Program-made: the position numbers and the translations under genes | Shown here: positions 1 to 64,000 of the stretch, one piece after another | Layout of the letters: each line of letters begins with the position of its first letter | Numbering within the stretch: the first letter of the stretch is position 1 | From: Deltaproteobacteria bacterium | GTDB taxonomy: Bacteria > Desulfobacterota > DSM-4660 > Desulfatiglandales > Desulfatiglandaceae | NCBI GenBank assembly: GCA_021737785.1 | Contig: JAIPDI010000006.1 | Span: 1 to 64,000 of the forward strand | Direction: 5' to 3' | Length of the DNA stretch: 64,000 nt | The notes under the pieces: generated by a model | Databases searched by the model: none | The model's input: the letters and a program-made list of their open reading frames with translations, nothing else | Told to the model about the DNA's origin: nothing

Positions 1-1359
1 CTTGGAAAGATTGTTGAATGATGCGAAGGTAACCCGCCCCTGTTCCAGGGCCGGAAGCGGCGATATGTCTCCCGCCTCATCCGGCGGGGCATAACACAAA
101 AACCCCTGCGGCAGCCGCACCAGTCGCTCGGTATGGTATGGGTCGGCCTCTCCCGCAGGATCGGCCACATCGTCTGTAATGCGATAATCCATGACCGGCA
201 TGCCCGTGGTGTTCGGGTACCCCAGCCAGGTCATCTGGACCGGTGCAGGCTTCCTGGCAAATACTAACAGACGGTTATTGGCCGTATGTCCTGCCAGGTC
301 AACCAGGATATCGATCCGGTCGTCGTATATCTTCCGCGCCACATCGGCGTCACCGAGTCCCACAACAGAGCACCAGTGATCGGCCTGTCCCTTGATGCGT
401 GTTGTCATGCCGTCCGGCCGTTTCACATCCGAATAACAGAAGATCTCCACCACATCCGGGTGATGACCCTGAAGCAGGGGCAGAAAAAAATAGCTGACCG
501 AATGCTCTCTGAAATCGGGCGACACATAGCCCACCCTAAGCCTTCGGGAGGGGTCGGGCTCATTATGATGAATAAACTTCCCTGCATGAGGCGCCCCATG
601 CTGCTGCCACCAGGCCTGGCATTCCTCAAATATCTCCCGGCTCCCTGAACCCGGATCATAGTGCATGGCAAAGAGGAGGTTGCTATGTGCCTCCGCATAG
701 GTCGGTTTGAGTTCCAGTGCCTTTCGATGACATTGAATTGATTCTCCAATTTTTCCCTGGTCCTTGAGCAAACTCCCCAGGTTGTTGTGGACCTCAGCAT
801 TGTCCGGCGCCAGTGTTACGGCTTTCTGATAGCATTGGATGGCCTCATCGAGCCTGCCGGTCAGGTGATACACATTGCCCAGATTGTTCAGAGCATCGGC
901 GTAGGCAGGCCTGAATGAAACCGCCTTTCGGTACCCCTCCACCGCCTCATCCAATTTCCCCAGCTCCTTGAAGGCCGTGGCCATGTTGCAGTATGCTTCG
1001 GCCGTATCCGGGTTGAGACGGATGGCGCTCCTGTAAGAGGCGATGGCTTCCGCCAATCTCCCCCTGCGCAGCAGGGCATTGCCCATGTTGAAATGGGCCG
1101 CAATGGAATCGGGGACCATCTGAATGGCCTTCTGATAACAGGCAATGGCTTCGTCCAATCGCGCTTGTGCCTGGAATGCATTACCCAATTCATAAATGGC
1201 TTCAACATGATCGGGCCGCAGTGTTATGGCCTTCTGATAGTAGGGAATCGCCTGGGCCGGCCTTCCGCGCCTCTGAAGCACATTGCCCTGTCGGTATAGG
1301 GCCTCCGAGGTGCCGGGATTCAATCTAAGATCTCCTGATTCATGGAGCTGCATTTCCAT
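1..1359 (-). CDS. TPR-type O-GlcNAc transferase (SPINDLY/OGT-like), C-terminus beyond window
   Basis: I translated the minus strand by hand; the frame is open from 1359 to the window edge with no stop, so at least 453 codons are present. The first ~210 residues are consecutive TPR units, with motifs such as ALYRQGNVLQRRG, AIYELGNAFQAQ and ALNNLGNVYHLTGR. They are followed by the OGT catalytic start (LRVGYVSPDFREHSV, ILVDLAGHTANNRL, VQMTWLGYPNTTGM, VTFASFNN). Such GT41 enzymes transfer GlcNAc from UDP-GlcNAc to Ser/Thr of proteins; in a flagellar locus flagellin is a plausible target (inference). The start is uncertain: an in-frame TAG lies just upstream, no good ribosome site precedes ATG 1359, and a repeat-like end lies at 1373, so the N-terminus may be truncated. 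Confidence 0.9.
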   Translation of the reverse strand, partial: MEMQLHESGDLRLNPGTSEALYRQGNVLQRRGRPAQAIPYYQKAITLRPDHVEAIYELGNAFQAQARLDEAIACYQKAIQMVPDSIAAHFNMGNALLRRGRLAEAIASYRSAIRLNPDTAEAYCNMATAFKELGKLDEAVEGYRKAVSFRPAYADALNNLGNVYHLTGRLDEAIQCYQKAVTLAPDNAEVHNNLGSLLKDQGKIGESIQCHRKALELKPTYAEAHSNLLFAMHYDPGSGSREIFEECQAWWQQHGAPHAGKFIHHNEPDPSRRLRVGYVSPDFREHSVSYFFLPLLQGHHPDVVEIFCYSDVKRPDGMTTRIKGQADHWCSVVGLGDADVARKIYDDRIDILVDLAGHTANNRLLVFARKPAPVQMTWLGYPNTTGMPVMDYRITDDVADPAGEADPYHTERLVRLPQGFLCYAPPDEAGDISPLPALEQGRVTFASFNNLSK

Positions 1360-1372
1360 CTGTTTCTATGTG

Positions 1373-1677
1373 GTGTCTGAACGGAAATCCCGTCCCGAGT
1401 AATTGAGCCACTGTTTTGGAGTAAGGCGCCGTTTTCGAAAAGGGCCATACAAGCCTTCGCAGAGATTTGATTTCCCAGACTTTTGCAAAATCCATACCGC
1501 ATCTGCTATCTCCGCAGGGATCCGATCAAACACCCATTGCCGGACCCCCTTTTCCAAGTTCCGGGGCTACGTCTTCCAATATTCGCTCTCTCAATGCATA
1601 TCCTCCTGGTTGCGAGTCAATATTATGACGCATTCCGAATAGTGAAATGCCCCACTTTCAGGGATTTCGTTCGAAGG
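1373..1677. repeat. Possible 305-bp element with TIR-like ends related to the MITE at 12874 and 60947
   Basis: The left end reads gtgtctgaacggaaatcccg, very close to the terminus of the two MITE-like copies elsewhere in the window (tgtctgaacgaaaaccccg). The right end, read on the other strand, is cttcgaacgaaatccctg, sharing the gaacg-aaatccc core. The interior differs from the 140-bp copies and carries no intact gene. A short minus-strand reading frame starts near 1600 and stops after about 22 codons. The right boundary is a guess. It directly abuts the start of the OGT gene. Confidence 0.35.
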
Positions 1678-1882
1678 GCAACCGGCAAGATTTTTCCCTC
1701 CCCCTGGATATATCTGCTTGAGCATCATCATCCTTCTGGAGATGCGCTCCTGGAAATACTTTTTCACCGGAGCGGACTTTCCGCCGATTGAATAACGATA
1801 AACTGCTGTTTTAAAAAAACCTTTGCAGCACGTGATCGGAGTGAATACAGGGAGAAACCTGATGGGGATCCACTCAAACTGA

Positions 1883-1900
1883 TTGGCATGAAAATTGTAT
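1883..1900 (+). promoter_or_regulatory. Sigma-54 (-24/-12) promoter candidate before the FlgO block
   Basis: TTGGCATG-AAAA-TTGTAT matches the consensus TGGCACG-N4-TTGCA with the diagnostic GG and a GT in place of GC ten bases later. It lies about 100 bp upstream of the first lipoprotein gene, on the same strand. One mismatch at the -12 C lowers certainty. Confidence 0.55.
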
Positions 1901-1997
1901 CAATGTTGAATCGATAGGTGAATCGGCTTCGGTGAATTAAAGCCTGAATATTTCGGATTCGATGCTAAGACAAAGACAAAATACGGCGCCTCACAAG

Positions 1998-2603
1998 ATG
2001 AAATCCTACTCAAAAATGGGAATATGGACAATTATCACCATGTTTCTCTTATCGGGGTGTGCATATCAGCGTGAAGCTACACTCCCTGCGGGTGAGCCTC
2101 CAGAGGAAATATATTTATTCCCTGAAATGAACGACACCACAGGGGCGAGAGTGGGGGTCTTTGCCTTTTCCGGACCTGACTATGCACCGGAGATGGGGCC
2201 GGTCGCAAGCCGGATATTGTGTAATCAACTTCAGAAGAGCCGGGCATTCCGAGAGGTGATATCTCAGCCTGACATATCGGATATGACCCTTGGCAATCTG
2301 GTCACCGTCGCCCGAAACAAGAGGTTTGACCTCATCATTACGGGCCGATTGCTTCACTATTTTGAAGGAGACGCTATTGAGGCATCCCGCGTCAGCGAAG
2401 AAATACGGGTAATCAGCGTTCGAGGGGGGAAACCGAGGGTTCTCTGGCATGCCAAGGCATCAGAAACCGCATCCCCTTCCAGGTCAAAAGACTTCATCTT
2501 TTTTCTGAGCCAAGGGGAATCGGCGCCAGACCCGGCTTCGCTCATGAGAAAAAATGCAGAGAAGTTCTGCCGTATGATCCTCACGGTTCCTCCACAGAAG
2601 TGA
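1998..2603 (+). CDS. Predicted outer-membrane lipoprotein, flagellar-associated
   Basis: About 201 residues with a lipoprotein signal peptide: a short basic start, a hydrophobic stretch (IWTIITMFLL) and the lipobox LSGC, so Cys would be lipidated and exported. The mature part holds motifs like VGVFAFSGP and FDLIITGRLLHYFEG, reminiscent of outer-membrane proteins that probe for partner folding, but I cannot name the family. An upstream ATG at 1962 would add 12 residues; I prefer 1998 because it gives a normal n-region, although neither has a strong ribosome site. It is first in a plus-strand block with FlgO-type genes and sits behind a sigma-54-like promoter, suggesting a basal-body or outer-membrane flagellar role (inference). 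Confidence 0.75.
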   Translation: MKSYSKMGIWTIITMFLLSGCAYQREATLPAGEPPEEIYLFPEMNDTTGARVGVFAFSGPDYAPEMGPVASRILCNQLQKSRAFREVISQPDISDMTLGNLVTVARNKRFDLIITGRLLHYFEGDAIEASRVSEEIRVISVRGGKPRVLWHAKASETASPSRSKDFIFFLSQGESAPDPASLMRKNAEKFCRMILTVPPQK

Positions 2604-2680
2604 CTTTCCATTTATCGAAGAAATGATGAGGATAGAGAGGAACCTTTCATAAGACGATGACAACCTATGGATAACCGCAT

Positions 2681-3361
2681 ATGTTAAAAAACATCATTCC
2701 TGAATATTTCCCTGAAGAAATTGAAAAGACGCCACATATCCAGACTTCTGAGATGCGCGGTTCGTCTTTTCTGAAAATCTTGCTGCAACCTCTCCTGGTA
2801 TTGGGGCTGATACCCGTTCTGTTCGGCGCCTGCGCACCTTCTTACCATCATGACGGGCAAACTGCCAAAAATGCCGCTGTTTCCGGACCGATTGACACCG
2901 TTCCTGTGGAGCCTTATACGACGGTGCTCGAATCCAGTTATCTGGCTGCGGACAGATTGGCCGGCGCCCTCTTTAATCGACAATTTTCTCTGGATACGCC
3001 GATAATGGCCGCGAGTTTTGTCGACATTGACAGCCTGACAACATCCTCCACCTTCGGGCGAATCGTATCGGAACAGGTTGCCAGCCGGCTGGCCCAGCAC
3101 GGCTTAAGGATCATCGAGATCAAACTTAGGCAGGAATCCGTGTTCATAAAGAAGGGACAGGGGGAATTCATACTCTCGAGGGAATTGAAGGACCTGGGCA
3201 GCTCCAGGGAAATACGCGCGGCGCTTGTCGGGACCTATGCGGTATCCGATCATTTCATCTTTGTTTCCGCCCGCATTGTGAGAACTCAGGACAGTTCCGT
3301 GCTGGCAGGCTGCGATTATGAAGTGCCGAACGACGACATCACCCGATCGATCTTGAGGTAA
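2681..3361 (+). CDS. flgO: FlgO-family outer-membrane lipoprotein
   Basis: The C-terminal half carries the FlgO signature seen in Vibrio-type flagellar outer-membrane proteins: IMAASFVDIDSL, SSTFGRIVSEQVASRLAQHG, IKKGQGEFILSREL and AALVGTYAVSDHFIFVSARI. The N-terminus has a signal peptide ending in the lipobox FGAC (about residues 25-51), so the protein is probably anchored in the outer membrane. FlgO proteins stabilise the basal body where the flagellum crosses the outer membrane. The start is ambiguous: ATG 2681 has a weak GGAT site, while ATG 2753 gives a typical short lipoprotein leader. A second FlgO-domain protein follows two genes later. Confidence 0.82.
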   Translation: MLKNIIPEYFPEEIEKTPHIQTSEMRGSSFLKILLQPLLVLGLIPVLFGACAPSYHHDGQTAKNAAVSGPIDTVPVEPYTTVLESSYLAADRLAGALFNRQFSLDTPIMAASFVDIDSLTTSSTFGRIVSEQVASRLAQHGLRIIEIKLRQESVFIKKGQGEFILSRELKDLGSSREIRAALVGTYAVSDHFIFVSARIVRTQDSSVLAGCDYEVPNDDITRSILR

Positions 3362-3385
3362 TTGAACCGAATGGAGGAAATCCAT

Positions 3386-4117
3386 ATGCGCATTCACACA
3401 AAGGGCCTTTCCATACTCTTTCTGTGCCTGTTTGTTGTTGGGGGATGTCTGTCGGTTTCCCTTAAAAACCCACCCCCTGAACCTTTGCCCTCGGAAGCGC
3501 CTGTCCCGAAGCTCTTCCCCCTCACCACCCAGGAGAAAATCCAGGCGGTTCACCATTGGGATCATATTGCCGGGCACACGGCCGGCCTCGTCAAAAAGGG
3601 GCTGGAAACCAGCTATCCTCGGCGAGTCAGGGGCATTTACGTATCCCCGTCAGGGATCACGCCCTTTGAGAAGGTATTTCATGCCCTCCTGATTACCCAT
3701 CTCTTTGAGCAGGGCTTAAGCGTCTCCAACGATCCGGAGGACAATCTGATACTCAGCTTTGATATAGAATTGGTAAAACACCCCAAGCGTGTCATTGGAA
3801 TCGACAGCAAGGTGTATGATTCTTTGGGGCCTGGATTGCTTGTAAAGACAGGCCCCCCGGCCCCAGAGGACCGCAAAGATGTCGGCAGAAATTACCGGAT
3901 CAGCAAAACGACCCGCCTGAGCCATGAGGTCGGAGACCATGTGTTTATCCTGCCGGAAAACGAAATCATCCTGACAACCTCCCTCACACAGAATGGAAGC
4001 TACATGATGCGAAATTCTTCCATTTACTATATCGATGATCCCGAATGGTGGCAGTATGTTCAAGAGACAGACATCACATATCCGCCTCAGTCCAATTATT
4101 CCCTTACCGATCGATAG
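3386..4117 (+). CDS. Predicted lipoprotein between two FlgO genes
   Basis: About 243 residues. ATG 3386 is chosen because GGAGG lies nine bases upstream and it leaves a clean lipoprotein leader (LSILFLCLFVV, lipobox VGGC). After a Pro-rich linker (NPPPEPLPSEAP) the body is soluble, with no domain I can name. It starts 24 bp after the first flgO gene and ends 9 bp before the second, so the three are probably one operon and may act together at the outer membrane around the L-ring (inference). Confidence 0.78.
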   Translation: MRIHTKGLSILFLCLFVVGGCLSVSLKNPPPEPLPSEAPVPKLFPLTTQEKIQAVHHWDHIAGHTAGLVKKGLETSYPRRVRGIYVSPSGITPFEKVFHALLITHLFEQGLSVSNDPEDNLILSFDIELVKHPKRVIGIDSKVYDSLGPGLLVKTGPPAPEDRKDVGRNYRISKTTRLSHEVGDHVFILPENEIILTTSLTQNGSYMMRNSSIYYIDDPEWWQYVQETDITYPPQSNYSLTDR

Positions 4118-4126
4118 GAGGCTGTC

Positions 4127-5071
4127 ATGATTGCTGCCGCAAAACATCATTTTCGTCTCATTCTGACTCTTCCGGCAATCATCGTGATCGCCGTCCTCGG
4201 GTCAGGGATCTGTCACGCATCCCAGACAGTCGATTATGATGCGGACCTCATCAAGGCCGCATATGGGGCCGCCGACCATTTGGAAAGGCATCTGGTATCT
4301 GAACTCAACCGGATCATGCCCATACTCTCAACAGGCTTCATCAATCTTGAGCACCCAAAGGGATCTTCCACTTTTGGCACGTTATTGGGCGCACAGGTGG
4401 CATCCCGCTTTTCTCAACACGGGTACAGGGTAATCGATCTGAGAATGCCGAAACATCTCGCTTTTGCTGAAGGAAAGGCCGCCAACCCGGAACTGCTGCA
4501 AGACAGCAAGGGGATCACATCCCCCTATGAGCTACAGGCGGCAATTGTGGGAGACTTTATCGTCTCAGACGACCTGGCATATGTATCGGTGAGGCTCCTG
4601 AAGATCCCGGGCAACGCCATCCTCACGTCCTGTGACTTCTCCATCCGCCTGAACGAAGCGCTAAAAAAGGCGGCAAACACGATCCAACTTCCGGATGAAC
4701 CCCTAATCCAAAAACCGATCGAGACCCGGCCTGCCGATAAAACAGAAAGTGGATTTTCAAACAAGCATCCGGAACAGGAAGCCCTTGACACAAAGATCCA
4801 TAACAAGCCCACGGAAAATGAGATTGAAAGGCCGCAGAACGGTCCATTTGCCACAGGAACGATTGCGTTGAATCCGACCAATCCATTGGCTGCAAAGCTT
4901 ATACAAGCGCGACTGGCGGAACTGGGCTTCTACAGAGACAGAATTGACGGGGTATGGAAGGGGCACTCAAAGGAGGCATTGAAGCGATTCAAAGAAACCC
5001 AGGGGCTTAGATACACCTTCAGGTGGGACATGGACACGCAAAAGGCCCTTTTCGAGGGAACAGGTCAATAG
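4127..5071 (+). CDS. FlgO-domain protein with C-terminal peptidoglycan-binding domain
   Basis: 314 residues: a Sec signal peptide (residues ~1-33, ending ICHA), an FlgO domain (~45-185; ILSTGFINLEHPKGSSTFGT, GAQVASRFSQHGYRV, AAIVGDFIVSDDLAYVSV), a low-complexity charged linker (~190-250) and a C-terminal PG_binding_1-type module (~253-312; IQARLAELGFYRDRIDGVW, ALKRFKETQGL). There is no lipobox Cys, so it is probably periplasmic. The fusion suggests it ties the FlgO assembly to the cell wall, as other ring-associated proteins do. The ribosome site is taggaggctgtc, just before ATG 4127. Confidence 0.85.
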   Translation: MIAAAKHHFRLILTLPAIIVIAVLGSGICHASQTVDYDADLIKAAYGAADHLERHLVSELNRIMPILSTGFINLEHPKGSSTFGTLLGAQVASRFSQHGYRVIDLRMPKHLAFAEGKAANPELLQDSKGITSPYELQAAIVGDFIVSDDLAYVSVRLLKIPGNAILTSCDFSIRLNEALKKAANTIQLPDEPLIQKPIETRPADKTESGFSNKHPEQEALDTKIHNKPTENEIERPQNGPFATGTIALNPTNPLAAKLIQARLAELGFYRDRIDGVWKGHSKEALKRFKETQGLRYTFRWDMDTQKALFEGTGQ

Positions 5072-5224
5072 TGGATGCTGGAATGCCGGAATACAGGGAT
5101 AATTCGAATGCCGGGGGTTCTAACCTTCGGCATCCGAAACCTCTGATCTCTGGCCCTTGCCGCTCGTTGCTCGCTCCTGACTCAGTCAATTCCAACTGTA
5201 GTCACTTGTTCTTGATGCCAACAG

Positions 5225-6322
5225 ATGTCTGATATACCCAACAACTTCATTGATTGTCAGTATATTGCCGGGGCATCCCCGACGGCACCGCATACCCCTG
5301 ATCTCTCCCATGAAGCCTTCACAGGGGATGTGTCTTTCCAGTCGCTACTGGTTGAGCAATCACCCCTATCAGATGGTGAGCCCATACAGCACCCCCCGTC
5401 CACATTGTTGCCTCCTGATCTCACGATGGAAACCAGAGGGTCTGGCCCAGTCATGACCGATACCCGGGCGGCAAGCCGGTGCAGCACGGTCTATGAAGAG
5501 GAACTCAGCGATTGGCAGAAATATAAGGACGACCAGCTCCTCAGCAATCCCGGCGGCGATCATTACGATTATAGGAAAAACACGGTTATTCCTCAGGAGA
5601 AAGGATCCGAACCCTTCTTGAACCGGATTGGAAAGGACATTTCTGATTCCTTTGACAACCTGAAAAATTGCTTCCACAATCTGTTTTTAGGGGCCAAGTT
5701 TCTGTACAGGGATGAAAACAATCAGATCCAGGAGGCAACTCACAAAGGGCTCTTAGGCGCAATAGGCGATTTTTTCACGGATATGGGCAGTGCTCTCAGT
5801 TTCGGGGCATGGCGTCCCGATGGGGAAGCAGCGCCCGTGGGGGTTACAGACCGGATGAAATTTTTCTTTCTGAAAATAAAAGAGGCTGTCTTTGGAGATA
5901 TTGTCCAAGGGGTGGGAGGAAGCGCTGTCCGGAGCGGCGAAAGCCTTGTCCTTGCAGGTTGGAATCTTCTCGAAGTGATTCCGGATGCCACCATCGGCAA
6001 TTTTAAAGAAGGGGCCAAGCTGACCACAACCATCTTTGACAACGGTCAGGTTGCCATCGATTATCTGACCGATATCGTCCCCACGGGCGAGGCATGGATT
6101 CGGGTCCATTCACCCGATTTCAGCGACCTCGACGATGCAAAAGCACCTGTTCTCTATAACATCCAGCTCCCCGAGCGATACAGCGACGATGCGAGATGGA
6201 AACATATCAGGAATACCTCCTTCAGAAAAACCATCGAGACCATCGGTGCTCTTCTTGCGGATGTTGCGACGGTGAAGATTCTGGGTGACACCAGTTTTTC
6301 GAGTGAAGGGAGGAAAGACTAG
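5225..6322 (+). CDS. Hypothetical 365-residue protein downstream of the FlgO block
   Basis: I do not recognise a named family. The N-terminal ~95 residues are low-complexity (many Pro, Ser, Thr) and look disordered. Residues ~120-345 look folded, with amphipathic and hydrophobic stretches such as LKNCFHNLFLGAKFLY, GAIGDFFTDMGSALSF and GDIVQGVGGSAVRSGESLVLAGWNLL, then PERYSDDARWKHIRNT. There is no signal peptide or clear transmembrane helix. It lies 153 bp after the FlgO/PG-binding gene; that gap contains short inverted repeats. Coding is supported by the long open frame and composition. It ends convergently with the minus-strand flgKL operon. Confidence 0.72.
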   Translation: MSDIPNNFIDCQYIAGASPTAPHTPDLSHEAFTGDVSFQSLLVEQSPLSDGEPIQHPPSTLLPPDLTMETRGSGPVMTDTRAASRCSTVYEEELSDWQKYKDDQLLSNPGGDHYDYRKNTVIPQEKGSEPFLNRIGKDISDSFDNLKNCFHNLFLGAKFLYRDENNQIQEATHKGLLGAIGDFFTDMGSALSFGAWRPDGEAAPVGVTDRMKFFFLKIKEAVFGDIVQGVGGSAVRSGESLVLAGWNLLEVIPDATIGNFKEGAKLTTTIFDNGQVAIDYLTDIVPTGEAWIRVHSPDFSDLDDAKAPVLYNIQLPERYSDDARWKHIRNTSFRKTIETIGALLADVATVKILGDTSFSSEGRKD

Positions 6323-6525
6323 CCTGGAACAGAAGGCAGTTTTTTCCCGAGTTGGTCCGGACGGCAATGCTCGGCATCTGTCGACTCCTGAACCCGATGG
6401 CCCGGCATCCATAAGGAAATGTCTTATCCCAGGTAATGAAATAGTGACGGCATTTATGGCAGTCAATCATGGGTAACCAGAAAAAATGACTATGGTGAGC
6501 TAATGTTGTGTGACATGGGCCGCTA

Positions 6526-7008
6526 TTATTGTCGGGGAACCGGATAATCCCGCCGACCGTCCACCAACAGACCCATCGAATCGAGCATGTCCCAGGCCCT
6601 TCGGTGTTCCATGTCGTCTCGATCTATGTTTCCTCTTGCGATTTCCTTGAGCACATCATCGCTGATGCCGGCCTCTTTCAGTTTGATCATGTCTTCAGGG
6701 CTGATGGACTTGAGGGTCTGGGTCGTTTTACCATAGACGACCTTCTGCGGACCCTTCATAAACGACCCCTTCTTTACAATGCCTTCAATCGCCTCATCTC
6801 TCATACCGGACTTCTTGAGATCGATAATTTCGTCAACCGTGAAGGCGCAGGTCTCAATCACCTTTTCATCAATGATCGTCTGAATCACGTTGCCGCCCAA
6901 CCCGGCCTTTGTCAATCGGGCCATATCATCGGGATCGAGCGCCGCGGCCGTGCCATATCCCAGGCACCACAGCGCCATTGCCATTCCAAGAAAAGTTAAC
7001 TTTTTCAT
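6526..7008 (-). CDS. Secreted protein with three ~22-residue helical repeats
   Basis: 160 residues with a signal peptide (LTFLGMAMALWCLGYGTAAA). The mature part contains three related units: LDPDDMARLTKAGLGGNVIQ, FTVDEIIDLKKSGMRDEAIE and ISPEDMIKLKEAGISDDVLK, all following [LFI]-x-x-[DE]-[DE]-x-x-x-L-x-x-[AS]-G-x-x-x-x-[AV]-[IL]. They probably form a small helical, SHOCT-like array. The gene begins 11 bp after flgL and should be cotranscribed with flgK and flgL from the sigma-28 promoter, so it is likely a late motility or periplasmic accessory protein (inference). Function unknown. Confidence 0.8.
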   Translation of the reverse strand: MKKLTFLGMAMALWCLGYGTAAALDPDDMARLTKAGLGGNVIQTIIDEKVIETCAFTVDEIIDLKKSGMRDEAIEGIVKKGSFMKGPQKVVYGKTTQTLKSISPEDMIKLKEAGISDDVLKEIARGNIDRDDMEHRRAWDMLDSMGLLVDGRRDYPVPRQ

Positions 7009-7019
7009 TGTTTTTCCAG

Positions 7020-7925
7020 TTACGCCAGGAAGTCCAGAAGGTTCTTGTCCAATACACTCGACGCAGCGGCCAGGGCCATTTCATAGGCGGTTTCCTGGGC
7101 CTGCAGCTCGACAACCACCTGAGCCGCATCTGCATCTTCGGTCTTCGACAGCACATTCTCAAACTTCTGTTTCAGATTGTTCCAATAATTCTCGGTTTGA
7201 TCAAGTCGTTTGAACGCAACGGATTGTTGAGACATGACATTTTCGACCTGATTCATCGCCTTGACCAGCTTGGAGACCTGGCCTTCAATGTCTGCCGGAT
7301 TATAGACCGGTGCCTCCAGTGCGTCCTTGAGCTCTTTCAGCACTCCAAAGATATCAATCCCGTCCGTTACCCCCACCCCAGTAAAGGTCTCATCCCCGTG
7401 GGCGTTGATTTTTAATGACATCCCTTCACCCACAATGGCATTAATCTCTCCATCGTCGCCGTGGTATGTTGTCGCGTAATTCTCATCCGTGGTAAAGGGT
7501 GGGGCATCGGTCTTGTGACCCGCAAAAATGTATGATCCTCCCAGTCGCGTATTGCCGATATCGCGTATCCGGTCATAGATGCCGATTACCTCTCTTGCAG
7601 CAGTTTCCCTGCCGGATGCGTCATCCGCGGAAAATTGGGTGATGGCAATGTCCTTTGCATCATTGAGCAGCGCATGCACATCCTCGAGACCTGTCGCCGT
7701 CGTCTCAACCTGAATCTTTGCAGAAGCAATATTCCGGGTATACTGCTCGATGGAGGCTATCCTTTTACGGTAGTCAAGGACCTTGCTGATGCCGATCGGA
7801 TCGTCAGAAGGCCGGTTAATCCGTTTCATGGAGGCAACCCTCTCCTGTGCCTTCAAGAGCTGTTGAGAACTGGTGGCCACACTTCGTGTCACGATATTCA
7901 GCAATTGCTTATTGGTAACCCTCAC
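7020..7925 (-). CDS. flgL: Flagellar hook-filament junction protein FlgL
   Basis: 301 residues, the usual size. The N-terminus (MRVTNKQLLNIVTRSVATSS, then INRPSDDPIGISKVLDYR) and the C-terminus (VVVELQAQETAYEMALAAAS ending LDFLA) are the paired coiled-coil D0/D1 regions shared with flagellin. FlgL forms the second junction ring between hook and filament. It is exported by the flagellar type III apparatus, probably with FlgN as chaperone. It lies 26 bp downstream of flgK in the same operon. Confidence 0.95.
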   Translation of the reverse strand: MRVTNKQLLNIVTRSVATSSQQLLKAQERVASMKRINRPSDDPIGISKVLDYRKRIASIEQYTRNIASAKIQVETTATGLEDVHALLNDAKDIAITQFSADDASGRETAAREVIGIYDRIRDIGNTRLGGSYIFAGHKTDAPPFTTDENYATTYHGDDGEINAIVGEGMSLKINAHGDETFTGVGVTDGIDIFGVLKELKDALEAPVYNPADIEGQVSKLVKAMNQVENVMSQQSVAFKRLDQTENYWNNLKQKFENVLSKTEDADAAQVVVELQAQETAYEMALAAASSVLDKNLLDFLA

Positions 7926-7951
7926 GCTTAATCTCCCTAAAATATGTCCGT

Positions 7952-9328
7952 TTATGCGATACTCATCAATGTTTCGAGCATCTTATCAACTGTATTGATC
8001 AGCTTGGCAGCGGCCTCGTACGCAGTCTCAAACTGGAGCATATTGATCATCTCCTCATCAAGGGATACCCCCGAGATGGATTCACGATAATTTTCCAGGT
8101 AGCTGACCATGGAATCCTGATGGTTATAACTGGAGGTGGCCGCTTGTACATCAAAGCCCACGCCGCTGACAATGGCATTGTAGAAGTCGTCAAAGGTTGC
8201 GGTGCTGCTGCTCATGGTCAAGGAATACTGGAGGTTCGCGATGGCAATGGCATTGTTGTTGTCGCCCGGCACGCCGAGCGCTGTGCCGGATGCGGCGATC
8301 TTGTTGACATCGGTCGAGAGGATCGAGGAAACCCCAAAGTCATTATCGGCCAAGGTGCCTGTAAAAAAGACGTTGCCCGAGGTCCCGTCCAGCCCAAAGC
8401 CGATTTCGTGTAGGCCATTGACAGCGTCCCGCATGCTGTCGGCGAGTTGCTCCAAATCCTCCTTGTAGCCTGAAATCACAACATCCCTCACCTCCAGATA
8501 GCCTTTCAGCGTGCCGCCTGAGATTGGAATCAAGGCGTCATCAGCTTCCCATGCCACATCACGAAAGCCGGAGGCATTCGTCACGGTTGTGAGGTCATTC
8601 GAGGTGAAATTATCCACCAATAGGTTCCCATCACCCAATGTGATATTGATGCTCCCGTTGTCTTGCTCATACGCGGTAATATCAATTATTCCGGCAAGTT
8701 CTTTAATCAGCAGATCCCGCTCATCCCTGTAATCATTTGCAGTCCCTCGGCCGGATTCAATCTGAACGATCTTTTGATTGATTTCAGCAATCTGCCCCGC
8801 CTTGACATTTATGTCGCTTACGGTCTGGGCGATATTGTTGTCCAGCTCGTCCTGAATCTCTCCCAGGTCATTATAGACCTGCTGGAAATTGGCGGCCAGG
8901 GCCTCCCCTGCGCCCAGAAGCATTTGCCGCTCCGTCTGTCCGGACGGATTGTTGGCAAGGTCCTGCCACGCATTCCAGAACTCCCCCATGGACTGGTTCA
9001 GCCCGTATCCGGACGTCTCATTAAACACAACCTCCACCTGTTCAAGACCGCCCTTCTCCGCCTCCCATCTTCCTAACGTTCCATTTTCATTTCTGATTTG
9101 ATCAGTCACATACCGGTCGTAGACCCTTTCGATCCCATTGACCGTTACGCCGGTCCCCACCTGTCCAGCGCTCATGGTTACAGGTGCGTTTGTCTCCATC
9201 GCCACCCTCTGGCGAGAGTAGCCGGGGGTATTCACATTTGCCATGTTGTGCGCAGTCACATTGAGGGCCTCCTGCTGGGTTAACAGCGCTTGTTTCCCCA
9301 CCTGAAGAACCCCGTAAATACTTGCCAT
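7952..9328 (-). CDS. flgK: Flagellar hook-associated protein 1 FlgK
   Basis: 458 residues. The N-terminal rod/hook signature is clear (ALNVTAHNMANVNTPGYSRQ) and so is the C-terminal helix (SLDEEMINMLQFETAYEAAA, INTVDKMLETLM). FlgK is the first hook-filament junction ring and is exported by the flagellar secretion system. The gene is first in an operon with flgL and the secreted repeat protein, with a sigma-28 promoter about 60 bp upstream, as expected for a late gene. Confidence 0.96.
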   Translation of the reverse strand: MASIYGVLQVGKQALLTQQEALNVTAHNMANVNTPGYSRQRVAMETNAPVTMSAGQVGTGVTVNGIERVYDRYVTDQIRNENGTLGRWEAEKGGLEQVEVVFNETSGYGLNQSMGEFWNAWQDLANNPSGQTERQMLLGAGEALAANFQQVYNDLGEIQDELDNNIAQTVSDINVKAGQIAEINQKIVQIESGRGTANDYRDERDLLIKELAGIIDITAYEQDNGSINITLGDGNLLVDNFTSNDLTTVTNASGFRDVAWEADDALIPISGGTLKGYLEVRDVVISGYKEDLEQLADSMRDAVNGLHEIGFGLDGTSGNVFFTGTLADNDFGVSSILSTDVNKIAASGTALGVPGDNNNAIAIANLQYSLTMSSSTATFDDFYNAIVSGVGFDVQAATSSYNHQDSMVSYLENYRESISGVSLDEEMINMLQFETAYEAAAKLINTVDKMLETLMSIA

Positions 9329-9386
9329 CTCTTCCCCCTTATTTCCGACCGCCCTTGGACCTGTTGGACCAAATCCTCTAAAATCA

Positions 9387-9414
9387 TTATCGACAAAAAG
9401 GCGGGCAAACTTTA
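9387..9414 (-). promoter_or_regulatory. Sigma-28 (FliA) promoter of flgK-flgL
   Basis: On the minus strand TAAAGTTT-N12-GTCGATAA matches the FliA consensus TAAAGTTT-N11-GCCGATAA, with a full -35 and 7/8 of the -10. It sits about 60 bp before flgK. The same spacing is found before flgM. Confidence 0.85.
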
Positions 9415-9437
9415 GCCCGGTTTAAAACTTTTGGTTG

Positions 9438-9536
9438 CTGCTTCTCTGCACCATGCGGAGAAGTTGGTGCGCCATGGGTTAAGATCTTCTTTAGCGCCCT
9501 ACCTTTCTGGTTGCGGCTACGCCGCCCTGGGTATTC
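9438..9536. repeat. Dispersed repeat B, copy 1
   Basis: About 100 bp starting with the inverted repeat cttctctgcaccatgcgg-agaag, continuing through aagttgg and ending with ttgcggc...gccgccctggg. The same arrangement occurs at 35833-35944. This copy overlaps the 3' end of the cheB remnant and supplies its last codons. Confidence 0.7.
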
Positions 9537-9721
9537 TTCTCAAAACCCGATTTTTCCCTGAGCATGTCTATGATGGCGGCCGAGATGTGAAGCAGCGGGA
9601 CGATTCTGTCCGCAGCCCGCATTTTTATGGCCTCCTTGGGCATTCCGAAGACCACGCAGGTCTTCTCATCCTGCACGATGGTGGGGGCGCCGCTATTTTT
9701 CATGGCCAGGAGCCCTTGATC
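9491..9721 (-). pseudogene. cheB: 3' remnant of chemotaxis methylesterase cheB
   Basis: Only the last ~70 codons of a CheB catalytic domain remain: GLLAMKNSGAPTIVQDEKT and VVFGMPKEAIKMRAADRIVP followed by LLHISAAIIDMLRE. A normal CheB has about 350 residues with a receiver domain and Ser/His/Asp active site, none of which are present. Upstream, the frame runs straight into the 3' end of the cheX-like gene at a shared gatggagggatcaagggctc stretch, which looks like a deletion junction. The tail (QGGVAATRKVGR) is encoded by dispersed repeat B. A weak start and open frame could still allow a short product, but no esterase activity is expected. Confidence 0.8.
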
Positions 9722-10170
9722 CCTCCATCCACATAAATGGCCAAATCGCATTCCCCTTCATCGAATTCCAATCGAACCCTGGCCAAAGACTCTGATTCAC
9801 GCATTTCATCCTGTGACAAAATCTTCGGCATTTCCATATTGAATATGGGCTCCCTCCCTGCAATGGCCGGCAACAGGTTTCCGCAGACAACATTCAAGGT
9901 TTCTTTCAGGGCATCATATTGCTGTTCCAGGGTGACATCCGCCTCATCGTGCAGCCCAAGCATGTTTGCCGCCAGTTCAGGAAGCAGGGCGGCGGATATG
10001 CCCATCAGCACCCGGCCCGAAAAAGGTCCGGAGAAGACCACACCGGCCAGGATCACATCTTCAATCTGCTGCCCGGGTTCTCCGGGTTCGGGAAAGGCAA
10101 ACATAAATGCAAGTTTTTCAAAAGTATCGACTGCAACCTGTGAAAGGGCCTCACGGATCTGCTCTGCCAT
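9700..10170 (-). CDS. cheX: CheX/CheC-like chemotaxis protein
   Basis: 156 residues. It has features of the CheC/CheX/FliY phosphatase fold: a start rich in helices (AEQIREALSQVAVDTFEKLAF), a central ILAGVVFSGPFSGRVLMGIS sheet, and the second-helix motif ETLNVVCGNLLPAIAG, corresponding to the E-x2-N active-site motif of CheY-P phosphatases. It overlaps the 3' end of cheY by 20 bp, so the two are translationally coupled and it probably dephosphorylates this CheY. The extreme C-terminus (GGIKGSWP) may have been replaced at the cheB deletion junction. Confidence 0.8.
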   Translation of the reverse strand: MAEQIREALSQVAVDTFEKLAFMFAFPEPGEPGQQIEDVILAGVVFSGPFSGRVLMGISAALLPELAANMLGLHDEADVTLEQQYDALKETLNVVCGNLLPAIAGREPIFNMEMPKILSQDEMRESESLARVRLEFDEGECDLAIYVDGGIKGSWP

Positions 10171-10552
10171 CGTCGTCCTCCATTCTCAAGAGATGTTTGA
10201 CCGTATCCCGGATCGTTTCTGCTGAAAATGGCTTGTGAATAAAGGTGGCGCCCTTGTGCTGCAGGCTCTCGATTCTTGCCTTGCTCCCTTCAGTGGATAT
10301 GACAACCACCGGGATCGCACACATTTCCGGATTCTCATTCATCCGATCGATCATCTCCTCGCCGTTCATTACCGGCATGTTGATATCAACGACCGCCAGA
10401 TCTATCCAATGATTCTCCAGCAGATCAAGCCCCTCCTGCCCGTTCGCCGCTTCGTGGATCTCCGCGAGTTCAAGTCCCGCCATTCGCATGGTCTTCAAGA
10501 TCATCGCCCGCATGACCCCACTGTCATCCACTACCAGGAGATTGATTGCCAT
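10151..10552 (-). CDS. cheY: Single-domain response regulator CheY
   Basis: 133 residues, a receiver domain only. Acidic pocket D9-D10, phosphoacceptor D56 (VVDINMPVMNG), switch Ser (VVVISTEG) and conserved Lys (FIHKPFSAE) are all visible. It would be phosphorylated by CheA and bind the N-terminal LSQEEVDALL peptide of FliM in this window. ATG 10552 is chosen over 10561 or 10570, because GGGGGGATGAG lies at a suitable distance and the beta-1 strand starts right after it. Confidence 0.9.
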   Translation of the reverse strand: MAINLLVVDDSGVMRAMILKTMRMAGLELAEIHEAANGQEGLDLLENHWIDLAVVDINMPVMNGEEMIDRMNENPEMCAIPVVVISTEGSKARIESLQHKGATFIHKPFSAETIRDTVKHLLRMEDDDGRADP

Positions 10553-10626
10553 GTTTCTCATCCCCCCCATAAGATGGGTATTATCCAGTATGTCAGACTT
10601 CCACAGTCCAGTCGGCGCGAGACCAT

Positions 10627-11484
10627 TTACCGTGAACCCGTTTCAGAAAGGTCGGACAACTCATCGGCCCACTGCAATGTCTGACTTGCCACCAGCTCAA
10701 GCTGCGTTGTCTTTAATCCCAGCCGCCTTGTTGCCGCGGGAGACGGTTCGTATCGAAGACCTTCTCTTCCGACCCCGATGCCTATCATTAAACAGAGCAT
10801 GTTGGCCACATGAACCAGGTCTATGATCGTGCTCGGCGCTTCCACGCCATCCGGCTCGTGGTGCCATCTAACCGATTCCACAAGTGATTTTGGAAAAGAC
10901 CAACTCTCCAAAAGTCGAGCCCCGACCTCTGCATGATCCGTCCCCAGAACCCGGCGCTCTGCTGCCTGAAACGGGATTCCTTCTCCTGCTGCCGTCTCAA
11001 TGGCCTGAAAGTCTTCTTTAACATAGTTTCCCAGCACCAGTTTTCCCATGTCGTGGAGAAGCGCTGCGGTAAAAATCTCATCATCGGCAGTAATATCGAG
11101 CTCTTTGGCAAGCAATTCTGCCGCGACGGAAACAGCGATGGAATGTCGCCAGAGTTCTCCCGAAGGCAAATCATATCCTGGAACGGGTTTATCCAGAATA
11201 GCGTTTATGCACGACGTCACCACCAACTTTCCCAAGCGTTTCCATCCCAACAACATAATCGCCTGTCTGATAGAGCCGATCCTGGCAGAAAGTCCAAAAT
11301 AGGCGGAATTTGTCAACTTAAGAATATTCGCCGTGATACCGGGATCAACCCTGAGCAATTCCTCTATCCTGGACGCGGTGGATTCAGGGTCGTCAATAAG
11401 CTTCAGGATCTTCAAGGCCGTGCCAGACATGCTGGGAAACGATCTGACATCCGAAATAATATCATCCAAGCGTCCTTGTTTCAC
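10627..11484 (-). CDS. HDOD-domain protein
   Basis: 285 residues. HDOD motifs are visible: VRSFPSMSGTALKILKLIDD, LRVDPGITANILKLTNSAYF, IRQAIMLLGWKRLGKLV, ALLHDMGKLVLGNY and LVESVRWHHEPDG. HDOD proteins lack HD-phosphohydrolase activity as a rule and act in signalling. Here HDMGK retains an HD pair, but the full set of metal ligands is not evident. GTG 11484 overlaps the cheD stop (GTGA), so it is translated together with cheD. HDOD genes are common inside deltaproteobacterial che clusters; the partner is unknown. Confidence 0.88.
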   Translation of the reverse strand: MKQGRLDDIISDVRSFPSMSGTALKILKLIDDPESTASRIEELLRVDPGITANILKLTNSAYFGLSARIGSIRQAIMLLGWKRLGKLVVTSCINAILDKPVPGYDLPSGELWRHSIAVSVAAELLAKELDITADDEIFTAALLHDMGKLVLGNYVKEDFQAIETAAGEGIPFQAAERRVLGTDHAEVGARLLESWSFPKSLVESVRWHHEPDGVEAPSTIIDLVHVANMLCLMIGIGVGREGLRYEPSPAATRRLGLKTTQLELVASQTLQWADELSDLSETGSR

Positions 11485-11954
11485 AGCTCACACTCCTGTT
11501 GCCCGCTCTTGATCACTGTTTTTCCGTTCGATATATGAAAATGGACCGTTCGGCTGACGGTTCCCCCGACATCCTCCGCATCCAGCAGGATGTTGTTCTT
11601 CCAGAGAAGCTTCTTCAAAACCGTATAATTTCTTTCCCCGATTTTGAACATCTCGTTGTTGCCCATCGGCCTGCCGCAACCAGCGGCCTTTACAACCAGC
11701 CTCGATTTCTTCCCTCCAAGGCGGTATATTTCTTTGAACAGCTTGACCACCCCTGTATCTACAAACATATAAGGGTTTACCTCAGCCTTCTGAGGGTTGA
11801 TCTTGGAAAGGGGGAGCATGGCATGCAAAAGCCCTCCGATCCTGGCCACCGGATCATGTACCATCAACCCGAGACAACTGCCGAGCGCGTGGGTTACGAC
11901 CACATCTCCATTCATCCCGACCTTCATATCGCCGACTTGAACAACGTGTCTCAT
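11481..11954 (-). CDS. cheD: Chemoreceptor glutamine deamidase CheD
   Basis: 157 residues. The catalytic triad residues fall at the same numbers known for Thermotoga CheD: T21, C27 (THALGSCLGL) and H44 (GGLLHAML). CheD deamidates receptor Gln residues and is often regulated by CheC-type phosphatases; the cheX-like gene two genes downstream fits this. It starts 33 bp after cheR. Confidence 0.93.
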   Translation of the reverse strand: MRHVVQVGDMKVGMNGDVVVTHALGSCLGLMVHDPVARIGGLLHAMLPLSKINPQKAEVNPYMFVDTGVVKLFKEIYRLGGKKSRLVVKAAGCGRPMGNNEMFKIGERNYTVLKKLLWKNNILLDAEDVGGTVSRTVHFHISNGKTVIKSGQQECEL

Positions 11955-11986
11955 TTTATTATCTGACCCGGAAGCATACCAAAAGG

Positions 11987-12793
11987 TTATTTCTTGTAGA
12001 TTGCCGGTTGGACATATCGAAACCTGTGCTCGATTGCAGACAGGCCCTCAGAATGCCCCACAAAGAGGTAGCCGCCGGGTTCCAGGAGATCCCAGAACCG
12101 TGTGATCAACTCTTGTTGGGTGCGTCGATCAAAATAGATCATGACATTGCGACAGAATATCACGTTGAAGGGCCCCTTCATCGGCCATGGATCCATCAAA
12201 TTGAGCCATGCAAAGCGTACATTTGCCATTACCTCATCCGTCACCCGATAAGTGCGCGGCCGCTCACTCCCAACTTGAACAAAATATTTTTTCAGAAATG
12301 CAGGAGGGAGATCACGAACCCTCTCTTCTTCGTACATTGCAGCGCGGGCTCTTTTCAGCATGCTCATGGAAATGTCTGTGGCCAAAATCAAAATGTCTTT
12401 AGACCGTATATCGGGAATGATCTCACGGAGGAGCATGGAAAGGGAAAACGGTTCCTCACCGGAAGAACAGGCAGCAGTCCAGAACCTCATCTTCTGGATG
12501 TTCATCTCCGGAATGATTCTGTCCCGGAGGTAGGTGAAATGTTCTGCCTCCCGGAAAAATCCGGTCTTGTTGGTGGTCATGACATCGATAAGCAGACCGA
12601 CCTCCCCGGTTCCGTCATCGGTCTTGATAAAATTGATATACTCCTCGAAGCTTTCCATTTTGAGGGCTCTCAGACGCTTCATGAGCCGTGCCCTCACCAG
12701 GGCCTCTTTTCCATTTTTAAGATTGATGCCGCATATGCCATACACAATTTGGCTTACGTGCCTGAACTCCCTTTCATTCAACTCGGCTGACAT
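11987..12793 (-). CDS. cheR: Chemotaxis protein methyltransferase CheR
   Basis: About 268 residues. An N-terminal CheR_N helical domain (FRHVSQIVYGICGINLKNGK) is followed by the SAM-dependent methyltransferase domain (MRFWTAACSSGEEPFSLSML, ILATDISMSMLKRA, VIFCRNVMIYFD, LFVGHSEGL). It methylates receptor glutamates using SAM. ATG 12793 (MSAELNEREF) is preferred; the frame can extend to 12853, but those extra residues would run into the former cheA end and the MITE flank. Because cheB is only a remnant here, demethylation must come from another locus, if it exists. Confidence 0.92.
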   Translation of the reverse strand: MSAELNEREFRHVSQIVYGICGINLKNGKEALVRARLMKRLRALKMESFEEYINFIKTDDGTGEVGLLIDVMTTNKTGFFREAEHFTYLRDRIIPEMNIQKMRFWTAACSSGEEPFSLSMLLREIIPDIRSKDILILATDISMSMLKRARAAMYEEERVRDLPPAFLKKYFVQVGSERPRTYRVTDEVMANVRFAWLNLMDPWPMKGPFNVIFCRNVMIYFDRRTQQELITRFWDLLEPGGYLFVGHSEGLSAIEHRFRYVQPAIYKK

Positions 12794-12866
12794 CAGGTTC
12801 ACAGAGCTGCTCCTTACGCGGTCCAAAAAACATATCTGGATGGACTCCCTCATCCAAGGGATATCT

Positions 12867-13020
12867 TAATTAGTGTCTGAACGAAAACCCCGTTCAGGCA
12901 CAATTGAATATTCAAGAATTGAAAAGTGAAAATTGATGGAACAAGATTTACATTAACAGAACCTCCTCTTATATTTCACTGTCTCTTGATTTTCCGGGTT
13001 TCCGTTCGGGTACTAATTAG
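12867..13020. mobile_element. 140-bp MITE-like element, copy 1 (in the 3' end of cheA)
   Basis: The element (12874-13013) is flanked by the direct repeat TAATTAG at 12867-12873 and 13014-13020. Its ends are imperfect inverted repeats (TGTCTGAACGAAAACCCCG and TACCCGAACGGAAACCCGG). Next to one end is a hairpin with 10 of 11 pairs. About 90% of its length matches the copy at 60947-61088 in inverted orientation. It carries no gene. It supplies the last codons of cheA. Confidence 0.8.
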
Positions 13021-15564
13021 AAGGGAATTTGTTGAATTGGCGATTTTTACAACGCCCCCAACATCAAGAATCAGGCCGACCTGGCCATTGGGCATGATGG
13101 CGCCCCCTGAAATTCCAGGAATGTTCTTCATGCCTTCGCCCAGAGTCTTGATAACAATCTGCTGCCTCCCGACCAGATCATCTATGACCAGTCCCGCCCT
13201 TTTTTTGTTGTCATCCTCCACCACCACCACCAGCTTATTGTCATTTTGACCGGAGAGACCCTCCACATGGAAGAGCCTTCCCAGTTGAATCAGTGGAAGC
13301 AAATGACCCTGAAGCGATAACATCTCGCCCCGGTTTAGTACGGTTGAGAGCTCATTCTCTTGCGGTTTGACGGATCTAACGATGGAAACCGTCGGAATAA
13401 TATAGGTCTCGTTTCCCACTCGAACCACCATTCCATCAATAATGGCCAGGGTCAGGGGAAGGCTCATCCTGAAAATGCTTCCCTTCCCCCATTCGGATTC
13501 GATTTCCACCTGGCCACGCAGGGACTCGATGTTCTTTTTTACCACATCCATGCCCACACCCCGACCGGAGACATCCGTTACTGTCTTGGCAGTAGAAAAT
13601 CCCGGTTCGAAGACCAGATTGAAAATCTCCCTTTCTGTAAGTGAGGTATCTTCACCCACAAGGCCCTTTTCCCGGGCCTTGGCAAGAATCGAATCACGGT
13701 CAAGCCCTCTGCCGTCGTCTGCGATCTCCACCACCACGCTGCCTGCCGAATGATAGGCCGACAGCCGGAGCATGCCAATTCTCGGTTTGCCGACCCGCTC
13801 CCTCTCCTCAGGCGGCTCAATGCCATGATCCACGGAGTTGCGCACCATGTGCATCAGGGGATCATTGATGATATCCACCATATTCCTATCAATTTCGGTA
13901 TCCTCCCCTTCAGTAACGAGATTCACGTTTTTTCCCACCTTCCGGGATATGTCTCGCACCAGCCGGGTCATTTTTCTAAACGTCCCTTTCAGGGGGATCA
14001 TCCGCATGGACATGCCCAATGTCTGCAATTCCCTTACAATTTTACTCGTCTGGGTCACTTTCTTCGAGAGTTCGTAGTTATCTCCGTCCACCACTACCTT
14101 ATCTTGTGCCACCATGGAATGGGCGATGACCAACTCGCCTACCATATCCACCAGTCTATCCAACCTGCCGGTGCTTACACGAACCGAAGAATCGACGACC
14201 TGCTTTCCCTGCATGCTGCGCTGCGTTCTCAGGGCCTGAGCCACGTCTTCCATCTTGGCAGCACTTGATTTCATTATCTTGACGCCGATCGGCTTTTCGC
14301 TCTTGCTGATTGCGGCCGCCTCCACATTTTTCCTGTCTGCCTTCCCCGTCGCCACCAGCAGATCCCCGATCCTCGGAGAGGGGGTACCCTCTTCAGACCC
14401 GTATTCATCGGATATGCCCGCCTCCTCCGGACTGGCAAGGAGCTCCATCAGGTCATCGTACCCCTCGGGTTTATATAAGGGTTTCCCCTCCAGGGCCCCG
14501 TGGACCAATTGAACCATGTGCTTGAGCATGTCCAGTGCACGTAGGGCCAGATCAGCATACGCACCCCCGTACCGGATCTCCCGGTCGCGCACGCGGCTGA
14601 GCAACGATTCAGCATGATGGGCCATCTCTGAGATGGTCATGAGTTCAAGAAATGCAGATACGCCTTTAACCGTATGAAAGGCACGAAAGACCGTGCCCAC
14701 CGCCTCCATGTCCTCCGGGTCTGTTTCAAGGGCCAGCAGGGCTTCCTCTGCCGCCTCTATGAGATCAGCACTCTCACTGACAAACTCTGCAATGAGGTCC
14801 GTATCTGCGTCTTCGGGAAGGGCCATCGGTTCCGGGTCACCGGTTGAGGTCTGACACAAGGGTTCCCGTTCCGGAACCGGGAGCGGATCAGGCGGAGGAG
14901 ATTCCATCTCATCTTCCACCATCGCATTCATGGCCTTTTCTACGAGTCTGCCGATGGCGGCCATGGCTTCTTCCACATCCGGCGCCTCCGATCCGATAAG
15001 CGCTTCCACCCTTAATGCCGCATCAGAGATGGCCTCCTTCGCCGAATCCGGATAGTCCTCATGTTTTTCCAGGGCGTGAAACAATTCCTGAAGACGCGTC
15101 ATCTCAGTGAGATCATCCGGTTCCATCTGGATTAGCAGCGCTGCAGCGTCGTTAATGGAAAGCGTATCACCTCCGCCAATGGATCCCGTCACATCGGCCG
15201 CGTCACCGCCCCTAACCGGGAGGTCGCTCAGGACATCTTCCAGCATTCGCCCTGCCTTCCTGAGAAAGGCATCCCCATTTACATCCCCGCACAGGCATTC
15301 TGAAGAGGCGATCAATCCTTCGGAAATGGCCTCAACCAGGGACAAGAAGCCCTTGGCCGAATTTCTAGCAAGGAAGGTCAGCCCTTCTTCGCATAGACTC
15401 GACACGCTTTGCAAGTCAGGCATGGAAGAGGGAATGCGCCCGCTCACCTCCTGAAACTTTCTGCGGGTATCCTTCCATGCATCAATGTCACCGAGACCGG
15501 CACTCTCCATATCCTCAACAATCTTTTTGATGTCGTCAGCAATCTGATTTTCGCTCTTATTCAT
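12976..15564 (-). CDS. cheA: Chemotaxis histidine kinase CheA
   Basis: 862 residues. Order: an unusual ~250-residue acidic helical N-terminal extension; Hpt/P1 domain (~257-365) with phospho-acceptor H297 in FRAFHTVKG; a linker with a short helical segment but no clear P2; P3 dimerisation (RLDRLVDMVGELVIAHSMV, ~465); P4 kinase (MVRNSVDHGIE, IADDGRGLD, GFSTAKTVTDVSGRGVGMDV); and P5 CheW-like domain (~705-850). The C-terminal residues after NSTNSLL (ISTRTETRKIKRQ) come from an inserted MITE; without it the frame would have ended after KISLG. ATG 15564 overlaps the stop of the small upstream gene (ATGAATAA). Confidence 0.95.
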   Translation of the reverse strand: MNKSENQIADDIKKIVEDMESAGLGDIDAWKDTRRKFQEVSGRIPSSMPDLQSVSSLCEEGLTFLARNSAKGFLSLVEAISEGLIASSECLCGDVNGDAFLRKAGRMLEDVLSDLPVRGGDAADVTGSIGGGDTLSINDAAALLIQMEPDDLTEMTRLQELFHALEKHEDYPDSAKEAISDAALRVEALIGSEAPDVEEAMAAIGRLVEKAMNAMVEDEMESPPPDPLPVPEREPLCQTSTGDPEPMALPEDADTDLIAEFVSESADLIEAAEEALLALETDPEDMEAVGTVFRAFHTVKGVSAFLELMTISEMAHHAESLLSRVRDREIRYGGAYADLALRALDMLKHMVQLVHGALEGKPLYKPEGYDDLMELLASPEEAGISDEYGSEEGTPSPRIGDLLVATGKADRKNVEAAAISKSEKPIGVKIMKSSAAKMEDVAQALRTQRSMQGKQVVDSSVRVSTGRLDRLVDMVGELVIAHSMVAQDKVVVDGDNYELSKKVTQTSKIVRELQTLGMSMRMIPLKGTFRKMTRLVRDISRKVGKNVNLVTEGEDTEIDRNMVDIINDPLMHMVRNSVDHGIEPPEERERVGKPRIGMLRLSAYHSAGSVVVEIADDGRGLDRDSILAKAREKGLVGEDTSLTEREIFNLVFEPGFSTAKTVTDVSGRGVGMDVVKKNIESLRGQVEIESEWGKGSIFRMSLPLTLAIIDGMVVRVGNETYIIPTVSIVRSVKPQENELSTVLNRGEMLSLQGHLLPLIQLGRLFHVEGLSGQNDNKLVVVVEDDNKKRAGLVIDDLVGRQQIVIKTLGEGMKNIPGISGGAIMPNGQVGLILDVGGVVKIANSTNSLLISTRTETRKIKRQ

Positions 15565-15799
15565 CCAATGCCTTGCCTTTCTTCCCTGTTAAATCGCCAC
15601 AGGTTGAACACGTCATATCATCCACCACCCTGGCCAACGGTTTCGAACCAGCACCAAAAAAACGTGCTGTGCAAGCAATATTGCAAAAAACATGCCGCCT
15701 TATCCGGGGGATACAGGAACCCTTCCCCTCTTCGATGGCCGAACAGGTCATGGGGCATGGAGAGTTTACCGCCGTCAAAATTGTGACGTCACCGGCCAT
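15557..15799 (-). CDS. Hypothetical small Cys-rich protein overlapping cheA
   Basis: 80 residues with seven cysteines, including CPMTC, CNIAC and CSTC pairs that could bind a metal or an iron-sulfur cluster. Its stop overlaps the cheA start, which is typical of a translationally coupled gene, and it fills the space between the GT9 gene and cheA with 21 bp to spare. No recognisable family, and the ribosome site is weak (GGTGAG), so it could also be a fortuitous frame. Confidence 0.5.
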   Translation of the reverse strand: MAGDVTILTAVNSPCPMTCSAIEEGKGSCIPRIRRHVFCNIACTARFFGAGSKPLARVVDDMTCSTCGDLTGKKGKALDE

Positions 15800-15820
15800 A
15801 TTGCCATACGACCGGGCGTC

Positions 15821-16978
15821 TCACCGGATTTCCCCTCCCCCTTCCACAGGGGCGGGGAAGCCGAGCAGGCCCATGGCCTGATAGATATGCTTGGGCAAAA
15901 TGAACGTCATGCAGGGGGAATAGAATTGGCCGGTCTTTTTCGCTAACGGACACTCGCCTTGACCATGTTCAAAACATGAACTGTACTCCCCGCGGGCAAA
16001 TTCACACAAGGTCATTGAATCCACACCGATCGCATTCCTGTAATATTTCAGTCTGAGATCAGAATGGAACGGGCCGTACAATCCGATGAGGGGTCTTCGA
16101 TACGCAGCCGCAACATGAAGCATGCTGCTGTCCGGCCCGATAACCAAATCCATCTCACCTATCAGAGCGGCGGCCTCGGCCAAGGCGGGCAGGTGTCTTG
16201 AGGCGTTAACGGCCTGTTGTTGCTTTTGTTGAGGCAGATGATTGAGGATTAAGTCCATCTCCTCCCACTGGGCCTCGCCTCCCACCAGGAATACCATAAA
16301 TTCATCGCTCAGCCCTGAGACAAAATCGATAAACAATTGCGGCGGGACAGCACGAACAGGGAGGGAAGGCGAGACCTGAACGCCTATCTTATACCTCCTT
16401 GTATGTCCTGTTCTCGCCACAAAATTCCTTGCCCGCGTCCGAGCCCTTTCTTCCACATACACCCTGGGCAGAGGATCCTCCAGCTTTTCCAGATGGAACG
16501 CATCCTTGACCAAATCATAAGCATTCTTCTTTTCCGCCTCAGGGTTCCCTTCTATGATCCCCTGAAAAAAGAGAATGTAGTCGTATCGATCCATCATCTC
16601 CTTTTCAAGGGGCATGTATACCTGCTCAAACCCATCTCCCTTGCTGTCCAATATGGTGCTGAAGATGTAGTTGCACCCCAAGACCAATTGGGCAGAAGGA
16701 AATTTCTTTTTGAGCTGCCTGAGGGCCGTGGTGATGAAGAGGAGATCGCCGATTCCCCCTGTCCTGAAACAGAACAGGCTCTTCCCTTCAAGATCCTCTC
16801 CCCGATAGAAATTGTCAGGGACATAGTCCCTGGCCTCGACACAACCTGGACCCAATTCCTTCTCTGCTTTTTCAGGAAAATCGTCAGAGACTACGTACTC
16901 GATCCCTTTTTTCAGAATCATATTCGATTTGAAATCCTGGCTTACGGATAGGTCTAACCGCGCTGCAATTATCTTCAT
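15821..16978 (-). CDS. Glycosyltransferase family 9 (heptosyltransferase-like)
   Basis: 385 residues. The GT9 N-terminal motif (GGIGDLLFITTALRQLKKKF) begins only at about residue 75, after an extra N-terminal domain. The donor-binding C-terminal motif is present (MDLVIGPDSSMLHVAAA, PLIGLYGPF). Several cysteines cluster near the end (CEFARGEYSSCFEHGQGEC). GT9 enzymes usually add heptose from ADP-heptose to LPS core; in flagellar loci they may glycosylate flagellin. It lies in line with the MAF-like gene upstream and the che genes downstream, so it is probably in the sigma-54-driven transcript. Confidence 0.87.
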   Translation of the reverse strand: MKIIAARLDLSVSQDFKSNMILKKGIEYVVSDDFPEKAEKELGPGCVEARDYVPDNFYRGEDLEGKSLFCFRTGGIGDLLFITTALRQLKKKFPSAQLVLGCNYIFSTILDSKGDGFEQVYMPLEKEMMDRYDYILFFQGIIEGNPEAEKKNAYDLVKDAFHLEKLEDPLPRVYVEERARTRARNFVARTGHTRRYKIGVQVSPSLPVRAVPPQLFIDFVSGLSDEFMVFLVGGEAQWEEMDLILNHLPQQKQQQAVNASRHLPALAEAAALIGEMDLVIGPDSSMLHVAAAYRRPLIGLYGPFHSDLRLKYYRNAIGVDSMTLCEFARGEYSSCFEHGQGECPLAKKTGQFYSPCMTFILPKHIYQAMGLLGFPAPVEGGGEIR

Positions 16979-17022
16979 CCCTTCCTGCTTCCTCTTGATA
17001 TTGGTTCGCTCCGCTTACGGGT

Positions 17023-17036
17023 CACGCCAAGGCGTG
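17023..17036. repeat. Short palindrome in the GT9/MAF-like gap
   Basis: CACGCC-AA-GGCGTG is a perfect 6-bp stem in the 117-bp gap between the MAF-like gene and the GT9 gene. It has no following T-run on the minus strand, so it is not a standard terminator; it may be a REP-like or mRNA-processing element. Confidence 0.4.
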
Positions 17037-17095
17037 CTCCCGCCCTTCCATGCTCGGGGCGCAACAGGTCCTCTAAAAAAAATTTGGGATCATCT

Positions 17096-18031
17096 TCATT
17101 CTCCCGGAGGCACGTAAACCCTATGGGCGTCCGGGAAGAGCCTTTCACACAATGTATGGGTCACCCCCTTGTGAATCGCATACCAGTCAATCGACAGGCT
17201 CCCGTCAATCCCTACCAGGACCAATTTCCCGGCCCCCATATAGTAGGCCAGGTGCACGGCAGGGTGGGCGGAACTGGAATAACAGAACAGTTCTCTTGAA
17301 ACAGCCAGTTCCTCCAGGGATTGATTCAGCCTGGAAATATCTCTCCATGTGGTCATTTTCCAAGGCACAATATTTTTTCCAGGCGCGGTCCGTTCTTTGG
17401 AAGGTATCCCGGGTCTTTCATTCATGTATTCGGGCAGGAACCATACCACCTCTTCGTTCCCATATTTGTCAAAAGCGTCTTTATCCGTTGTGATGCCATA
17501 GGTGCATCCAACGGTTTTTACCGCTTCATTGATTCCTATTGAGAAGTGGGGAACTTTTTCTGCATGGGCAAATTTCATTGAACTCGGACCCGCCCCAACG
17601 ATGTAACATGTTTCACCCCGGTGTTTTAACTTGAAATCTCTGAATTCCTTGGTAGTGTTGATGCTGTCTTTTGGTGCGACCGCCTGTTGTCTCTTGACAT
17701 CCTTGGCATCTTCACGGCCATCCATATTGTAGGTGTTTATGTCAATACGACCTGATAAGTTGTGATTGGTTGAAAAATACTCTGCCAGTTCTTTTTGTAT
17801 GTCGGGCAAAGGACCTTCCAATCGTGATAACAGGAAAAGGAGCGCGTCTCGCAATTGGAGCTGTTCGGCCCTTTGCGACTGCATCACCTTCATGTTTACC
17901 TGCAATTCGTGGAGCTGCCGATAAAGAATATCTTGATCCGTACAGTTCCTGGCCTGTTTCTGCTGATGGGTCTCTTCTCCGGACCCCGAATGGTGCGATT
18001 TCGGCTTTTGTTTTCCTTTCTTTTTAGCCAT
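17096..18031 (-). CDS. MAF/DUF115-like protein (motility accessory factor or sialyltransferase-like fold)
   Basis: 311 residues. The N-terminus is very basic (MAKKKGKQKPKSHH) and is followed by a predicted coiled coil (~35-70). From ~135 there is a Rossmann-type domain: CYIVGAGPSSMKFA, INEAVKTVGCTYGITTDKDA, and near the C-terminus AVHLAYYMGAGKLVLVGIDG. This arrangement resembles the central domain of motility accessory factors (Maf, DUF115) and GT42-like enzymes that transfer nonulosonic acids to flagellin. It is first in the operon behind a sigma-54-like promoter at 18128, linking it to the flagellar regulon. Family assignment is by motif only. Confidence 0.65.
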   Translation of the reverse strand: MAKKKGKQKPKSHHSGSGEETHQQKQARNCTDQDILYRQLHELQVNMKVMQSQRAEQLQLRDALLFLLSRLEGPLPDIQKELAEYFSTNHNLSGRIDINTYNMDGREDAKDVKRQQAVAPKDSINTTKEFRDFKLKHRGETCYIVGAGPSSMKFAHAEKVPHFSIGINEAVKTVGCTYGITTDKDAFDKYGNEEVVWFLPEYMNERPGIPSKERTAPGKNIVPWKMTTWRDISRLNQSLEELAVSRELFCYSSSAHPAVHLAYYMGAGKLVLVGIDGSLSIDWYAIHKGVTHTLCERLFPDAHRVYVPPGE

Positions 18032-18401
18032 TCTTCCCTCTCATGAGCATCCATCTGCAATCGTGCTGAGGACCAGCCCCACGGCACTCAATTGCGTCTC
18101 TATCATCTTCTAAATCATGATACAGTCTGCAATTAATGGGCCAATTAATTTCTCGAGACCTCTGAGTTTGGTATTGTACATGCCCCCGTGCATATGCGAA
18201 AATTCAGAATATAGCAGCCGTACTCAGGCTCACCCTTCCTGTTACGCGGGTCACTGGACAATTCCTTCGGGCTGGTTTCTTTCAACCCCATAATGGCTGG
18301 GTTATGACGAGAATACACCGGATGGTGTTGAAAATATTTGTTCTGCAGGAATCTGATCGAGAAAGGGTTCAGGCACTTCGGACGTTGGTCGCGCAGGGTC
18401 T
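18032..18401. other. 370-bp intergenic region with sigma-54-like promoter
   Basis: This gap lies between the flavoprotein stop and the MAF-like start, both on the minus strand. It holds the promoter at 18128-18145 and AT-rich sequence around it (aattaatgggccaattaatt includes a near-palindrome). No further gene is visible. Confidence 0.6.
18128..18145 (-). promoter_or_regulatory. Sigma-54 promoter candidate before the MAF-like/GT9/che operon
   Basis: Minus-strand TTGGCCCA-TTAA-TTGCAG has the invariant GG-N10-GC and a perfect TTGCA -12. It is 97 bp upstream of the MAF-like start. Confidence 0.65.
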
Positions 18402-19928
18402 TCAGGATTCAGAAGCGAAAGGGAAATCTTCCCGATAATGAGACCCCCTGCTCTCTTCCCTTATGAGAGCGCTCCTCACCACCAATTTGGACGTTACAAT
18501 CATATTTCGGATCTCAACATATCTCAGGGCCGATAAGGCTTTTCTTTCTTTCATTTCCTCCAACCTCACACCACAGTCGTTGAGGCGGTTGCTGCATCTT
18601 TTTAGCCCATTTTCATCCCTTAGCACCATTGCATGCCTCCCCATGCTGTGTTTTAAATGCGCTATCATCTCCATACTGTCTTGGTCCATATGACACCGGC
18701 TTAACGCCGGAAATTTTGTCGCGTCCGGCGCCTTGGGCTGAGGAAAAGCAGATCGCCGCATCCGTACCCCACGCCTCGCTGCATATTTTCCTGCCCTGCA
18801 TCCAAAAACCTGGGTCGCCGTCATCATGCAACCTCCGATACGATCCGCGCCGTGTGGGCCTGCGGCAACCTCGCCGCAGGCATACAATCCCGGGACCGTG
18901 GTCCGTCCCATTTTATCTATCTTGATACCTCCATTGAAGGCATGGGCGAAATGGTGCAGTGACGTATCGGCCCCGCCCGGCACCTCTTTTAAAAAAACGC
19001 TTCTCCCCCCCCTAATAGAGCGCCCGATACTGACATCCACCAGGTAGGATGAATCCCGACAGCTGAAAGGCGCATGACGCTCTCGATCCTTCAGGGCAAC
19101 GGATCTCAAGTCCGGATCAGGAATGGCGACCTCAAGAAAATCCCGCCCCTCGGGGTCCTGGATCATGTGTGGCCGGTTGAGGCCGGAAAGGGATACGTAA
19201 GGACGGTTTTTTCCGGGCCTCGCACCCAACATAAATTGAATGAATTCCATGTTTGTGAGCAGGGCGCCCGCATGATGAGCGAGGGCATAGCCGTCGCCGA
19301 TTTCAGCATCACTGACCAAGTTGTGTTCATAGATCCCTGCGCCCCCTCCGGTTGCCAGGACAGTGGCCTTTGAATCGATCCTCAGAAACTCGCCATTGGA
19401 CAAGAGACAAACAGCGCCCCAGCAGGCCTGCTCAGCTGTAATCAAATCCACCGCATAACCCTTCAATGTCTTGACGGGAACGCGTCTAAGCGCTTTCAGA
19501 AACGAATGGCTGATATTGCGGCTGTCATGGGCAAGGAAGGACCGTTTCGCCTCACTGAAACACCCTTTGACCCGGATATAACGACCTTGAGAATCTTTTG
19601 AAAAATGAATTCCCAAAGCGATCAGATCGTCCACTCGGGGTCCGGACTCCTCCACAAGAATACGGGCCAACACCGGATCGCATTCCCCAAGACCGACCCT
19701 CATGATATCTTCATAAAAACGCTTCAGGCCGGCGTCTGTCCGCTCTGCACCAACAAGCCCCTGAATGCCCCAGCCTTTTGAAATCGGTTGAAATGTTGCG
19801 CCGGACGCGGCGACGGGGCCTTTCCCGAGGAGCAAAACCCTTGCCCCTTCTTCACTGGCGGCGAGGGCGGCCCGGATACCGGCCGCCCCCTCTCCTATAA
19901 TCACGACATCTGTAGCTATGTTTTCCAT
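18402..19928 (-). CDS. FAD-dependent fumarate reductase/aspartate oxidase-like flavoprotein
   Basis: About 508 residues from ATG 19928 (10 residues shorter than the maximal frame). The N-terminal dinucleotide motif is VVIIGEGAAGIRAALAASEE, followed by the SGATFQ region. Later come EIGDGYALAHHAGA and the C-terminal FAD signature NGGIKIDKMGRTTVPGLYAC followed by GEVAAGPHGADRIGG. A C-terminal helical domain follows, as in succinate dehydrogenase, fumarate reductase and L-aspartate oxidase. The substrate is unknown. It is divergent from the glycosyltransferase block at 20188, and its link to glycan or flagellar genes is not explained. Confidence 0.8.
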   Translation of the reverse strand: MENIATDVVIIGEGAAGIRAALAASEEGARVLLLGKGPVAASGATFQPISKGWGIQGLVGAERTDAGLKRFYEDIMRVGLGECDPVLARILVEESGPRVDDLIALGIHFSKDSQGRYIRVKGCFSEAKRSFLAHDSRNISHSFLKALRRVPVKTLKGYAVDLITAEQACWGAVCLLSNGEFLRIDSKATVLATGGGAGIYEHNLVSDAEIGDGYALAHHAGALLTNMEFIQFMLGARPGKNRPYVSLSGLNRPHMIQDPEGRDFLEVAIPDPDLRSVALKDRERHAPFSCRDSSYLVDVSIGRSIRGGRSVFLKEVPGGADTSLHHFAHAFNGGIKIDKMGRTTVPGLYACGEVAAGPHGADRIGGCMMTATQVFGCRAGKYAARRGVRMRRSAFPQPKAPDATKFPALSRCHMDQDSMEMIAHLKHSMGRHAMVLRDENGLKRCSNRLNDCGVRLEEMKERKALSALRYVEIRNMIVTSKLVVRSALIREESRGSHYREDFPFASES

Positions 19929-20187
19929 TTTTCCTTGTGCGCAAAAAAGACCCCTCAAGAAGTAAAGCCACCTATTGCCAGAGAGGAATTCACTTTAACT
20001 GACGTATGGTTACAAATCCACAAGGATTTGCAGAAAAATATGCAGAAATCCCTTCTTCCCTGTTGCCCAAAACCGTCATTACGGACTTTCATGATGATGA
20101 AACATATTGAAAAACGTTGTTGATTCAGATATATAATTGGCGCCGGGGCATATGCGCCGAACCATTGAACCTCAACTTGAGATGATC

Positions 20188-21306
20188 ATGAAAATCGTTC
20201 ATTTTTCCATAACCCCCCTTGCCGGGGCCCCATTGCGCCTGGTGAAGGCCATAAACACCTTGTTGCCGGACCATGAAGCCCATCTCGTTGACTTAAGACG
20301 GTATGGTTCAGAGGATTTCGGCCAGGATGTGATCTTTTCGGAAGAGAAGGAGCGTGCGGTTGAACTCGCCAACGAGGCCGATATTATCCATCTTCACAAT
20401 TACCTCTATTATGATTCCAGGCAGTTTGAGCCCATTAGCTTTAGGGAACTCAGGAATAAAGGCAAACCCTTTGTCAGGCAGTATCACAGCGAACCCAAAC
20501 TCATTGCACGTGTTATGGGCATAACAGTGACGGAACTCATGGCGCAGGATATCCCTGGGCTGGTGGTCGCCCAGTTTCAGGAACGTAAATACCCCTATTC
20601 CATGGTTGTTCCAAACATGGTTCCCGAGAATGACCCGCCTTACACACCCTCTGAAGCGGATCCACAGTTTGATATCTTCTTTGCTCCTACCTTGACCATC
20701 GGTGCCTGGGATGCCAGGTGGAATACAAAAGGGATGCCGGAAACCGAACAGATTATCGTTGAAGTTTGCCGAAAAAATGGGGCAAAACATACCATCATGC
20801 ACAGAATTCCGCTTGAGCAGGTGCTAACGGCCAAGAGATCATCCCGAATCGTGGTGGATGAAATGGTGACGGGCAGCTACCATATCTCAGGCCTCGAAGG
20901 GTTAAGCCAGGGCAAACCGGTGCTCTCATATCTTGATGACCGTGCCCGATGGATCATGGCCCATTTTGCAGGGACCTGCGCCTCTCCTTTTATCAATGTG
21001 CGCATGGAAGATGCGTATACGGTACTGGATTACCTCCTGACACATCCCGAGGAAGCCGCTGAAATCGGCCGCGATTCCCGTATTTTTGTGGAAAACCACT
21101 GGTCTCAGAAAATCCTTGTGGATCATTTTCGAGACGTATATCAAAAACTGGTTCATGACCCCGGGCTTATCTGCAGGCAACCGGAATTGCGGGTAGACAG
21201 GCGTGTCAACCGCTTTTTTGCGGGGACATTGCCTGATCTGATTTATAAGAGTCGAAAAGAGCATTTCAAAAGCGATGTAGTCCAAAGCGCAACGACAGGG
21301 GGCTGA
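20188..21306 (+). CDS. Glycosyltransferase, GT4-like (GT-B fold)
   Basis: About 372 residues from ATG 20188 (MKIVHFSITPLAGAPLRLVK), the natural start of a GT-B N-terminal beta strand; the frame opens earlier at 20137. N-terminal half: ADIIHLHNYLYYDS and FVRQYHSEP. The C-terminal donor half is divergent: VVDEMVTGSYHISGLEGLSQ replaces the usual GT4 E-x7-E region, then GKPVLSYLDD. It starts the plus-strand glycan block; its stop abuts the next start (TGAAGTG). Confidence 0.75.
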   Translation: MKIVHFSITPLAGAPLRLVKAINTLLPDHEAHLVDLRRYGSEDFGQDVIFSEEKERAVELANEADIIHLHNYLYYDSRQFEPISFRELRNKGKPFVRQYHSEPKLIARVMGITVTELMAQDIPGLVVAQFQERKYPYSMVVPNMVPENDPPYTPSEADPQFDIFFAPTLTIGAWDARWNTKGMPETEQIIVEVCRKNGAKHTIMHRIPLEQVLTAKRSSRIVVDEMVTGSYHISGLEGLSQGKPVLSYLDDRARWIMAHFAGTCASPFINVRMEDAYTVLDYLLTHPEEAAEIGRDSRIFVENHWSQKILVDHFRDVYQKLVHDPGLICRQPELRVDRRVNRFFAGTLPDLIYKSRKEHFKSDVVQSATTGG

Positions 21307-21307
21307 A

Positions 21308-22111
21308 GTGAAAAAGGTGTCACTCATAGTGCCAAGCTACAATCACGGGGAGTATATTGAAGCCTGTCTCGATTCCATTTTTTTTCAGGACTATGGCAAT
21401 ATTGAAATTATCGTGGTTGATGACTGTTCCAACGACGATACCAGAGAAATCCTCCACGATTACGCCAAAAAGGTAACAACGGAAAAAACATCCTACGCCT
21501 TCAACTACGACGAAAAGAAAGATATGATAGAGCGCAGAGAGATCTTCCGTTATCCGCAAGAAGGGCGCGAGCTTCGCATCATTCATAACGATCACAACAT
21601 GGGCGCAACCCGGACGTACAACCGGGGCCTCAAGGAAGCCAGCGGGGAGTATTGCTCTTTTGTTGCCTCTGACGACATCTGTCATCCTCTGATGATTTCG
21701 GAGCTGGCCAGAATCCTGGATGCAGGGCTGGCTGATTTTGTTTATGGAGACATGTTCATCATAGATGACAGGCACAGGATATTGAGGGAGTTCAAACTGC
21801 CGGACTACAGCTTTGAAGCCTCCTTTTGCAGCTGGTTTCTGTGCGGAGTAGCCACCCTTTACCGTAGAGAGCTCCACGATCAATTCGGATATTATGATGA
21901 GAATGCCGCAGCCGATGACCACGAATGCTACCTGAGATTTGCCCGAAACGGCGCCCGCTTTTACCATATTCCAAAGGTGCTCTATTCTGTTCGCAGCCAT
22001 GCGCAGAGAAATGTGGGACTGCATGCTCCTGACCGTTTTGGCAAGCTCCTTCAGCACTCCAAGCAACTGGTGTTAGCAGCGAGAAGGCGGCATGGACGCA
22101 TCGAGTCATAA
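21308..22111 (+). CDS. Glycosyltransferase family 2
   Basis: 267 residues from GTG 21308, directly after the previous stop. GT-A signature: VSLIVPSYNHGEYIEACLDS, IVVDDCSNDDT, NHNMGATRTYNRGLKEASGE, and a DXD-like VASDDIC. The C-terminal part has the acceptor-side motif DDHECYLRFARNG. It transfers a sugar from a nucleotide donor in the cytoplasm; the product is unknown. Tight spacing supports one operon with its neighbours. Confidence 0.92.
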   Translation: MKKVSLIVPSYNHGEYIEACLDSIFFQDYGNIEIIVVDDCSNDDTREILHDYAKKVTTEKTSYAFNYDEKKDMIERREIFRYPQEGRELRIIHNDHNMGATRTYNRGLKEASGEYCSFVASDDICHPLMISELARILDAGLADFVYGDMFIIDDRHRILREFKLPDYSFEASFCSWFLCGVATLYRRELHDQFGYYDENAAADDHECYLRFARNGARFYHIPKVLYSVRSHAQRNVGLHAPDRFGKLLQHSKQLVLAARRRHGRIES

Positions 22112-22174
22112 TCGGCATGGACACAGAGGTTGGCAAAGAATATCGTAAAGCGGAATCACGCGAGGGCAAGCGGA

Positions 22175-23491
22175 ATGGCATCGACAAAGGTCGTCATCGT
22201 CCTGGGCATGAGCAGATCCGGAACCAGTCTTTTAACCAAGGGCATTAATGTCCTCGGTGTCGAACTGGGCGACCATTTGTTACCGTCAACCACCGCCAAT
22301 CCGAAAGGATATTGGGAAAATGCCGATATTTTTGACATCAATGAGCGGCTTCTGGAGTTGATAGGCAGCAGCTGGCACAGCGTTGCATTAACCGGTGAGA
22401 TCGATTTTTCCAGCCACTGCTTTGATCCTATAAAGGGCGCCGCGCGCGCCGTGATAGCAAACCTCGCCTCCCGATATCCTATCTGGGGATTTAAGGATCC
22501 GCGGGCATGCCGCTTGCTTCCATTTTGGCAGGGCCTCTTGAATGATTTGGATGCGGACATCCATTATGTCGTATGTTTAAGGTCCCCGACGGATGTGGCG
22601 CTGTCATTGGAGAGGAGAAACCGTTTTGGAACACGCAAAAGCCTTCTTCTCTGGCTTGTGCATATGTATTGCATCGCGAAATACATCAACAATGATCAAT
22701 CTATCATAATTCAGTATGAAGTATTAATGAACAGTGCCCATGAGCAGATCAATAGAATTGCCAGTTTTTTGAACATTGACGTTTCTGATAAGCAAGAAGC
22801 CATTCGTGAATACTGCAGCTGTTTCCTGGATGCGGATTTGCATCATCATTGTTCCGATCGGAATAAATTGCAGGCCATGTCTGATTTCCGGCAAATTATT
22901 ACCTGCTATGATCATCTGGTGTCGTTGGCCTCACGCGACCGTGTCAAAAGAGAAGATTGGATGGAGCTGTCAAGCCATCTTAATGGCATTGAACTTATTT
23001 GGAGCTTTTTTCATGAGGTTTCGGAATGGGAGATTAGAAATCTGAGGGCTGCTCCACTGACTCAATGCAGTTTTTTAGCGGAGCAACACCTTCTCTTGTT
23101 AAATGATCCGGATACGTCGCAAGGGCCGGAGGAATCCCTTATCCTTTTTGTGGATTACCCCGAAAAGACCCATCCTGCTCCCGTTTTTAGAAAGCTCGCC
23201 GTTTCCGGCTGGGCATTGTCCCTTTCGGGCATCGCACAGGTCCAAGTCTTGCAACCTGATGGCAGACTCGTTCACCTGGATTACGGATTGCCGCGAAAAG
23301 ATGTACAAGAACTTCACCCAGCTTATCCGTATGCGGATTCAAGTGGTTTCAGCGGCTGCCTCAATTTGTCGCGCCTTGGGCCTGGGAGTTATGAACTTTG
23401 CGTAAGGGTCACCTCGCGATCAGGCGAGGTGAAAGAATCGCGCATACCGTTCGTCAAAATCGGACCCTCGGCCGCCGTATCAGACGCTTGA
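22175..23491 (+). CDS. Sulfotransferase-family protein with C-terminal beta-sandwich module
   Basis: About 438 residues from ATG 22175, which has GAGGG nine bases upstream; the open frame extends back to TTG 22130. The PAPS-binding-type P-loop is VIVLGMSRSGTSLLTKGINV. A second sulfotransferase motif is YVVCLRSPTDVALSLERRN. From ~residue 335 a separate module (VSGWALSLSGIAQVQVLQPD, then GLPRKDVQELHPAYP and SGFSGCLNL) resembles the beta-sandwich tails appended to some bacterial glycan enzymes. It may sulfate a glycan made by this block, or be a kinase-like relative (inference). Confidence 0.75.
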   Translation: MASTKVVIVLGMSRSGTSLLTKGINVLGVELGDHLLPSTTANPKGYWENADIFDINERLLELIGSSWHSVALTGEIDFSSHCFDPIKGAARAVIANLASRYPIWGFKDPRACRLLPFWQGLLNDLDADIHYVVCLRSPTDVALSLERRNRFGTRKSLLLWLVHMYCIAKYINNDQSIIIQYEVLMNSAHEQINRIASFLNIDVSDKQEAIREYCSCFLDADLHHHCSDRNKLQAMSDFRQIITCYDHLVSLASRDRVKREDWMELSSHLNGIELIWSFFHEVSEWEIRNLRAAPLTQCSFLAEQHLLLLNDPDTSQGPEESLILFVDYPEKTHPAPVFRKLAVSGWALSLSGIAQVQVLQPDGRLVHLDYGLPRKDVQELHPAYPYADSSGFSGCLNLSRLGPGSYELCVRVTSRSGEVKESRIPFVKIGPSAAVSDA

Positions 23492-23510
23492 TATGGATGG
23501 AGAATTTTAT

Positions 23511-26171
23511 ATGGTATTCAGCATCGTCATTCCCCTTTACAACAACCTTCCCTACACAGAAAAGTGCCTCCAGAGTATCCTGTTGCACACCCCGAAGGAA
23601 CCTCTATTTGAGATCGTTGTCATTGACAACGGATCTACGGATGGTACGGGCGAATATCTCAACGCCTTTGCTGCCCGTCATTCCCGAACAATCTTCCGCG
23701 CCGTCTCCAATCCCGAAAACCTGGGTTTCGCCAGGGCATGCAATCAGGCGGCGAGACTGGCGGGCGGAGCCATCCTTGTCTTTCTTAACAACGATACGCT
23801 GGTTCATAGCGGCTGGAGCAGTGCCCTCATCGATGAACTTTCTTCTCAACCGGAAACAGGTGTTGTGGGTGCCAGGTTGTTATACCCGGATGGCACGATA
23901 CAGCACAGCGGCGTGGCAATCGGCGGAAACCGTATCCCTTACCACATCCATCGCGGCCTCGATAAAGGCCATCCAGTGGTTAGTAACCGACGGAGGTTCC
24001 GCATTGTCACCGGGGCATGCATGGCCGTACACCGAGGAGAGTTTCTCCGACTGGGGGGGTTTGACGAGGGCTATGTAAATGGTCATGAAGATGTTGATCT
24101 GTGCCTCCGTTATGATGCAGCCGGACGGCATGTCATCTATCGTCCCGACTGCGTTGTCACTCATTTTGAGGAAAGCAGCGAAGGGAGACTGGCCTGCTGT
24201 CAGGCGAACACGCATCGGACCTTCTTCAAATGGGGCCGAATCCTTCGACAGGATGACTTCAACTTTCAATTTCCGGAAACAGAACGCCAACAACCCGACA
24301 CGCCCTTGGCTTTTTCCCTTAAAATCTGCGCCCCGGATCGAAGATGCTGCGACTGGGGAGACCTCTTTTTTGCCCAAGGTCTGGCAAAGGCACTCTGCAA
24401 GCGCGGCCACGGCTGCCGTATCGACTATATGAACGAATGGGGAAGCCGCGACACCGATATCGACATCGTTGTTCACATCGCCGGGTTGTCGCGGTATTAT
24501 CCTAAACCTTACAACTACAATATTCTTTGGATCGTCAGTCATCCCTCAAGGATCACTCCTCAAGAACTGGCGTCCTATGATTTGGTATTGGTGGCCTCAT
24601 CGAAATTTGCGCCAAAAGTGAAGGCCATGACTCACACACCCGTGCATACTTTCTTACAGGCCTCTGACGTGGAACACTTCTATCCGTTTCCGGAGAAGGA
24701 GAAAGACCTGGACGTGGTATTTGTCGGTAACAATATCGGCACCGGGAGATTAAAGATGCGCCGGGTTGTGGCGGAGGCGTTAAGATTGGGACGTCCGCTG
24801 GCGGTATGGGGCAAGGGGTGGAAGGGGCTTCTGCCCGATGATGTATGGCAGGGCGAATTTGTTCCATGGGGGGAGTTGCCGGATACCTATAGAAGAGCCA
24901 AGGTCGTTCTCAACGACCACCATCCTGACATGCTGTGCAACGGTTTTGTAAACAACCGGACCTTTGACGTACTCGCATGCGGGGCACAACTGGTAACCGA
25001 CTCCCTGTCCGGTCTTGAACAGGAGCTTGGATGCGTCCCTGTCTTTAGCGAAACAAGACCGATTAAACAGATTTTCCGCGGCCTGGAGGCGGTCAGAACC
25101 GAGGAAAGACAGCGCATTTCAAATGAATTGAGACGGATCGTACAAGACCGCTTTTCTTTTGATGCGCGGGCAGGGGAACTGTTGGCGCTTGCCGACCATT
25201 ACGGTTTCTCATCTCGAAAGCTGAAGAAGCAGCGTGCCACTGCTGCAAGGACGGAAACGGAGGGACCTTTGGTGTCGGTCCTCATGAGCACCTACAACCG
25301 GAAGAATCTATTGCCCGCAGCTGTGAGATCCGTGCTCGACCAGACCTACCGTAGTCTGGAACTCATCGTGGTCAATGACGGGGGGGACAGCGCAAAAACG
25401 ATCGTCGAAAGCATGGAAGATAACCGAGTGCTGTATATAGACGCGCCCCATGTCTCAAAAGGACACGCCCTCAACACCGCCTTTTCCCATTCCCGGGGGG
25501 AATTCATCGCATATCTGGATGACGACGATATCTGGTACCCCAACCACCTGGAAACCATTGTATTTTTTTTGCGAAATGTGCCCAGGGTACGTTTTGCCTA
25601 CACCGACGCACTGCGTGCAGCCGATCCGTCTGAGCAAGACCTTTCTGTCGCGTCCAACATCTATAAAGAGTTGATTTATTCTCGACAGGTCTTTCTCCCG
25701 CAGCTTTTGGAATCGAACAGTATCCCGGGGATTGTCGCTGCCCACGATCGACACGCCTTTGAAGAAATCGGAGGTTTTGACCCTAAGCTCCAGGTGCTTG
25801 TGGATTTTGACTTTTTCAGACGGCTTGCCGCCATAACCGATCCCTATCATATTGCAGAAACCACGGCAGAATATTCCAAACGCCGGGACAGTGGCACCAC
25901 CGGACAGGGGCACATGACCAACCTGCATAAAACGGACAGACCGCGCTATCTTGCCAACCATTGTCGGATCGTTAGGAAAAAACTGCCGCTTGATCAAAAA
26001 CCGGATGCGACCGAAGTACTGGGTGAGGTTCGCAAGAAGATCGCCTGTATGTTTCTTAATGCACGAGGCGAGCATTTTTTTGCAGAGGGCAAACATTATC
26101 GCGCCGCTGCCAGCTTTCGACTGGCAGCAAAAATGGCATTCAAGGAAATGCGCAAATACCAAAGGTTTTAA
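23511..26171 (+). CDS. Three-domain glycosyltransferase (GT2 - GT-B/CgeB-like - GT2)
   Basis: About 886 residues from ATG 23511 (TGGAGA seven bases upstream); an earlier ATG at 23493 overlaps the previous stop without a ribosome site. Domain 1 (~1-230): GT2, IVIPLYNNLPYTEKCLQS, VIDNGSTDGT, FLNNDTLV. Domain 2 (~265-565): GT-B/CgeB-like, with ILWIVSHPSRITPQE, LDVVFVGNN, AKVVLNDHHPD, NNRTFDVLACGAQLVTD. Domain 3 (~590-800): GT2, VSVLMSTYNRKNLLPAAVRS, FIAYLDDDDIWYPNHLE. A helical tail follows. Three catalytic modules in one chain suggest stepwise assembly of an oligosaccharide. Confidence 0.88.
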   Translation: MVFSIVIPLYNNLPYTEKCLQSILLHTPKEPLFEIVVIDNGSTDGTGEYLNAFAARHSRTIFRAVSNPENLGFARACNQAARLAGGAILVFLNNDTLVHSGWSSALIDELSSQPETGVVGARLLYPDGTIQHSGVAIGGNRIPYHIHRGLDKGHPVVSNRRRFRIVTGACMAVHRGEFLRLGGFDEGYVNGHEDVDLCLRYDAAGRHVIYRPDCVVTHFEESSEGRLACCQANTHRTFFKWGRILRQDDFNFQFPETERQQPDTPLAFSLKICAPDRRCCDWGDLFFAQGLAKALCKRGHGCRIDYMNEWGSRDTDIDIVVHIAGLSRYYPKPYNYNILWIVSHPSRITPQELASYDLVLVASSKFAPKVKAMTHTPVHTFLQASDVEHFYPFPEKEKDLDVVFVGNNIGTGRLKMRRVVAEALRLGRPLAVWGKGWKGLLPDDVWQGEFVPWGELPDTYRRAKVVLNDHHPDMLCNGFVNNRTFDVLACGAQLVTDSLSGLEQELGCVPVFSETRPIKQIFRGLEAVRTEERQRISNELRRIVQDRFSFDARAGELLALADHYGFSSRKLKKQRATAARTETEGPLVSVLMSTYNRKNLLPAAVRSVLDQTYRSLELIVVNDGGDSAKTIVESMEDNRVLYIDAPHVSKGHALNTAFSHSRGEFIAYLDDDDIWYPNHLETIVFFLRNVPRVRFAYTDALRAADPSEQDLSVASNIYKELIYSRQVFLPQLLESNSIPGIVAAHDRHAFEEIGGFDPKLQVLVDFDFFRRLAAITDPYHIAETTAEYSKRRDSGTTGQGHMTNLHKTDRPRYLANHCRIVRKKLPLDQKPDATEVLGEVRKKIACMFLNARGEHFFAEGKHYRAAASFRLAAKMAFKEMRKYQRF

Positions 26172-26176
26172 TCATC

Positions 26177-27829
26177 GTGGCTGACAAAATTGACCCGCAT
26201 ACAATATTTTCCCATTGGAAGCAGATGATGCCTCCTGAAGAATTGATCCTTGCGTATTCATTATACAGCAGCGGCGATGTCGTGCGGGCAAACGACCTGC
26301 TGGCGAAGTATGGGCTTCCCCCAGCGGTCTTGGCCGAAATGAAATATGTCCATGTATGGAGCGTCCACTCATATTTGGCGGACCCCGCGAACTGCGATAT
26401 CCATAAGCCCCCAGAACAGTGGAATGTTGCTGCCGTTATCCCGGTACGCGGCGGGTCGCGCGGAATCCCACGTAAGGCCCTTGCATCGCTCGCCGGCCGG
26501 CCCCTGCTGGAACATGCCATTGAAAAATGCCGCCGAAGCCGTTACATAAAACGGGTCATTGTGAGCACGGATGATGAGGAAATCGCTGATGCCGCACGCC
26601 GGGCCGGAGCTGAAACACCTTACCTTAGGCCTCGTGAACTCTCTTCCGACAGGGCCACCCTGAAGGATGTACTCCGGTTTGCCCTTTACTGGTTGGAGGT
26701 CCAGGAACACTATTTTCATGATTTCCTGTTTATGGTTTCCGCGACCCACCCCCTCTGCCCAGCCGAAGAGATGGATCGCGCCTTGGAGCGGTTGTTTCAA
26801 TCTGATGCCAAAAACCTCGCCTCTGTTGTGGAACGCATGGAGGAGGGGAAAGAATTCTTCAACCCGGAGGGGGAGGTTATTCTCATTCCAAAAGAGACGG
26901 GGCCGCTCTACGGTCAGTGCGGCGCATTTGCCCTCTGGTCGCGCCATCCCACCTACTATCTGCCGCAAGCCCTATATCAATCGCTCTTTGGGGCTGTTCC
27001 TCACTCGCTGCCTTATGTGCTCTGTCCAGAACACGGTTTGGACATTGACACGCCTTTTGACCTCAAATTGTGTGAGAACTGGTTGATGCGCGGCGATTTG
27101 ATTCGAGTATTGGCCCCTGCAGATATCGACACCTTGTGGGACACCCCCTCTATGCACAAATCACTCCAGAATTCATCTCTCGGCGCTGTTATGTGGATAG
27201 AGGAATATCCCGAGGAATACGTGTTCGGTTCCAAGCCGGTTCTTTTCCACACCCTTGATGCGATACTCGACAGCGGCTGCTTTGGCATGGTTGTTCTTGC
27301 CGGAACAACCGCTGTCAGTGAGGCCCTGGCCAAAAAATCCGGAATGCCATTGTGTCGAAAACAGCCTTTTAACAGAAACGGCCGGCTTAATTTGGATGCG
27401 CAGTCTGAGTTGTGGAGGATATTGGGCCCGAATATTAAAGACACGGTGCTCATTAACGGGCACGCACCGCTTTTGGATGCGGCATTGATCCGCAAGTTTA
27501 TTGAACACTATGAACGGATGGGGCAAAAGGGTTGCCGTTCAGTGTCGGAACCCAAAACCAACCCATATTGGTTGAAATATATAAAAAATGATCAAATTTA
27601 TAATGTTTTAGAAAAGAACATAGGTTTTAGGCAAGAGCTTCCACAAATAGAGTATGTTGATGAAGTGCTGACCGCATACGGTGCAGGCAGGGGTGAAAGA
27701 TTTGAGTCGCTGTTTCATATTCCACAAGACAAGGCCGTAATCGTCCGAGGCAGGCTTGATCTTATTCGAGCGGTTACAATCGCCCAGGAGAAGGAAGCTT
27801 CCCAGGAACGCTTAACGATACCTCCTTAG
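26177..27829 (+). CDS. CMP-nonulosonate cytidylyltransferase-like protein with second nucleotidyltransferase-like domain
   Basis: 550 residues from GTG 26177. Residues ~1-80 form an extra helical domain. Residues ~84-300 match the NeuA/PseF cytidylyltransferase family: AAVIPVRGGSRGIPRKALAS, VIVSTDDEEIADAARRAGA, ELSSDRATLKDVL, LDIDTPFDLKLCE. Such enzymes activate sialic, pseudaminic or legionaminic acids with CTP. Residues ~320-550 look like a second, divergent copy of the same fold (FHTLDAILDSG, TVLINGHAPLLDAALIRKFI, RSVSEPKTNPYWLK), lacking the RGGS-K/R-G signature, so it is probably not catalytic in the same way. Its 3' end overlaps the convergent NeuB-family gene by 18 bp. Confidence 0.8.
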   Translation: MADKIDPHTIFSHWKQMMPPEELILAYSLYSSGDVVRANDLLAKYGLPPAVLAEMKYVHVWSVHSYLADPANCDIHKPPEQWNVAAVIPVRGGSRGIPRKALASLAGRPLLEHAIEKCRRSRYIKRVIVSTDDEEIADAARRAGAETPYLRPRELSSDRATLKDVLRFALYWLEVQEHYFHDFLFMVSATHPLCPAEEMDRALERLFQSDAKNLASVVERMEEGKEFFNPEGEVILIPKETGPLYGQCGAFALWSRHPTYYLPQALYQSLFGAVPHSLPYVLCPEHGLDIDTPFDLKLCENWLMRGDLIRVLAPADIDTLWDTPSMHKSLQNSSLGAVMWIEEYPEEYVFGSKPVLFHTLDAILDSGCFGMVVLAGTTAVSEALAKKSGMPLCRKQPFNRNGRLNLDAQSELWRILGPNIKDTVLINGHAPLLDAALIRKFIEHYERMGQKGCRSVSEPKTNPYWLKYIKNDQIYNVLEKNIGFRQELPQIEYVDEVLTAYGAGRGERFESLFHIPQDKAVIVRGRLDLIRAVTIAQEKEASQERLTIPP

Positions 27830-28687
27830 TTTTTTCAAAACCGTATCCTCACTTGGATAGACTTTTTTCATCCCATCACCCAGTGCCATCTCAATCTCGC
27901 GGATTTCCTCTACCAGTCTCTGCAAATCCGCAGGTTCAAGAGACGCAGCCTGATCATTGCCCCACAGGCCTCGATCAATGGTGATATGGCGTTCCACAAA
28001 AGAAGCCCCGATAGCCACTGCGGCACAGGTGGTAACCAGCCCCACCTCATGTCCTGAATAGCCGATAGGACAGTTGAACTCCCGTTGCAGCGTCCTGATC
28101 ATATTCAGATTGAGCTCCTCCGGCGGACACGCATAACTGCTGGTACAGTGCGCGATGAGAAGGCGGTCCTGGTCGAGCAGGGAAACCGCATGCCGTATCT
28201 CTTCCATGGTCGACATGCCGGTAGACAGGATCAAAGGACGTCCCGTTGAATTCAGCCGTCGCAGGAGGTCGTCATTCGTGAGAACTGCGGAGCATGCCTT
28301 GTAGCAGGCCGGGGAAAACTGTTGCAGAAAATCAACCGATGGCTCATCCCAACACGATGCAAACCACAGGATGCCTCTTTTTTTGCAATATCGATCAATC
28401 TCCCTGTATTCGTCCTCATCAAACTCCACCTTATAACGATATTCCAGGTATGCCATGGCGCCCCAGGGGGTGTTTATCACGACGCTTTGTTGGTGCGGCG
28501 GTACACAGAGTTGAGGGGTCCGTTTTTGGAACTTGACGGCGTCACACCCAGCGGAGACAGCCGAATCTATCAGCTTTTTGGCCAGTTCGAGACTGCCGTT
28601 ATGATTGATCCCAATCTCAGCAATAATGTATGCGGGCTGATGATCGCCTATCAGACGGTCTCCGATTTGGATGGACACGTGATCCAT
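27812..28687 (-). CDS. N-acetylneuraminate synthase family protein (NeuB/PseI/LegI-like) without SAF domain
   Basis: 291 residues. TIM-barrel NeuB motifs: YIIAEIGINHNGSLELAKKL, AVKFQKRTP, LIAHCTSSYACPPEELNLN, IGYSGHEVG, FVERHITIDRG, WGNDQAASLEP. The enzyme class condenses PEP with an N-acetyl amino sugar to form a nonulosonic acid. The usual C-terminal SAF/antifreeze-like domain (~60 residues) is absent; the protein ends at KKLRRYR. Together with the cytidylyltransferase next door, it points to nonulosonate-type sugars. No matching epimerase, dehydratase or aminotransferase genes are in the window. Exact substrate unknown. Confidence 0.87.
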   Translation of the reverse strand: MDHVSIQIGDRLIGDHQPAYIIAEIGINHNGSLELAKKLIDSAVSAGCDAVKFQKRTPQLCVPPHQQSVVINTPWGAMAYLEYRYKVEFDEDEYREIDRYCKKRGILWFASCWDEPSVDFLQQFSPACYKACSAVLTNDDLLRRLNSTGRPLILSTGMSTMEEIRHAVSLLDQDRLLIAHCTSSYACPPEELNLNMIRTLQREFNCPIGYSGHEVGLVTTCAAVAIGASFVERHITIDRGLWGNDQAASLEPADLQRLVEEIREIEMALGDGMKKVYPSEDTVLKKLRRYR

Positions 28688-28725
28688 ATCTCATATTCCC
28701 CTTGGCCAGCCGTCAGCCATGCCTT

Positions 28726-29349
28726 TTACAAATTGGACAGTTTCAGGACCCTGATCTTTGGATCCACAAACTGGCGAATAAAATCGTGGATTTCCTCCTG
28801 TCTGCCAAACGATGTGACCACCACAGCATCCACCTCCATGTCTCTCAAGGCCTCCGGCGGTTGAATCACCAGCCCCCCGAATCGATTCCCCTGTTTCTTC
28901 AGATCGCTGTCCACAATCCCCACCACATTCAATTGGACCTCGCTTATTCCGGCAGAAACGACCTCTGCAGTAGAGGAAGCCCCAAATAGCGCCACCCTGC
29001 GAACACCATCCTCGCGGATCTGACGAAGTCTTCCAACAATTTCCTCCTTGGCTTCGCCATAAAGGCGAATAATCTCTGCGGAATAGGAGATCAACAGGGA
29101 AAGGAGTTCATCCCTCCCCTTTGTCGTGAGGTGATATTCGCATGTCCTATTGGTATTTCCGGTGACGGTGATCAATTCCTGTTTCTGTAGCTCTTTCATA
29201 TAATTATTGACCATTGAACTGCTCAGGCAGGCAATTTCACCGATCCTTCGCTGGCTGACTTCAGCAAAATTATGAATGGCCATAAGCACGGATAAGCGCC
29301 TGAAGTGTGTTTTAGGCGCGAGGAACTTGGACTCGAATAGCTGAATCAT
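28726..29349 (-). CDS. Winged-helix regulator fused to a Rossmann-like sensor domain
   Basis: 207 residues. N-terminal winged helix (~1-85): LSVLMAIHNFAEVSQRRIGE, LSSSMVNNYMKELQKQELIT and a wing at YHLTTKGRDELL. A helical linker is followed by a Rossmann-like fold (~108-205): RRVALFGASSTAEVVSAGIS, VVGIVDSDLKKQG, VDAVVVTSFGRQEEI. The second half resembles the N-terminal nucleotide-binding part of PglD-type sugar acetyltransferases, so it may sense a nucleotide or sugar nucleotide (inference). It precedes the NeuB-family gene by 38 bp in the same direction, and an imperfect palindrome lies just upstream of its own start. Confidence 0.78.
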   Translation of the reverse strand: MIQLFESKFLAPKTHFRRLSVLMAIHNFAEVSQRRIGEIACLSSSMVNNYMKELQKQELITVTGNTNRTCEYHLTTKGRDELLSLLISYSAEIIRLYGEAKEEIVGRLRQIREDGVRRVALFGASSTAEVVSAGISEVQLNVVGIVDSDLKKQGNRFGGLVIQPPEALRDMEVDAVVVTSFGRQEEIHDFIRQFVDPKIRVLKLSNL

Positions 29350-29369
29350 CTTACAAAACCCAGAGAATT

Positions 29370-29388
29370 GTTCGTTCAGTGAATGGAC
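29370..29388. promoter_or_regulatory. Imperfect palindrome, possible operator of the winged-helix gene
   Basis: GTTCGTTCA-G-TGAATGGAC has 7 of 9 matching pairs around a single central base. It ends 21 bp before the start codon at 29349, a typical place for autoregulation. Confidence 0.4.
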
Positions 29389-29462
29389 AGTAATATCACT
29401 TTTAAAACGTCAAATCTACTATTGGCTCAATGACCTTCGGGAATAAAGGGTTCTCCAGCGGA

Positions 29463-29975
29463 CTAAAAGTCCCCGGACAGGACCCGGCCGCTACGATCCG
29501 ATGTCATCGTCATTTTGCCGGTATTGCGGTAGACAGTGCTCGAAACAGTCACGTTGTTCAAGAAAAAAAAGGAACTCCGAACAAATTTAAGGCGATGGGT
29601 AATGAGTTCCCTATTCCGGAAACTAATGTCTGAAATGGATGCTGCCAGGCGTGAGAGGTGCGACCTGCACGCTTCCAATTGGGTGGCATAAGGTTCTTCA
29701 GCCAAACCCGAAATTTCACGAAGATTCAGCCCCTGAGTGGGTCGTCCCATGATCCCTGCCAGGTCTTCAGCAACGGCTTTCCTCTTTCGGTCCAGGTCCT
29801 GAATCCTGGGAACCAGCGATGTTTTTCCCTCCGTGGCCGTTCTGAGCGCATCGAGATCCGATCGCGTGACTGCATCTTTTTCGTCTTGCGCCAGATTCAG
29901 CATCATCCCGAAAAGGTCGGCTTCCTCTCGAAGGATCTTCAGAAGATTGTCCAGCATCCGTTCCATGTCACCCAT
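29463..29975 (-). CDS. flgN: FlgN-like export chaperone for FlgK/FlgL
   Basis: 170 residues, mostly helical. The N-terminal half (LDNLLKILREEADLFGMMLN, LAQDEKDAVTRSDLDALRTA) and the segment EGKTSLVPRIQDLDRKR match the FlgN pattern. The Ser-rich helix ISDISFRNRELITHRLKFVR is where such chaperones hold their substrates. It follows flgM by 281 bp, the usual order flgM-flgN. Confidence 0.82.
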   Translation of the reverse strand: MGDMERMLDNLLKILREEADLFGMMLNLAQDEKDAVTRSDLDALRTATEGKTSLVPRIQDLDRKRKAVAEDLAGIMGRPTQGLNLREISGLAEEPYATQLEACRSHLSRLAASISDISFRNRELITHRLKFVRSSFFFLNNVTVSSTVYRNTGKMTMTSDRSGRVLSGDF

Positions 29976-30256
29976 TATTATGGTTTCGCGCTCCCTGCAG
30001 CGTCAGGTTTAGTGCCATACGGGTAAGGCGCCCTGTAAGAAATAGATAATCTTTGTGGTTTCGTGTCTTTGTTTGCCCCGTAGCTTCGGAAACTGGTACT
30101 GGGGTGTGGGTCCCGCTTGGGCGGGATTGGTTGCAGCTATCCGCATTAGACGGTGACTGCTCCTGCTTAAGCGCATAAAACACAGGAGCCCCCCTTCGCG
30201 AGCGCCCTGCCCCCCGCAAAGAGAGATGTCTCTTACATGACAACGCCGTCGGTCTG
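29976..30256. other. 281-bp flgM-flgN gap with hairpins
   Basis: It contains CCCGC-TTGG-GCGGG at 30112-30125 and AAGAGA-gatg-TCTCTT at 30219-30234, the latter about 20 bp downstream of the flgM stop. Neither is followed by a clear T-run on the minus strand. The two open frames here have repeat-like composition and no ribosome site; I see no gene. Confidence 0.5.
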
Positions 30257-30565
30257 TCAAATCAGTTCATTTAACAGCGCTTCTTCTATCATTTTTGAGG
30301 CGATCTTTTCCCCATCAATCTGATATTCACCCGCTTCAATCCGGGCTCGTATTTCCGCCACTTTCTCCTCACGAATATCAGGAAGAGAATCTATCAATTC
30401 CTTTGCCCTCTGAATCTGTTTGGCTTCCGGGGATAACTCAACCTTATCCTTTGAAATACCGTCTCCTGAACCCGCGCCTGAAAAAGAATGGGGCTTTTCT
30501 CTGTCTCTGACATTCTTTGTATAGGCATCCAGATTTGCGAGACGATGGTCACCCGCTATTTTCAC
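30257..30565 (-). CDS. flgM: Anti-sigma-28 factor FlgM
   Basis: 102 residues. The C-terminal half has the FlgM signature: DKVELSPEAKQIQRAKELID and REEKVAEIRARIEAGEYQID followed by GEKIASKMIEEAL. The N-terminus is polar and disordered, as usual. FlgM binds FliA (encoded at 37013-37780) until the hook is complete and FlgM is exported. A sigma-28 promoter lies ~130 bp upstream, giving the classic feedback loop. Confidence 0.93.
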   Translation of the reverse strand: MKIAGDHRLANLDAYTKNVRDREKPHSFSGAGSGDGISKDKVELSPEAKQIQRAKELIDSLPDIREEKVAEIRARIEAGEYQIDGEKIASKMIEEALLNELI

Positions 30566-30696
30566 TTGAAAACCCTCCCTTCAACGGAACTGGCCCTGTG
30601 CGATCCCAAAAACAATCCCTTGCAATAGAAAGATATGCTGCTGATGTTTTCAGGCTTTGAATGATCATGCGGCCATACGCGATCCATTCAAAAGGA

Positions 30697-30724
30697 TTAT
30701 CGGTTGCCTGTATTAAAAACTTTA
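30697..30724 (-). promoter_or_regulatory. Sigma-28 (FliA) promoter of flgM
   Basis: Minus-strand TAAAGTTT-N12-ACCGATAA has the full -35 and a 7/8 -10, with the same N12 spacing as the flgK promoter. It sits just downstream of the flgJ stop, so flgM-flgN can be transcribed apart from the flgF-J operon. Confidence 0.85.
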
Positions 30725-30732
30725 ACATTTTT

Positions 30733-31107
30733 TTAGTCCTTGCCGCTATTTTTTTCTTCCGGTCCGGATGTCGACCCGAGACGCTCCATGAGAAGGGTCG
30801 AGAGGCCGATTCCACGTTCAGAGGCCAGTTCCCTCGCGATTTGAGCATCGAACATGGAGGTGTACATCTCTTCCCCCCTCCCTCCGGTCAAAAGACCGGC
30901 CTTGGGGACAGCTGACCGCATCTCCTTGAGCAGATGGAAAATGAAGAGGGACTCCAGCTCTGCGCAGGCCTTTTTCAGTTCAACGGGATCCCTCCCCTCT
31001 GCGGGGACCTGCCCGGCCTTGGGCCTTTCCTTTATCGGGTGGGTTTTACTGAGTGATTGAATGGCCTGCTGCATCTTGAGGGAGGATCCGGAGATGGCAT
31101 CGGGCAT
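30733..31107 (-). CDS. flgJ: Rod-cap/rod-binding protein FlgJ (N-terminal domain only)
   Basis: 124 residues. The rod-binding motif is plain: KKACAELESLFIFHLLKEMR, GGRGEEMYTSMFDAQIARELA, GIGLSTLLMERL. It lacks the C-terminal muramidase domain of enteric FlgJ, as in most deltaproteobacteria, so another enzyme must open the cell wall. Its ATG overlaps the flgI stop (TAATG). Confidence 0.92.
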   Translation of the reverse strand: MPDAISGSSLKMQQAIQSLSKTHPIKERPKAGQVPAEGRDPVELKKACAELESLFIFHLLKEMRSAVPKAGLLTGGRGEEMYTSMFDAQIARELASERGIGLSTLLMERLGSTSGPEEKNSGKD

Positions 31108-32297
31108 TACATTACCTCCAGTTCGGCTTCCAGGGCCCCGGCAGCCCTGAGCGCCTGGAATATGGTCATCAGGTCCCGTGGAGATACCCCAAGGGCGTTG
31201 AGGCCCCTGACCACATCGGCGATGGTCACGCTCCGTTTCACAAGGAAGAGCTTGCTTTTTTCTTCTTCTGCGGAGATGTTCGTGTCACTGGTTACCACGG
31301 TGGCTCCTCCTGGAGCGGTGATGGTGCTCCCGTCCTCCGAGGTCATCGGCCCTGCCCCCGGCGCCGCGCCCGGGGCAAAGGGCATCGGTTGAGAGACATC
31401 CTCATTTTCCTTGATCTCGATGCTGAGATTCCCGTGGGCGATGGCGACCGTTGCAATCCGGACATTTTCTCCGATCACCACCGTACCGGTTCGCTCATTA
31501 ATGACCACTTTTGAAGATTTGTCCGGATCAATATCCAATTGCTCTATCATGGCCACCAACTCAACCGTATGGCCTGAATATTCCTTCGGAATTTCAACCT
31601 CTATGGTGCCGGCATCCAAGGCCCTCGCCAACCGGTCTTTCAGTGCTGAATTAATGCTTTTCACAATCCTTATAGCGTTGGTAAAATCCGGATTTCTCAA
31701 GGAGAATGACAAGGCCCCCTTCTTGACAAACGCGTAAGGAATTTCATTTTCGATAATGCCGCCTCCTACAATCCGGCCTACGGTGGGGAAGTTCTTGGTG
31801 ACCTTGGCCGCCTTTCCCGAAACCGCATAACCGCCGGTGCTGACCGGTCCCTGAGCCACCACATAGACTCTTCCATCGGCCCCCTTGAGCGGCGTAACCA
31901 GCAAGGTTCCGCCCGTGAGGCTTTCCGCATCGCCGATGGAACTGACCGTCACGTCAATTTTTGAGCCAACCTTTCCAAATGCGGGCAGATCCGCGGTAAC
32001 CATCACCGCAGCGACATTTTCGATCTTTTCCACATTTTTGGGGTCCACCGTCACCCCCATCCTTTCCAGCAGACTGGCCAGTGACTGAAAAGTGAATTGG
32101 GAGTCCTTTCCATCCCCTGTTCCGCTCAACCCCACGACCAGGCCGTACCCTACCAGCTGATTGGTGCGAACCCCCTTCACTTCCGTCAGTTCCTTGATTC
32201 GGGAGGCGTCGGCGTCCCCAACGCAGAAGAATAGGGCCACACATGCAATCGTCGCCTTCGCAACCAAATTACTTGGGAACACGAAGATGTTTTTCAT
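31107..32297 (-). CDS. flgI: Flagellar P-ring protein FlgI
   Basis: 396 residues from ATG 32297, which has GGAGAG upstream and leaves a proper signal peptide (KATIACVALFFCVGDADA). Motifs of FlgI: VKGVRTNQLVGYGLVVGLSG, VSSIGDAESLTGGTLLVTPL and the C-terminal VADVVRGLNALGVSPRDLMT. It is exported to the periplasm and forms the peptidoglycan ring with help from FlgA. An Ala/Pro/Gly-rich insertion (APGAAPGAGP) is unusual. Confidence 0.96.
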   Translation of the reverse strand: MKNIFVFPSNLVAKATIACVALFFCVGDADASRIKELTEVKGVRTNQLVGYGLVVGLSGTGDGKDSQFTFQSLASLLERMGVTVDPKNVEKIENVAAVMVTADLPAFGKVGSKIDVTVSSIGDAESLTGGTLLVTPLKGADGRVYVVAQGPVSTGGYAVSGKAAKVTKNFPTVGRIVGGGIIENEIPYAFVKKGALSFSLRNPDFTNAIRIVKSINSALKDRLARALDAGTIEVEIPKEYSGHTVELVAMIEQLDIDPDKSSKVVINERTGTVVIGENVRIATVAIAHGNLSIEIKENEDVSQPMPFAPGAAPGAGPMTSEDGSTITAPGGATVVTSDTNISAEEEKSKLFLVKRSVTIADVVRGLNALGVSPRDLMTIFQALRAAGALEAELEVM

Positions 32298-32335
32298 AAT
32301 TCTCTCCTGCAGTGCCATGAGGGAACCATCTGCAT

Positions 32336-33088
32336 TTAAAATGGCGACAATACATTGAAAAGGTTGGAAAACCAGCCTGGACGCTGACGTTGATTGATTA
32401 CGCCCCTCCCCCTGTAAACCAGTTTTGCGTCCGAAATGCAGGATGAATCGACCTCATAGCGCCTCTTTTTGGGTTCGTAGCGGATGTCCCTCGGCTGAAT
32501 AATCCCGGATATGAGCAGATCCTGGGTCTCATCATTTACCGTGATCTCCCGGCCCCCCACAATCACCAGGTTGCCGTCGGGGAGGACCTTGACGACTCTT
32601 GCAGTGATGGTTCCTGTGAGTATGCCGGTCCGTGTCGTTCTTCCACCACCCTTGGAACTGTTGCTGAGTTCTGCATCCGCGGATCCTTTATAGTCGCCCG
32701 CCTTCCAATTGGTGCCGGACCAGCCGGCCTTCATGCTGCCGCCGATGCCTCCTGTTCTTTCGACATCCGTATTGGCGCCTGACTCGCCCCTGAGTCTACT
32801 GTCCGGATCCAGATAAACCGTTACCACGTCTCCCACGTTGCTGGCCTTATAATCCTTGAATAATGAGCTCAGTTCCCCATTTTCCCGCCAGAGGGATCCC
32901 TCATATTTTGTCGGCTGCAGTCGATGCTCATAGTTGATTTCAGGACCGCCGGAGACGACTGGCATGGACAGGAGGGGTTCTTTACGGATCTCCTGGGAGC
33001 TGCCTCCGCATCCGGCAAGGGATAAGAGAAGGAAAACAACCGCAATTCCAAATGGTACTACCACCGTCCGCCCCCACCTGACAAACAT
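32336..33088 (-). CDS. flgH: Flagellar L-ring lipoprotein FlgH
   Basis: About 250 residues from ATG 33088 (AGGAGACAAGGGG upstream); the longer frame overlaps flgA. A lipoprotein leader (AVVFLLLSLAGC) is followed by SLWRENGELSSLFKDYKASN, VGDVVTVYL and the C-terminal GNLVIVGGREITVNDETQDL, ISGIIQPRDI. It forms the outer-membrane ring. The FlgO-type proteins at 2681-5071 would associate with it. Confidence 0.94.
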   Translation of the reverse strand: MFVRWGRTVVVPFGIAVVFLLLSLAGCGGSSQEIRKEPLLSMPVVSGGPEINYEHRLQPTKYEGSLWRENGELSSLFKDYKASNVGDVVTVYLDPDSRLRGESGANTDVERTGGIGGSMKAGWSGTNWKAGDYKGSADAELSNSSKGGGRTTRTGILTGTITARVVKVLPDGNLVIVGGREITVNDETQDLLISGIIQPRDIRYEPKKRRYEVDSSCISDAKLVYRGRGVINQRQRPGWFSNLFNVLSPF

Positions 33089-33104
33089 CCCCTTGTCTCC
33101 TTTT

Positions 33105-34106
33105 TCAGAAATCGACCCGCACTGTTTTTGAATCCACCACCTGGGCGTAGATGCCCTTTTTGGAGTCAATATTTTCAACCAGGATTCTTTCCCCTTCACG
33201 ACCTTCTCGTACCTTGACAACGCCTAATGCCGTTATCCTCATCCCCGCCGATTCGGCGAGCACCGTCACCACATCCCCCCGTTTGACCATGGGCGGGAAT
33301 TCAATCATATCCGTTCTCAATACGGCCCTGACATTAACGGCCTTCCGAGTTCTTTTTCCAAGGATGTCTCCCAAATCCGCCAATGCATTGGAAGGGAGGT
33401 TCGCCACGTCCATTTCCTGCACTTCAATATCGTCTTCCGTGATCTCCCGGTATCTCCCCAAAGGCCTCTTGGCGACAATTACCTTCTTCAGAACTTCGAC
33501 ATCGGCTACGGCCCAAACCTTTTTCTCCAATTCTTCCCCGACATATATGCTGACCGCGAGAGGCATCTTCCCGGACCATTCCCTCTCCACGGGCGGTTCC
33601 ACCTTGAATGTGACGACGCCCTTGGGGAGGATGATCTCCTTATCGAACTGGATCTCCTTAACGCGTATTTTTTCATTTCTGGGGATCACGGCCCGGCGGA
33701 TATAGGCCAGGACCACCTCCTGGATCGTCTCTTTTGAAATCCGTTCAACTCCCCTTGTGACTTCAGCATTATCCGGGACGTGTAGCGCGACCTGCGACAC
33801 GTCGACATCATACTGCTTCAGCCGAAGCTGTATACGGGCCTCATCAATACTGCGAGACTTTCCAGGCAGCGGAGACCTACCGATCTCAATGCCCCGGAGC
33901 TCCCGAACCAGCTTCCGATCGACACCTGTCACCTGCGAAATGTCCCCGAGACATATCTCATCCTTGTTCACCTCTGATTGCCGGGATACATCGACCACGA
34001 CCACGGGGGCTGCGAACGCGGGCCGTGGCGTTCCCGGCATCGCGGACGTGAAAAACGCGATAAAAAACGTCGTGATGAACCATTTTGAAGCAGTCATAAT
34101 CCGCAT
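33105..34106 (-). CDS. flgA: P-ring assembly chaperone FlgA
   Basis: About 333 residues from ATG 34106, which starts right at the flgG stop (taagATG); 34097 is an alternative. A signal peptide (WFITTFFIAFFTSAMPGTPR, then PAFA) is followed by a middle region and a C-terminal SAF domain: VIVAKRPLGRYREITEDDIE, KRTRKAVNVRAVLRTDMI and a final GDVVTVLAESAGMRITALGV. It is a periplasmic helper for P-ring assembly. The N-terminal portion is longer than in enteric FlgA. Confidence 0.9.
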   Translation of the reverse strand: MRIMTASKWFITTFFIAFFTSAMPGTPRPAFAAPVVVVDVSRQSEVNKDEICLGDISQVTGVDRKLVRELRGIEIGRSPLPGKSRSIDEARIQLRLKQYDVDVSQVALHVPDNAEVTRGVERISKETIQEVVLAYIRRAVIPRNEKIRVKEIQFDKEIILPKGVVTFKVEPPVEREWSGKMPLAVSIYVGEELEKKVWAVADVEVLKKVIVAKRPLGRYREITEDDIEVQEMDVANLPSNALADLGDILGKRTRKAVNVRAVLRTDMIEFPPMVKRGDVVTVLAESAGMRITALGVVKVREGREGERILVENIDSKKGIYAQVVDSKTVRVDF

Positions 34107-34107
34107 C

Positions 34108-34896
34108 TTACCGTTTGATGTTGTTTGCCATCTGAAGGATATCATCAGCCGCCTTGATGGCCTTGCTGTTGATCTCATATGCCCTCTGGGCGGCAATCAT
34201 ATGCACCATCTCTTCCACCACATTGACATTTGACATCTCCACATAACCTTGGGAAAGGGTCCCGAATCCGTCTTCGCCAGGCGTCCCGGTGATCTCATCT
34301 CCTGATGCTTTTGTGGGAAGAAAGAGGTTTTTTCCGATGCTGTTGAGCCCCCCGGGGTTCAGGAACTTGACCAATTCTATGCTGCCGATTTCGCTGGGCT
34401 CGACATCTCCTGCCTGAAGTACCGATACCGTCCCATCCGATCCGATGGATATGGAAGTGGCATCGTCTGGAATGGTTATCTCCGGCTCCAGTGAAAACCC
34501 GTCAGAAGTAACGATTCGTCCATCGCTGTCCAGCTTGAATGCCCCGGATCTCGTATAGGCGGTTTCTCCGTTGGGCTGAAGGATCTGGAAAAAACCATCC
34601 CCCTCAATGGCCATATCCAGCTCATTATTGGTTGCCTGGAAATCTCCCTCGCTGAAGATTTTCTGGGTGGCAACCGAACGTGTTCCATGGCCCAGTTGGA
34701 TTCCCGTCGGCACCTCGTTCCCCTGGGCCGAGGATACTCCGGCCGGCCGCATCGTCTGATACAAGAGGTCCTGAAAATCGATTCGGCTTTTTTTGAAACC
34801 CGCTGTATTGACATTGGCCAGGTTATTGGCAATCACGTCAATATTCATATTCTGCGCCTGCATCCCGGTGGACGCAATCCACAATGTTCGTAACAT
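34108..34896 (-). CDS. flgG: Distal rod protein FlgG
   Basis: 262 residues, the standard size. N-terminal [20 protein letters not shown] then [15 protein letters not shown]; central [19 protein letters not shown]-terminal [20 protein letters not shown] with the final [15 protein letters not shown]. It forms the distal rod. Confidence 0.97.
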
Positions 34897-34938
34897 ACTT
34901 ACCTCCTGCCGCCCTGAATCCTGCGGCCCCTGTTTATG

Positions 34939-35679
34939 CTACAGTTTGCCCACATCCGTTATCGCCCTGCGGGTGACATCATCAAGATGCTGGATCACCT
35001 TTTGATACGATTCATATCCCCTCATCACATCGATCATCTCGGTCATGGCCCGCAAACCGTTCACGTTAGACATTTCAATAAAGCCTTGTTTCACCATGGC
35101 ATCCTCACTCTTGACTTCTCTGGCCTCTCTCTGGGACGGTGCGAACATGGTTTCACCCATCTTCCTGAGGTTGTGAAGATCCAGAACCCTGACCACTTTT
35201 ATGGCGCCGACGGGCGCTCCGTCCGCATACACAGTCCCACTCTCGTCAATCCTCACATCCTGTCCGGATATGGTTATGGTGCCGCCCTCGCCCTCAACCG
35301 GATACCCCGCTTTTGTGACCAGCACCCCTTCCTGATTGAGGGCGAAACTGCCGTTCCGGGTATACTGTCTTCCATCGGGGGATTGGATACAGAAGAAGCC
35401 GCTCCCATCCAGGGCAAGGTCCAGGGGATGGTCGGTGTGTTTGAGGTCGCCCTGGGTAAAATCTATGGTGGTCCCGGAAGGCAGAGGGGCAGGTGCGTAC
35501 AGGGAAGTCATCACTTTTGAATCCTCCACCCCGGTTGGCTTCTCTTTCGGGACCCTGAAGATCAGTCTGTCCTGCTTAAATCCGGCCGTATTGATATTGG
35601 ACAAATTGTTTGCCAGGATATCCAATCTCTTTTCATGATATGTGGCGCCTGAAGCAGCGGAAAACAAGGCCTGGCTCAT
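34939..35679 (-). CDS. flgF: Proximal rod protein FlgF
   Basis: 246 residues. N-terminal SGATYHEKRLDILANNLSNI, central DHPLDLALDGSGFFCI, C-terminal GFIEMSNVNGLRAMTEMIDV. It precedes flgG by 42 bp, the usual order. It is the first gene after a sigma-54 promoter at 35751, so it heads the flgF-G-A-H-I-J operon. Confidence 0.94.
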   Translation of the reverse strand: MSQALFSAASGATYHEKRLDILANNLSNINTAGFKQDRLIFRVPKEKPTGVEDSKVMTSLYAPAPLPSGTTIDFTQGDLKHTDHPLDLALDGSGFFCIQSPDGRQYTRNGSFALNQEGVLVTKAGYPVEGEGGTITISGQDVRIDESGTVYADGAPVGAIKVVRVLDLHNLRKMGETMFAPSQREAREVKSEDAMVKQGFIEMSNVNGLRAMTEMIDVMRGYESYQKVIQHLDDVTRRAITDVGKL

Positions 35680-35750
35680 ATATTCACCTCCAGAGGCTAT
35701 AGGGACATCTTCTGCAATTTCCTAATCCTTCAATTTACTTAATTGCCAAC

Positions 35751-35767
35751 ATGCAAGGTGTATACCA
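35751..35767 (-). promoter_or_regulatory. Sigma-54 promoter candidate of the flgF operon
   Basis: Minus-strand TGGTATA-CACC-TTGCAT has GG-N10-GC with a perfect TTGCA; the -24 box is TGGtAta against TGGCACG. It lies 72 bp upstream of flgF. Confidence 0.6.
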
Positions 35768-35832
35768 GAAGCCCATATCCGAGGCATCCTCAATCTTGCT
35801 GAACCCAGGAAGTCTGTTTACAATCCTTATCT

Positions 35833-35944
35833 GCGACTTCTCTGCACCATGCGGAGAAGTTGGCGCCGTATCAGTCAGCGCTCAAAAATTGCCGGGATTT
35901 GCACCTATACCTTTTGGGTTGCGGCGTTAGGCCGCCTTGGGGAA
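35833..35944. repeat. Dispersed repeat B, copy 2 (in the 360-bp flgF upstream gap)
   Basis: It shares the inverted repeat cttctctgcaccatgcgg-agaag and the ending ttgcggc..ggccgcc-tggg with copy 1 at 9438-9536, in the same plus-strand orientation, with a diverged middle. The rest of the 35680-36040 gap holds the sigma-54 promoter and no gene. Confidence 0.7.
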
Positions 35945-36040
35945 ACAGAACCTGAGTGGCAAAAGCCGGTAGGCAGTATTTTCCCCTCCAGCCGTTTTCC
36001 GCAACCGAATGCCGATCGGAAAACGTCCTTCCGGTCCTGA

Positions 36041-36547
36041 TTAAACCAAAAATGAATGACCGGTCCGAACATCCCTCCCGGCGCCGGCTCTCAGACGACT
36101 CACCTTCAAAACCAGTTCAATCTCCCTTTTGGGCAGCCCAACCCTCTCAAAAATTTCATCCTTATCAAGACCCAAATCGGCAAGTCTCTTCACCTCTTTG
36201 TAGCGATCACCCGTGGATGAAACAGACACATCGCAACCTCTTTCCTCGGCATGTCCGCGTTCCTGAACCGGGTCGGAGAGGGGTTGCGCTATCGGGGGAT
36301 CATTGTCTATGATATTTTCCGGGTTTGCACTCTCCCCCCCCTCGAATTCGCCCAAGGTCGCCAGAGACGCCCTGTCCGCCCGTGTCAATTTCCTGAATTC
36401 CTGGTTGAAATCCCTCACGCTTCCCGCGACGCCCCGCATCGGAAAATTACGCCTGTACCGGGCCCTCTGATGAACCAGCAATACCACGGTAACCGCACAC
36501 ATGCAGATCGCCACCACATCTCCAATCCATTGAATCTGTTCCACCAT
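36041..36547 (-). CDS. Membrane-anchored DUF2802-like protein
   Basis: 168 residues from ATG 36547. One N-terminal transmembrane helix (GDVVAICMCAVTVVLLVHQ) is followed by a basic, low-complexity cytoplasmic part and a C-terminal helix-turn-helix-like segment (KRLADLGLDKDEIFERVGLP, REIELVLKV). This architecture matches the DUF2802 type of small protein found next to fliA/flhFG in many polar-flagellate genomes. Function unknown; the position suggests coupling to FlhF/FlhG or FliA (inference). Confidence 0.65.
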   Translation of the reverse strand: MVEQIQWIGDVVAICMCAVTVVLLVHQRARYRRNFPMRGVAGSVRDFNQEFRKLTRADRASLATLGEFEGGESANPENIIDNDPPIAQPLSDPVQERGHAEERGCDVSVSSTGDRYKEVKRLADLGLDKDEIFERVGLPKREIELVLKVSRLRAGAGRDVRTGHSFLV

Positions 36548-36591
36548 CAAGACCCCGTTTACACCCTGTCTGTTCGCGTCTTAAGCCGCAT

Positions 36592-36900
36592 CTACACGTG
36601 AATATCCACAACCGATCCCGGCTGGGACGATACATCCGTCTTCCCTTCATTATCCGGACCCCGGTTTTCTTCCTCTTTCCCGAGGGAAGCAGCATCTATC
36701 GGTGAGATCATTTCCCCGGCCACGTCTTCCCTGTTGCCGCCAAAATCTGCCGTGTCTTCCTGATCCTGTGCATTTTCTTCGGTGAGCTGCCGTTCAAAGC
36801 GCCTTTTGTCAGGATCCCGGTTCTCTCGTTTCACAGAAGCTATCTTCTGAGCAGGCGCAAATGCGACACCCAGTTTATGCAAAACAATTTTGTCCGCCAA
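36592..36900 (-). CDS. Small charged protein next to fliA
   Basis: About 102 residues. I choose TTG 36900 because GGGGAGGTGG lies seven bases upstream; the longer frame from 36975 runs through that ribosome site. The N-terminal segment ADKIVLHKLGVAFAPAQKIA is followed by a strongly charged, probably disordered tail ending VVDIHV. I do not recognise a family. It lies between fliA and the DUF2802-like gene, co-directional with both. Confidence 0.62.
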   Translation of the reverse strand: MADKIVLHKLGVAFAPAQKIASVKRENRDPDKRRFERQLTEENAQDQEDTADFGGNREDVAGEMISPIDAASLGKEEENRGPDNEGKTDVSSQPGSVVDIHV

Positions 36901-37012
36901 TTTTCCACCTCCCCACTTATGAAAAAAATGGAGGCCCTGTTTCAACGGCCGAACACGGCCGATCCAAAAAGTCAACCACCCGGCCCGGACCTAATACACG
37001 GTGGGCCTGGGA

Positions 37013-37780
37013 TCACGCAAATTCATCATTGCCGAAGCCCATTTTGCTCAACTTTTTCCTCAAATGGATTATCGCCTGTGAGTGAATTTGAGAGACTCTC
37101 GATTCGGTAATGTCCAAAGTTGCGCCGATTTCTTTCATATTCAATTCGTCCCAATAATAGAGCGACATTACGAGCTTTTCCTTCTCCGGAAGTTCTTCAA
37201 TGGCATCGGCAATGCAGTCCTTCAGTTCCTTCAGACCCGTTAGATTCGATGGGTCCTCTCCACTCCCGTCAATCAGATAGTCCATGAGGCCGGCCTTTTC
37301 TTCTTTGGAAGAAAGGCCTATTTCTTCAAAACTCACAAAAGACATGTTGGACATGGCCCGTATTCTGTAAAAATCGTCGAGATCGAGATCCATCTCATCT
37401 GCGATCTCTTCGTCGGTCGCTTCTCTGCCAAGTTTCTGTTCAAGGGCCTTATGGGCAGCCATCAGTTCCCGTATCTTGCTCCGGCTTGATCTCGATAAAT
37501 GATCTCTGGAACGAAGTTCGGTGAGGACGGCGCCTTTCACCTTGAAGACAGCATAGGTGGAAAATTTGTTGTCTCTTCGATGGTCATAATTCTCCATGGC
37601 GTGCATCAACCCTATCACCCCTGCATTGATCAGATCGTCAACCTCAACAGTGGCCGGGAGATGCACGGCAATCCGGTGTACGATATTCTTGACAAAGGGG
37701 AGATACTGGAGGATCGACTGATTCCTCAGAATGACATCATCCTGCTCATATGCATCGCATTCCCATTTCGGCAAACCCAT
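37013..37780 (-). CDS. fliA: Flagellar sigma factor FliA (sigma-28)
   Basis: About 255 residues from ATG 37780, with GGAGGT 12 bases upstream. Region 2: LQYLPFVKNIVHRIAVHLPA, LINAGVIGLMHAMENYD and KFSTYAVFKVKGAVLTELRS. Region 3 and 4 follow: RSSRSKIRELMAAHKALEQK, ELPEKEKLVMSLYYWDELNM, EIGATLDITESRVSQIHSQA. It would read the TAAAGTTT/CGATAA promoters before flgK and flgM and is inhibited by FlgM. Confidence 0.96.
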   Translation of the reverse strand: MGLPKWECDAYEQDDVILRNQSILQYLPFVKNIVHRIAVHLPATVEVDDLINAGVIGLMHAMENYDHRRDNKFSTYAVFKVKGAVLTELRSRDHLSRSSRSKIRELMAAHKALEQKLGREATDEEIADEMDLDLDDFYRIRAMSNMSFVSFEEIGLSSKEEKAGLMDYLIDGSGEDPSNLTGLKELKDCIADAIEELPEKEKLVMSLYYWDELNMKEIGATLDITESRVSQIHSQAIIHLRKKLSKMGFGNDEFA

Positions 37781-37843
37781 AGTTAGTAGACTACCTCCAC
37801 ACATTCATTGATAACACAGGTAACCCGCATCCAACTTCTCTTG

Positions 37844-38755
37844 TCATTGCTGACAATCCTTTTCCACAACATTTCTCCAGAAGAAATTGGCGACGCCTTC
37901 CGGTGGCTGCAGCGCCGGTGTCTCGCAGATTTTCTTTGCCAGCACAGCAAAACATTTGCTCGCCTGGGAATTGGGGCAAAGTTCGCTGACAACTCTTTGC
38001 AGCTTCACGCCTTTTCTGACCTCTTCGTCGGCCAGTACATATCCGGTATACTCCAATGTAATGTCCAGGAACTTGTCCGTTACCAGTTTAAGCTGCCTGT
38101 ACAGTTCACTCGCTTCTTTTGCGGTTTTGGCGAAATTGACAATCAGCTTGAAATACTTCTGCGAATAGTGCAGGCGCAGAACCTTCATTAACGCATATGC
38201 ATCCGTAACAGACGTCGGTTCCGGGGAGACCACGACAATAATCTCCTGGGCGCTGCTGTTAAAATACATTACATTCGCTGAAATGCCCGCACCTGTATCG
38301 ATTAAGAAGACATCCACGGAATCAAGCATACGCTCAAGGGAAGAAAGGATCCTGACTCTCTGCTGATCCGTCAGGTGCGTCAGAGATTCGATGCCGGAGG
38401 AGGCGGGGAGAATCTTCATATTGCCCGGACCTGTTATGGCAATATCCGATATGTTCATCGTACCCATCGCCACATGGGAGATGTTGTGCTTGGGTGCAAG
38501 CCCCAGCAACACATCCATATTTCCGAGACCCAGATCGGCGTCGAAGATCAGGACCCTTTTGTCCAGCTGCGTCATGGCGAATCCGAGGTTAGCGACAATA
38601 TTTGTCTTTCCCACGCCTCCCTTTCCGCTCGTTATGGCAATGACGCGGGTATTCGACTTTTGAGTCTGTTTGGGCTCTTTGCCCAAAACAGTTCCCTTCT
38701 CGGCGAGTTTATCCGTCAATCTGATCACATTGCTACGGGAAGTCTCATGTTGCAT
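37844..38755 (-). CDS. flhG: MinD-like ATPase FlhG (flagellar number regulator)
   Basis: 303 residues. The deviant Walker A is ITSGKGGVGKTNIVANLGFA, then LIFDADLGLGNMDVLLGLAP and FLIDTGAGISANVMYFNSSA. The ~20 N-terminal residues (IRLTDKLAEKGTVLG) could hold the activator helix that stimulates FlhF GTPase. It lies 33 bp downstream of flhF, the standard pair for polar flagellar number and site control. Confidence 0.94.
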   Translation of the reverse strand: MQHETSRSNVIRLTDKLAEKGTVLGKEPKQTQKSNTRVIAITSGKGGVGKTNIVANLGFAMTQLDKRVLIFDADLGLGNMDVLLGLAPKHNISHVAMGTMNISDIAITGPGNMKILPASSGIESLTHLTDQQRVRILSSLERMLDSVDVFLIDTGAGISANVMYFNSSAQEIIVVVSPEPTSVTDAYALMKVLRLHYSQKYFKLIVNFAKTAKEASELYRQLKLVTDKFLDITLEYTGYVLADEEVRKGVKLQRVVSELCPNSQASKCFAVLAKKICETPALQPPEGVANFFWRNVVEKDCQQ

Positions 38756-38788
38756 TTTATTTTTCCCCTCGAGCCAAGCATAAGGTTG

Positions 38789-40258
38789 TCAGTAAGCGAC
38801 GATTTCTTTCATTTCTTGGGTTGCGGCCCCCGTCAATGACGGTTCATCATTTTCTTCTTCAACTTCGGGTTGACACGCCCTGCAAGGACGAAAATTGTTT
38901 GCCAACGCTTCGGCCCGGGTATTAAAAACGACCCTGTTTCGGTTGCCGATTCTTTCCACCCATTTGCAGGAAGGATGGTGAAAAAGATCAGAATTCGTGT
39001 TGGCCACATATGCCTCGGCTTCAAACCCTCTCTCTCGGTTCCATTCGAGCGTCCGGGAGTTCTCTTCAGGCAATTGCTTCAATCCGTGTGCACGCCTTTT
39101 TTTCTGTCCTGCACATAATAGGCCTATCAGGCGATCCACCGATCCTTCTTCAATATTTTCCGGGATCTCCTGTCCGTTCGCAAAGTAAGACACCGGGAGC
39201 TTTGCGTGCACCACGGCATTCAGCATGGATCCATATTCAATCGTCTCATCGATTTTTGTAAACAGCAGCCAATCGATATGAAGCATATTGAATTTATTGA
39301 AAATGGATTCAAAATCCTTGCCTTTAGTTCCGGCCGCCGCCAAGAGATGGATCTCTAAAGAATCAAGCCCCTCCAAAAGCGCCTTCAGCTCATTAATTTC
39401 ATATATGTCATGGTGACTGATTCCGGGCGTATCAATCAGGATGAGATCTTTATCCCTGAACCTTTTCAGACATCCCTTGAGTTCCTTCTGGTTCGACACA
39501 GCGGCTACGGGCACGTCCAGGATGTTCCCATAGGCTTCCATCTGCGCCGCGGCCCCGATTCGATGATCATTGAGGGTGATGAGTGCTATCTTTTTCCCAT
39601 TCTGAAAAGTCTCGCTCACGGCCATTTTGGCCATGGTCGTTGTTTTCCCAACGCCGGTCGGTCCCACAAGGACCACAATGCGATGCTTCTCGGCACCCAT
39701 TTTATGGATGCGGTCCGTCACTCCCAGCTCCTTGAGCTGGTCCTTCAGATGCCCCTTGACCTCAGCGTCCCCCAACACCTTTTCTGAGGCTATCTCCTCT
39801 CTGAGACTTTCAATCAAACCGGAGGCAATGGTTTCTTCCACACCCTGTTTCAGCAATTCCTCATAGAGATTGAGAAATCGGATGAGGTTGTCGTTTCTGC
39901 GAAAATGCGGCTTCGCCGGGTCGGAAGGCTGGATCCTTTTCATCCGCTCTCTCTGTCCAAGGTTCAGTTGACGGGACGCCCCGGTGTCCGATTGATCTTT
40001 GTGACCTGCACCCGCGGACCGGCCCTTTTGAAGCGTCCATTTCCTGGCCGCAAAGTATTCCATTTTGGGCTTTCCATTTCCATGGGGAGTGTCGGTCGCC
40101 GCGGTCACCTCCACGCCAGGGCTTCTCAGCAACCCAAGGACGCCTTTCCCCTTGGTGACGTCCCTGGCCGAAAGAATAACCGCCTGAGGCCCAAATTCCC
40201 GCTTGATCATTTTCAGGGCCTCTGCCATATCTCGTGCCTCAAATCTTTTGATCTGCAT
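38789..40258 (-). CDS. flhF: SRP-type GTPase FlhF with C-terminal Ada-like zinc module
   Basis: 489 residues. N-terminal MQIKRFEARDMAEALKMIKR then a basic linker, an N domain (~140-190) and the G domain: G1 VGPTGVGKTTTMAKMA, LITLNDHRIGAAAQMEAYG, G3 LILIDTPGIS (usually DTAGRS), G4 TKIDET. It sets the site of a polar flagellum. After the G domain (~residue 425) comes ANTNSDLFHHPSCKWVERI and later EALANNFRPCRACQP, an H/C-x-C-x2-C layout like the Ada N-terminal zinc domain. The fusion is unusual, and the G2/G3 departures suggest altered nucleotide handling. Confidence 0.92.
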   Translation of the reverse strand: MQIKRFEARDMAEALKMIKREFGPQAVILSARDVTKGKGVLGLLRSPGVEVTAATDTPHGNGKPKMEYFAARKWTLQKGRSAGAGHKDQSDTGASRQLNLGQRERMKRIQPSDPAKPHFRRNDNLIRFLNLYEELLKQGVEETIASGLIESLREEIASEKVLGDAEVKGHLKDQLKELGVTDRIHKMGAEKHRIVVLVGPTGVGKTTTMAKMAVSETFQNGKKIALITLNDHRIGAAAQMEAYGNILDVPVAAVSNQKELKGCLKRFRDKDLILIDTPGISHHDIYEINELKALLEGLDSLEIHLLAAAGTKGKDFESIFNKFNMLHIDWLLFTKIDETIEYGSMLNAVVHAKLPVSYFANGQEIPENIEEGSVDRLIGLLCAGQKKRRAHGLKQLPEENSRTLEWNRERGFEAEAYVANTNSDLFHHPSCKWVERIGNRNRVVFNTRAEALANNFRPCRACQPEVEEENDEPSLTGAATQEMKEIVAY

Positions 40259-40259
40259 G

Positions 40260-42350
40260 TCACACCTTCACTGTTCCAATGGATTGAATTTTAGCACTGC
40301 TGACGATCTCATTGTATGATAGGACCGCTAAATCCGGGACAAACCGTTCCACAAGCCTCTTGAAATGGGGGCGGATTTGCGGTGAGCACAAGACCACGGG
40401 GTGTCTGTTGAGTTCTGAAAATCTTTCCATGTTCTCGCTGAGGTTTGCTATAATCTTTTGCGCCAGATGTGGCTCCAGGGGTAAAAATTGTCCCTGATCG
40501 GTCTGCTGAAGGGCATCTGCGATGGTCTTCTCCAGCTGTTGATCGAGTGTGATCACGGAGATATCCCCGTCGGGAGACTGATAAAGTGCGGTGATGGTTC
40601 TTCTCAATGCCTGGCGGACGTATTCGGTTAAGAGATCCGGATCCTTAATCACCGGTGCCCAATCCGCCAGTGTCTCCAAGATCGTCAGCAGATCCCGGAT
40701 TGAGATCTGCTCTTTGAGAAGATTCTGCAGCACACGGACCACCGCCCCGATAGGGAGCAAATTGGGTATCAGTTCTTCAATGACCTTGGGATTCGTAACC
40801 TTCAGATTGTCCAGGAACTTTTGGACCTCCTGTCTTCCCAGACATTCGTGTGAATGATGCCGGATGACGTCGGAGACATGCGTTATCAGGACAGTAGCCA
40901 GATCAACCACCGTATATCCCTTGGCCAGCACATCCTCCCTGTCCTTTTCTTTGATCCAGACGGCCGGAAGACCGTAGGTGGGCTCTGTTGTGGAGATTCC
41001 ATTAATTTTTTCAGTGGTGGTGCCGGGGTTCATCGCCAAAAGGTGGTTCTTCATCAATTCCCCGCTGGCCACCTCGTTCCCCCTCAGCAGAATGGAATAT
41101 GCATTGGGTTTCAGCTTCATGTTATCCTGAATATGAATGGGGGGAACAATAATGCCCATGTCCCGAGCCATCTGCTCCCTGGTGGATTTAACCCGCTCCA
41201 TGAATTGTCCACCCTGATCCACATCCACCAGGGGAATAAGCCCATACCCCACCTCCATAGCCATCACATCTACCGGGGGAACCGCTTCCACCCGCGCAGG
41301 GGTCCTTCTCTTCGATTCGGCCACTTCAGTGTCTCTGGCCTTCGCCGTATCAGCCTTTCTGGTTTTGGTTACCACGTATGCAACACCTCCGGCGACCGCC
41401 GATAGCGCCAGAAAAGGGACCGTCGGAAGTCCCGGAACCATTGCAAAACCAAAGAGCACTGCAGAAGCAACGATCAACGCCCGGGGCTCGGTCAGGATCT
41501 GGGATATCACCTCGTGTCCCAGTGCGGATTCAGAGCCGGCCCTGCTGACCACAATACCGGCTGCAGTGGATATCATCAGCGCGGGGATCTGGGTAACCAG
41601 CCCGTCGCCTACTGTCAGGAGGGTATAGGTCTGGGCTGCGTCGGCAAACCCCATCCCGTTTTGCAGGACCCCGATGGCAAGTCCCCCCACGATATTAATA
41701 AGCGTGATGATGATCCCCGCAATGGCATCCCCCTTTACAAACTTACTGGCGCCGTCCATGGCTCCGTAAAAATCAGCCTCCCTGGAAATTTCGCGACGCC
41801 GGGACTTTGCCTCTGCCTCGTCAATGAGTCCTGCATTCAGGTCGGCATCGATGCTCATCTGCTTGCCGGGCATGGCATCCAGGGTAAATCGGGCTGCCAC
41901 TTCGCCGATCCGCCCCGATCCCTTGGTGATGACCATCAAATTGATGAGGACAAGGACCATGAAAACAATAGCGCCTACCACATAATTGCCGCCTACCACA
42001 AACCCGCCAAAGGCCTTTATCACATTTCCGGCTGCTGCAGGCCCCTCGCTGCCGTGCAGCAGAATTATCCGGGTCGAGGCGATATTAAGAGAGAGCCTGA
42101 ACAATGTGGCGATCAGAAGCACCGATGGAAACGATGAGAAGTCCAATGGTCGCAACAGATACGTGCCTACCAGCAGAATGGTCAGGGCAAAGGTGATATT
42201 GAATGACAGCAGGAGATCCAGGACAACCGCCGGCAGGGGCATCACCATCAAGACCACAATGCCCACAACGCCTATGGAGGCGATGACCTCGCTGTTCTTG
42301 GTCAGAAATGGAATATTCACTGAATGACTTGCCTGATTGGGTATTGCCAT
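40260..42350 (-). CDS. flhA: Flagellar export gate protein FlhA
   Basis: 696 residues. Eight N-terminal transmembrane segments (for example VVGIVVLMVMPLPAVVLDLL) with the FHIPEP-type loop RFTLDAMPGKQMSIDADLNA, then a large cytoplasmic domain from ~350 (YGLPAVWIKEKDREDVLAKG; CLGRQEVQKFLDNL). FlhA is the central energy-coupling subunit of the export gate. The start abuts flhF, with its stop 2 bp from the flhF start. Confidence 0.97.
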   Translation of the reverse strand: MAIPNQASHSVNIPFLTKNSEVIASIGVVGIVVLMVMPLPAVVLDLLLSFNITFALTILLVGTYLLRPLDFSSFPSVLLIATLFRLSLNIASTRIILLHGSEGPAAAGNVIKAFGGFVVGGNYVVGAIVFMVLVLINLMVITKGSGRIGEVAARFTLDAMPGKQMSIDADLNAGLIDEAEAKSRRREISREADFYGAMDGASKFVKGDAIAGIIITLINIVGGLAIGVLQNGMGFADAAQTYTLLTVGDGLVTQIPALMISTAAGIVVSRAGSESALGHEVISQILTEPRALIVASAVLFGFAMVPGLPTVPFLALSAVAGGVAYVVTKTRKADTAKARDTEVAESKRRTPARVEAVPPVDVMAMEVGYGLIPLVDVDQGGQFMERVKSTREQMARDMGIIVPPIHIQDNMKLKPNAYSILLRGNEVASGELMKNHLLAMNPGTTTEKINGISTTEPTYGLPAVWIKEKDREDVLAKGYTVVDLATVLITHVSDVIRHHSHECLGRQEVQKFLDNLKVTNPKVIEELIPNLLPIGAVVRVLQNLLKEQISIRDLLTILETLADWAPVIKDPDLLTEYVRQALRRTITALYQSPDGDISVITLDQQLEKTIADALQQTDQGQFLPLEPHLAQKIIANLSENMERFSELNRHPVVLCSPQIRPHFKRLVERFVPDLAVLSYNEIVSSAKIQSIGTVKV

Positions 42351-42767
42351 GATTTTACTCTTCAGTTTAGGGACGTCGCACAGTCGGTTTCGGAATTATC
42401 GCGATGATCTCTCTCTTCAGTCAGAGGAGGCTTCTGCATTTTCCGTGCCCGAGTATACTGCGGGCCTTGCCGTAATCTGAGATTGGGCGCCTGTAGCCGG
42501 ATGTGCGTTGCGCTTCAGCGATCTGCGGGATATGCGCACAGGTGAAACGGCGGTTGAGGGTGTGGCAGACCATCGCCGGTTCATCCCGGTACTGCGTGGA
42601 CGTTCCAGGAGGTTTCGTCTGTCAAGGCGGGAACAAATATCGGTGAAAGCGCGCTTCAGGTCTCAACAGAGGCCAATACCCTATACGAATCAATGCGACC
42701 CCCATAATTTGACTGGGGGCGTCAAAAAATTGAACCTCTCTGCAAAGGCGTCAAAGCTCGAAAGGTA
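42351..42767. other. 417-bp flhB-flhA gap with sigma-54-like promoter
   Basis: Besides the promoter at 42435-42450 it holds the inverted repeat GACCCCCA...TGGGGGCGTC near 42698-42723, not followed by a minus-strand T-run. One plus-strand open frame (from 42508) has no ribosome site and looks spurious. No other gene is seen. Confidence 0.5.
42435..42450 (-). promoter_or_regulatory. Sigma-54 promoter candidate of flhA-flhF-flhG-fliA
   Basis: Minus-strand GGGCACG-GAAA-ATGCA has GGCACG and TGCA with exact GG-N10-GC spacing; the first T of each box differs from TGGCACG-N4-TTGCA. It is ~85 bp upstream of flhA. Confidence 0.5.
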
Positions 42768-43841
42768 TCACCCCGAATTGCCCATCCTGCGCAACCGGTA
42801 GACATAGGCCAGTATCTCTGCCACTGCACGGTAAAGGGAGTCCGGGATTGTCTCCCCTATCTCGCAGGTTTTATAGAGAACCTGCGCCAAGGGTTTATTT
42901 TCAACGGTCGGAACCCCGTTTTCCAGACCGATTTCCTTGATCCTTTCAGCAACAAACGCCGCCCCTTTTGCCACCACCTGGGGGGCGACCATCTCTTCCG
43001 CGTTGTATTTAAGGGCGATGGCCAAATGGGTAGGGTTGGTAATGATCACATCCGCATCCGGGACCGCCTGCATCATGCGCCGCATGGCCATTTCCTTCTG
43101 GGCCTGTCTGATTTTGCCCTTGATCCGTGGATCGCCTTCAGCCTGCTTCCATTCGTCCTTGATTTCCTGCTTTGTCATCATGAGGTCTTTGGTGTATTGC
43201 CATTTCTGATAGATGAAATCCAGAACCGCCATGACAAGCATGGCCAAGGCCACATAAAGAAGGATCTTCAGGGAAGCCGTCCCAATAAAGGACATAATCT
43301 GGCCTACGCTCATGGCCATGAGCGAAGGGAGCATCTCTATTTCTCCCATAATGACGGCATAGGCAATGCCGCCGATGAGAAGAATTTTTAACATCGATTT
43401 AAGGAGTTCAACCAACGATTTCAAGGAAATAAGATTCTTCATGCCTGAAATCGGATTGAATTTGGATAATTTGGGAACAAAGGGCTCCAGTGTAAACAGA
43501 AACCCCACCTGAATAAGGTTGGCCCCAATTCCCACAATCAAGAGGATCCCCATCAGGGGAATAATAAGGATGAAAACCTGTTCAAAAACCTCCAATAAAA
43601 ACGTGGCCGCAGAGTCTCCCTGGATGTGAATCGTGCCGAGATTTCCGAAAATCCCGTGCATGAACTTGGTGAGGGTCCAGAACATCCAGGCCCCTGCGAA
43701 GGCCATCACCCCCAAGGAACCGATGAGTATCAGGGCAGATGACACCTCCGGGCTTTTTGTCACCTGACCTTTCTTTCTGGCCTCCTGGAGTCGCTTGGAA
43801 GTCGGTTTTTCAGTCTTTTCTTGGTCGCCTTTCTGGGGCAT
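42768..43841 (-). CDS. flhB: Flagellar export switch protein FlhB
   Basis: 357 residues. The N-terminal KTEKPTSKRLQEARKKGQVT (in the form EKTEKPTSKRL) and four transmembrane helices precede the cytoplasmic domain with the autocleavage motif NPTH (DVIITNPTHLAIAL). It switches export from rod/hook to filament substrates together with FliK. The 3' end (LRRMGNSG) is intact. Confidence 0.96.
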   Translation of the reverse strand: MPQKGDQEKTEKPTSKRLQEARKKGQVTKSPEVSSALILIGSLGVMAFAGAWMFWTLTKFMHGIFGNLGTIHIQGDSAATFLLEVFEQVFILIIPLMGILLIVGIGANLIQVGFLFTLEPFVPKLSKFNPISGMKNLISLKSLVELLKSMLKILLIGGIAYAVIMGEIEMLPSLMAMSVGQIMSFIGTASLKILLYVALAMLVMAVLDFIYQKWQYTKDLMMTKQEIKDEWKQAEGDPRIKGKIRQAQKEMAMRRMMQAVPDADVIITNPTHLAIALKYNAEEMVAPQVVAKGAAFVAERIKEIGLENGVPTVENKPLAQVLYKTCEIGETIPDSLYRAVAEILAYVYRLRRMGNSG

Positions 43842-43925
43842 GCAACGCCTCTTTCATAATCGATTCAAAATTGCCCCGAAGGGGCCCGCTTTATCCGAGC
43901 AGAATCCCGGGAAACGCATAGGCCC

Positions 43926-44702
43926 TTACATGGCCTTGAGGAGATACAAAATAGTCATTTCCAGGCCCGTAAAAACCGTCTTCAGGAAGGATAACAGATA
44001 GGGAAGTGAAAAGCCTATGAACAACAGCCCCACGAGGATCTGTATAGGCATTGCCACAAAAAAGATATTCATCTGAGGGACGGTTCGGGCCGCTACGCCA
44101 AAGGCCACGCTCATGAGAAACAGGGCCGCTATCACGGGGGCCCCCACTTTGATGGCGATGACAAACATATCGCCCCCTAGACTTACCAACTGCTCCATCA
44201 GTGAGTTGCTGAAATGAAAGGCAAATGGGGGCACCAGCCGAAAGCTGTCCGCCACGGCATGAAGAAACCAGTGATGCGCATTGATGGTCAGAAAGATCAA
44301 TATCGCAAAGATGTTGTTGAGTTCACCAAGGAGCGGAAGTTGCTCGCTGGTGGAGGGATCCATAACGTTGGCCATGGCCAGGCCCATCTGGAATCCCACC
44401 AACTGTCCTGCCAGCTGCACCCCTGCAAAAACCATCCTGACAGACAGCCCGATGATGACGCCCAGCATAATTTCGCTGATCATTCCTAAACTCAAGGGGA
44501 GGATACTCAGTTGAACCGGAAATTCCTCCAGATTCAATATGGGATACAGAAGCAGAGCGACGGCGAATGACAGCCCGACCTTGAATGCAGCGGGGATGCT
44601 CGCGCTTCCGAATATCGGCAGGGTGAGCAATATTGCGCCAACCCTTAAAAAGATGAGTAGAAATAACTGTACCTCCGTCAATGAGACATTGAAATATGCC
44701 AT
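43926..44702 (-). CDS. fliR: Flagellar export gate protein FliR
   Basis: 258 residues, multi-spanning. LTEVQLFLLIFLRVGAILLT, LSVRMVFAGVQLAGQLVGFQ then MGLAMANVMDPSTSEQLPLL are classic FliR motifs. It belongs to the FliP5-FliQ4-FliR1 gate. Gap to flhB is 84 bp and includes a GCCCC-GAAG-GGGC hairpin. Confidence 0.95.
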   Translation of the reverse strand: MAYFNVSLTEVQLFLLIFLRVGAILLTLPIFGSASIPAAFKVGLSFAVALLLYPILNLEEFPVQLSILPLSLGMISEIMLGVIIGLSVRMVFAGVQLAGQLVGFQMGLAMANVMDPSTSEQLPLLGELNNIFAILIFLTINAHHWFLHAVADSFRLVPPFAFHFSNSLMEQLVSLGGDMFVIAIKVGAPVIAALFLMSVAFGVAARTVPQMNIFFVAMPIQILVGLLFIGFSLPYLLSFLKTVFTGLEMTILYLLKAM

Positions 44703-44738
44703 CTTTTTCCTGGAGTGAGACGTCTTCTCATCGCTTTG

Positions 44739-45008
44739 TCAGCGGGCAAAAGTGGGAATGTTTAAAAAAATATTCTGTGTAAAATCGATAACGACCTCAA
44801 GCATCCATGGGAAAAAAATCAGGAGCGCAACCCCGACTGCCAGCATCTTGGGTATGAACACCAAGGTCATTTCATTGATCTGTGTGGCGGCCTGAAACAT
44901 ACTCACCAGAAGGCCTACGATCAGGCCGGCGCCCAGCATCGGCGCAGCCAACAGCATGGCGATCTTCAGGGCCTCTATGAAGAAACCGGTTACGAAATCA
45001 GGACTCAC
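44739..45008 (-). CDS. fliQ: Flagellar export gate protein FliQ
   Basis: 89 residues with two transmembrane hairpins: EALKIAMLLAAPMLGAGLIV then GLLVSMFQAATQINEMTLVF and PKMLAVGVALLIFFPWML. Standard length and motifs. It lies between fliP and fliR, the usual order. Confidence 0.96.
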   Translation of the reverse strand: MSPDFVTGFFIEALKIAMLLAAPMLGAGLIVGLLVSMFQAATQINEMTLVFIPKMLAVGVALLIFFPWMLEVVIDFTQNIFLNIPTFAR

Positions 45009-45030
45009 GTCAACACCTCCTTACCGGCGG

Positions 45031-45846
45031 TTATTCAAAGCTTTTTACCACTGATCCGACAATCAAGTACCAACCATCGGCCAGAACAAACAACATCAAT
45101 TTAAAAGGGAGTGACACCATGATAGGCGGGAGCATCATCATCCCCATGGAAAGAAGGACGCTTGCGACAACCATATCAATCACAAGGAACGGGACATACA
45201 GGAGCATGCCTATCTGAAACGCCGTCTTCAGCTCACTGATGATAAAGGAGGGGATCAGTACCATTGTCGGCACATCCTCCACACTTTTGGGTCGTTCCAC
45301 CCCTGCGATATCCACAAACAGGGCCATATCCTTCTCCCTGGTCTGCTTTATCATGAATTTTCTCAGAGGGATGATTGCAGCGTCCAATGCCTCTTCATTG
45401 CTGATCCGCTTTTCCATGTAAGGCTGGATCGCATTCTGGTTAACCTCCGTCCAGACAGGCGTCATGATGAAAATGGTGAGAAAGAGCGACAATCCTATAA
45501 TAATCTGGTTCGGGGGGCTCTGCATCGTCCCCAACGCCCTCCTGAGAAGGGAGAGGACGATCACTATGCGCGTAAAGGAGGTGAGGGTGATAAGGATTGC
45601 AGGGGCCAGGGATAATACGGTTAGCAGAAGAAAGATTTGAAGGACAACCGATACCTGATCGTTGCTTCCGGTCCTGTCCAAACCGATGTTTAGAAGAGAC
45701 ATCCCCCCTGGCGGGGTTGCCCCCCAGCACACCGTGTCCGGGATGGCGGCAAGGGCCATAAGAAGACATAGTGCAATCGCCAAGAATCTCAAGTGGATCC
45801 CCCTGTCGCCCCCAAATTTTTTAACGTCTCTGCCATTAATGATCAT
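45031..45846 (-). CDS. fliP: Flagellar export gate protein FliP
   Basis: 271 residues with a cleavable signal peptide (LRFLAIALCLLMALAAIPD) as is normal for FliP. Motifs: TVLSLAPAILITLTSFTRIV, LRRALGTMQSPPNQIIIGLS and PSFIISELKTAFQIGMLLYV. The 230-bp gap to fliO upstream has no convincing promoter. Confidence 0.96.
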   Translation of the reverse strand: MIINGRDVKKFGGDRGIHLRFLAIALCLLMALAAIPDTVCWGATPPGGMSLLNIGLDRTGSNDQVSVVLQIFLLLTVLSLAPAILITLTSFTRIVIVLSLLRRALGTMQSPPNQIIIGLSLFLTIFIMTPVWTEVNQNAIQPYMEKRISNEEALDAAIIPLRKFMIKQTREKDMALFVDIAGVERPKSVEDVPTMVLIPSFIISELKTAFQIGMLLYVPFLVIDMVVASVLLSMGMMMLPPIMVSLPFKLMLFVLADGWYLIVGSVVKSFE

Positions 45847-46076
45847 GATGAGGGTTTCAATACCCGATACTCCAAAAGCCTGCGAGGGCTCAACCTTACA
45901 GCCCGGTTCCTTTTAAGATTACAGCGCCGTTTCACCGCCAATGGAGGGCTTTATGGATAACCACTCCCTGCAATGCGCCCGGTGGTAATTTTTTTTGCTG
46001 AATGGCAGGATGCATAATGAACACAGACAACTCGTGACGATTCCGACAGGTTATCCGGAAGATGTTCCCCCCCAAA

Positions 46077-46451
46077 CTAACGCCCTTCCTTTTTGTATCG
46101 TGATTTTATCTTGTGAATATGATCGGAAAACGACCACCCCATCGGCTCGTTCTCAGCAGCAGTCAGCTGTTGCATGAGTTCCGCATCGTCGATTTTGGTC
46201 AGAAGGCTGATACGATCGTTCGTAATTCCCAAAACCAGCACTGCACCGGGGACCTCAACGAGTGAGATGCTTTTTTTGACGCCGACATAGCTGTTTGCCA
46301 GGACCCGGATCATTTTCCCCTTTGCCTGGCCCTCCCTCCGGCCAATCATCTTTTTCACAAGGTAGAGAGAGACAATCAGGCCGCCCAGCAATACGCCAAA
46401 GACGATGAACATCTTAATGGCGGTAGCGATTAGATCAGGCGGCTGATTCAT
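46077..46451 (-). CDS. fliO: Flagellar assembly protein FliO
   Basis: 124 residues: one transmembrane helix (IKMFIVFGVLLGGLIVSLYL) and a cytoplasmic part with IRVLANSYVGVKKSISLVEV and AVLVLGITNDRISLLTKID, typical of FliO. FliO helps assemble the FliP ring. It overlaps fliN by 4 bp. Confidence 0.88.
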   Translation of the reverse strand: MNQPPDLIATAIKMFIVFGVLLGGLIVSLYLVKKMIGRREGQAKGKMIRVLANSYVGVKKSISLVEVPGAVLVLGITNDRISLLTKIDDAELMQQLTAAENEPMGWSFSDHIHKIKSRYKKEGR

Positions 46452-46774
46452 TTCAGTTTCTCGACCCTTTCGGTCGGGCTCACAATCTCGGTTATTCGGA
46501 TCGCATATTTATCTTTGACCACAACGACCTCCCCCTTGGCAATCAACTGCCGGTTGGCCAGGATATCAAGGGTCTGCCCTGCGGACTTCGTAAGCTCGAC
46601 AATGGATCCCTGGGCCAGTTTGAGAAGTTCACTGACCACCATTTCCGTTCGCCCGAGTTCTACGGTGACCTGCAAGGGGATATCCAGGACGAAGTCCAGC
46701 TTTACAGCGGCTGAAGCACCCGGTTCACTTCCCTGGCCTGGAACTTCGTACGATTCTTTGGCTTTCTCATTCAT
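46448..46774 (-). CDS. fliN: Flagellar switch protein FliN
   Basis: 108 residues. After a short Ala/Ser-rich N-terminus comes the SpoA domain: LDIPLQVTVELGRTEMVVSE, LLKLAQGSIVELTKSAGQTL, LIAKGEVVVVKDKYAIRITE. It forms the bottom of the C-ring with FliM. Confidence 0.95.
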   Translation of the reverse strand: MNEKAKESYEVPGQGSEPGASAAVKLDFVLDIPLQVTVELGRTEMVVSELLKLAQGSIVELTKSAGQTLDILANRQLIAKGEVVVVKDKYAIRITEIVSPTERVEKLK

Positions 46775-46830
46775 ATTGCGCCCCGTCTCCCGGCAGTATA
46801 GGCTCTCCCATCGACTGCCTGATGCTTACC

Positions 46831-47826
46831 CTACTTTTCCTCGCCCTGGGTGTTAAACAGCTCCGTGACTTGGACGGCCCGATTTCCGGCCACAACGCCC
46901 GGGATGCCCAACATCTTCGGAATCTTCTCAATCATGACGGCAATCGGACTTTGGGGTCCTGTATTCAGCCTGATTACATCGCCTTCCTTGAGGTTGAGAA
47001 CATCCCTCACCCGCCATGAAGATTTACCTAATTCAACAGACAGCGTTACCTCCGTATCGCTTAAGAGCTTTTGCAGTTGCATATTCCATGCATTTTCCAG
47101 TTCCGCTTCTCTGATATTCCGATAAGAAAGCTTGTCCTTGATCGGCTCCAGCAATAGGTAAGGGATGCATAGCCACAGCTGGCCTGAAAACTCATCTAAT
47201 GATACGGAAAACGCCACCGCAATAACCAGATCACTTGGGGCAACCAGACGCACGAATTGCTGTTTTGTCTCACTTTTTCCTAACGACATCCGCAGGTTCT
47301 TGACAAATTCCCACGATTTTTCAAGATCTTTGAGTGTCTCGATGGTGAACTTTCGCATCACCCGTTGTTCAATAAGGGTGAAGTCCCTCTCCTGAGAGAC
47401 CATTGATTTACCGGTCCCCCCGAACATGCAATCGATGAGAAAAAAGACGAGGTTGGGCTCAATTACCAGCAATGCGGACCCGATGAGCGGCTCCATTCGA
47501 AACGTATGGAAGCTTGAAGGGTTGGGAAGCCCCTCCAGGAAATCCCCGAATTTGACCATCTCAGTGGAGGCCAGAGTGGTGTCGATGGGGGCCCTGAAGG
47601 ATGTTGACAACGAACTGCGAAAAAAATTGGCAAATCTGTCAAACACCTCATCGAGAACATCGAATTGCTCCCGCATCATGATATTCTGAGATGTCAGGTC
47701 ATAGACCGGAATCTGCGTCGGGGAGCTTTCCGCTTCTTCTTCACTGACCTCCAGATCGACATCCCCTGCCTTCATGGAAGACAGGAGGGCATCCACTTCT
47801 TCCTGGCTCAGTATCTGGTCAGCCAT
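46831..47826 (-). CDS. fliM: Flagellar switch protein FliM
   Basis: 331 residues. The N-terminal CheY-binding peptide is LSQEEVDALLSSM. The middle domain has FVLIDCMFGGTGK-like FFLIDCMFGGTGKSM and the C-terminal SpoA domain has LSVELGKSSWRVRDVLNLKE. All C-ring parts are present in this window. Confidence 0.96.
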   Translation of the reverse strand: MADQILSQEEVDALLSSMKAGDVDLEVSEEEAESSPTQIPVYDLTSQNIMMREQFDVLDEVFDRFANFFRSSLSTSFRAPIDTTLASTEMVKFGDFLEGLPNPSSFHTFRMEPLIGSALLVIEPNLVFFLIDCMFGGTGKSMVSQERDFTLIEQRVMRKFTIETLKDLEKSWEFVKNLRMSLGKSETKQQFVRLVAPSDLVIAVAFSVSLDEFSGQLWLCIPYLLLEPIKDKLSYRNIREAELENAWNMQLQKLLSDTEVTLSVELGKSSWRVRDVLNLKEGDVIRLNTGPQSPIAVMIEKIPKMLGIPGVVAGNRAVQVTELFNTQGEEK

Positions 47827-47838
47827 CTAAATCCCCCT

Positions 47839-48303
47839 CTATTGGACCACAAACTCTTGAAAAAAAATATTCGTTATCTTACCTTCCTGCAATATTTCAT
47901 TCAATGCAACGATGAGACTGCTTCTGAGCGCATGTTTGCCCTCCACACTTTGAATCTCTTTATAGGTTTTGGTGGGAAGGATCATCAATATTCGATCGCG
48001 AATCTCAGGCACCTTTTTTTCCAGGGATACGAGCAAATCCTTATCGCTGAACTCCAGGACGATTCTTGTACTGAAGTATCGTTTTCCTCCTGGATCAGCC
48101 AGATTCACTATAAAGCTTTCCAATGGAAAATTGATCTTATTTTTGTTAATTTCCGATTTTTTTGCACTGTCTTTACTTTCTTCAGTGCCCGTATCCCTTT
48201 CAGAATCGGATCCTTTGCCCTGAAAATAGAAAAAGCCCCCGCTTCCGACGATGGCTGCTATCAGCAGTCCGCTTACCAGTATGATCAGCTTTTTTTTCGA
48301 CAT
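47839..48303 (-). CDS. fliL: Flagellar basal body-associated protein FliL
   Basis: 154 residues with one transmembrane helix (LIILVSGLLIAAIVGSGGFF), a charged linker (SDSERDTGTEESKDSAKKSE) and a periplasmic stomatin-like domain (FPLESFIVNLADPGGKRYFS, IRDRILMILPTKTYKEIQSV). FliL surrounds the stator; here it directly follows the motB gene. Confidence 0.93.
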   Translation of the reverse strand: MSKKKLIILVSGLLIAAIVGSGGFFYFQGKGSDSERDTGTEESKDSAKKSEINKNKINFPLESFIVNLADPGGKRYFSTRIVLEFSDKDLLVSLEKKVPEIRDRILMILPTKTYKEIQSVEGKHALRSSLIVALNEILQEGKITNIFFQEFVVQ

Positions 48304-48304
48304 C

Positions 48305-49015
48305 TCATCCTTCCTCGTTCGTTACCAAAACGATCTCCACCCTCCGGTTCCTGGCCCTCTGTTCCGGCGTATCATTCGGCTCGATGGGCCTCAATTCCCC
48401 GTATCCGACTGCCGACAACCGCTCGGGGGCGATATTTCCCTCTTGGATAAAGTATCTGGCGATATTTACCGCCCTTGCAGCCGATAGCTCCCAGTTTGAA
48501 TCGAATTTCTCCGTAAAGATGGGAACATTGTCCGTATGCCCTTCCACGCGTACCCGGCACCAACGGGCCTTGATAATCTTGGTCAACTCGTTCAAAACCG
48601 GAAAGGCGTCAGGGCTGATACTGGCAGAACCCGATTCAAAGAGGGCCCTCCCGTCAAGCGTCATCACCTGATCCTTTCCCCTGAATCGAACCTCCGTGCC
48701 CTCGAATGATTTGAGGGCCTCGATGTAATCCTCAATGCTTTCTTCTCCCTCGGGAATCATCTTCCCTTTGATTCTCCCCATACGTGAACCCTTGTCGCCG
48801 AATGATTCAATGACCCCCACAGGCGCTCCCTCTCCCTTGTCGAGGACGCCGAGGCCTTTCATTACAGAGAACTGAAATTGCTTGAGCTTTGCCACATCCG
48901 TGGTCGCCATGGTAAACAGAAGAACAAAAAAAACCATCAAGAGGGTCACCAGATCATTGAAGGTGGTCAGCCATCCGCTGGCGTTTCCCTCCTCTTTTAA
49001 TCGACGACGGCTCAT
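48305..49015 (-). CDS. motB: Stator protein MotB (carries the ion-binding Asp)
   Basis: 236 residues. The single transmembrane helix contains D21 in TTFNDLVTLLMVFFVLLF, the position of the essential Asp (E. coli D32). The plug/linker follows, then a C-terminal OmpA-like peptidoglycan-binding domain (VRVEGHTDNVPIFTEKFDSN, AVGYGELRPIEPNDTPEQRA, RRVEIVL). The ATG overlaps the stop of the upstream motB-like gene (ATGA). Confidence 0.93.
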   Translation of the reverse strand: MSRRRLKEEGNASGWLTTFNDLVTLLMVFFVLLFTMATTDVAKLKQFQFSVMKGLGVLDKGEGAPVGVIESFGDKGSRMGRIKGKMIPEGEESIEDYIEALKSFEGTEVRFRGKDQVMTLDGRALFESGSASISPDAFPVLNELTKIIKARWCRVRVEGHTDNVPIFTEKFDSNWELSAARAVNIARYFIQEGNIAPERLSAVGYGELRPIEPNDTPEQRARNRRVEIVLVTNEEG

Positions 49016-49776
49016 TTAGGACCATCCTCCTTGAGGGCATCGTCAATGGTCGTGTTCTCTTTATCTAATGTAAAAATAATTTCCACCCGCCTGTTTTGTG
49101 CGCGGAGTTCCGGGCTTTCATTTGAAACGATCGGTTGGAACTCTCCAAACCCTGCTGCAGAGAGCCGTTCTGCTGAGATTCCCGGGATTTCCAGAAAATA
49201 TCGCAAGACATTGACTGCACGTGCGGTAGACAATTCCCAGTTTGAAGGGAACCTGTGTGTGTGGATAGGAAGAGCATCGGTATGGCCCCGTATTTCTACG
49301 GAGTAAGACCCCTTGGATATGATGGCCCCTATCTTGTCCAAAAGGGGAAAGGCGTCTGATGAAATCTCCGCAACCCCCAGGTTAAACACGGCCTTATCCG
49401 CCAACCGGACCACAAGGCCATTGCGTAAGGAGGTAAAGGAAAGCTCTTCTGCCAATCCAAGCTCATCCACGGCACTCTGGATTTCTTGAAAAATCAAAGC
49501 CATTTCACCCTGATCAAAAGCAATATCCGGCAGGGAATGGCGGGACTGGTCTCCGGGACGGACCTTGACGCCACCTGGCATGACACTTACTGCACGCGTA
49601 AAGGACGCAACAAAGTGTTCCACCTTTGACTTTTCAATCGTCGAAAATGAGCACAGCATGATGAAAAAACAGAGCATAATGAGGATGAAGCCGGTATAGA
49701 CGACTTCCCATCCTGGTCCAGAGGCCTCCCCCGATCTCTTTCGGGTGTTTCCGGCGTCTTCTGCCATCGTCCGCAT
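49012..49776 (-). CDS. MotB-like paralogue lacking the ion-binding Asp
   Basis: About 254 residues, starting with ATG 49776 that overlaps the motA stop (TGATG). It has the MotB layout: a transmembrane helix, then an OmpA-like domain (VEIRGHTDALPIHTHRFPSN, AAGFGEFQPIVSNESPELRA, RRVEIIF). But in the helix the residue aligned with Asp is Gly: GWEVVYTGFILIMLCFF against GWLTTFNDLVTLLMVFF in the neighbour, with the same Gly-Trp to Asp/Gly spacing. Alone it should not conduct ions. It may pair with the other MotB in a heterodimer or act as a structural or regulatory subunit (inference). Confidence 0.88.
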   Translation of the reverse strand: MRTMAEDAGNTRKRSGEASGPGWEVVYTGFILIMLCFFIMLCSFSTIEKSKVEHFVASFTRAVSVMPGGVKVRPGDQSRHSLPDIAFDQGEMALIFQEIQSAVDELGLAEELSFTSLRNGLVVRLADKAVFNLGVAEISSDAFPLLDKIGAIISKGSYSVEIRGHTDALPIHTHRFPSNWELSTARAVNVLRYFLEIPGISAERLSAAGFGEFQPIVSNESPELRAQNRRVEIIFTLDKENTTIDDALKEDGPK

Positions 49777-50576
49777 CACTCACTCCCGTCGCTTTTCTCT
49801 TGCTCCGCTGGGTCTTCACCAACAGGGACCTTTGTGCTCTTGGGCAGGAAGGCCCTCAATTTCTGTTCAATAACCCGATGGTTATCGCCTGATTGGATGG
49901 ACATGATGCCCTCGAGCACAAGTTCCTTCAGAAAGATCTCCTCCTTGCTCCGCGTCTTCAATTTGGCGGCAATAGGGAGAAAAAGGAGGTTGGCCAGAAG
50001 CGTTCCATAAAATGTGGTTAGGAGGGCGACCGCCATCGGGGCGCCTATGGAACTGGGGTCTTCCATCTGCATGAGCATCTGGACCAGACCGATAATGGTT
50101 CCCAGCATGCCGACGGCCGGGGCATAAGAACCCATGCTGACAAATATTTCGGCACCCAGGGAGTGACGTTCCTCCACATAGGATATCTCGGTTCTGAGAA
50201 CATTCGCTATTGCCTGGGATTCCACCCCATCGATGGCAAGTTCCAGACCCTTCACAAAAAAGGGATCATCAATGTCCTTCAGCTTTGATTCAAATGAGAG
50301 AATCCCCTCTTTCCGGGCAAGTTTGCCGAACTCAATCATCATGTTGATAACTTTATCCGTCGACTGGGAGCGATGAAAAAAGACATTCATGACGATCTTG
50401 AACACGCCTAGGATCTGCGCAAGAGGATAACTGAGCAGTGTGGCACCCATGGTCCCCCCGATGACGATCATCAAGGAAGGTCCGTTAATGAACCAGGCCC
50501 CTGAACCGCCAAGCAGAATAGCGCTGACTACCAGCACACCGGAAAAAAGAATGCCGGCGAATGTAGCAAGATCCAA
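49776..50576 (-). CDS. motA: Stator protein MotA
   Basis: About 266 residues from TTG 50576, preceded by AAAGGAGG; a longer open frame to 50675 runs through a perfect sigma-54 promoter and is rejected. Four transmembrane helices; cytoplasmic LARKEGILSFESKL holds the torque-loop Arg and Glu; helix 3 and 4 motifs are GSYAPAVGMLGTIIGLVQML and VALLTTFYGTLLANLLFLP. The PAVGxxGT and TTFYGTL pattern resembles sodium-type PomA/MotP more than proton MotA, but selectivity cannot be settled from sequence. Confidence 0.94.
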   Translation of the reverse strand: MDLATFAGILFSGVLVVSAILLGGSGAWFINGPSLMIVIGGTMGATLLSYPLAQILGVFKIVMNVFFHRSQSTDKVINMMIEFGKLARKEGILSFESKLKDIDDPFFVKGLELAIDGVESQAIANVLRTEISYVEERHSLGAEIFVSMGSYAPAVGMLGTIIGLVQMLMQMEDPSSIGAPMAVALLTTFYGTLLANLLFLPIAAKLKTRSKEEIFLKELVLEGIMSIQSGDNHRVIEQKLRAFLPKSTKVPVGEDPAEQEKSDGSE

Positions 50577-50616
50577 CTGAATATCCTCCTTTACACGTGG
50601 ATTGCACGATACATTA

Positions 50617-50632
50617 AGCAAGCATCGTGCCA
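50617..50632 (-). promoter_or_regulatory. Sigma-54 promoter of motA (perfect consensus)
   Basis: Minus-strand TGGCACG-ATGC-TTGCT matches the TGGCACG-N4-TTGCW consensus at every position. Transcription would begin about 30 bp before TTG 50576. It drives motA, both motB-like genes and probably fliL-M-N-O. Confidence 0.9.
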
Positions 50633-51249
50633 TGAATTGAGCATCCCTTTCACGGCAGGAGGGCGTCCACCCCAATCTTAAGATGACATGAAGTTTTTGG
50701 AAATCAGGTGAAGATTGTCCTCAGGGACACGGCATGGAGGCGTGGTGGGTAAAGGATTCCAGGATATCTTTCCCCGGGATTCCTTAACAATAGAAATGTT
50801 CCTTGTTTTCAGCCGGGCATGACAAGCTTTGGTTCAGAAACTCATACCTGTTTCTGAACTATTGAACAGGCTCAAATCACGCAACACCCGCCGATCCAAT
50901 GCGACCGTTAATCAGAGGATATCCCCAAGCCTGTCAAAGTCATATTTTTTGGCAATTGTCATCGAATTGACGTTTTCGTAAGGAAAGTATTCTTCCTGAC
51001 GGCAAGGGGAGGACCGCAGGATTGCCCGGGGGTGCGCCTAAAGGCCCGGCGGATCGCCTTTTACTGAATAGTAAAGAGATCTGGGCCAGAGGCCCCGGCT
51101 TTACGCTCGACTCATGGCTTCGCCATCACGATTTCTAGGGCGTCACGAGCAACAGAACCGTTATGGTTCTGACCTGGCCCAGAGGGCCAGGGTTTCCATG
51201 GTGCACTGAATATGGATCTTCTCTTTATATCGAAGACGCACAGGAATAT
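50633..51249. other. 617-bp flbD-motA gap with a hairpin cluster
   Basis: It contains perfect stems: TTTACT-gaat-AGTAAA (51060-51075), CAGAACC-GTTAT-GGTTCTG (51153-51171) and CTGGCCC-AGA-GGGCCAG (51174-51190), plus ATGGC-ttc-GCCAT near 51115-51127. No T-run follows on either strand. No gene is visible. It looks like a cluster of REP-type or mRNA-stabilising elements after flbD, and it separates the fliK operon from the motA promoter. Confidence 0.55.
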
Positions 51250-51477
51250 TCATACCGCATTTTCCGCATTCTCTTCGGCATATAAGTGATCCCCATCGCT
51301 GTGGATGGTACGCTGATATGCCAAGATCCTCCTGGAGATCTCTTCCACCGGCTCCTTTACCATCATCCTGTCATGGGTGGTAAAGGTGATGATCGTATCG
51401 GGGGTTGCCCTTAAAGACTGAATCATTTCCACATTTAACACCATCAGGGTATTATCTAACCGGGTTACCTGAATCAT
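51250..51477 (-). CDS. flbD: Flagellar protein FlbD
   Basis: About 75 residues from ATG 51477. IQVTRLDNTLMVLNVEMIQS and ATPDTIITFTTHDRMMVKEP followed by VEEISRRILAYQR are diagnostic of the small FlbD family found after flgE. Role unclear; in spirochaetes and others it is linked to flagellar protein regulation. It is cotranscribed with flgE. Confidence 0.92.
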   Translation of the reverse strand: MIQVTRLDNTLMVLNVEMIQSLRATPDTIITFTTHDRMMVKEPVEEISRRILAYQRTIHSDGDHLYAEENAENAV

Positions 51478-51537
51478 GATGCGTTCTCCCAATTCAAGAA
51501 AATTGTTGTCACTTATGCGAATGATATTTTCTCATCA

Positions 51538-52308
51538 TTACCGTTTAATGCTAAGCAGCTGCTGCAGCACCTCATCACTTGCCGTAATGACCTTGGCCGC
51601 GGCCTGATAAGATCGCTGGGTGGTGATCATTTTGCCGAACTCCGATGCCAGATCCACATTGGACATCTCCAGCGAATAGCTGCTGAGGCTTCCTTTTCCT
51701 GCACTTCCAGGCGCCCCTGTGGACGCCTCCCCCGACGCATCCGTGGTTGTATACAGATTCCTGTCCATAGCCGCCAGTCCCCAGTTGCACGGGAATGTGG
51801 CCAGTGTAATGGTTCCCACCTCCGTCCCAGCTGTGCTGCCCGTACTATATGAGGTGATAACTCCCGCACTGGAGATTGAGATGCTTGTTGTCCCGGTGGT
51901 ATCCGTGAGCTGCAGGTCGCCGTCCACCCCCTGGACCTTGTATCCGTTATTGTCAACCAGGTATCCTTCCTTGTCAAAATGGAAGGTTCCCGCCCTCGTG
52001 TAAAATTCGTTTCCGTTTTCATCCGTTACCACGAAAAAACCGTTTCCGTTGATCGCAAGGTCTGTGGCGTTAGACGTAGACTGAATCGAACCCTGGGTCC
52101 AGTCACGACTCAATTTTTGCACGGTGACACCGGAGCCCACCTCCTGTCCGCTATATCCCCCCACAGACTGGCTCAGGAGATTTGCAAAATCCATCCTGCT
52201 GCCTTTGAACCCGGTGGTGCCCACATTCGCGATATTGTCTCCTATGACGCCCATTGCCTGCGTATTGGCCTGCAATGCCGTTATTCCGGAAAATAGTGAT
52301 TTTATCAT
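51538..52308 (-). CDS. flgE: Hook protein FlgE, unusually short
   Basis: About 256 residues from ATG 52308 (GGAGG 8 bases upstream). N-terminal SLFSGITALQANTQAMGVIG then NIANVGTTGFKGSRMDF; central ATDLAINGNGFFVVTDENGN; C-terminal LEMSNVDLASEFGKMITTQR with QLLSIKR at the end. Position after flgD and before flbD fits FlgE. Typical hooks have 400 or more residues with D2/D3 outer domains; this one has only the D0/D1 core plus a small Ser/Thr/Gly-rich centre. It may be a minimal hook, or a second rod/hook-type protein with the main flgE elsewhere. Confidence 0.82.
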   Translation of the reverse strand: MIKSLFSGITALQANTQAMGVIGDNIANVGTTGFKGSRMDFANLLSQSVGGYSGQEVGSGVTVQKLSRDWTQGSIQSTSNATDLAINGNGFFVVTDENGNEFYTRAGTFHFDKEGYLVDNNGYKVQGVDGDLQLTDTTGTTSISISSAGVITSYSTGSTAGTEVGTITLATFPCNWGLAAMDRNLYTTTDASGEASTGAPGSAGKGSLSSYSLEMSNVDLASEFGKMITTQRSYQAAAKVITASDEVLQQLLSIKR

Positions 52309-52358
52309 CAGCAATTCCTCCCTTACTTTTTAACTGTCTGTTTAAAAACGCTTCTGCC

Positions 52359-53036
52359 CTAGTCTATCCGTATCATATCCTCAGCATCATCTGGGACCTG
52401 ATTGATCTTGATGACGCTGCTCAAGGGGATTTCAATATCCCCGATCAGCAGATATGTCATCCCGTCACCAAAAGTTGCACCCGTAACTATCCCCTTTATC
52501 AAGGAGGTAGATTCAACGATGTTTCCACCCGTGTCCACGGCCTGAATGTCTACGGTATATTTTCCGTCGGGAACCATATTTCCGTTGTCATCTCTCCCAT
52601 CCCATGCCAGGGTCTGTCTTCCTTCGCCCAAGGGACCGACTTGCATGGTCCTGACATACACTCCGTCGGAATTACTAATGGAGGCAAATACGGCTGTGGC
52701 ATCCGAAGCAAGATTAAAACGTATTGCATCCGCAGCCCCATCCTCGACTTTCACGATCGTGCCCAGGGCCTCCACTTCACGGTCGATCAGATTCGACGCA
52801 TCTGAGAGCTTTGCAGTCAAATCATCTAATTTGTCGTTGATATTCTGTAGCTGTTCCAGGGAACTGAACTGGGCAAGTTGTGAAATATACTCTGTACTGT
52901 CCATCGGGTCCAGCGGATCCTGGTTCTGGAGCTGGGTAATAAGCAGCTTCATGAATTCATCTTTCCCGAGACTCCCGCCTACCTCGTAAGAAGAGTTGTT
53001 GTTCGCTGTGACGCCTGAAATTCCTGAAACGGTCAT
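52359..53036 (-). CDS. flgD: Hook cap protein FlgD
   Basis: 225 residues. N-terminal [20 protein letters not shown] with [20 protein letters not shown] is diagnostic; the C-terminal part has the FlgD-Ig fold ([20 protein letters not shown]). It caps the growing hook. It lies 51 bp upstream of flgE. Confidence 0.95.
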
Positions 53037-53143
53037 ATTAGGTCATCTCCTCTCTCAAAACACTCAGTTTTCCCCATCACCGATCTCTCACAATTCTGCG
53101 TCAGAGGACGATTGTCGTCGGCCCCACTAACGTCCTTCTTCTC

Positions 53144-55222
53144 TCATGCAAACAGATTGATGGCGCCATTGCCGGACAATGGCAGTCGTGTCCAATCATC
53201 TCTTTCCGCGTCGGGCGCTGACGAGATTTCCTTTGCCCGCCCCCCTTGTCGAAAGGCCTTTTTCATCTTCTTTGATCCGGAAAAACCCTGCTCCACCCCA
53301 CTTTTGTCCGAACCCTGCGAAAGAGAGACCTCAAATTTGTCAATTTCGAGGCCATGGCCATGAAGTTCGGCCTTGAGTTGATGGACATTGTTTTCAATCA
53401 TCTCTTTGGCCAGGGGGAGTTCTGTCAGGATCCGGATGGTGACCTGGTGATTCTCTGTGGATACCTGGACCTTGACCTCCCCTAAGGATTCAGGTTTCAG
53501 CGCAATCCTGAATTCCTGCTGGCCGTTTCGTAAATTCAGGGACGCCTTTTCAACAAATTGCCGCACCCCACTTTCCTTGAAGGATTGCCTGACCATTTCC
53601 GTTTCTGCGAAACGGGGGATGTTCCCCGGAATTTTTGCAGAAGAGGACGTGTTGCCTGCAGAGAGCGTGGGATTATCTGAAGTGCTTGTTTCAGATTTTG
53701 AAACGCTCCTATCAAATCCCTGTTCGCCGGTGAGGGAGGATACCCTGCTTGCGAACTTGGCCGCCCCGGTCTCTTCCCTGTTTTTTTCCCCTGTCATTTC
53801 CACCCTCTGTTCCCCGGACCCGAGCTTGGAAGTGTCCCTCTTCTCCCGGCCATCCCGGGGAAGATCAAATCTCGAGGCCCTATTCCCGTTGCGGTCTTTC
53901 CGGGTTTCTCTAAGTTCACCCGCACCCGTAGGGTATCTCGATCCGGTCTGGCGTGGTTTGGACGCTGATTCCACGGAAGCCGCACTTTTTTTCGATGACT
54001 CCGCTGAATGCCTTCCAGACCCTTCCCTCCCCTGCGCAGAAAATGCGCCAGGAGAAATAAATCCTCCCCTGTGGGCTAACGCCTCATTGAAATGTGTCTT
54101 CAGCCATCCCCTTTCACTCCCCTGGACAGGCGATCCGGCCCCATGCGAATCGTTTGCTTTTGAATAGCCGATTTCCCCTTTTCCTGTCCCTGTCTCTGTA
54201 TTGGAATGGCCATCGATCTTTACCTGAGAACCCGACCCGGAAACTGGGGTTCCCTTGTCTTTCGCCCCGGCCGTCTCCATCTTCAGGTCAGAGAGGCCAC
54301 CTTTTCCTGCCTCAGCATTGATCCGGCCACCGACTCTTTCTGAAGAACCCGACCCGGAAACCGGGATTCCCTTGTCTTTCGTCCCTGTCGTCTCCGTCTT
54401 CAGATCAGTACGTCTGCTTTTTGCTGTCTCTGTATTGACCTGACCATCGATTTTTCCGGATGACCCTGACCCTGAAACAGCGATTGAAATTCCCTTGTCT
54501 TTGGTCCCGGCCGTCTCCATCTTCAGATCAGTATGTCCGTTTTTTACCGACATTGCACTGACCTGACCATGGAAATGCCTAACCGGCCGTTTACCGGCCG
54601 AACCGGCTTCACCCTCTGTTTGCCGGGTGGAACCGGAGCTTTTTTTCGCCGGAGATGTCTCTGAAAAAATGAGAGCGGTTTTGGGATTTCCATTTTCAGC
54701 CGATGCTATTCGTCTTTCCGGTTCCAGAATCGCCGGCCTGCCGGCCTTGAGGGTTTCCCATTCTTTGACGTCCCCTGCTTTTGCGTAATCTGAAAATGCC
54801 CGTTCTTTTGTCCCGGAATCCACAATTGCAGGGGTAGCGGATACATTTTCACCATCCATCTGAGTTGACGCCAGACCGACGGGCGCGGAAATCCCATTTT
54901 CCTCATCCGTTCGCTTGGAATCAGTTCCGGCCCCGGCCTCCATTTCATCCCCAGGCTCCAATGACCGGTCACCCATATCATCATCCTGCGGTCTTCTTCC
55001 GTTCAATTGATCGTCGATTTCAGAGGAACCATCATCTCGATGGTGGGACACTTCCATAAAAGTGGAATGGAAATCTACCTGTCCCCTGGAAGTCTCATCC
55101 TCCGAATAAAACTCGCCGAACATGTCTCCTGTCTTCCCCATTTTGTGCATTGCACTTTCCGAAGACGCACTTGTTTGCTCTTTAATCAGGAAAAATTCTG
55201 TCAGCATTTTATTGATTTCCAT
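53144..55222 (-). CDS. fliK: Hook-length control protein FliK
   Basis: 692 residues, at the long end for FliK. The N-terminal ~540 residues are low-complexity and polar (ruler region), with near-identical tandem repeats at ~231-350. The C-terminal flg_hook domain (~555-640) is clear: GQQEFRIALKPESLGEVKVQ, VTIRILTELPLAKEMIENNV, LKAELHGHGLEIDKFEVSLS. FliK measures the hook and switches FlhB. The sigma-54 promoter at 55262 makes it first in an operon with flgD, flgE and flbD. Confidence 0.93.
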   Translation of the reverse strand: MEINKMLTEFFLIKEQTSASSESAMHKMGKTGDMFGEFYSEDETSRGQVDFHSTFMEVSHHRDDGSSEIDDQLNGRRPQDDDMGDRSLEPGDEMEAGAGTDSKRTDEENGISAPVGLASTQMDGENVSATPAIVDSGTKERAFSDYAKAGDVKEWETLKAGRPAILEPERRIASAENGNPKTALIFSETSPAKKSSGSTRQTEGEAGSAGKRPVRHFHGQVSAMSVKNGHTDLKMETAGTKDKGISIAVSGSGSSGKIDGQVNTETAKSRRTDLKTETTGTKDKGIPVSGSGSSERVGGRINAEAGKGGLSDLKMETAGAKDKGTPVSGSGSQVKIDGHSNTETGTGKGEIGYSKANDSHGAGSPVQGSERGWLKTHFNEALAHRGGFISPGAFSAQGREGSGRHSAESSKKSAASVESASKPRQTGSRYPTGAGELRETRKDRNGNRASRFDLPRDGREKRDTSKLGSGEQRVEMTGEKNREETGAAKFASRVSSLTGEQGFDRSVSKSETSTSDNPTLSAGNTSSSAKIPGNIPRFAETEMVRQSFKESGVRQFVEKASLNLRNGQQEFRIALKPESLGEVKVQVSTENHQVTIRILTELPLAKEMIENNVHQLKAELHGHGLEIDKFEVSLSQGSDKSGVEQGFSGSKKMKKAFRQGGRAKEISSAPDAERDDWTRLPLSGNGAINLFA
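54173..54532 (-). repeat. Three tandem ~39-41-codon repeats inside fliK
   Basis: Residues ~231-350 hold three units beginning TDLKMETAGTKDKG, TDLKTETTGTKDKG and SDLKMETAGAKDKG, each followed by a VSGSGS motif and a variable tail. The DNA is also highly similar, so the array is probably recent and could change copy number, altering the ruler length. Confidence 0.85.
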
Positions 55223-55261
55223 TCCCCTTGGCGAAATTTATTCGTGTTGTTGCTCTCATAA

Positions 55262-55277
55262 TGCAACGTGAGTGCCA
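55262..55277 (-). promoter_or_regulatory. Sigma-54 promoter of fliK
   Basis: Minus-strand TGGCACT-CACG-TTGCA differs from the consensus TGGCACG-N4-TTGCW at one position only. It lies about 40 bp upstream of the fliK start. Confidence 0.85.
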
Positions 55278-55278
55278 A

Positions 55279-55654
55279 TTGGTCAGAGGTGGCCTACCCG
55301 CATATGAGAAGCAGACCCTTCAGATCGTCAAAGTCGTTTTAACACACTGTAATAACGATTAATATCTCCACATCACCCGTATTTGAATTCTTTGCACCTG
55401 GGATATTTGACCGGACTCTGGTAAACCCTGGAGCCTCCTTGCGGCAAAAGATGCCCTTTTGAGGGTAAACTTTTGCCGGATCAAAAATGGACCTTTCTTT
55501 GGGCTGGATCGTGCACGCCAGGATTGCGAAGGGGGGGGCATGTCAGACGTGTAAAGAGGGCGTGCTTTGGGACTTTCCCGTGCTGCAGTAGATCGATATC
55601 CACATAAGGGGTACCGACAGTCGTTCTATGGACCAGGCAGAAGGGAAGATTGGA
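55279..55654. other. 376-bp fliJ-fliK gap
   Basis: This region lies between the fliJ stop and the fliK promoter. A short minus-strand open frame has no ribosome site. I see no RNA gene or clear terminator. Confidence 0.4.
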
Positions 55655-56101
55655 TTATTGAGGCTGTTTTCTCAGATTGAACCCGCTGACTGCAATTTCG
55701 CTCATGAGGATCTGTTCTTTTCGGTCCAGTTCTCTCCTGTATGTTTCCAGTTCCTTTTCTTTCAGTCTATCCAGGATCTTTCGGTCCTTCATGGCTTCAA
55801 CCAGCGCGCTCATTTTTTGACGAAGTTGATTTTTTAATTCAATAATTCTGTGGATGTTTCGATCTCGGTCTATTGAGATTTGTTTGATGTATCTATCATA
55901 CAATATAATATCCGAAACCATGACTCCGGCCTTCTGTTTCTCCTGAAGCGCTTCCAGATTCTGCATGATGACCTTCTCACGCCTCGCCAGCTTTTCTTCC
56001 TCCAGAAGGAGTTCCTTCTTGCATTTAGCAAATTCCTTCTGCAATGCGTCTTCCATGTGCTTTCGATGGGTCAAAACGGTTTCTAAACTGAATCTGTACA
56101 T
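55655..56101 (-). CDS. fliJ: Export chaperone FliJ
   Basis: 148 residues, one long coiled coil. It begins YRFSLETVLTHRKHMEDALQ, typical of FliJ, and continues with heptads through LVEAMKDRKILDRLKEKELE. FliJ links the FliI ATPase to FlhA. It lies 76 bp after fliI. Confidence 0.9.
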   Translation of the reverse strand: MYRFSLETVLTHRKHMEDALQKEFAKCKKELLLEEEKLARREKVIMQNLEALQEKQKAGVMVSDIILYDRYIKQISIDRDRNIHRIIELKNQLRQKMSALVEAMKDRKILDRLKEKELETYRRELDRKEQILMSEIAVSGFNLRKQPQ

Positions 56102-56177
56102 GCTGGCCTGGAATTGGAGGGATGTCGAGGTTTCTGTTGTCTATCTTGATAAGTAGAAACGCCTGTTTCCGAATCGC

Positions 56178-57503
56178 TCATGACGAATTTTCAAACATGG
56201 TGCACAGTTTCTGAATACTATCCTCAAATCTTTCCCTTTCCTCTATACCCTGTCTCAAGTACCCATTTGCCTGATCGATCATTTTTATTGCATAATCGAT
56301 CTTGGGGTTGCTGCCCGCAGCATATGCGCCGATGTTTATAAGATCCTCGGCCTTCCGATAGGTGGCCAGAACTTCCTTCAGACGGGCGACCGACTCCTTG
56401 TGTGCTTTGCTTGAGATATCGCCCATCAACCTGCTCACGCTGTTCAAGATGTCGATGGCGGGATAATGGTTTTGTGCAGCGAGATCCCGTGACAGGACGA
56501 TATGCCCGTCCAGGATGGCCCTGACAGCATCCGCAACAGGCTCATTCATGTCGTCTCCTTCAACCAGGACCGTATACAGACCCGTAATGGTACCGGAACC
56601 GGAACATGTTCCTGCCCTTTCCAGGATCTGAGGCAACAAGGTAAAAACAGACGGGGTGTAGCCTTTGGTGGTGGGCGGCTCTCCAACGGCGAGGCCCACT
56701 TCTCTTTGGGCCATGGCAAACCGGGTGACCGAATCCGTCATAAGGATCACGTGCTTCCCCATATCCCGGAAATATTCAGCGATGGTTGTGGCCACAAAAA
56801 TTCCTCGCATCCTTACAAGGGGCGGGCTATCGGATGTGGCGACGACAACCACGGATCTTTTCAGGCCTTCTTTCCCAAGTTCCCTCTGGATAAATTCATT
56901 CAGTTCTCTCCCTCTTTCTCCGATCAATGCAATGACGTTCACATCCGCACTGGTATTCCGGGCGATCATCCCCAGCAGCACGCTCTTCCCAACGCCGGAC
57001 CCTGCAAAAATACCCATCCTCTGGCCGCACCCGATGGTCAGGGCGCCATTTATCGCCCGGATCCCAAGATCCAATGGCTGACGAATCCGTTTCCTCAAAA
57101 ATGGATTCATCGGTTTTGCATAGATGGGGTACATGGCCTTTGTCGCAACAGGACCTCTGTTATCGATGGGATTGCCGAGCCCATCAACAATCCTTCCCAG
57201 GAAACCCTCGCCCACGCCGATTACGGCCTGTTGTTCTCTGGCGACCACGCGACCCCCTGGCGCAATTCCTCGGATATCGCCAAAGGGCATTAAGAGGACC
57301 CGATTTTCTCTGAACCCTACAACCTCAGCCTTGACTTTAAGAGCGTTTCCCTTAAGATAAATATCGCAGACGCCGCCAAGCCTGCATGCAGGCCCTTCTG
57401 CTTCTGCAATGAACCCCACAACCTTTGTGATCCTTCCGCTTTCGGTTATTGGGCTGACCGCGTCGACGATCGAATGATAGGCTTCCAGATGTAATAATCC
57501 CAT
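56178..57503 (-). CDS. fliI: Flagellum-specific ATPase FliI
   Basis: 441 residues. Walker A GIFAGSGVGKSVLLGMIA, Walker B region GKHVILMTDSVTRFAMAQRE, and SGRTGPRGD-like glycine loops of the F1-beta family (GEPPTTKGYTPSVFTLLPQI). It powers unfolding/export of substrates with FliH and FliJ. Confidence 0.96.
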   Translation of the reverse strand: MGLLHLEAYHSIVDAVSPITESGRITKVVGFIAEAEGPACRLGGVCDIYLKGNALKVKAEVVGFRENRVLLMPFGDIRGIAPGGRVVAREQQAVIGVGEGFLGRIVDGLGNPIDNRGPVATKAMYPIYAKPMNPFLRKRIRQPLDLGIRAINGALTIGCGQRMGIFAGSGVGKSVLLGMIARNTSADVNVIALIGERGRELNEFIQRELGKEGLKRSVVVVATSDSPPLVRMRGIFVATTIAEYFRDMGKHVILMTDSVTRFAMAQREVGLAVGEPPTTKGYTPSVFTLLPQILERAGTCSGSGTITGLYTVLVEGDDMNEPVADAVRAILDGHIVLSRDLAAQNHYPAIDILNSVSRLMGDISSKAHKESVARLKEVLATYRKAEDLINIGAYAAGSNPKIDYAIKMIDQANGYLRQGIEERERFEDSIQKLCTMFENSS

Positions 57504-57514
57504 GTCTCGCCCGC

Positions 57515-58276
57515 TCAGCGCGCCCTTGTTCCTTCGTGAAGCAGAGCTCTCAGAGACTCTTCAACAGTCTGAAGCTGGCTTTCCATCCTGGCGTCAATAT
57601 CCCCGAAATCGGTTTCAATAACGCATTCCCCCCGGCATATACCGTCTCCAGGTTCGAGAACGACAAGCCCCTTCCCTTTACTCAGGCCGGACACATCAAA
57701 TCCAGCGTCGTTAATGACCTGAATATCCGAGGGATGAATCTTGACGTGGATCTCCTTCTGGTCGCCCACCTTTTTGAATGCCTCCCGCAACACCCGGAAG
57801 ATGGTGGCATGATCTACAGAGACTTCATGACACACGATTTTTCTGGCTATCCTGAGGCCAAGTTCCACTGCCTCCCTTTCAGCATCCTGATAAAGTTCTT
57901 TTTTGGCAGCGTCGAGTTCCGCCAAAACCATGCGTAACGCCTTTAGGGTTTCTTTCAATTTTTCGTTTTGGGCTTCCTCGCCGACCTTCTGTCCCTCCAC
58001 AAAACCTTTTGCATAGGCCTGTTTGCTGATCTCCTCTGATCTTGCCTCAATCGTCTCGATGGGATCTTCCGTATCTGTATCCTCATCCTCAGCCGGATCA
58101 AACATCGAAGAAAACCCCGGCGCTTCAGACATGGCCCCAAAATTGAATCTGAATCCATCTTTCTCTGGCGTATCTGACTCCAGGTCTTTGGACGGGCCCA
58201 CCGGCAGGCTGGGAAAATTGTAGGAATCGGTTCCGTGCTCATCAACCCATCGGCTGTCGTTAACAGTTCTATACAA
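57515..58276 (-). CDS. fliH: Flagellar ATPase regulator FliH
   Basis: About 253 residues from TTG 58276, which overlaps the fliG stop and has AAAGGAGA upstream inside fliG; the frame remains open to 58315 but would overlap fliG more. The N-terminal half is polar, the centre (~95-140) is a helix with EGQKVGEEAQ, and the C-terminal half (REAVELGLRIARKIVCHEVS, VKIHPSDIQVINDA, GECVIETDFGDIDARMESQL) matches FliH. Confidence 0.9.
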   Translation of the reverse strand: MYRTVNDSRWVDEHGTDSYNFPSLPVGPSKDLESDTPEKDGFRFNFGAMSEAPGFSSMFDPAEDEDTDTEDPIETIEARSEEISKQAYAKGFVEGQKVGEEAQNEKLKETLKALRMVLAELDAAKKELYQDAEREAVELGLRIARKIVCHEVSVDHATIFRVLREAFKKVGDQKEIHVKIHPSDIQVINDAGFDVSGLSKGKGLVVLEPGDGICRGECVIETDFGDIDARMESQLQTVEESLRALLHEGTRAR

Positions 58277-59249
58277 TGAGCTGTTCTCCTTTCCGACCAC
58301 TGATAACCACCTCACCCTGGTCTTCCATCTCCTGGATGATCCTGGTTATGGCATGCTGGGCATCTTCCACATCCTTCATCCTGACCGCCCCCAACATTTC
58401 GATCTCTTCGGTGACCATCTGAGCGGCCCGTTCAGACATGTTTGAGAAAATCTTTTGCTTTACTTCATCGGACGCAGCCTTTAAGGAAATCGCCAGTTCT
58501 TTGGACTCGACCTTTCTCAGAACCTTTTGCAGACCCTTGTTGTCAACCAGTATCAGGTCTTCAAATGTAAACATTCTTTGCTTGATCTGTGCTGCCAGTT
58601 CTGGATCAAATTCCTCGATTTCATCCAGGATCACTTCACCGGACATGGCATCGATCTGATTCAATATGTCTGCCATGAGCCCGGCCCCGCCTTTCACATG
58701 GCTCATGGAATCTTCGTTTTCCCTTAATACATCAGCGAAGATCTTTCCGATCTCATCCAGCATTCCGGCGCCGACCTTATCCAGGGTGGCGATCCTTCTC
58801 CCCACATCGGCCTTGATTTGGTCGGATAAATTGGACAGCACCGCGCTGGCCACCTCCGGGTTGACATGTACCAGGATCATAGCGATGGTCTGAGGGTGTT
58901 CCTCTCTCACCAGTTCAAGGAGATGGTCCGGTTCCAGGGCTCTCAAGGCGGAAAGGTCGGAGGTCTTTCCGGTGGGAACATCTGGCGCTTTTTCATCTGG
59001 TTCTGACGCGGGTGCCACGGGCGGGCGGCCGAGCCGCGGCGTCTTTATCCGTTCCGAAAGCTGAAGAAACTCCTCTGCGACCTTCTCCACCAGATCGGGA
59101 GATATTTCTCCCATCTGGGCGAGATGGTCTCTTACCAGCTTTCGCTCCTCGTCTTCCAGCCTGCCTAGGATTTTTTCCGACATAACATTTCCAGCAGACT
59201 GAATGAGTATTGCCGCCTTGATCGAGCCTGGCAGGTTTTTAGGGTCCAT
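58269..59249 (-). CDS. fliG: Flagellar switch protein FliG
   Basis: About 326 residues from ATG 59249 (a GTG lies two codons earlier). N-terminal GSIKAAILIQSAGNVMSEKI; middle DHLLELVREEHPQTIAMILV; C-terminal motif EEFDPELAAQIKQRMFTFED then VESKELAISLKAASDEVKQK with MSERAAQMVTEEIEM. It couples the C-ring to the stator. Interposed region ~75-100 is Pro/Ala-rich. Confidence 0.95.
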   Translation of the reverse strand: MDPKNLPGSIKAAILIQSAGNVMSEKILGRLEDEERKLVRDHLAQMGEISPDLVEKVAEEFLQLSERIKTPRLGRPPVAPASEPDEKAPDVPTGKTSDLSALRALEPDHLLELVREEHPQTIAMILVHVNPEVASAVLSNLSDQIKADVGRRIATLDKVGAGMLDEIGKIFADVLRENEDSMSHVKGGAGLMADILNQIDAMSGEVILDEIEEFDPELAAQIKQRMFTFEDLILVDNKGLQKVLRKVESKELAISLKAASDEVKQKIFSNMSERAAQMVTEEIEMLGAVRMKDVEDAQHAITRIIQEMEDQGEVVISGRKGEQLIV

Positions 59250-59304
59250 AAGCACCTGTTAATTTAAAATTTTGAATAATTAGAAACTATCGGAGCTGAG
59301 TCGT

Positions 59305-60918
59305 CTACGCCTTTTCTTCGCTCAACCAGCGGCGCACCAATTTGAGGGAATTCTCTTCATCCGAGGCGATCAAATTTACCGCCTTATCCTTGCTGGACGG
59401 GCTTGTTCCATATTCGTTTTCTATCTCCGAAAGGGTCTTGGGAAGCTGCACCAACATCCTCTGTTTCGGTTCGGTACCGGCGGTAAGCCACCGCAACAGG
59501 GGTCTCACCACAAACAGGAAAATGCAGAAGAGGAGCGTAACCAGAAAAATGACTTTTGCAGAAGGACCATATTGTTTTGCATATGCAAACCAACGGCCTG
59601 CGGATTCATCCTGTTCCCCTTCTCCCCACTCAGGATCAACCTTGCTGAATGGGATGTTGATCACTTCAATTTCGTCCCCCCGGTTGGAATCGAAATTCAC
59701 CGCCCTCTTGACGATTTTCTGAAGCTTGGTCATCTCCTCATCAGATCTCGGCGAATATTTCCACTCGCCTTTCCCGTCCTTCCCCTCACTATAGGTACTC
59801 ACGCCGTCAACCATCACGGCAGTCGATACCCTGACGATCTTTGGATAGGGTTCCACTGTGTGACTTGTCACCTTGCTGATCTCATAGTTGACGGTTCGTT
59901 CCTTTTTATTGAACGTCTCGCCGCCGGAGGATCGTGACTTTTTTTCCTGGGCCAGCGCCGCCTGTCCCTCTGTGGTATTGGAGAGAAAGCCAGGCACCCC
60001 TTTTATGCCCACTTCGGCGTCACCTGTGCTTTCATTGAGGATCTGTTCGCTTCGAACCGCCTTATCATCGGGATGATATCTCTCTTCAGTCTTCTCCTGT
60101 TTTCTGAAGTCCAAAGCGCAAGATATTCTGGCTATGGCCTTGCCTGGGCCCAAGGCTGTTTCCAGCATGGTGCGCACGCGGCTCTCCAGACCTTTTTCCA
60201 TCTTTTCCTGCAATGCCAGTTGATCGGAATTTATCGGTCCCTCCGAAGCGCGATCCTTCCGTCCGGCCAGCATTTTCCCGTAATTGTCAACCACCGTCAC
60301 ATTTTCCGTTTTGAGACCGGAAACGCTCGATGATACCAGATGGACGATGGCTTGAACCTGGCCGTTATTCAACGTCCTGCCCGGCGCCAGTTTGAGTATG
60401 ACCGATGCCGTCGCCGGCTCCTGATCTTCTACAAACAGCGATTTTGAGCCCATTACGATGTGGATTCTCGATCCCTGGACCTCATCAAATCTATCTATGG
60501 TTCGAGAAAGTTCTCCCTGCAACGCCCTTTGGTAGTTCACATTTTGAACGAACTCGCTCATCCCCAGTTTGGCATTATCGAAAATTTCAAAACCGACACC
60601 GCTGCCGAGAGGAAGGCCCTGGGACGCCAATTCAAGTCTGATTTCATATAGCTGGTCGCTCGGCACAAGAATGGCATCCCGGTTGGTCGAAACCTTGTAG
60701 GGGATCTTTTTTTCCTTCAATCGGGTCAGTATGGCCCCCGCATCCTCGGGGGTTAAATTGGAGTATAGAGGTTGAAAATCCGACTCCCCCGACCAGGTGA
60801 GCAAAAATACAAAGCCCACTATGGTGATGGATATCAAGGCCAACAGGGTAAACATCTTGGCGGGCGTCATACTCCCGAGCAGTGTCTTCAATTGCGCGGA
60901 AATCTCGTTAATGGCCAT
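59305..60918 (-). CDS. fliF: MS-ring protein FliF
   Basis: 537 residues. An N-terminal helix (MFTLLALISITIVGFVFLLT), ring-building motifs (YSNLTPEDAGAILTRLKEKK, NVNYQRALQGELSRTIDRFD, ASVILKLAPGRTLNNGQVQA), a periplasmic region, and a second helix (AKVIFLVTLLFCIFLFVV) before the FliG-binding tail. The MITE lies between this start and fliE. Confidence 0.96.
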   Translation of the reverse strand: MAINEISAQLKTLLGSMTPAKMFTLLALISITIVGFVFLLTWSGESDFQPLYSNLTPEDAGAILTRLKEKKIPYKVSTNRDAILVPSDQLYEIRLELASQGLPLGSGVGFEIFDNAKLGMSEFVQNVNYQRALQGELSRTIDRFDEVQGSRIHIVMGSKSLFVEDQEPATASVILKLAPGRTLNNGQVQAIVHLVSSSVSGLKTENVTVVDNYGKMLAGRKDRASEGPINSDQLALQEKMEKGLESRVRTMLETALGPGKAIARISCALDFRKQEKTEERYHPDDKAVRSEQILNESTGDAEVGIKGVPGFLSNTTEGQAALAQEKKSRSSGGETFNKKERTVNYEISKVTSHTVEPYPKIVRVSTAVMVDGVSTYSEGKDGKGEWKYSPRSDEEMTKLQKIVKRAVNFDSNRGDEIEVINIPFSKVDPEWGEGEQDESAGRWFAYAKQYGPSAKVIFLVTLLFCIFLFVVRPLLRWLTAGTEPKQRMLVQLPKTLSEIENEYGTSPSSKDKAVNLIASDEENSLKLVRRWLSEEKA

Positions 60919-60938
60919 CTTTATCCTCTGCGCTATCT

Positions 60939-61096
60939 CTATTTAGTACCCGAACGGAAACCCGAAAAATCAAGAAACAGTAAACCATGAGAAGAGGTTC
61001 TGTTAATGTAAAATTTGTTCCATCAATTTTCACTTTTCATTTCTTGAATATTCAATGGTGCCTGAACGGTGTTTTCGTTCAGGCACTGCTATTTAG
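60939..61096. mobile_element. 140-bp MITE-like element, copy 2 (between fliE and fliF)
   Basis: The element (60947-61088) is inverted relative to copy 1 and flanked by the direct repeat CTATTTAG at 60939-60946 and 61089-61096, which includes the fliE stop codon. Near one end the perfect hairpin GTGCCTGAACG-aaaacac-CGTTCAGGCAC is present. It splits flgB-C-fliE from fliF onward but leaves both frames intact. Confidence 0.82.
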
Positions 61097-61395
61097 ACCT
61101 GTGTTCGCATAATTTCCTGATAGGCGGCAATGACCTTGTTGCGCACCTGCATCATTAACTTGAAGGAAATGCTGGCTTTCTCCATGGCAATCATTGTCTT
61201 GTGAATATCGGTTTCTTTGCCCGAAGCAAAATCGCTGATGGCGGTGTCAGCCGTCTTTCGGAGCCGGTCTGTCCCATCTATGGCCTCTGAAAGCATACTC
61301 CCGAAGGACGCACCTTGAGAAGGTACAGGCTGCTTTCCGTATACTCCCAGGGGAATGGTTGTCTCCAGCCGATTCTTGATGGTGATATCATTCAT
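61093..61395 (-). CDS. fliE: MS-ring/rod junction protein FliE
   Basis: 100 residues. ASFGSMLSEAIDGTDRLRKT and TMIAMEKASISFKLMMQVRN with VIAAYQEIMRTQV are standard FliE. The stop codon sits inside the MITE target duplication. Confidence 0.94.
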   Translation of the reverse strand: MNDITIKNRLETTIPLGVYGKQPVPSQGASFGSMLSEAIDGTDRLRKTADTAISDFASGKETDIHKTMIAMEKASISFKLMMQVRNKVIAAYQEIMRTQV

Positions 61396-61401
61396 AATCT
61401 G

Positions 61402-61839
61402 CTACCTCCCGATCTCCAGTGCCTTTAATGCCATATCCTTGGTGGCTTTGATCGCGGTGACATTGGCCTCGTAGCTTCGAGTGGCCGACATCATATTTAC
61501 CATCTCTTCCATGAGGTTGATCCTGGGCACCTGTATATATCCTTTGTTGTCTGCATCCGGGTGCTGAGGGTCATGTTTTGAGATCGGCGGCCGGGGGTCC
61601 TCTATTATTTCGGAAACCTGAACCCCCGCCAATTTACCGGACATGGATGATTGAAGCGCATTTCCGAATGAACCGGGTAACGACTTGCTTTCAAAAACCA
61701 CGTCTTTTCTTCGATAGGGTCCGCCGCCCTGGGTCCGGGTCGTATTGATATTCGCCAGATTAGTGGTGGCGATATTCATTCGAAGCCGTTGGGCAGTCAT
61801 GCCCGAAGCACTGATGCGAAATGCATTCAAATAGTTCAT
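61402..61839 (-). CDS. flgC: Proximal rod protein FlgC
   Basis: 145 residues. N-terminal ISASGMTAQRLRMNIATTNL then NINTTRTQGGGPYRRK; C-terminal VNMMSATRSYEANVTAIKAT. It lies 2 bp after flgB. Confidence 0.96.
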   Translation of the reverse strand: MNYLNAFRISASGMTAQRLRMNIATTNLANINTTRTQGGGPYRRKDVVFESKSLPGSFGNALQSSMSGKLAGVQVSEIIEDPRPPISKHDPQHPDADNKGYIQVPRINLMEEMVNMMSATRSYEANVTAIKATKDMALKALEIGR

Positions 61840-61841
61840 AT

Positions 61842-62258
61842 CTATGTACCTCCCTTGATAACTTCTTCCAATCCTCTGAATTTCCGGGAAATAATCTGTG
61901 TTAAAGCGTCATAGAGCAGATTATTCTCAGACAAATTGGCCATCTCCCTGTCGATATCGACGGAATTGCCATCCCCCCTCAAAGAAAACGCCGCTTCTGT
62001 CGCACGGCCAATCTTTCCGGACATCTCCGAGGAACGATTTTTCGAAAGGTGCGCATCGTCTGTCCTTTTCAAGGGGGGGGCCTCCCCCGTATCCGTGGAT
62101 TTGGCCATCTCCTCTTCAACCATGAGATCAAAGGCCTTGTAGTTGGGCGTATCCTTATTGGCGATATTGGATACGATGAGATGATGCTTCATGGACCTCA
62201 GGTCCAAGGCCTTTTCGATAATGGGGAATGCCCCTTTGAAAAGTCTTCCCGATTCCAT
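61842..62258 (-). CDS. flgB: Proximal rod protein FlgB
   Basis: 138 residues. IIEKALDLRSMKHHLIVSNI then NKDTPNYKAFDL, and C-terminal LLYDALTQIISRKFRGLEEV. It is first in the flgB-C-fliE-F-G-H-I-J operon. Confidence 0.95.
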   Translation of the reverse strand: MESGRLFKGAFPIIEKALDLRSMKHHLIVSNIANKDTPNYKAFDLMVEEEMAKSTDTGEAPPLKRTDDAHLSKNRSSEMSGKIGRATEAAFSLRGDGNSVDIDREMANLSENNLLYDALTQIISRKFRGLEEVIKGGT

Positions 62259-62297
62259 CGTCTGTCCCTCCTGTTCTCACGAATCCATAAATTGTGT

Positions 62298-62315
62298 CCG
62301 CAGGCAACCTGCCGC
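62298..62315 (-). promoter_or_regulatory. Weak sigma-54 promoter candidate of flgB
   Basis: Minus-strand CGGCAGG-TTGC-CTGCG keeps GG-N10-GC but has several departures from TGGCACG-N4-TTGCA. The position (30-40 bp from the flgB start) fits, and flgB should belong to the same class. It overlaps a CTGCCG-gaatg-CGGCAG stem. Confidence 0.35.
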
Positions 62316-62375
62316 ATTCCGGCAGCACTGATGGATATACCGAACACCGGACTCTTTAATTTCTCCGTCCTCTTA

Positions 62376-63743
62376 TTAATCCATGGACCCAGGCAGGCCT
62401 TCCTCCTTGTACTCTCGCAATTTATTGCGCAATGTCCTGATGCTGATACCCAGCATCTCTGCCGCATGGGTCCGGTTATCATCCACTTCCCTTAATGTCC
62501 GGAATATCAATTCCCTTTCCATCTCCCTCACTGTCTGGCCAGGCCTTATCTGATTTGACCGAGGTCCTATATCTGCCGCACCTTCCGGAAACAGATGTTC
62601 AGGTAGGATCGTATCCTCTTCCGTTAAAAGAACGGCCCGCTCGATCGTATTCTCCAGTTCCCTGACGTTTCCTTTCCATGCAAGGCCCATCAGCAATGAA
62701 AGTGCCGAATCGGATATCCCTTTTACCGGCCTTGCGTAGAGTGATCCGTATTTTTCCATGAAGTGTCGGGTCAGAAGGGGGATATCCCCCTTTCGCTCCC
62801 GCAACGGGGGGATGGTGACGGGGATAACATTGACGCGATAAAACAAATCTTCCCTGAATTTCCCCTCTTTCACCGCACTTTTGAGGTCCCTGTTGCTAAT
62901 GGCAATAACTCTCACATCTATGGGAATGGCCCTGTTCCCGCCGACCCGGTCCACCGCCCTTTCCTGGAGCACCCGTAGCAATTTGGCCTGAATCGGCATG
63001 GGCATTTCACTGATTTCATCCAGAACGATCGTCCCCTGGTTGGCAAGCTCAAATTTACCTCTTTTTTTATTGATGGCCCCGGTAAACGACCCCTTTTCAT
63101 GACCGAACAACTCGCTTTCGGCCAGACCTTCGGGGAGCGAAGCGCAGTTTATGGCGACATAAGGTCTGTCATCCCCCCCACAGTGTCTGTGAATAAATGA
63201 GGCCAAGACCTCCTTCCCGGTGCCACTTTCTCCCTGGATAAGCACAGTGGCTTTACTCGGCGCAATATCCTTTGCCAGTTTCAAGATCTTTAACAACTTC
63301 GGATCCGTGGTCACCATCGTCTTGGATGGCGCATCCATCTTCTGGTACAGGCGGTCGGGACTGACCCGCATCTGACCATTTGATTTTTTGCAGGCATTCT
63401 TGACCACCATCTCTAATGTTTCCGGGGAAAACGGCTTCAATATATAATCTGAGGCCCCCCGTTGCATCGCTTCCACTGCATTTTCAATCGTTCCATCGGC
63501 TGTGGTCATGATAACGGGCACATGGGGAGACACCCTTTTCAGCTCGATCAGGACTTCTATCCCGGACATTTTCGGCAACTTCATGTCGGCGATTACCAGA
63601 CTGAAGTTACCCTTTCCGAATTCGTCGAGGGCCTGCAGGCCGTTTGTTGCAGACACTACCGAGTACCCATTACTGCTCAGTGCGCGGGTCAGCGATGACC
63701 GCATGTCAGCTTCATTATCGACAATCAGTATGGGATGCGACAT
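62376..63743 (-). CDS. flrC: FlrC/FleR-like sigma-54 activator (NtrC family)
   Basis: 455 residues. A receiver domain (D9-N10-E11 and phosphoacceptor D53 in VIADMKLPKMSG), an AAA+ domain with Walker A GESGTGKEVLASFIH, the sigma-54 contact loop GSFTGA (a GAFTGA variant), Walker B and R-finger region (TIVLDEISEMPMPIQAKLLR), and a Fis-type HTH (RTHAAEMLGISIRTLRNKLR). It is probably the master activator of the sigma-54 promoters found before motA, fliK, flgF and others. Its cognate sensor kinase would be expected upstream, near or beyond the window edge. Confidence 0.93.
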   Translation of the reverse strand: MSHPILIVDNEADMRSSLTRALSSNGYSVVSATNGLQALDEFGKGNFSLVIADMKLPKMSGIEVLIELKRVSPHVPVIMTTADGTIENAVEAMQRGASDYILKPFSPETLEMVVKNACKKSNGQMRVSPDRLYQKMDAPSKTMVTTDPKLLKILKLAKDIAPSKATVLIQGESGTGKEVLASFIHRHCGGDDRPYVAINCASLPEGLAESELFGHEKGSFTGAINKKRGKFELANQGTIVLDEISEMPMPIQAKLLRVLQERAVDRVGGNRAIPIDVRVIAISNRDLKSAVKEGKFREDLFYRVNVIPVTIPPLRERKGDIPLLTRHFMEKYGSLYARPVKGISDSALSLLMGLAWKGNVRELENTIERAVLLTEEDTILPEHLFPEGAADIGPRSNQIRPGQTVREMERELIFRTLREVDDNRTHAAEMLGISIRTLRNKLREYKEEGLPGSMD

Positions 63744-63980
63744 TCAATTGCTCCTTGTCCTGCCCGCCCCCGTCGAGAACCCAGGCCCTGCATCGGACAA
63801 CTCCTTTCTACACGATAGATGATCGCCGATCTCGTCATACTCAATGGGCGTCACGAAAATACGTCTAAGATTGTCCAATACCGAGGTATTCCGGAGAGGC
63901 ACGCAGATCAAATCTGCAAGACCCATGCCGTCATTTTGTACGGACAAGGCTGGAAAGAATAGGTGCTTGAACAGTGGCAA
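63744..63980 (-). CDS. Uncertain short open frame upstream of the FlrC-like gene
   Basis: 78 codons open to near the window end. LFKHLFFPALSVQNDGMGLA has a faint resemblance to the G-box of a histidine kinase (PFFTTK..GTGLGL), but the rest does not fit. It could be the decayed end of the expected sensor kinase or a chance frame. The other two minus-strand frames also stop within 100 bp of the edge. Confidence 0.25.
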   Translation of the reverse strand: MPLFKHLFFPALSVQNDGMGLADLICVPLRNTSVLDNLRRIFVTPIEYDEIGDHLSCRKELSDAGPGFSTGAGRTRSN

Positions 63981-64000
63981 TGTTTCTGCTCACGGCTGTT

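Follow-up and report, generated by a model that had tools for sequence, protein, structure and literature searches.

In many bacteria the placement of flagella depends on FlhF, which, as excerpts of PMC12826062 describe it, holds FliG through an N-terminal FliG-interacting (FID) region. A DQAxxLR helix at the N-terminus of FlhG stimulates the GTPase activity of FlhF through its glutamine (excerpts of PMC12826062 and PMC11236974), and the first of these sources describes this control as conserved. The other described system that bears on the present locus is Ada, in which Cys38 is both the methyl acceptor and one of four Cys ligands (excerpt of PMC10814553). The FlhF that we analyse here ends in an Ada-type module, a new domain architecture in a known family. 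Literature queries joining FlhF with Ada and zinc, or FlhF with 'metal binding domain', found nothing, and among the matches listed for FlhF and zinc no title concerned a zinc domain of FlhF.

The window, a stretch of 64,000 nucleotides from a Deltaproteobacteria bacterium, encodes this protein at 38789..40258 on the minus strand, as are all window features below. The gene product, 489 residues long, combines an SRP-type GTPase with a predicted C-terminal Ada-type zinc module. It passes the FlhF equivalog profile TIGR03499 (197.2 bits, cut-off 174.15), and a Foldseek search with its predicted structure returned the FlhF entries 8r9r and 2px0 as top matches. The FID region (residues 1–56; 40091..40258) is strongly conserved, with 19 of 56 columns invariant among 45 tail-bearing FlhFs. 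The GTPase domain (residues 190–382; 39113..39691) matches PF00448 at 109.8 bits and carries a divergent G2 (NDHR) and G3 (DTPGIS). A flexible linker (residues 383–414; 39017..39112) leads to the predicted zinc module (residues 415–465; 38864..39016), past which lie residues 466–489 and the stop codon (38789..38863), a low-confidence segment with about 10% mean pairwise identity and a weak helix at 477–488. Within the GTPase domain the P-loop, GPTGVGKTTT, is intact, and because its residues G199, G202, G204 and K205, together with D276 and D337, are invariant in the 45 tail-bearing proteins, GTP binding is probably kept.

The initial annotation had proposed an Ada-like zinc-binding module at the C-terminus of this FlhF, and profile, predicted fold and invariant ligands all bear it out, with metal binding itself deduced from them. 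The domain search that it called for gave PF02805 (Ada_Zn_binding) at 32.0 bits with the whole protein and 34.3 bits with the tail alone, against a cut-off of 23, and all 45 tail-bearing FlhFs match the same profile. Searched by phmmer against solved structures, the tail matched entries of the Ada N-domain alone (E 3.9e-5 to 9.3e-5). The two recognizable motifs, FHHPSCKW (residues 426–433) and FRPCRACQP (residues 456–464), set the predicted ligands in the order H-x3-C-x27-C-x2-C. The motifs, their strand and the Ada-type assignment thus stand as first read; the spacing claimed to be that of the Ada N-domain needs the correction that a His stands at the first ligand position, where Ada has a Cys. 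All four putative ligands, H427 (38978–38980), C431 (38966–38968), C459 (38882–38884) and C462 (38873–38875), are invariant in 45 of 45 sequences, and we infer that they bind zinc and hold the fold together. Conservation extends to A419, I437, F445 and A451, which are invariant, and to the near-invariant N420, S423 and P458; these non-ligand residues may form the core.

Structure prediction agrees with this picture. AlphaFold2, run on 45 sequences, models the module as a separate, confident domain (blocks with mean pLDDT 92–94) between disordered stretches, pLDDT falling below 50 at residues 395–414 and 466–481. Modelled alone, the module reaches a mean pLDDT of 82.6, and its top structural match is the DNA-bound N-terminal domain of Ada (N-Ada; E 3.5e-3, query TM 0.76). 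A second structural comparison placed 1u8b first (Z 6.9, rmsd 1.9, 51 residues aligned), the first unrelated row having a Z of 2.5. N-Ada is the sole confident structural match of the predicted model.

We were interested in how widely the tail occurs. Five tail-bearing FlhFs served as queries in a scan of genome contigs that returned 305 relatives, of which the best 80 were kept; beyond the host's own phylum, the distribution rests on the FlhFs among these 80. By tblastn coverage, 45 of the best 80 (of 305) FlhF loci bear the tail. A motif test identified the identical 45; taken alone it would bias the ligand count, since it required three Cys and a His or Cys at ligand 1, yet tblastn coverage makes no ligand demand and selects the same loci. 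The survey of relatives proposed in the initial annotation thus shows that many close relatives carry the tail, so that its absence from all of them, under which it would have been dismissed as noise, does not hold, and chance or orphan sequence is rejected as its origin. Tail-bearing loci are labelled Deltaproteobacteria, Desulfobacterales, Desulfobacteraceae, Desulfosarcina or Olavius symbionts, and no tail is present on those FlhFs among the best 80 that come from Nitrospinota, Nitrospirota, Bacillota, Desulfuromonadaceae and Desulfobulbaceae. Within the family of the host, 23 of 46 genomes have an FlhF match (E <= 1e-30), five of which extend through the tail; among 394 genomes of the phylum, 238 have an FlhF match and at least eight matches extend through it.

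The 45-row alignment used throughout (A3) combines the window's FlhF with 44 of the 45 tail-bearing loci. L072, which has the tail and whose open reading frame starts late (348 residues), was left out of this alignment and of A4. Mean pairwise identity is 65.5% over residues 1–56, 46.0% over the module and 37.1% over the GTPase domain, and falls to a near-random 7.5% and 10.3% in the two flanks of the module. From its spread and conservation, we conclude that the tail is ancient and under selection. Phylogenetic reconstruction of 131 FlhFs, with tail columns excluded and with duplicates and L029–L032 (read as SRP/FtsY-type) left out, recovered a set of 61 rows (SH-aLRT 96) made up of 49 tail rows and 12 non-tail rows; L104 falls outside it. 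On this tree, some inner branches of which are weak and the root of which is not fixed, the tail label changes 8 times, against 39.6 times when shuffled. The simplest reading of these sequences would be one gain of the tail followed by several losses. Since several clade members lack the module, it is not essential everywhere.

Given its family, the module might be expected to sense alkylation as Ada does, methylation of the zinc site altering FlhF, and the initial annotation had raised this possibility. Membership of PF02805 is what speaks for it. However, the position equivalent to Cys38, which PMC10814553, as excerpted, gives as the acceptor, is His in all 45 aligned proteins, and the Cys is retained in L175 and L177, two true Ada-type proteins from relatives. 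A Pfam search of the 81-residue tail at E up to 1 returned PF02805 and a weak DUF6233 match, and no helix-turn-helix (HTH) in the 24 residues that follow the module. Because the acceptor position is His and no DNA-binding HTH follows, alkylation sensing is unsupported; we reject the module as an alkylation sensor on the His in 45 of 45 sequences and consider such a role highly improbable.

The same module occurs on other proteins. The other PF02805 match in the host's genome (L002:1276-2151, minus strand) is a nuclease of the SNase type that seems to carry a signal peptide and has a strongly basic Ada-type module at its C-terminus. Eighteen further stretches from relatives were inspected: 13 were read by eye as SNase-type with the architecture of L002, a reading for which Pfam was run on L164 and L002, and the remaining five comprise the two Ada-type proteins L175 and L177, one with no match, L167 and L176. 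A literature query joining Ada_Zn_binding with nuclease found nothing. In L167 (1317-2288, minus strand), an LptF/LptG-type permease, and L176 (72-905, plus strand), an alpha/beta hydrolase, a His-Cys3 Ada-type motif stands at the very end of the protein, where Pfam gave no PF02805 match at E 1e-4. Judged by these contexts, the His-Cys3 Ada-type module is a portable C-terminal part.

These occurrences bear on several alternative roles. The module could be a nucleic-acid-binding appendage that brings FlhF to DNA, such as flagellar promoters, or to RNA, and so acts on transcription or is itself regulated by nucleic acid. Its predicted fold is that of N-Ada as seen in the DNA complex, the nucleases of relatives end in the same module in strongly basic form, and excerpts of PMC7105676 report binding of flagellar promoters by Campylobacter jejuni FlhF. 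The FlhF modules, however, are only mildly basic, with a median net charge of +3 (n=45, range -1 to 8) against +9 in the 11 nuclease modules that fit one pattern among 19 loci of the host's genome and its relatives (p about 1e-6), and no HTH follows the module in FlhF. With this difference in charge, a nucleic-acid role becomes less likely for the tail of FlhF, and we consider it rather unlikely. The module could also be a passive cap for stability or solubility, acquired by domain shuffling and without a specific partner. That it ends unrelated proteins (SNase, LptF/G permease, hydrolase), and that several clade members do without it, would fit such a cap, but the module is better conserved than the GTPase domain, including at non-ligand residues, even if these may simply be core positions. 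We regard a cap as unlikely, if slightly less so than the nucleic-acid role.

Oxidation of the His-Cys3 site or loss of its zinc could unfold the module and turn FlhF off, coupling flagellation to oxygen or zinc. The invariance of three Cys and one His, in a lineage whose database labels are of sulfate-reducer type, would suit a redox or metal sensor of this kind. Against it, no additional reactive Cys is conserved among the 45 aligned proteins, and the presence of the module on unrelated proteins suggests a structural role instead. We therefore judge a sensor of this kind improbable.

Directly downstream in the flagellar gene order lies flhG (37844..38755), a MinD-like ATPase identified from its translation, by comparison and from ParA/MinD-type Pfam matches. 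Its N-terminus lacks DQAxxLR and has NVIRL in its place. The loss is a property of the whole FlhF clade: DQAxxLR is present in none of the 61 FlhGs, versus 62 of 70 outside. A V/I-I-x-L type motif, a loose pattern of descriptive value, stands near the FlhG start in 59 of the 61; this count used an FlhG stretch of 60 residues, beyond which the DQAxxLR of L047 falls. The only other MinD-like match in the host's genome (L183), considered as a second FlhG, also lacks DQAxxLR in the stretch inspected and was rejected.

The switch motifs of FlhF have drifted as well. DTAGR is the G3 hallmark of SRP GTPases, although the TIGR03499 model does not require it; its Arg is absent from all 61 clade members, versus presence in 49 of 70 FlhFs outside, and the protein of the window reads DTPGI. 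The altered motifs NDHRIG and DTPGIS, singled out in the initial annotation, are real and prove to be of two kinds. The G2 change from Asp to Asn (NDHR) is found in just 4 of the 45 tail-bearing FlhFs, the DxxR pattern being retained in 34 of 49 tail rows, while Pro for Ala at the third residue of G3 (position 278) is the rule, in 40 of 45 aligned sequences and 41 of 49 tail rows of the tree. Where identity over residues 1–56 is 0.6–0.7, GTPase-domain identity is 0.358 for tail-bearing proteins, 0.603 for FlhFs outside the clade and, in between, 0.438 for the clade's tail-less members. FlhG has lost DQAxxLR in the 12 non-tail rows of the clade as well, and for this reason the tail is not an obligatory substitute for the enhancer; its proposal as a direct replacement is unsupported. 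The tail would instead have arisen in, or together with, an already altered FlhF/FlhG system. A test of correlated evolution between the FlhG motif and the FlhF motifs was not significant and could not have been, because only three independent pairs were available. In four loci outside the clade (L025, L028, L157 and L160) a degenerate FlhF G2 likewise accompanies a neighbouring FlhG without DQAxxLR, a hint of repeated co-decay. A well-kept module beside drifted switch machinery suggests a rewired flagellum-placing switch.

The gene neighbourhood offers candidate partners. Directly upstream of flhF lies flhA (40260..42350), read by eye from its translation, and an flhA-like frame precedes flhF in all nine loci with listed open reading frames. 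Downstream of flhG is a probable fliA (sigma-28; 37013..37804; also read by eye), followed by a frame (36041..36550) for a possible FipA-like membrane protein (DUF2802), with PF10975 at 27.3 bits, below the cut-off of 33.5. FipA is a gammaproteobacterial protein encoded downstream of flhA-flhF-flhG-fliA (excerpt of PMC11620751); the frame in the window occupies this very place in a host outside the gammaproteobacteria. Among 41 relatives, 15 have DUF2802-like matches, and each of the five genomes with the tail is one of these 15. We treat this protein as a lead only for an FlhF partner. With regard to a HubP/FimV landmark, no match to the FimV C-terminal domain (TIGR03504) was found across the 96 contigs of the host's genome. 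A pole-located partner for the module is plausible. The last five residues of FlhF (485–489 in the window) contain a Tyr in 23 of 49 tail-bearing proteins, in 7 of the 12 clade members that have no tail and in 11 of the 70 proteins outside the clade, and a C-terminal Tyr is possibly a short motif of its own.

The reading we prefer, ahead of a passive cap and of a nucleic-acid role, is a docking module with structural zinc, joined by a flexible tether to an FlhF with looser control of its GTP cycle; we give it about an even chance. One Desulfobacterota clade of FlhF would have gained the Ada-fold module at the C-terminus, probably once, with the disordered linker tethering it to the protein. 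Because the acceptor Cys is replaced by His, the module would perform no methyl transfer. It would serve as a docking part, most likely for protein–protein contact, a role other than nucleic-acid binding being favoured because its median charge is +3 and that of the nuclease modules +9. FlhF could then act as a tether fixed at two points, with the FID holding FliG and the zinc module gripping a partner in the membrane or at the pole. Control of the GTP cycle may be looser in this clade, given an FlhG that has no DQAxxLR enhancer and an FlhF that has no DTAGR arginine. A more speculative reading, which we think unlikely, is that the switch was rebuilt altogether: FlhG would no longer accelerate GTP hydrolysis, the GTPase domain would be drifting towards a tether that is slow or always GTP-bound, and the zinc module, docked on a new landmark, would have taken over spatial control. 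In its bolder form, nucleic acid would once more control FlhF through the module, as in the parent SRP system.

A clade without DQAxxLR, with drifted GTPase motifs and with a zinc module as the best-kept part past the N-terminus amounts to a natural experiment on whether FlhF needs GTP hydrolysis or anchoring. The portable His-Cys3 module, from which no alkylation chemistry is expected, also bears on automatic annotation of proteins as Ada-like. Compared with known systems, the FlhG of the window resembles Pseudomonas FleN, an FlhG homologue that also lacks DQAxxLR, so that the loss is not unique; FleN belongs to a different clade, and the excerpt of PMC12713375 that describes it makes no mention of a zinc tail on its FlhF. 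The SNase proteins of the host and its relatives end in the same C-terminal His-Cys3 version of the module, but are nucleases with an apparent signal peptide and a far more basic module. N-Ada (PF02805; 1u8b, 1adn) shares with the predicted model the fold and the placement of the four ligands, whereas the FlhF module has His for Cys38, is followed by no AraC-type HTH and is C-terminal instead of N-terminal. Finally, the described FlhF (Shewanella FlhF, 2px0) has in common with that of the window the FID region, the N and G domains and the flhA-flhF-flhG order; the window differs by its zinc module, by a G3 that reads DTPG without the Arg, and by an FlhG without DQAxxLR.

Follow-up and report, generated by a model that had tools for sequence, protein, structure and literature searches.

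A conserved MotB paralogue lacking the ion-binding Asp, encoded with an Asp-bearing MotB behind a single motA in flagellar operons of Desulfobacterota

Gene content of the stator operon

The stretch of DNA analyzed here (hereafter the window) comprises 64,000 nucleotides of contig JAIPDI010000006.1 from a Deltaproteobacteria bacterium of the sulfate-reducer type (assembly GCA_021737785.1). It contains an operon in the order motA–B'–B–fliL–fliM on the minus strand, which encodes two MotB proteins and is followed by further flagellar genes. The first MotB (B', or B1 in relatives) lacks the ion-binding Asp and the second (B, or B2 in relatives) possesses it. The features of the locus are listed in Table 1. 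Re-reading of the sequence bore out the initial annotation with respect to the open reading frames, the gene overlaps and the presence of Asp in one MotB and Gly in the other six residues after the Trp. In addition to the overlap between the two motB genes, the end of motA runs into the start codon of B' (TGATG).

Table 1 Features of the motA–motB–motB operon in the window
Feature	Position	Strand	Basis or remark
motA	49776..50591	minus	PomA/MotP-like A subunit; Pfam MotA_ExbB E 3e-30
motA alternative upstream TTG start	50675	minus	frame also open
motB1 (B', Asp-less MotB)	49012..49776	minus	Pfam MotB_plug 42 bits, OmpA 58 bits
B' start	ATG at 49776 or GTG at 49779	minus	both possible
B' transmembrane helix	49642..49713	minus	AlphaFold2 helix 18-41 of 250-aa query; TM conservation
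B' ion-site codon GGC (Gly)	49690..49692	minus	residue 30 counted from GTG; column of PomB D24
B' plug-like helix after TM	49585..49632	minus	AlphaFold2 helix 45-60, lower confidence; Pfam MotB_plug match 15-63
B' OmpA-like peptidoglycan-binding domain, GHTD and LSTAR intact	49090..49386	minus	Pfam OmpA; Foldseek; motif columns
AAGGAGGA Shine-Dalgarno 5' of B	49025..49032	minus	sequence
ATGA overlap, B' stop/B start	49012..49015	minus	sequence
motB2 (B, Asp-bearing MotB)	48305..49015	minus	Pfam MotB_plug 53 bits, OmpA 74 bits; PDB matches
B ion-site codon GAT (Asp21)	48953..48955	minus	six residues past Trp; aligned to PomB D24
fliL	47839..48303	minus	Pfam FliL E 1e-23; directly 3' of B
fliM	46831..47826	minus	served as FliM query; recovered in conserved A-b-b-L-M order

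The best PDB match of the motA product was VaPomA (8bri, E 1e-55), and the GTxxGL and LLTTxYG segments are conserved; judged by its sequence, the window MotA is a canonical PomA-type subunit. As in MotA5B2 stators, one MotA is encoded together with its MotB, the PomA-like motA lying directly upstream. Both B' and B belong to the MotB/PomB family by sequence, each combining a MotB_plug N-terminal region with an OmpA-like C-terminal domain, and all four scores were above the Pfam gathering cut-offs. Since fliL and fliM follow, genes for the hook and basal body surround the operon and most relatives share the gene order, the neighborhood assigns the stator to the flagellar type rather than to ZorAB, TolQR or ExbBD. 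A link to defence was discarded, as the PADLOC ZorB matches were confined to the OmpA domain and hence uninformative.

A single-chain AlphaFold2 model of B' (pLDDT 74) contained a transmembrane (TM) helix, a plug-like helix and an OmpA domain, the best Foldseek matches of the latter being the wall-binding domains of MotS, PomB and MotB. The peptidoglycan-binding motif (GHTD, LSxxRA) is kept in B' and in all 24 Gly-type relatives, and the peptidoglycan-contact Arg of LSxxR is changed in 21 of 31 Ser-type B1s and in the Cys-type relative. In about 20 Ser- or Cys-type B1s (L022-L026, L029, L033, L037 and others) this Arg is replaced by Met; wall binding may also be altered in these proteins, whereas the window type retains the Arg. 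It should be noted that a solved structure already exists for the periplasmic domain of one 'MotB-like' protein in the wider group (3khn, Desulfovibrio vulgaris DVU_2228).

Loss of the ion-binding site in B'

The membrane Asp of MotB/PomB is the essential ion-binding residue. When aligned to solved structures, D21 of B matched VaPomB D24 and the corresponding Asp of 6ysf, and the Gly of B', whose PDB match was MotB 6ysf itself (E 5e-36), fell in the same column as PomB D24. The possibility that a different Asp of B' occupies the essential position, raised as a refutation in the initial annotation, was thus examined by alignment and no such residue appeared. By the functional definition of a MotB/PomB, which demands a membrane-embedded ion-binding Asp, B qualifies and B' does not. 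The loss of this residue in one of two MotBs sharing a single MotA can be considered solid.

Asp occupied the ion site (position 0) in 83 of 83 second MotBs. None of the 74 Asp-less homologs had Asp or Glu between positions -4 and +15, so no substitute acid takes the place of the lost Asp, and replacement by another acid was ruled out for the TM of these proteins. The membrane helix of the window B' carries no acidic residue elsewhere either; a Glu at -5, at the cytoplasmic end, was found in just 15 of the 74 homologs. The polar residues around the site have also disappeared. Position -3 is Thr or Ser in all 75 B2s vs 8 of 74 B1s, and position +3 in 52 of 75 vs 2 of 74; B' has neither. With the Asp and both flanking polar residues absent, the entire ion-path face of the helix is lost in B'. 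The periplasmic half of the B1 helix is nearly invariant (I+4, L+5, L+6, F+8, F+9, I+10, L+12 and S+14), and the ion site of Asp-less operons is restricted to small residues (Gly, Ser, Ala, Thr or Cys).

Occurrence of tandem motB operons in the phylum

B' was searched against relatives and then against the phylum, the operons were fetched, and a scan of named genomes was added. The dominant arrangement was motA–motB–motB–fliL–fliM, with all five genes present at 63 loci. Among 75 non-redundant motA–motB–motB operons, the first MotB was Asp-less in 74 (Ser in 37, Gly in 23, Ala in 11, Thr in 2 and Cys in 1; Asp in the remaining one) and the second MotB had Asp in all 75. The spacing between B1 and B2 was -20 to +30 bp in 111 of 126 pairs. 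The suspicion that the Gly version might be a lone variant therefore fails in relatives: 22 more Gly cases occur among the 74 non-redundant operons, and repetition of the Asp-less pattern across the phylum is incompatible with chance, a sequencing error or a single strain variant.

Considering that the peptide pattern of the named-genome scan begins just past the ion site, its counts are skewed toward Asp-less forms. Because of this bias, a correcting survey keyed on MotA alone was carried out in 247 genomes of the phylum, and the genes following the best MotAs were read. In tandem operons, 36 of 37 readable first MotBs, distributed over 16 family codes, were Asp-less; the 37 include three loci from another fetch (L045, L050 and L055), and two lose the second MotB at a contig end. 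In ten genomes motA adjoins fliL with no motB between them, and five more distant MotAs have one MotB, which bears the Asp.

We also examined whether the pair is the only stator of its genome. A MotB_plug search in 27 genomes with pairs revealed exactly two proteins in 19 of them, and in 17 of these 19 they were the Asp-less/Asp pair. The single-contig genomes G030 and G093 are among the at least 17 genomes whose sole MotB_plug proteins form such a pair. A MotA_N search found one flagellar MotA in nearly all of these genomes; the extra MotA_ExbB matches were open frames of varied size, taken to be mostly of the TolQ/ExbB type. As far as these profile searches go, the Asp-less MotB in those 17 organisms is part of the only flagellar stator. 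The genome of the window has a second, very divergent motA–motB pair, which bears the Asp and lies further on in the same contig at a distance of about 24 kb, and the sole-stator argument is thus drawn from relatives. This second pair (L179:9959-11719; G000:C6 about 73959-75719) lies outside the window; its MotB has the Asp motif GLADLLML and a long proline-rich linker, and a lytic transglycosylase-like gene adjoins it. Similar weak MotB_plug matches were seen in G044, G071, G149, G214 and G290.

Selection on B' and its membrane helix

At moderate dS, dN/dS of B1 (Nei-Gojobori) ranged from 0.09 to 0.41 and in most comparisons was no higher than the corresponding B2 value; a single pair with very little divergence (dS 0.04) gave a B1 value of 0.60 and is too close to be informative. 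Judged by these ratios, purifying selection on B' is at least as strong as on B, and a pseudogene was ruled out. The entropy of the B1 TM was 1.30 vs 2.29 in the rest of the protein, and that of B2 was 0.89 vs 2.33. FliL, a single-pass protein of the same operons, showed no such constraint (2.29 in the TM vs 2.07 in the rest). A helix that serves purely as an anchor would be expected to behave like that of FliL. As the B' helix does not, it is very likely to engage a particular partner within the membrane, MotA being the obvious candidate.

Pairs with Asp in both MotBs and origin of the duplication

Some motB pairs are located away from motA, either beside der (L066, L076) or behind flgI (L177, L178). 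The site of the latter type lies between flgI and a flgN-like gene, and motA stays with fliL–fliM where checked. Both MotBs had Asp in nine of the ten relocated pairs of the pair table, as well as in L177 and L178. In the exception, L067 (G052), Asn occupies the ion site of the first MotB, and the Asp of its GHTD motif is replaced by Glu. Genome position and Asp status of motB pairs covary. Only one operon pair, L055 (G151), has Asp in both MotBs; the first MotB of its congener G126 (L045) has Ala. The TM of the Asp-bearing first MotB of L055 shares 79% identity with the TM of the second MotB in the same operon. The existence of Asp in both MotBs of some relatives means that a single-Asp stator is not obligatory.

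The TMs of Asp-bearing B1s were nearer to B2 than to Asp-less B1 (mean BLOSUM62 scores of 79-85 vs 47-56), and so was the Asn-type TM (63 to B2 vs 47 to Asp-less B1). At the DNA level, TM identity to the own B2 was 0.61-0.74 for Asp-bearing B1s, 0.46-0.51 for Asp-less pairs and 0.57 for the Asn-type L067. These similarities suggest that the TM of Asp-bearing B1s was replaced by gene conversion or that the Asp was retained; no sharp conversion tract was found in these genes, so gene conversion is just suggestive.

In a full-length tree, a branch with a support of 99 set apart 74 B1s from operons, every relocated B1 and four first MotBs cut by contig ends, a grouping that leans on the TM itself. 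In a periplasm-only tree, window-type B1s were placed next to their own B2s (SH-aLRT 90). AU tests rejected neither one B1 clade (p 0.42) nor a clade of window-type B1 and B2 (p 0.55). In the MotA tree, the MotAs of window-type tandems formed a clade (support 100) within a larger, mostly tandem cluster. A single B1 clade could not be upheld as proven, since its full-length support depends on the TM, and the periplasm-only tree and AU tests are undecided. From these trees, one old duplication with local homogenization and two duplications with convergent loss are both possible. It is conceivable, though doubtful, that Asp-less tandems arose twice, once as the window W-x-x-x-Y-T-G-F type and once as a V-S-L-F type, maybe with no shared mechanism. 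The periplasm-only placement and the AU result speak for two origins; the position of nearly all B1s beyond one branch of the full-length tree, TM-dependent as it is, and the clustering of most tandem-operon MotAs speak against them. This question concerns origin and is compatible with any reading of function.

Possible roles of the Asp-less subunit

The best explanation, to which we assign a probability of slightly below one half (about 0.48), is that B' pairs with B as the heterodimeric axle of a single MotA pentamer (A5-B-B'), which would leave the stator one ion site where two are usual. The presence of two translationally coupled motBs behind one motA supports such an arrangement, and the constraint on the TM, the restriction to small residues at the site, the co-retention of both motBs and the single MotA lead us to infer that B' is in the ring. 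In A5-B-B', B would bear the sole ion-binding Asp, and B' would contribute the second helix, the plug and the wall-anchoring domain, its ion-path face now being made of small and hydrophobic residues. The complex would resemble a turnstile with one powered piston, using about 5 ions per turn rather than 10 and moving either in 72-degree steps or in 36-degree steps that are alternately powered and passive; the stoichiometry and gearing, like the heterodimer, are our interpretation of the operon. More tentatively, a large part of Desulfobacterota/Thermodesulfobacteriota may swim with an obligately asymmetric MotA5-B-B' in which one axle helix binds ions.

The initial annotation had proposed either an A5-B-B' stator or a regulatory B'. 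The former fits the single MotA, the sole stator of many genomes, the constrained TM and the co-retention, and the latter stays a rival, although an unlikely one. In that case B' would be a regulatory or decoy subunit, B'2 or B-B' rings would be non-conducting or weak, and the B:B' ratio would set the number of powered stators as a brake or gear. A strong Shine-Dalgarno sequence before B and coupling through B' would permit such ratio control, and window-clade B's keep the TM helix and peptidoglycan motifs; however, a dispensable subunit should sometimes vanish, and none of the operons seen in this MotA clade had just one of the two MotBs (ascertainment being imperfect). It is rather improbable that B' works outside MotA5 as a wall-anchored scaffold, that is, a helper of the MotY or FliL type that positions or activates an A5B2 stator made with B. 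Most Ser-type relatives have lost the Trp at the helix start, which together with their frequent change of the contact Arg indicates that the role of Ser-type B1s has drifted from that of a standard MotB. On the other hand, TM conservation in B' far exceeds that in FliL, the plug-like helix is kept, and the helices of Asp-bearing B1s resemble B2, implying that a B1 helix is able to function in the same position. A decaying or neutral duplicate would account for the missing essential residue but is scarcely credible given dN/dS well below 1 and intact genes with near-invariant TM positions in 74 diverse operons.

Comparison with known stator systems

A 5:2 rotary motor poses the questions of how many ions are used per step and whether both axle helices need a charge. 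A conserved pair with one charged chain, which several closed or nearly complete genomes have as their sole stator, offers a ready-made test of the symmetric model, in which two equal charged B chains give 10 ions per turn and 36-degree steps (PMC9389320). If A5-B-B' is correct, it would represent a naturally occurring 'half-cylinder' rotary motor whose ion-to-rotation ratio differs from that of every flagellar motor studied so far, and could explain how flagella are driven in anaerobes with very little energy to spend. The pair also shows that the annotation 'MotB' does not denote one functional thing across the phylum. Under the terms searched for, a 2025 survey of MotAB evolution (PMC12505986) contained no mention of a duplicated or Asp-less MotB, and a literature search, with subscription papers mostly outside it, turned up the Aquifex and AglRQS systems but no description of a MotB partner in which loss of the Asp is conserved.

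Among known systems, the MotA5MotB2/PomA5PomB2 stators (6ysf, 8bri, 8brd) share with the window a PomA-like MotA, a B with the expected TM residues and, in B', the MotB TM, plug-like and OmpA regions; the difference is that the two B subunits here are unlike, one being devoid of the ion-binding Asp and the surrounding polar residues. FliL- and MotY-type helpers are likewise membrane- or wall-linked and found beside stators, FliL being encoded in the same operon as B', whereas B' is a true MotB homolog with a conserved MotB-type TM and the FliL TM is not conserved. In the Myxococcus AglR/AglQ/AglS gliding motor, one MotA homolog is also combined with two different B homologs, but AglQ and AglS both bear the Asp and the motor is not flagellar; whether they form hetero- or homodimers is still undetermined (PMC9389320). 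Aquifex aeolicus, whose stator is of the Na+ type, also has an operon of one motA followed by two motBs. Their TM/N-terminal regions are 97% identical with one difference (Gly20/Ser20), and either motB TM powers rotation in Escherichia coli chimeras (PMC4525482). In contrast to these near-identical helices, the TMs of B' and B are 21% identical over 24 residues, and only that of B has the Asp.
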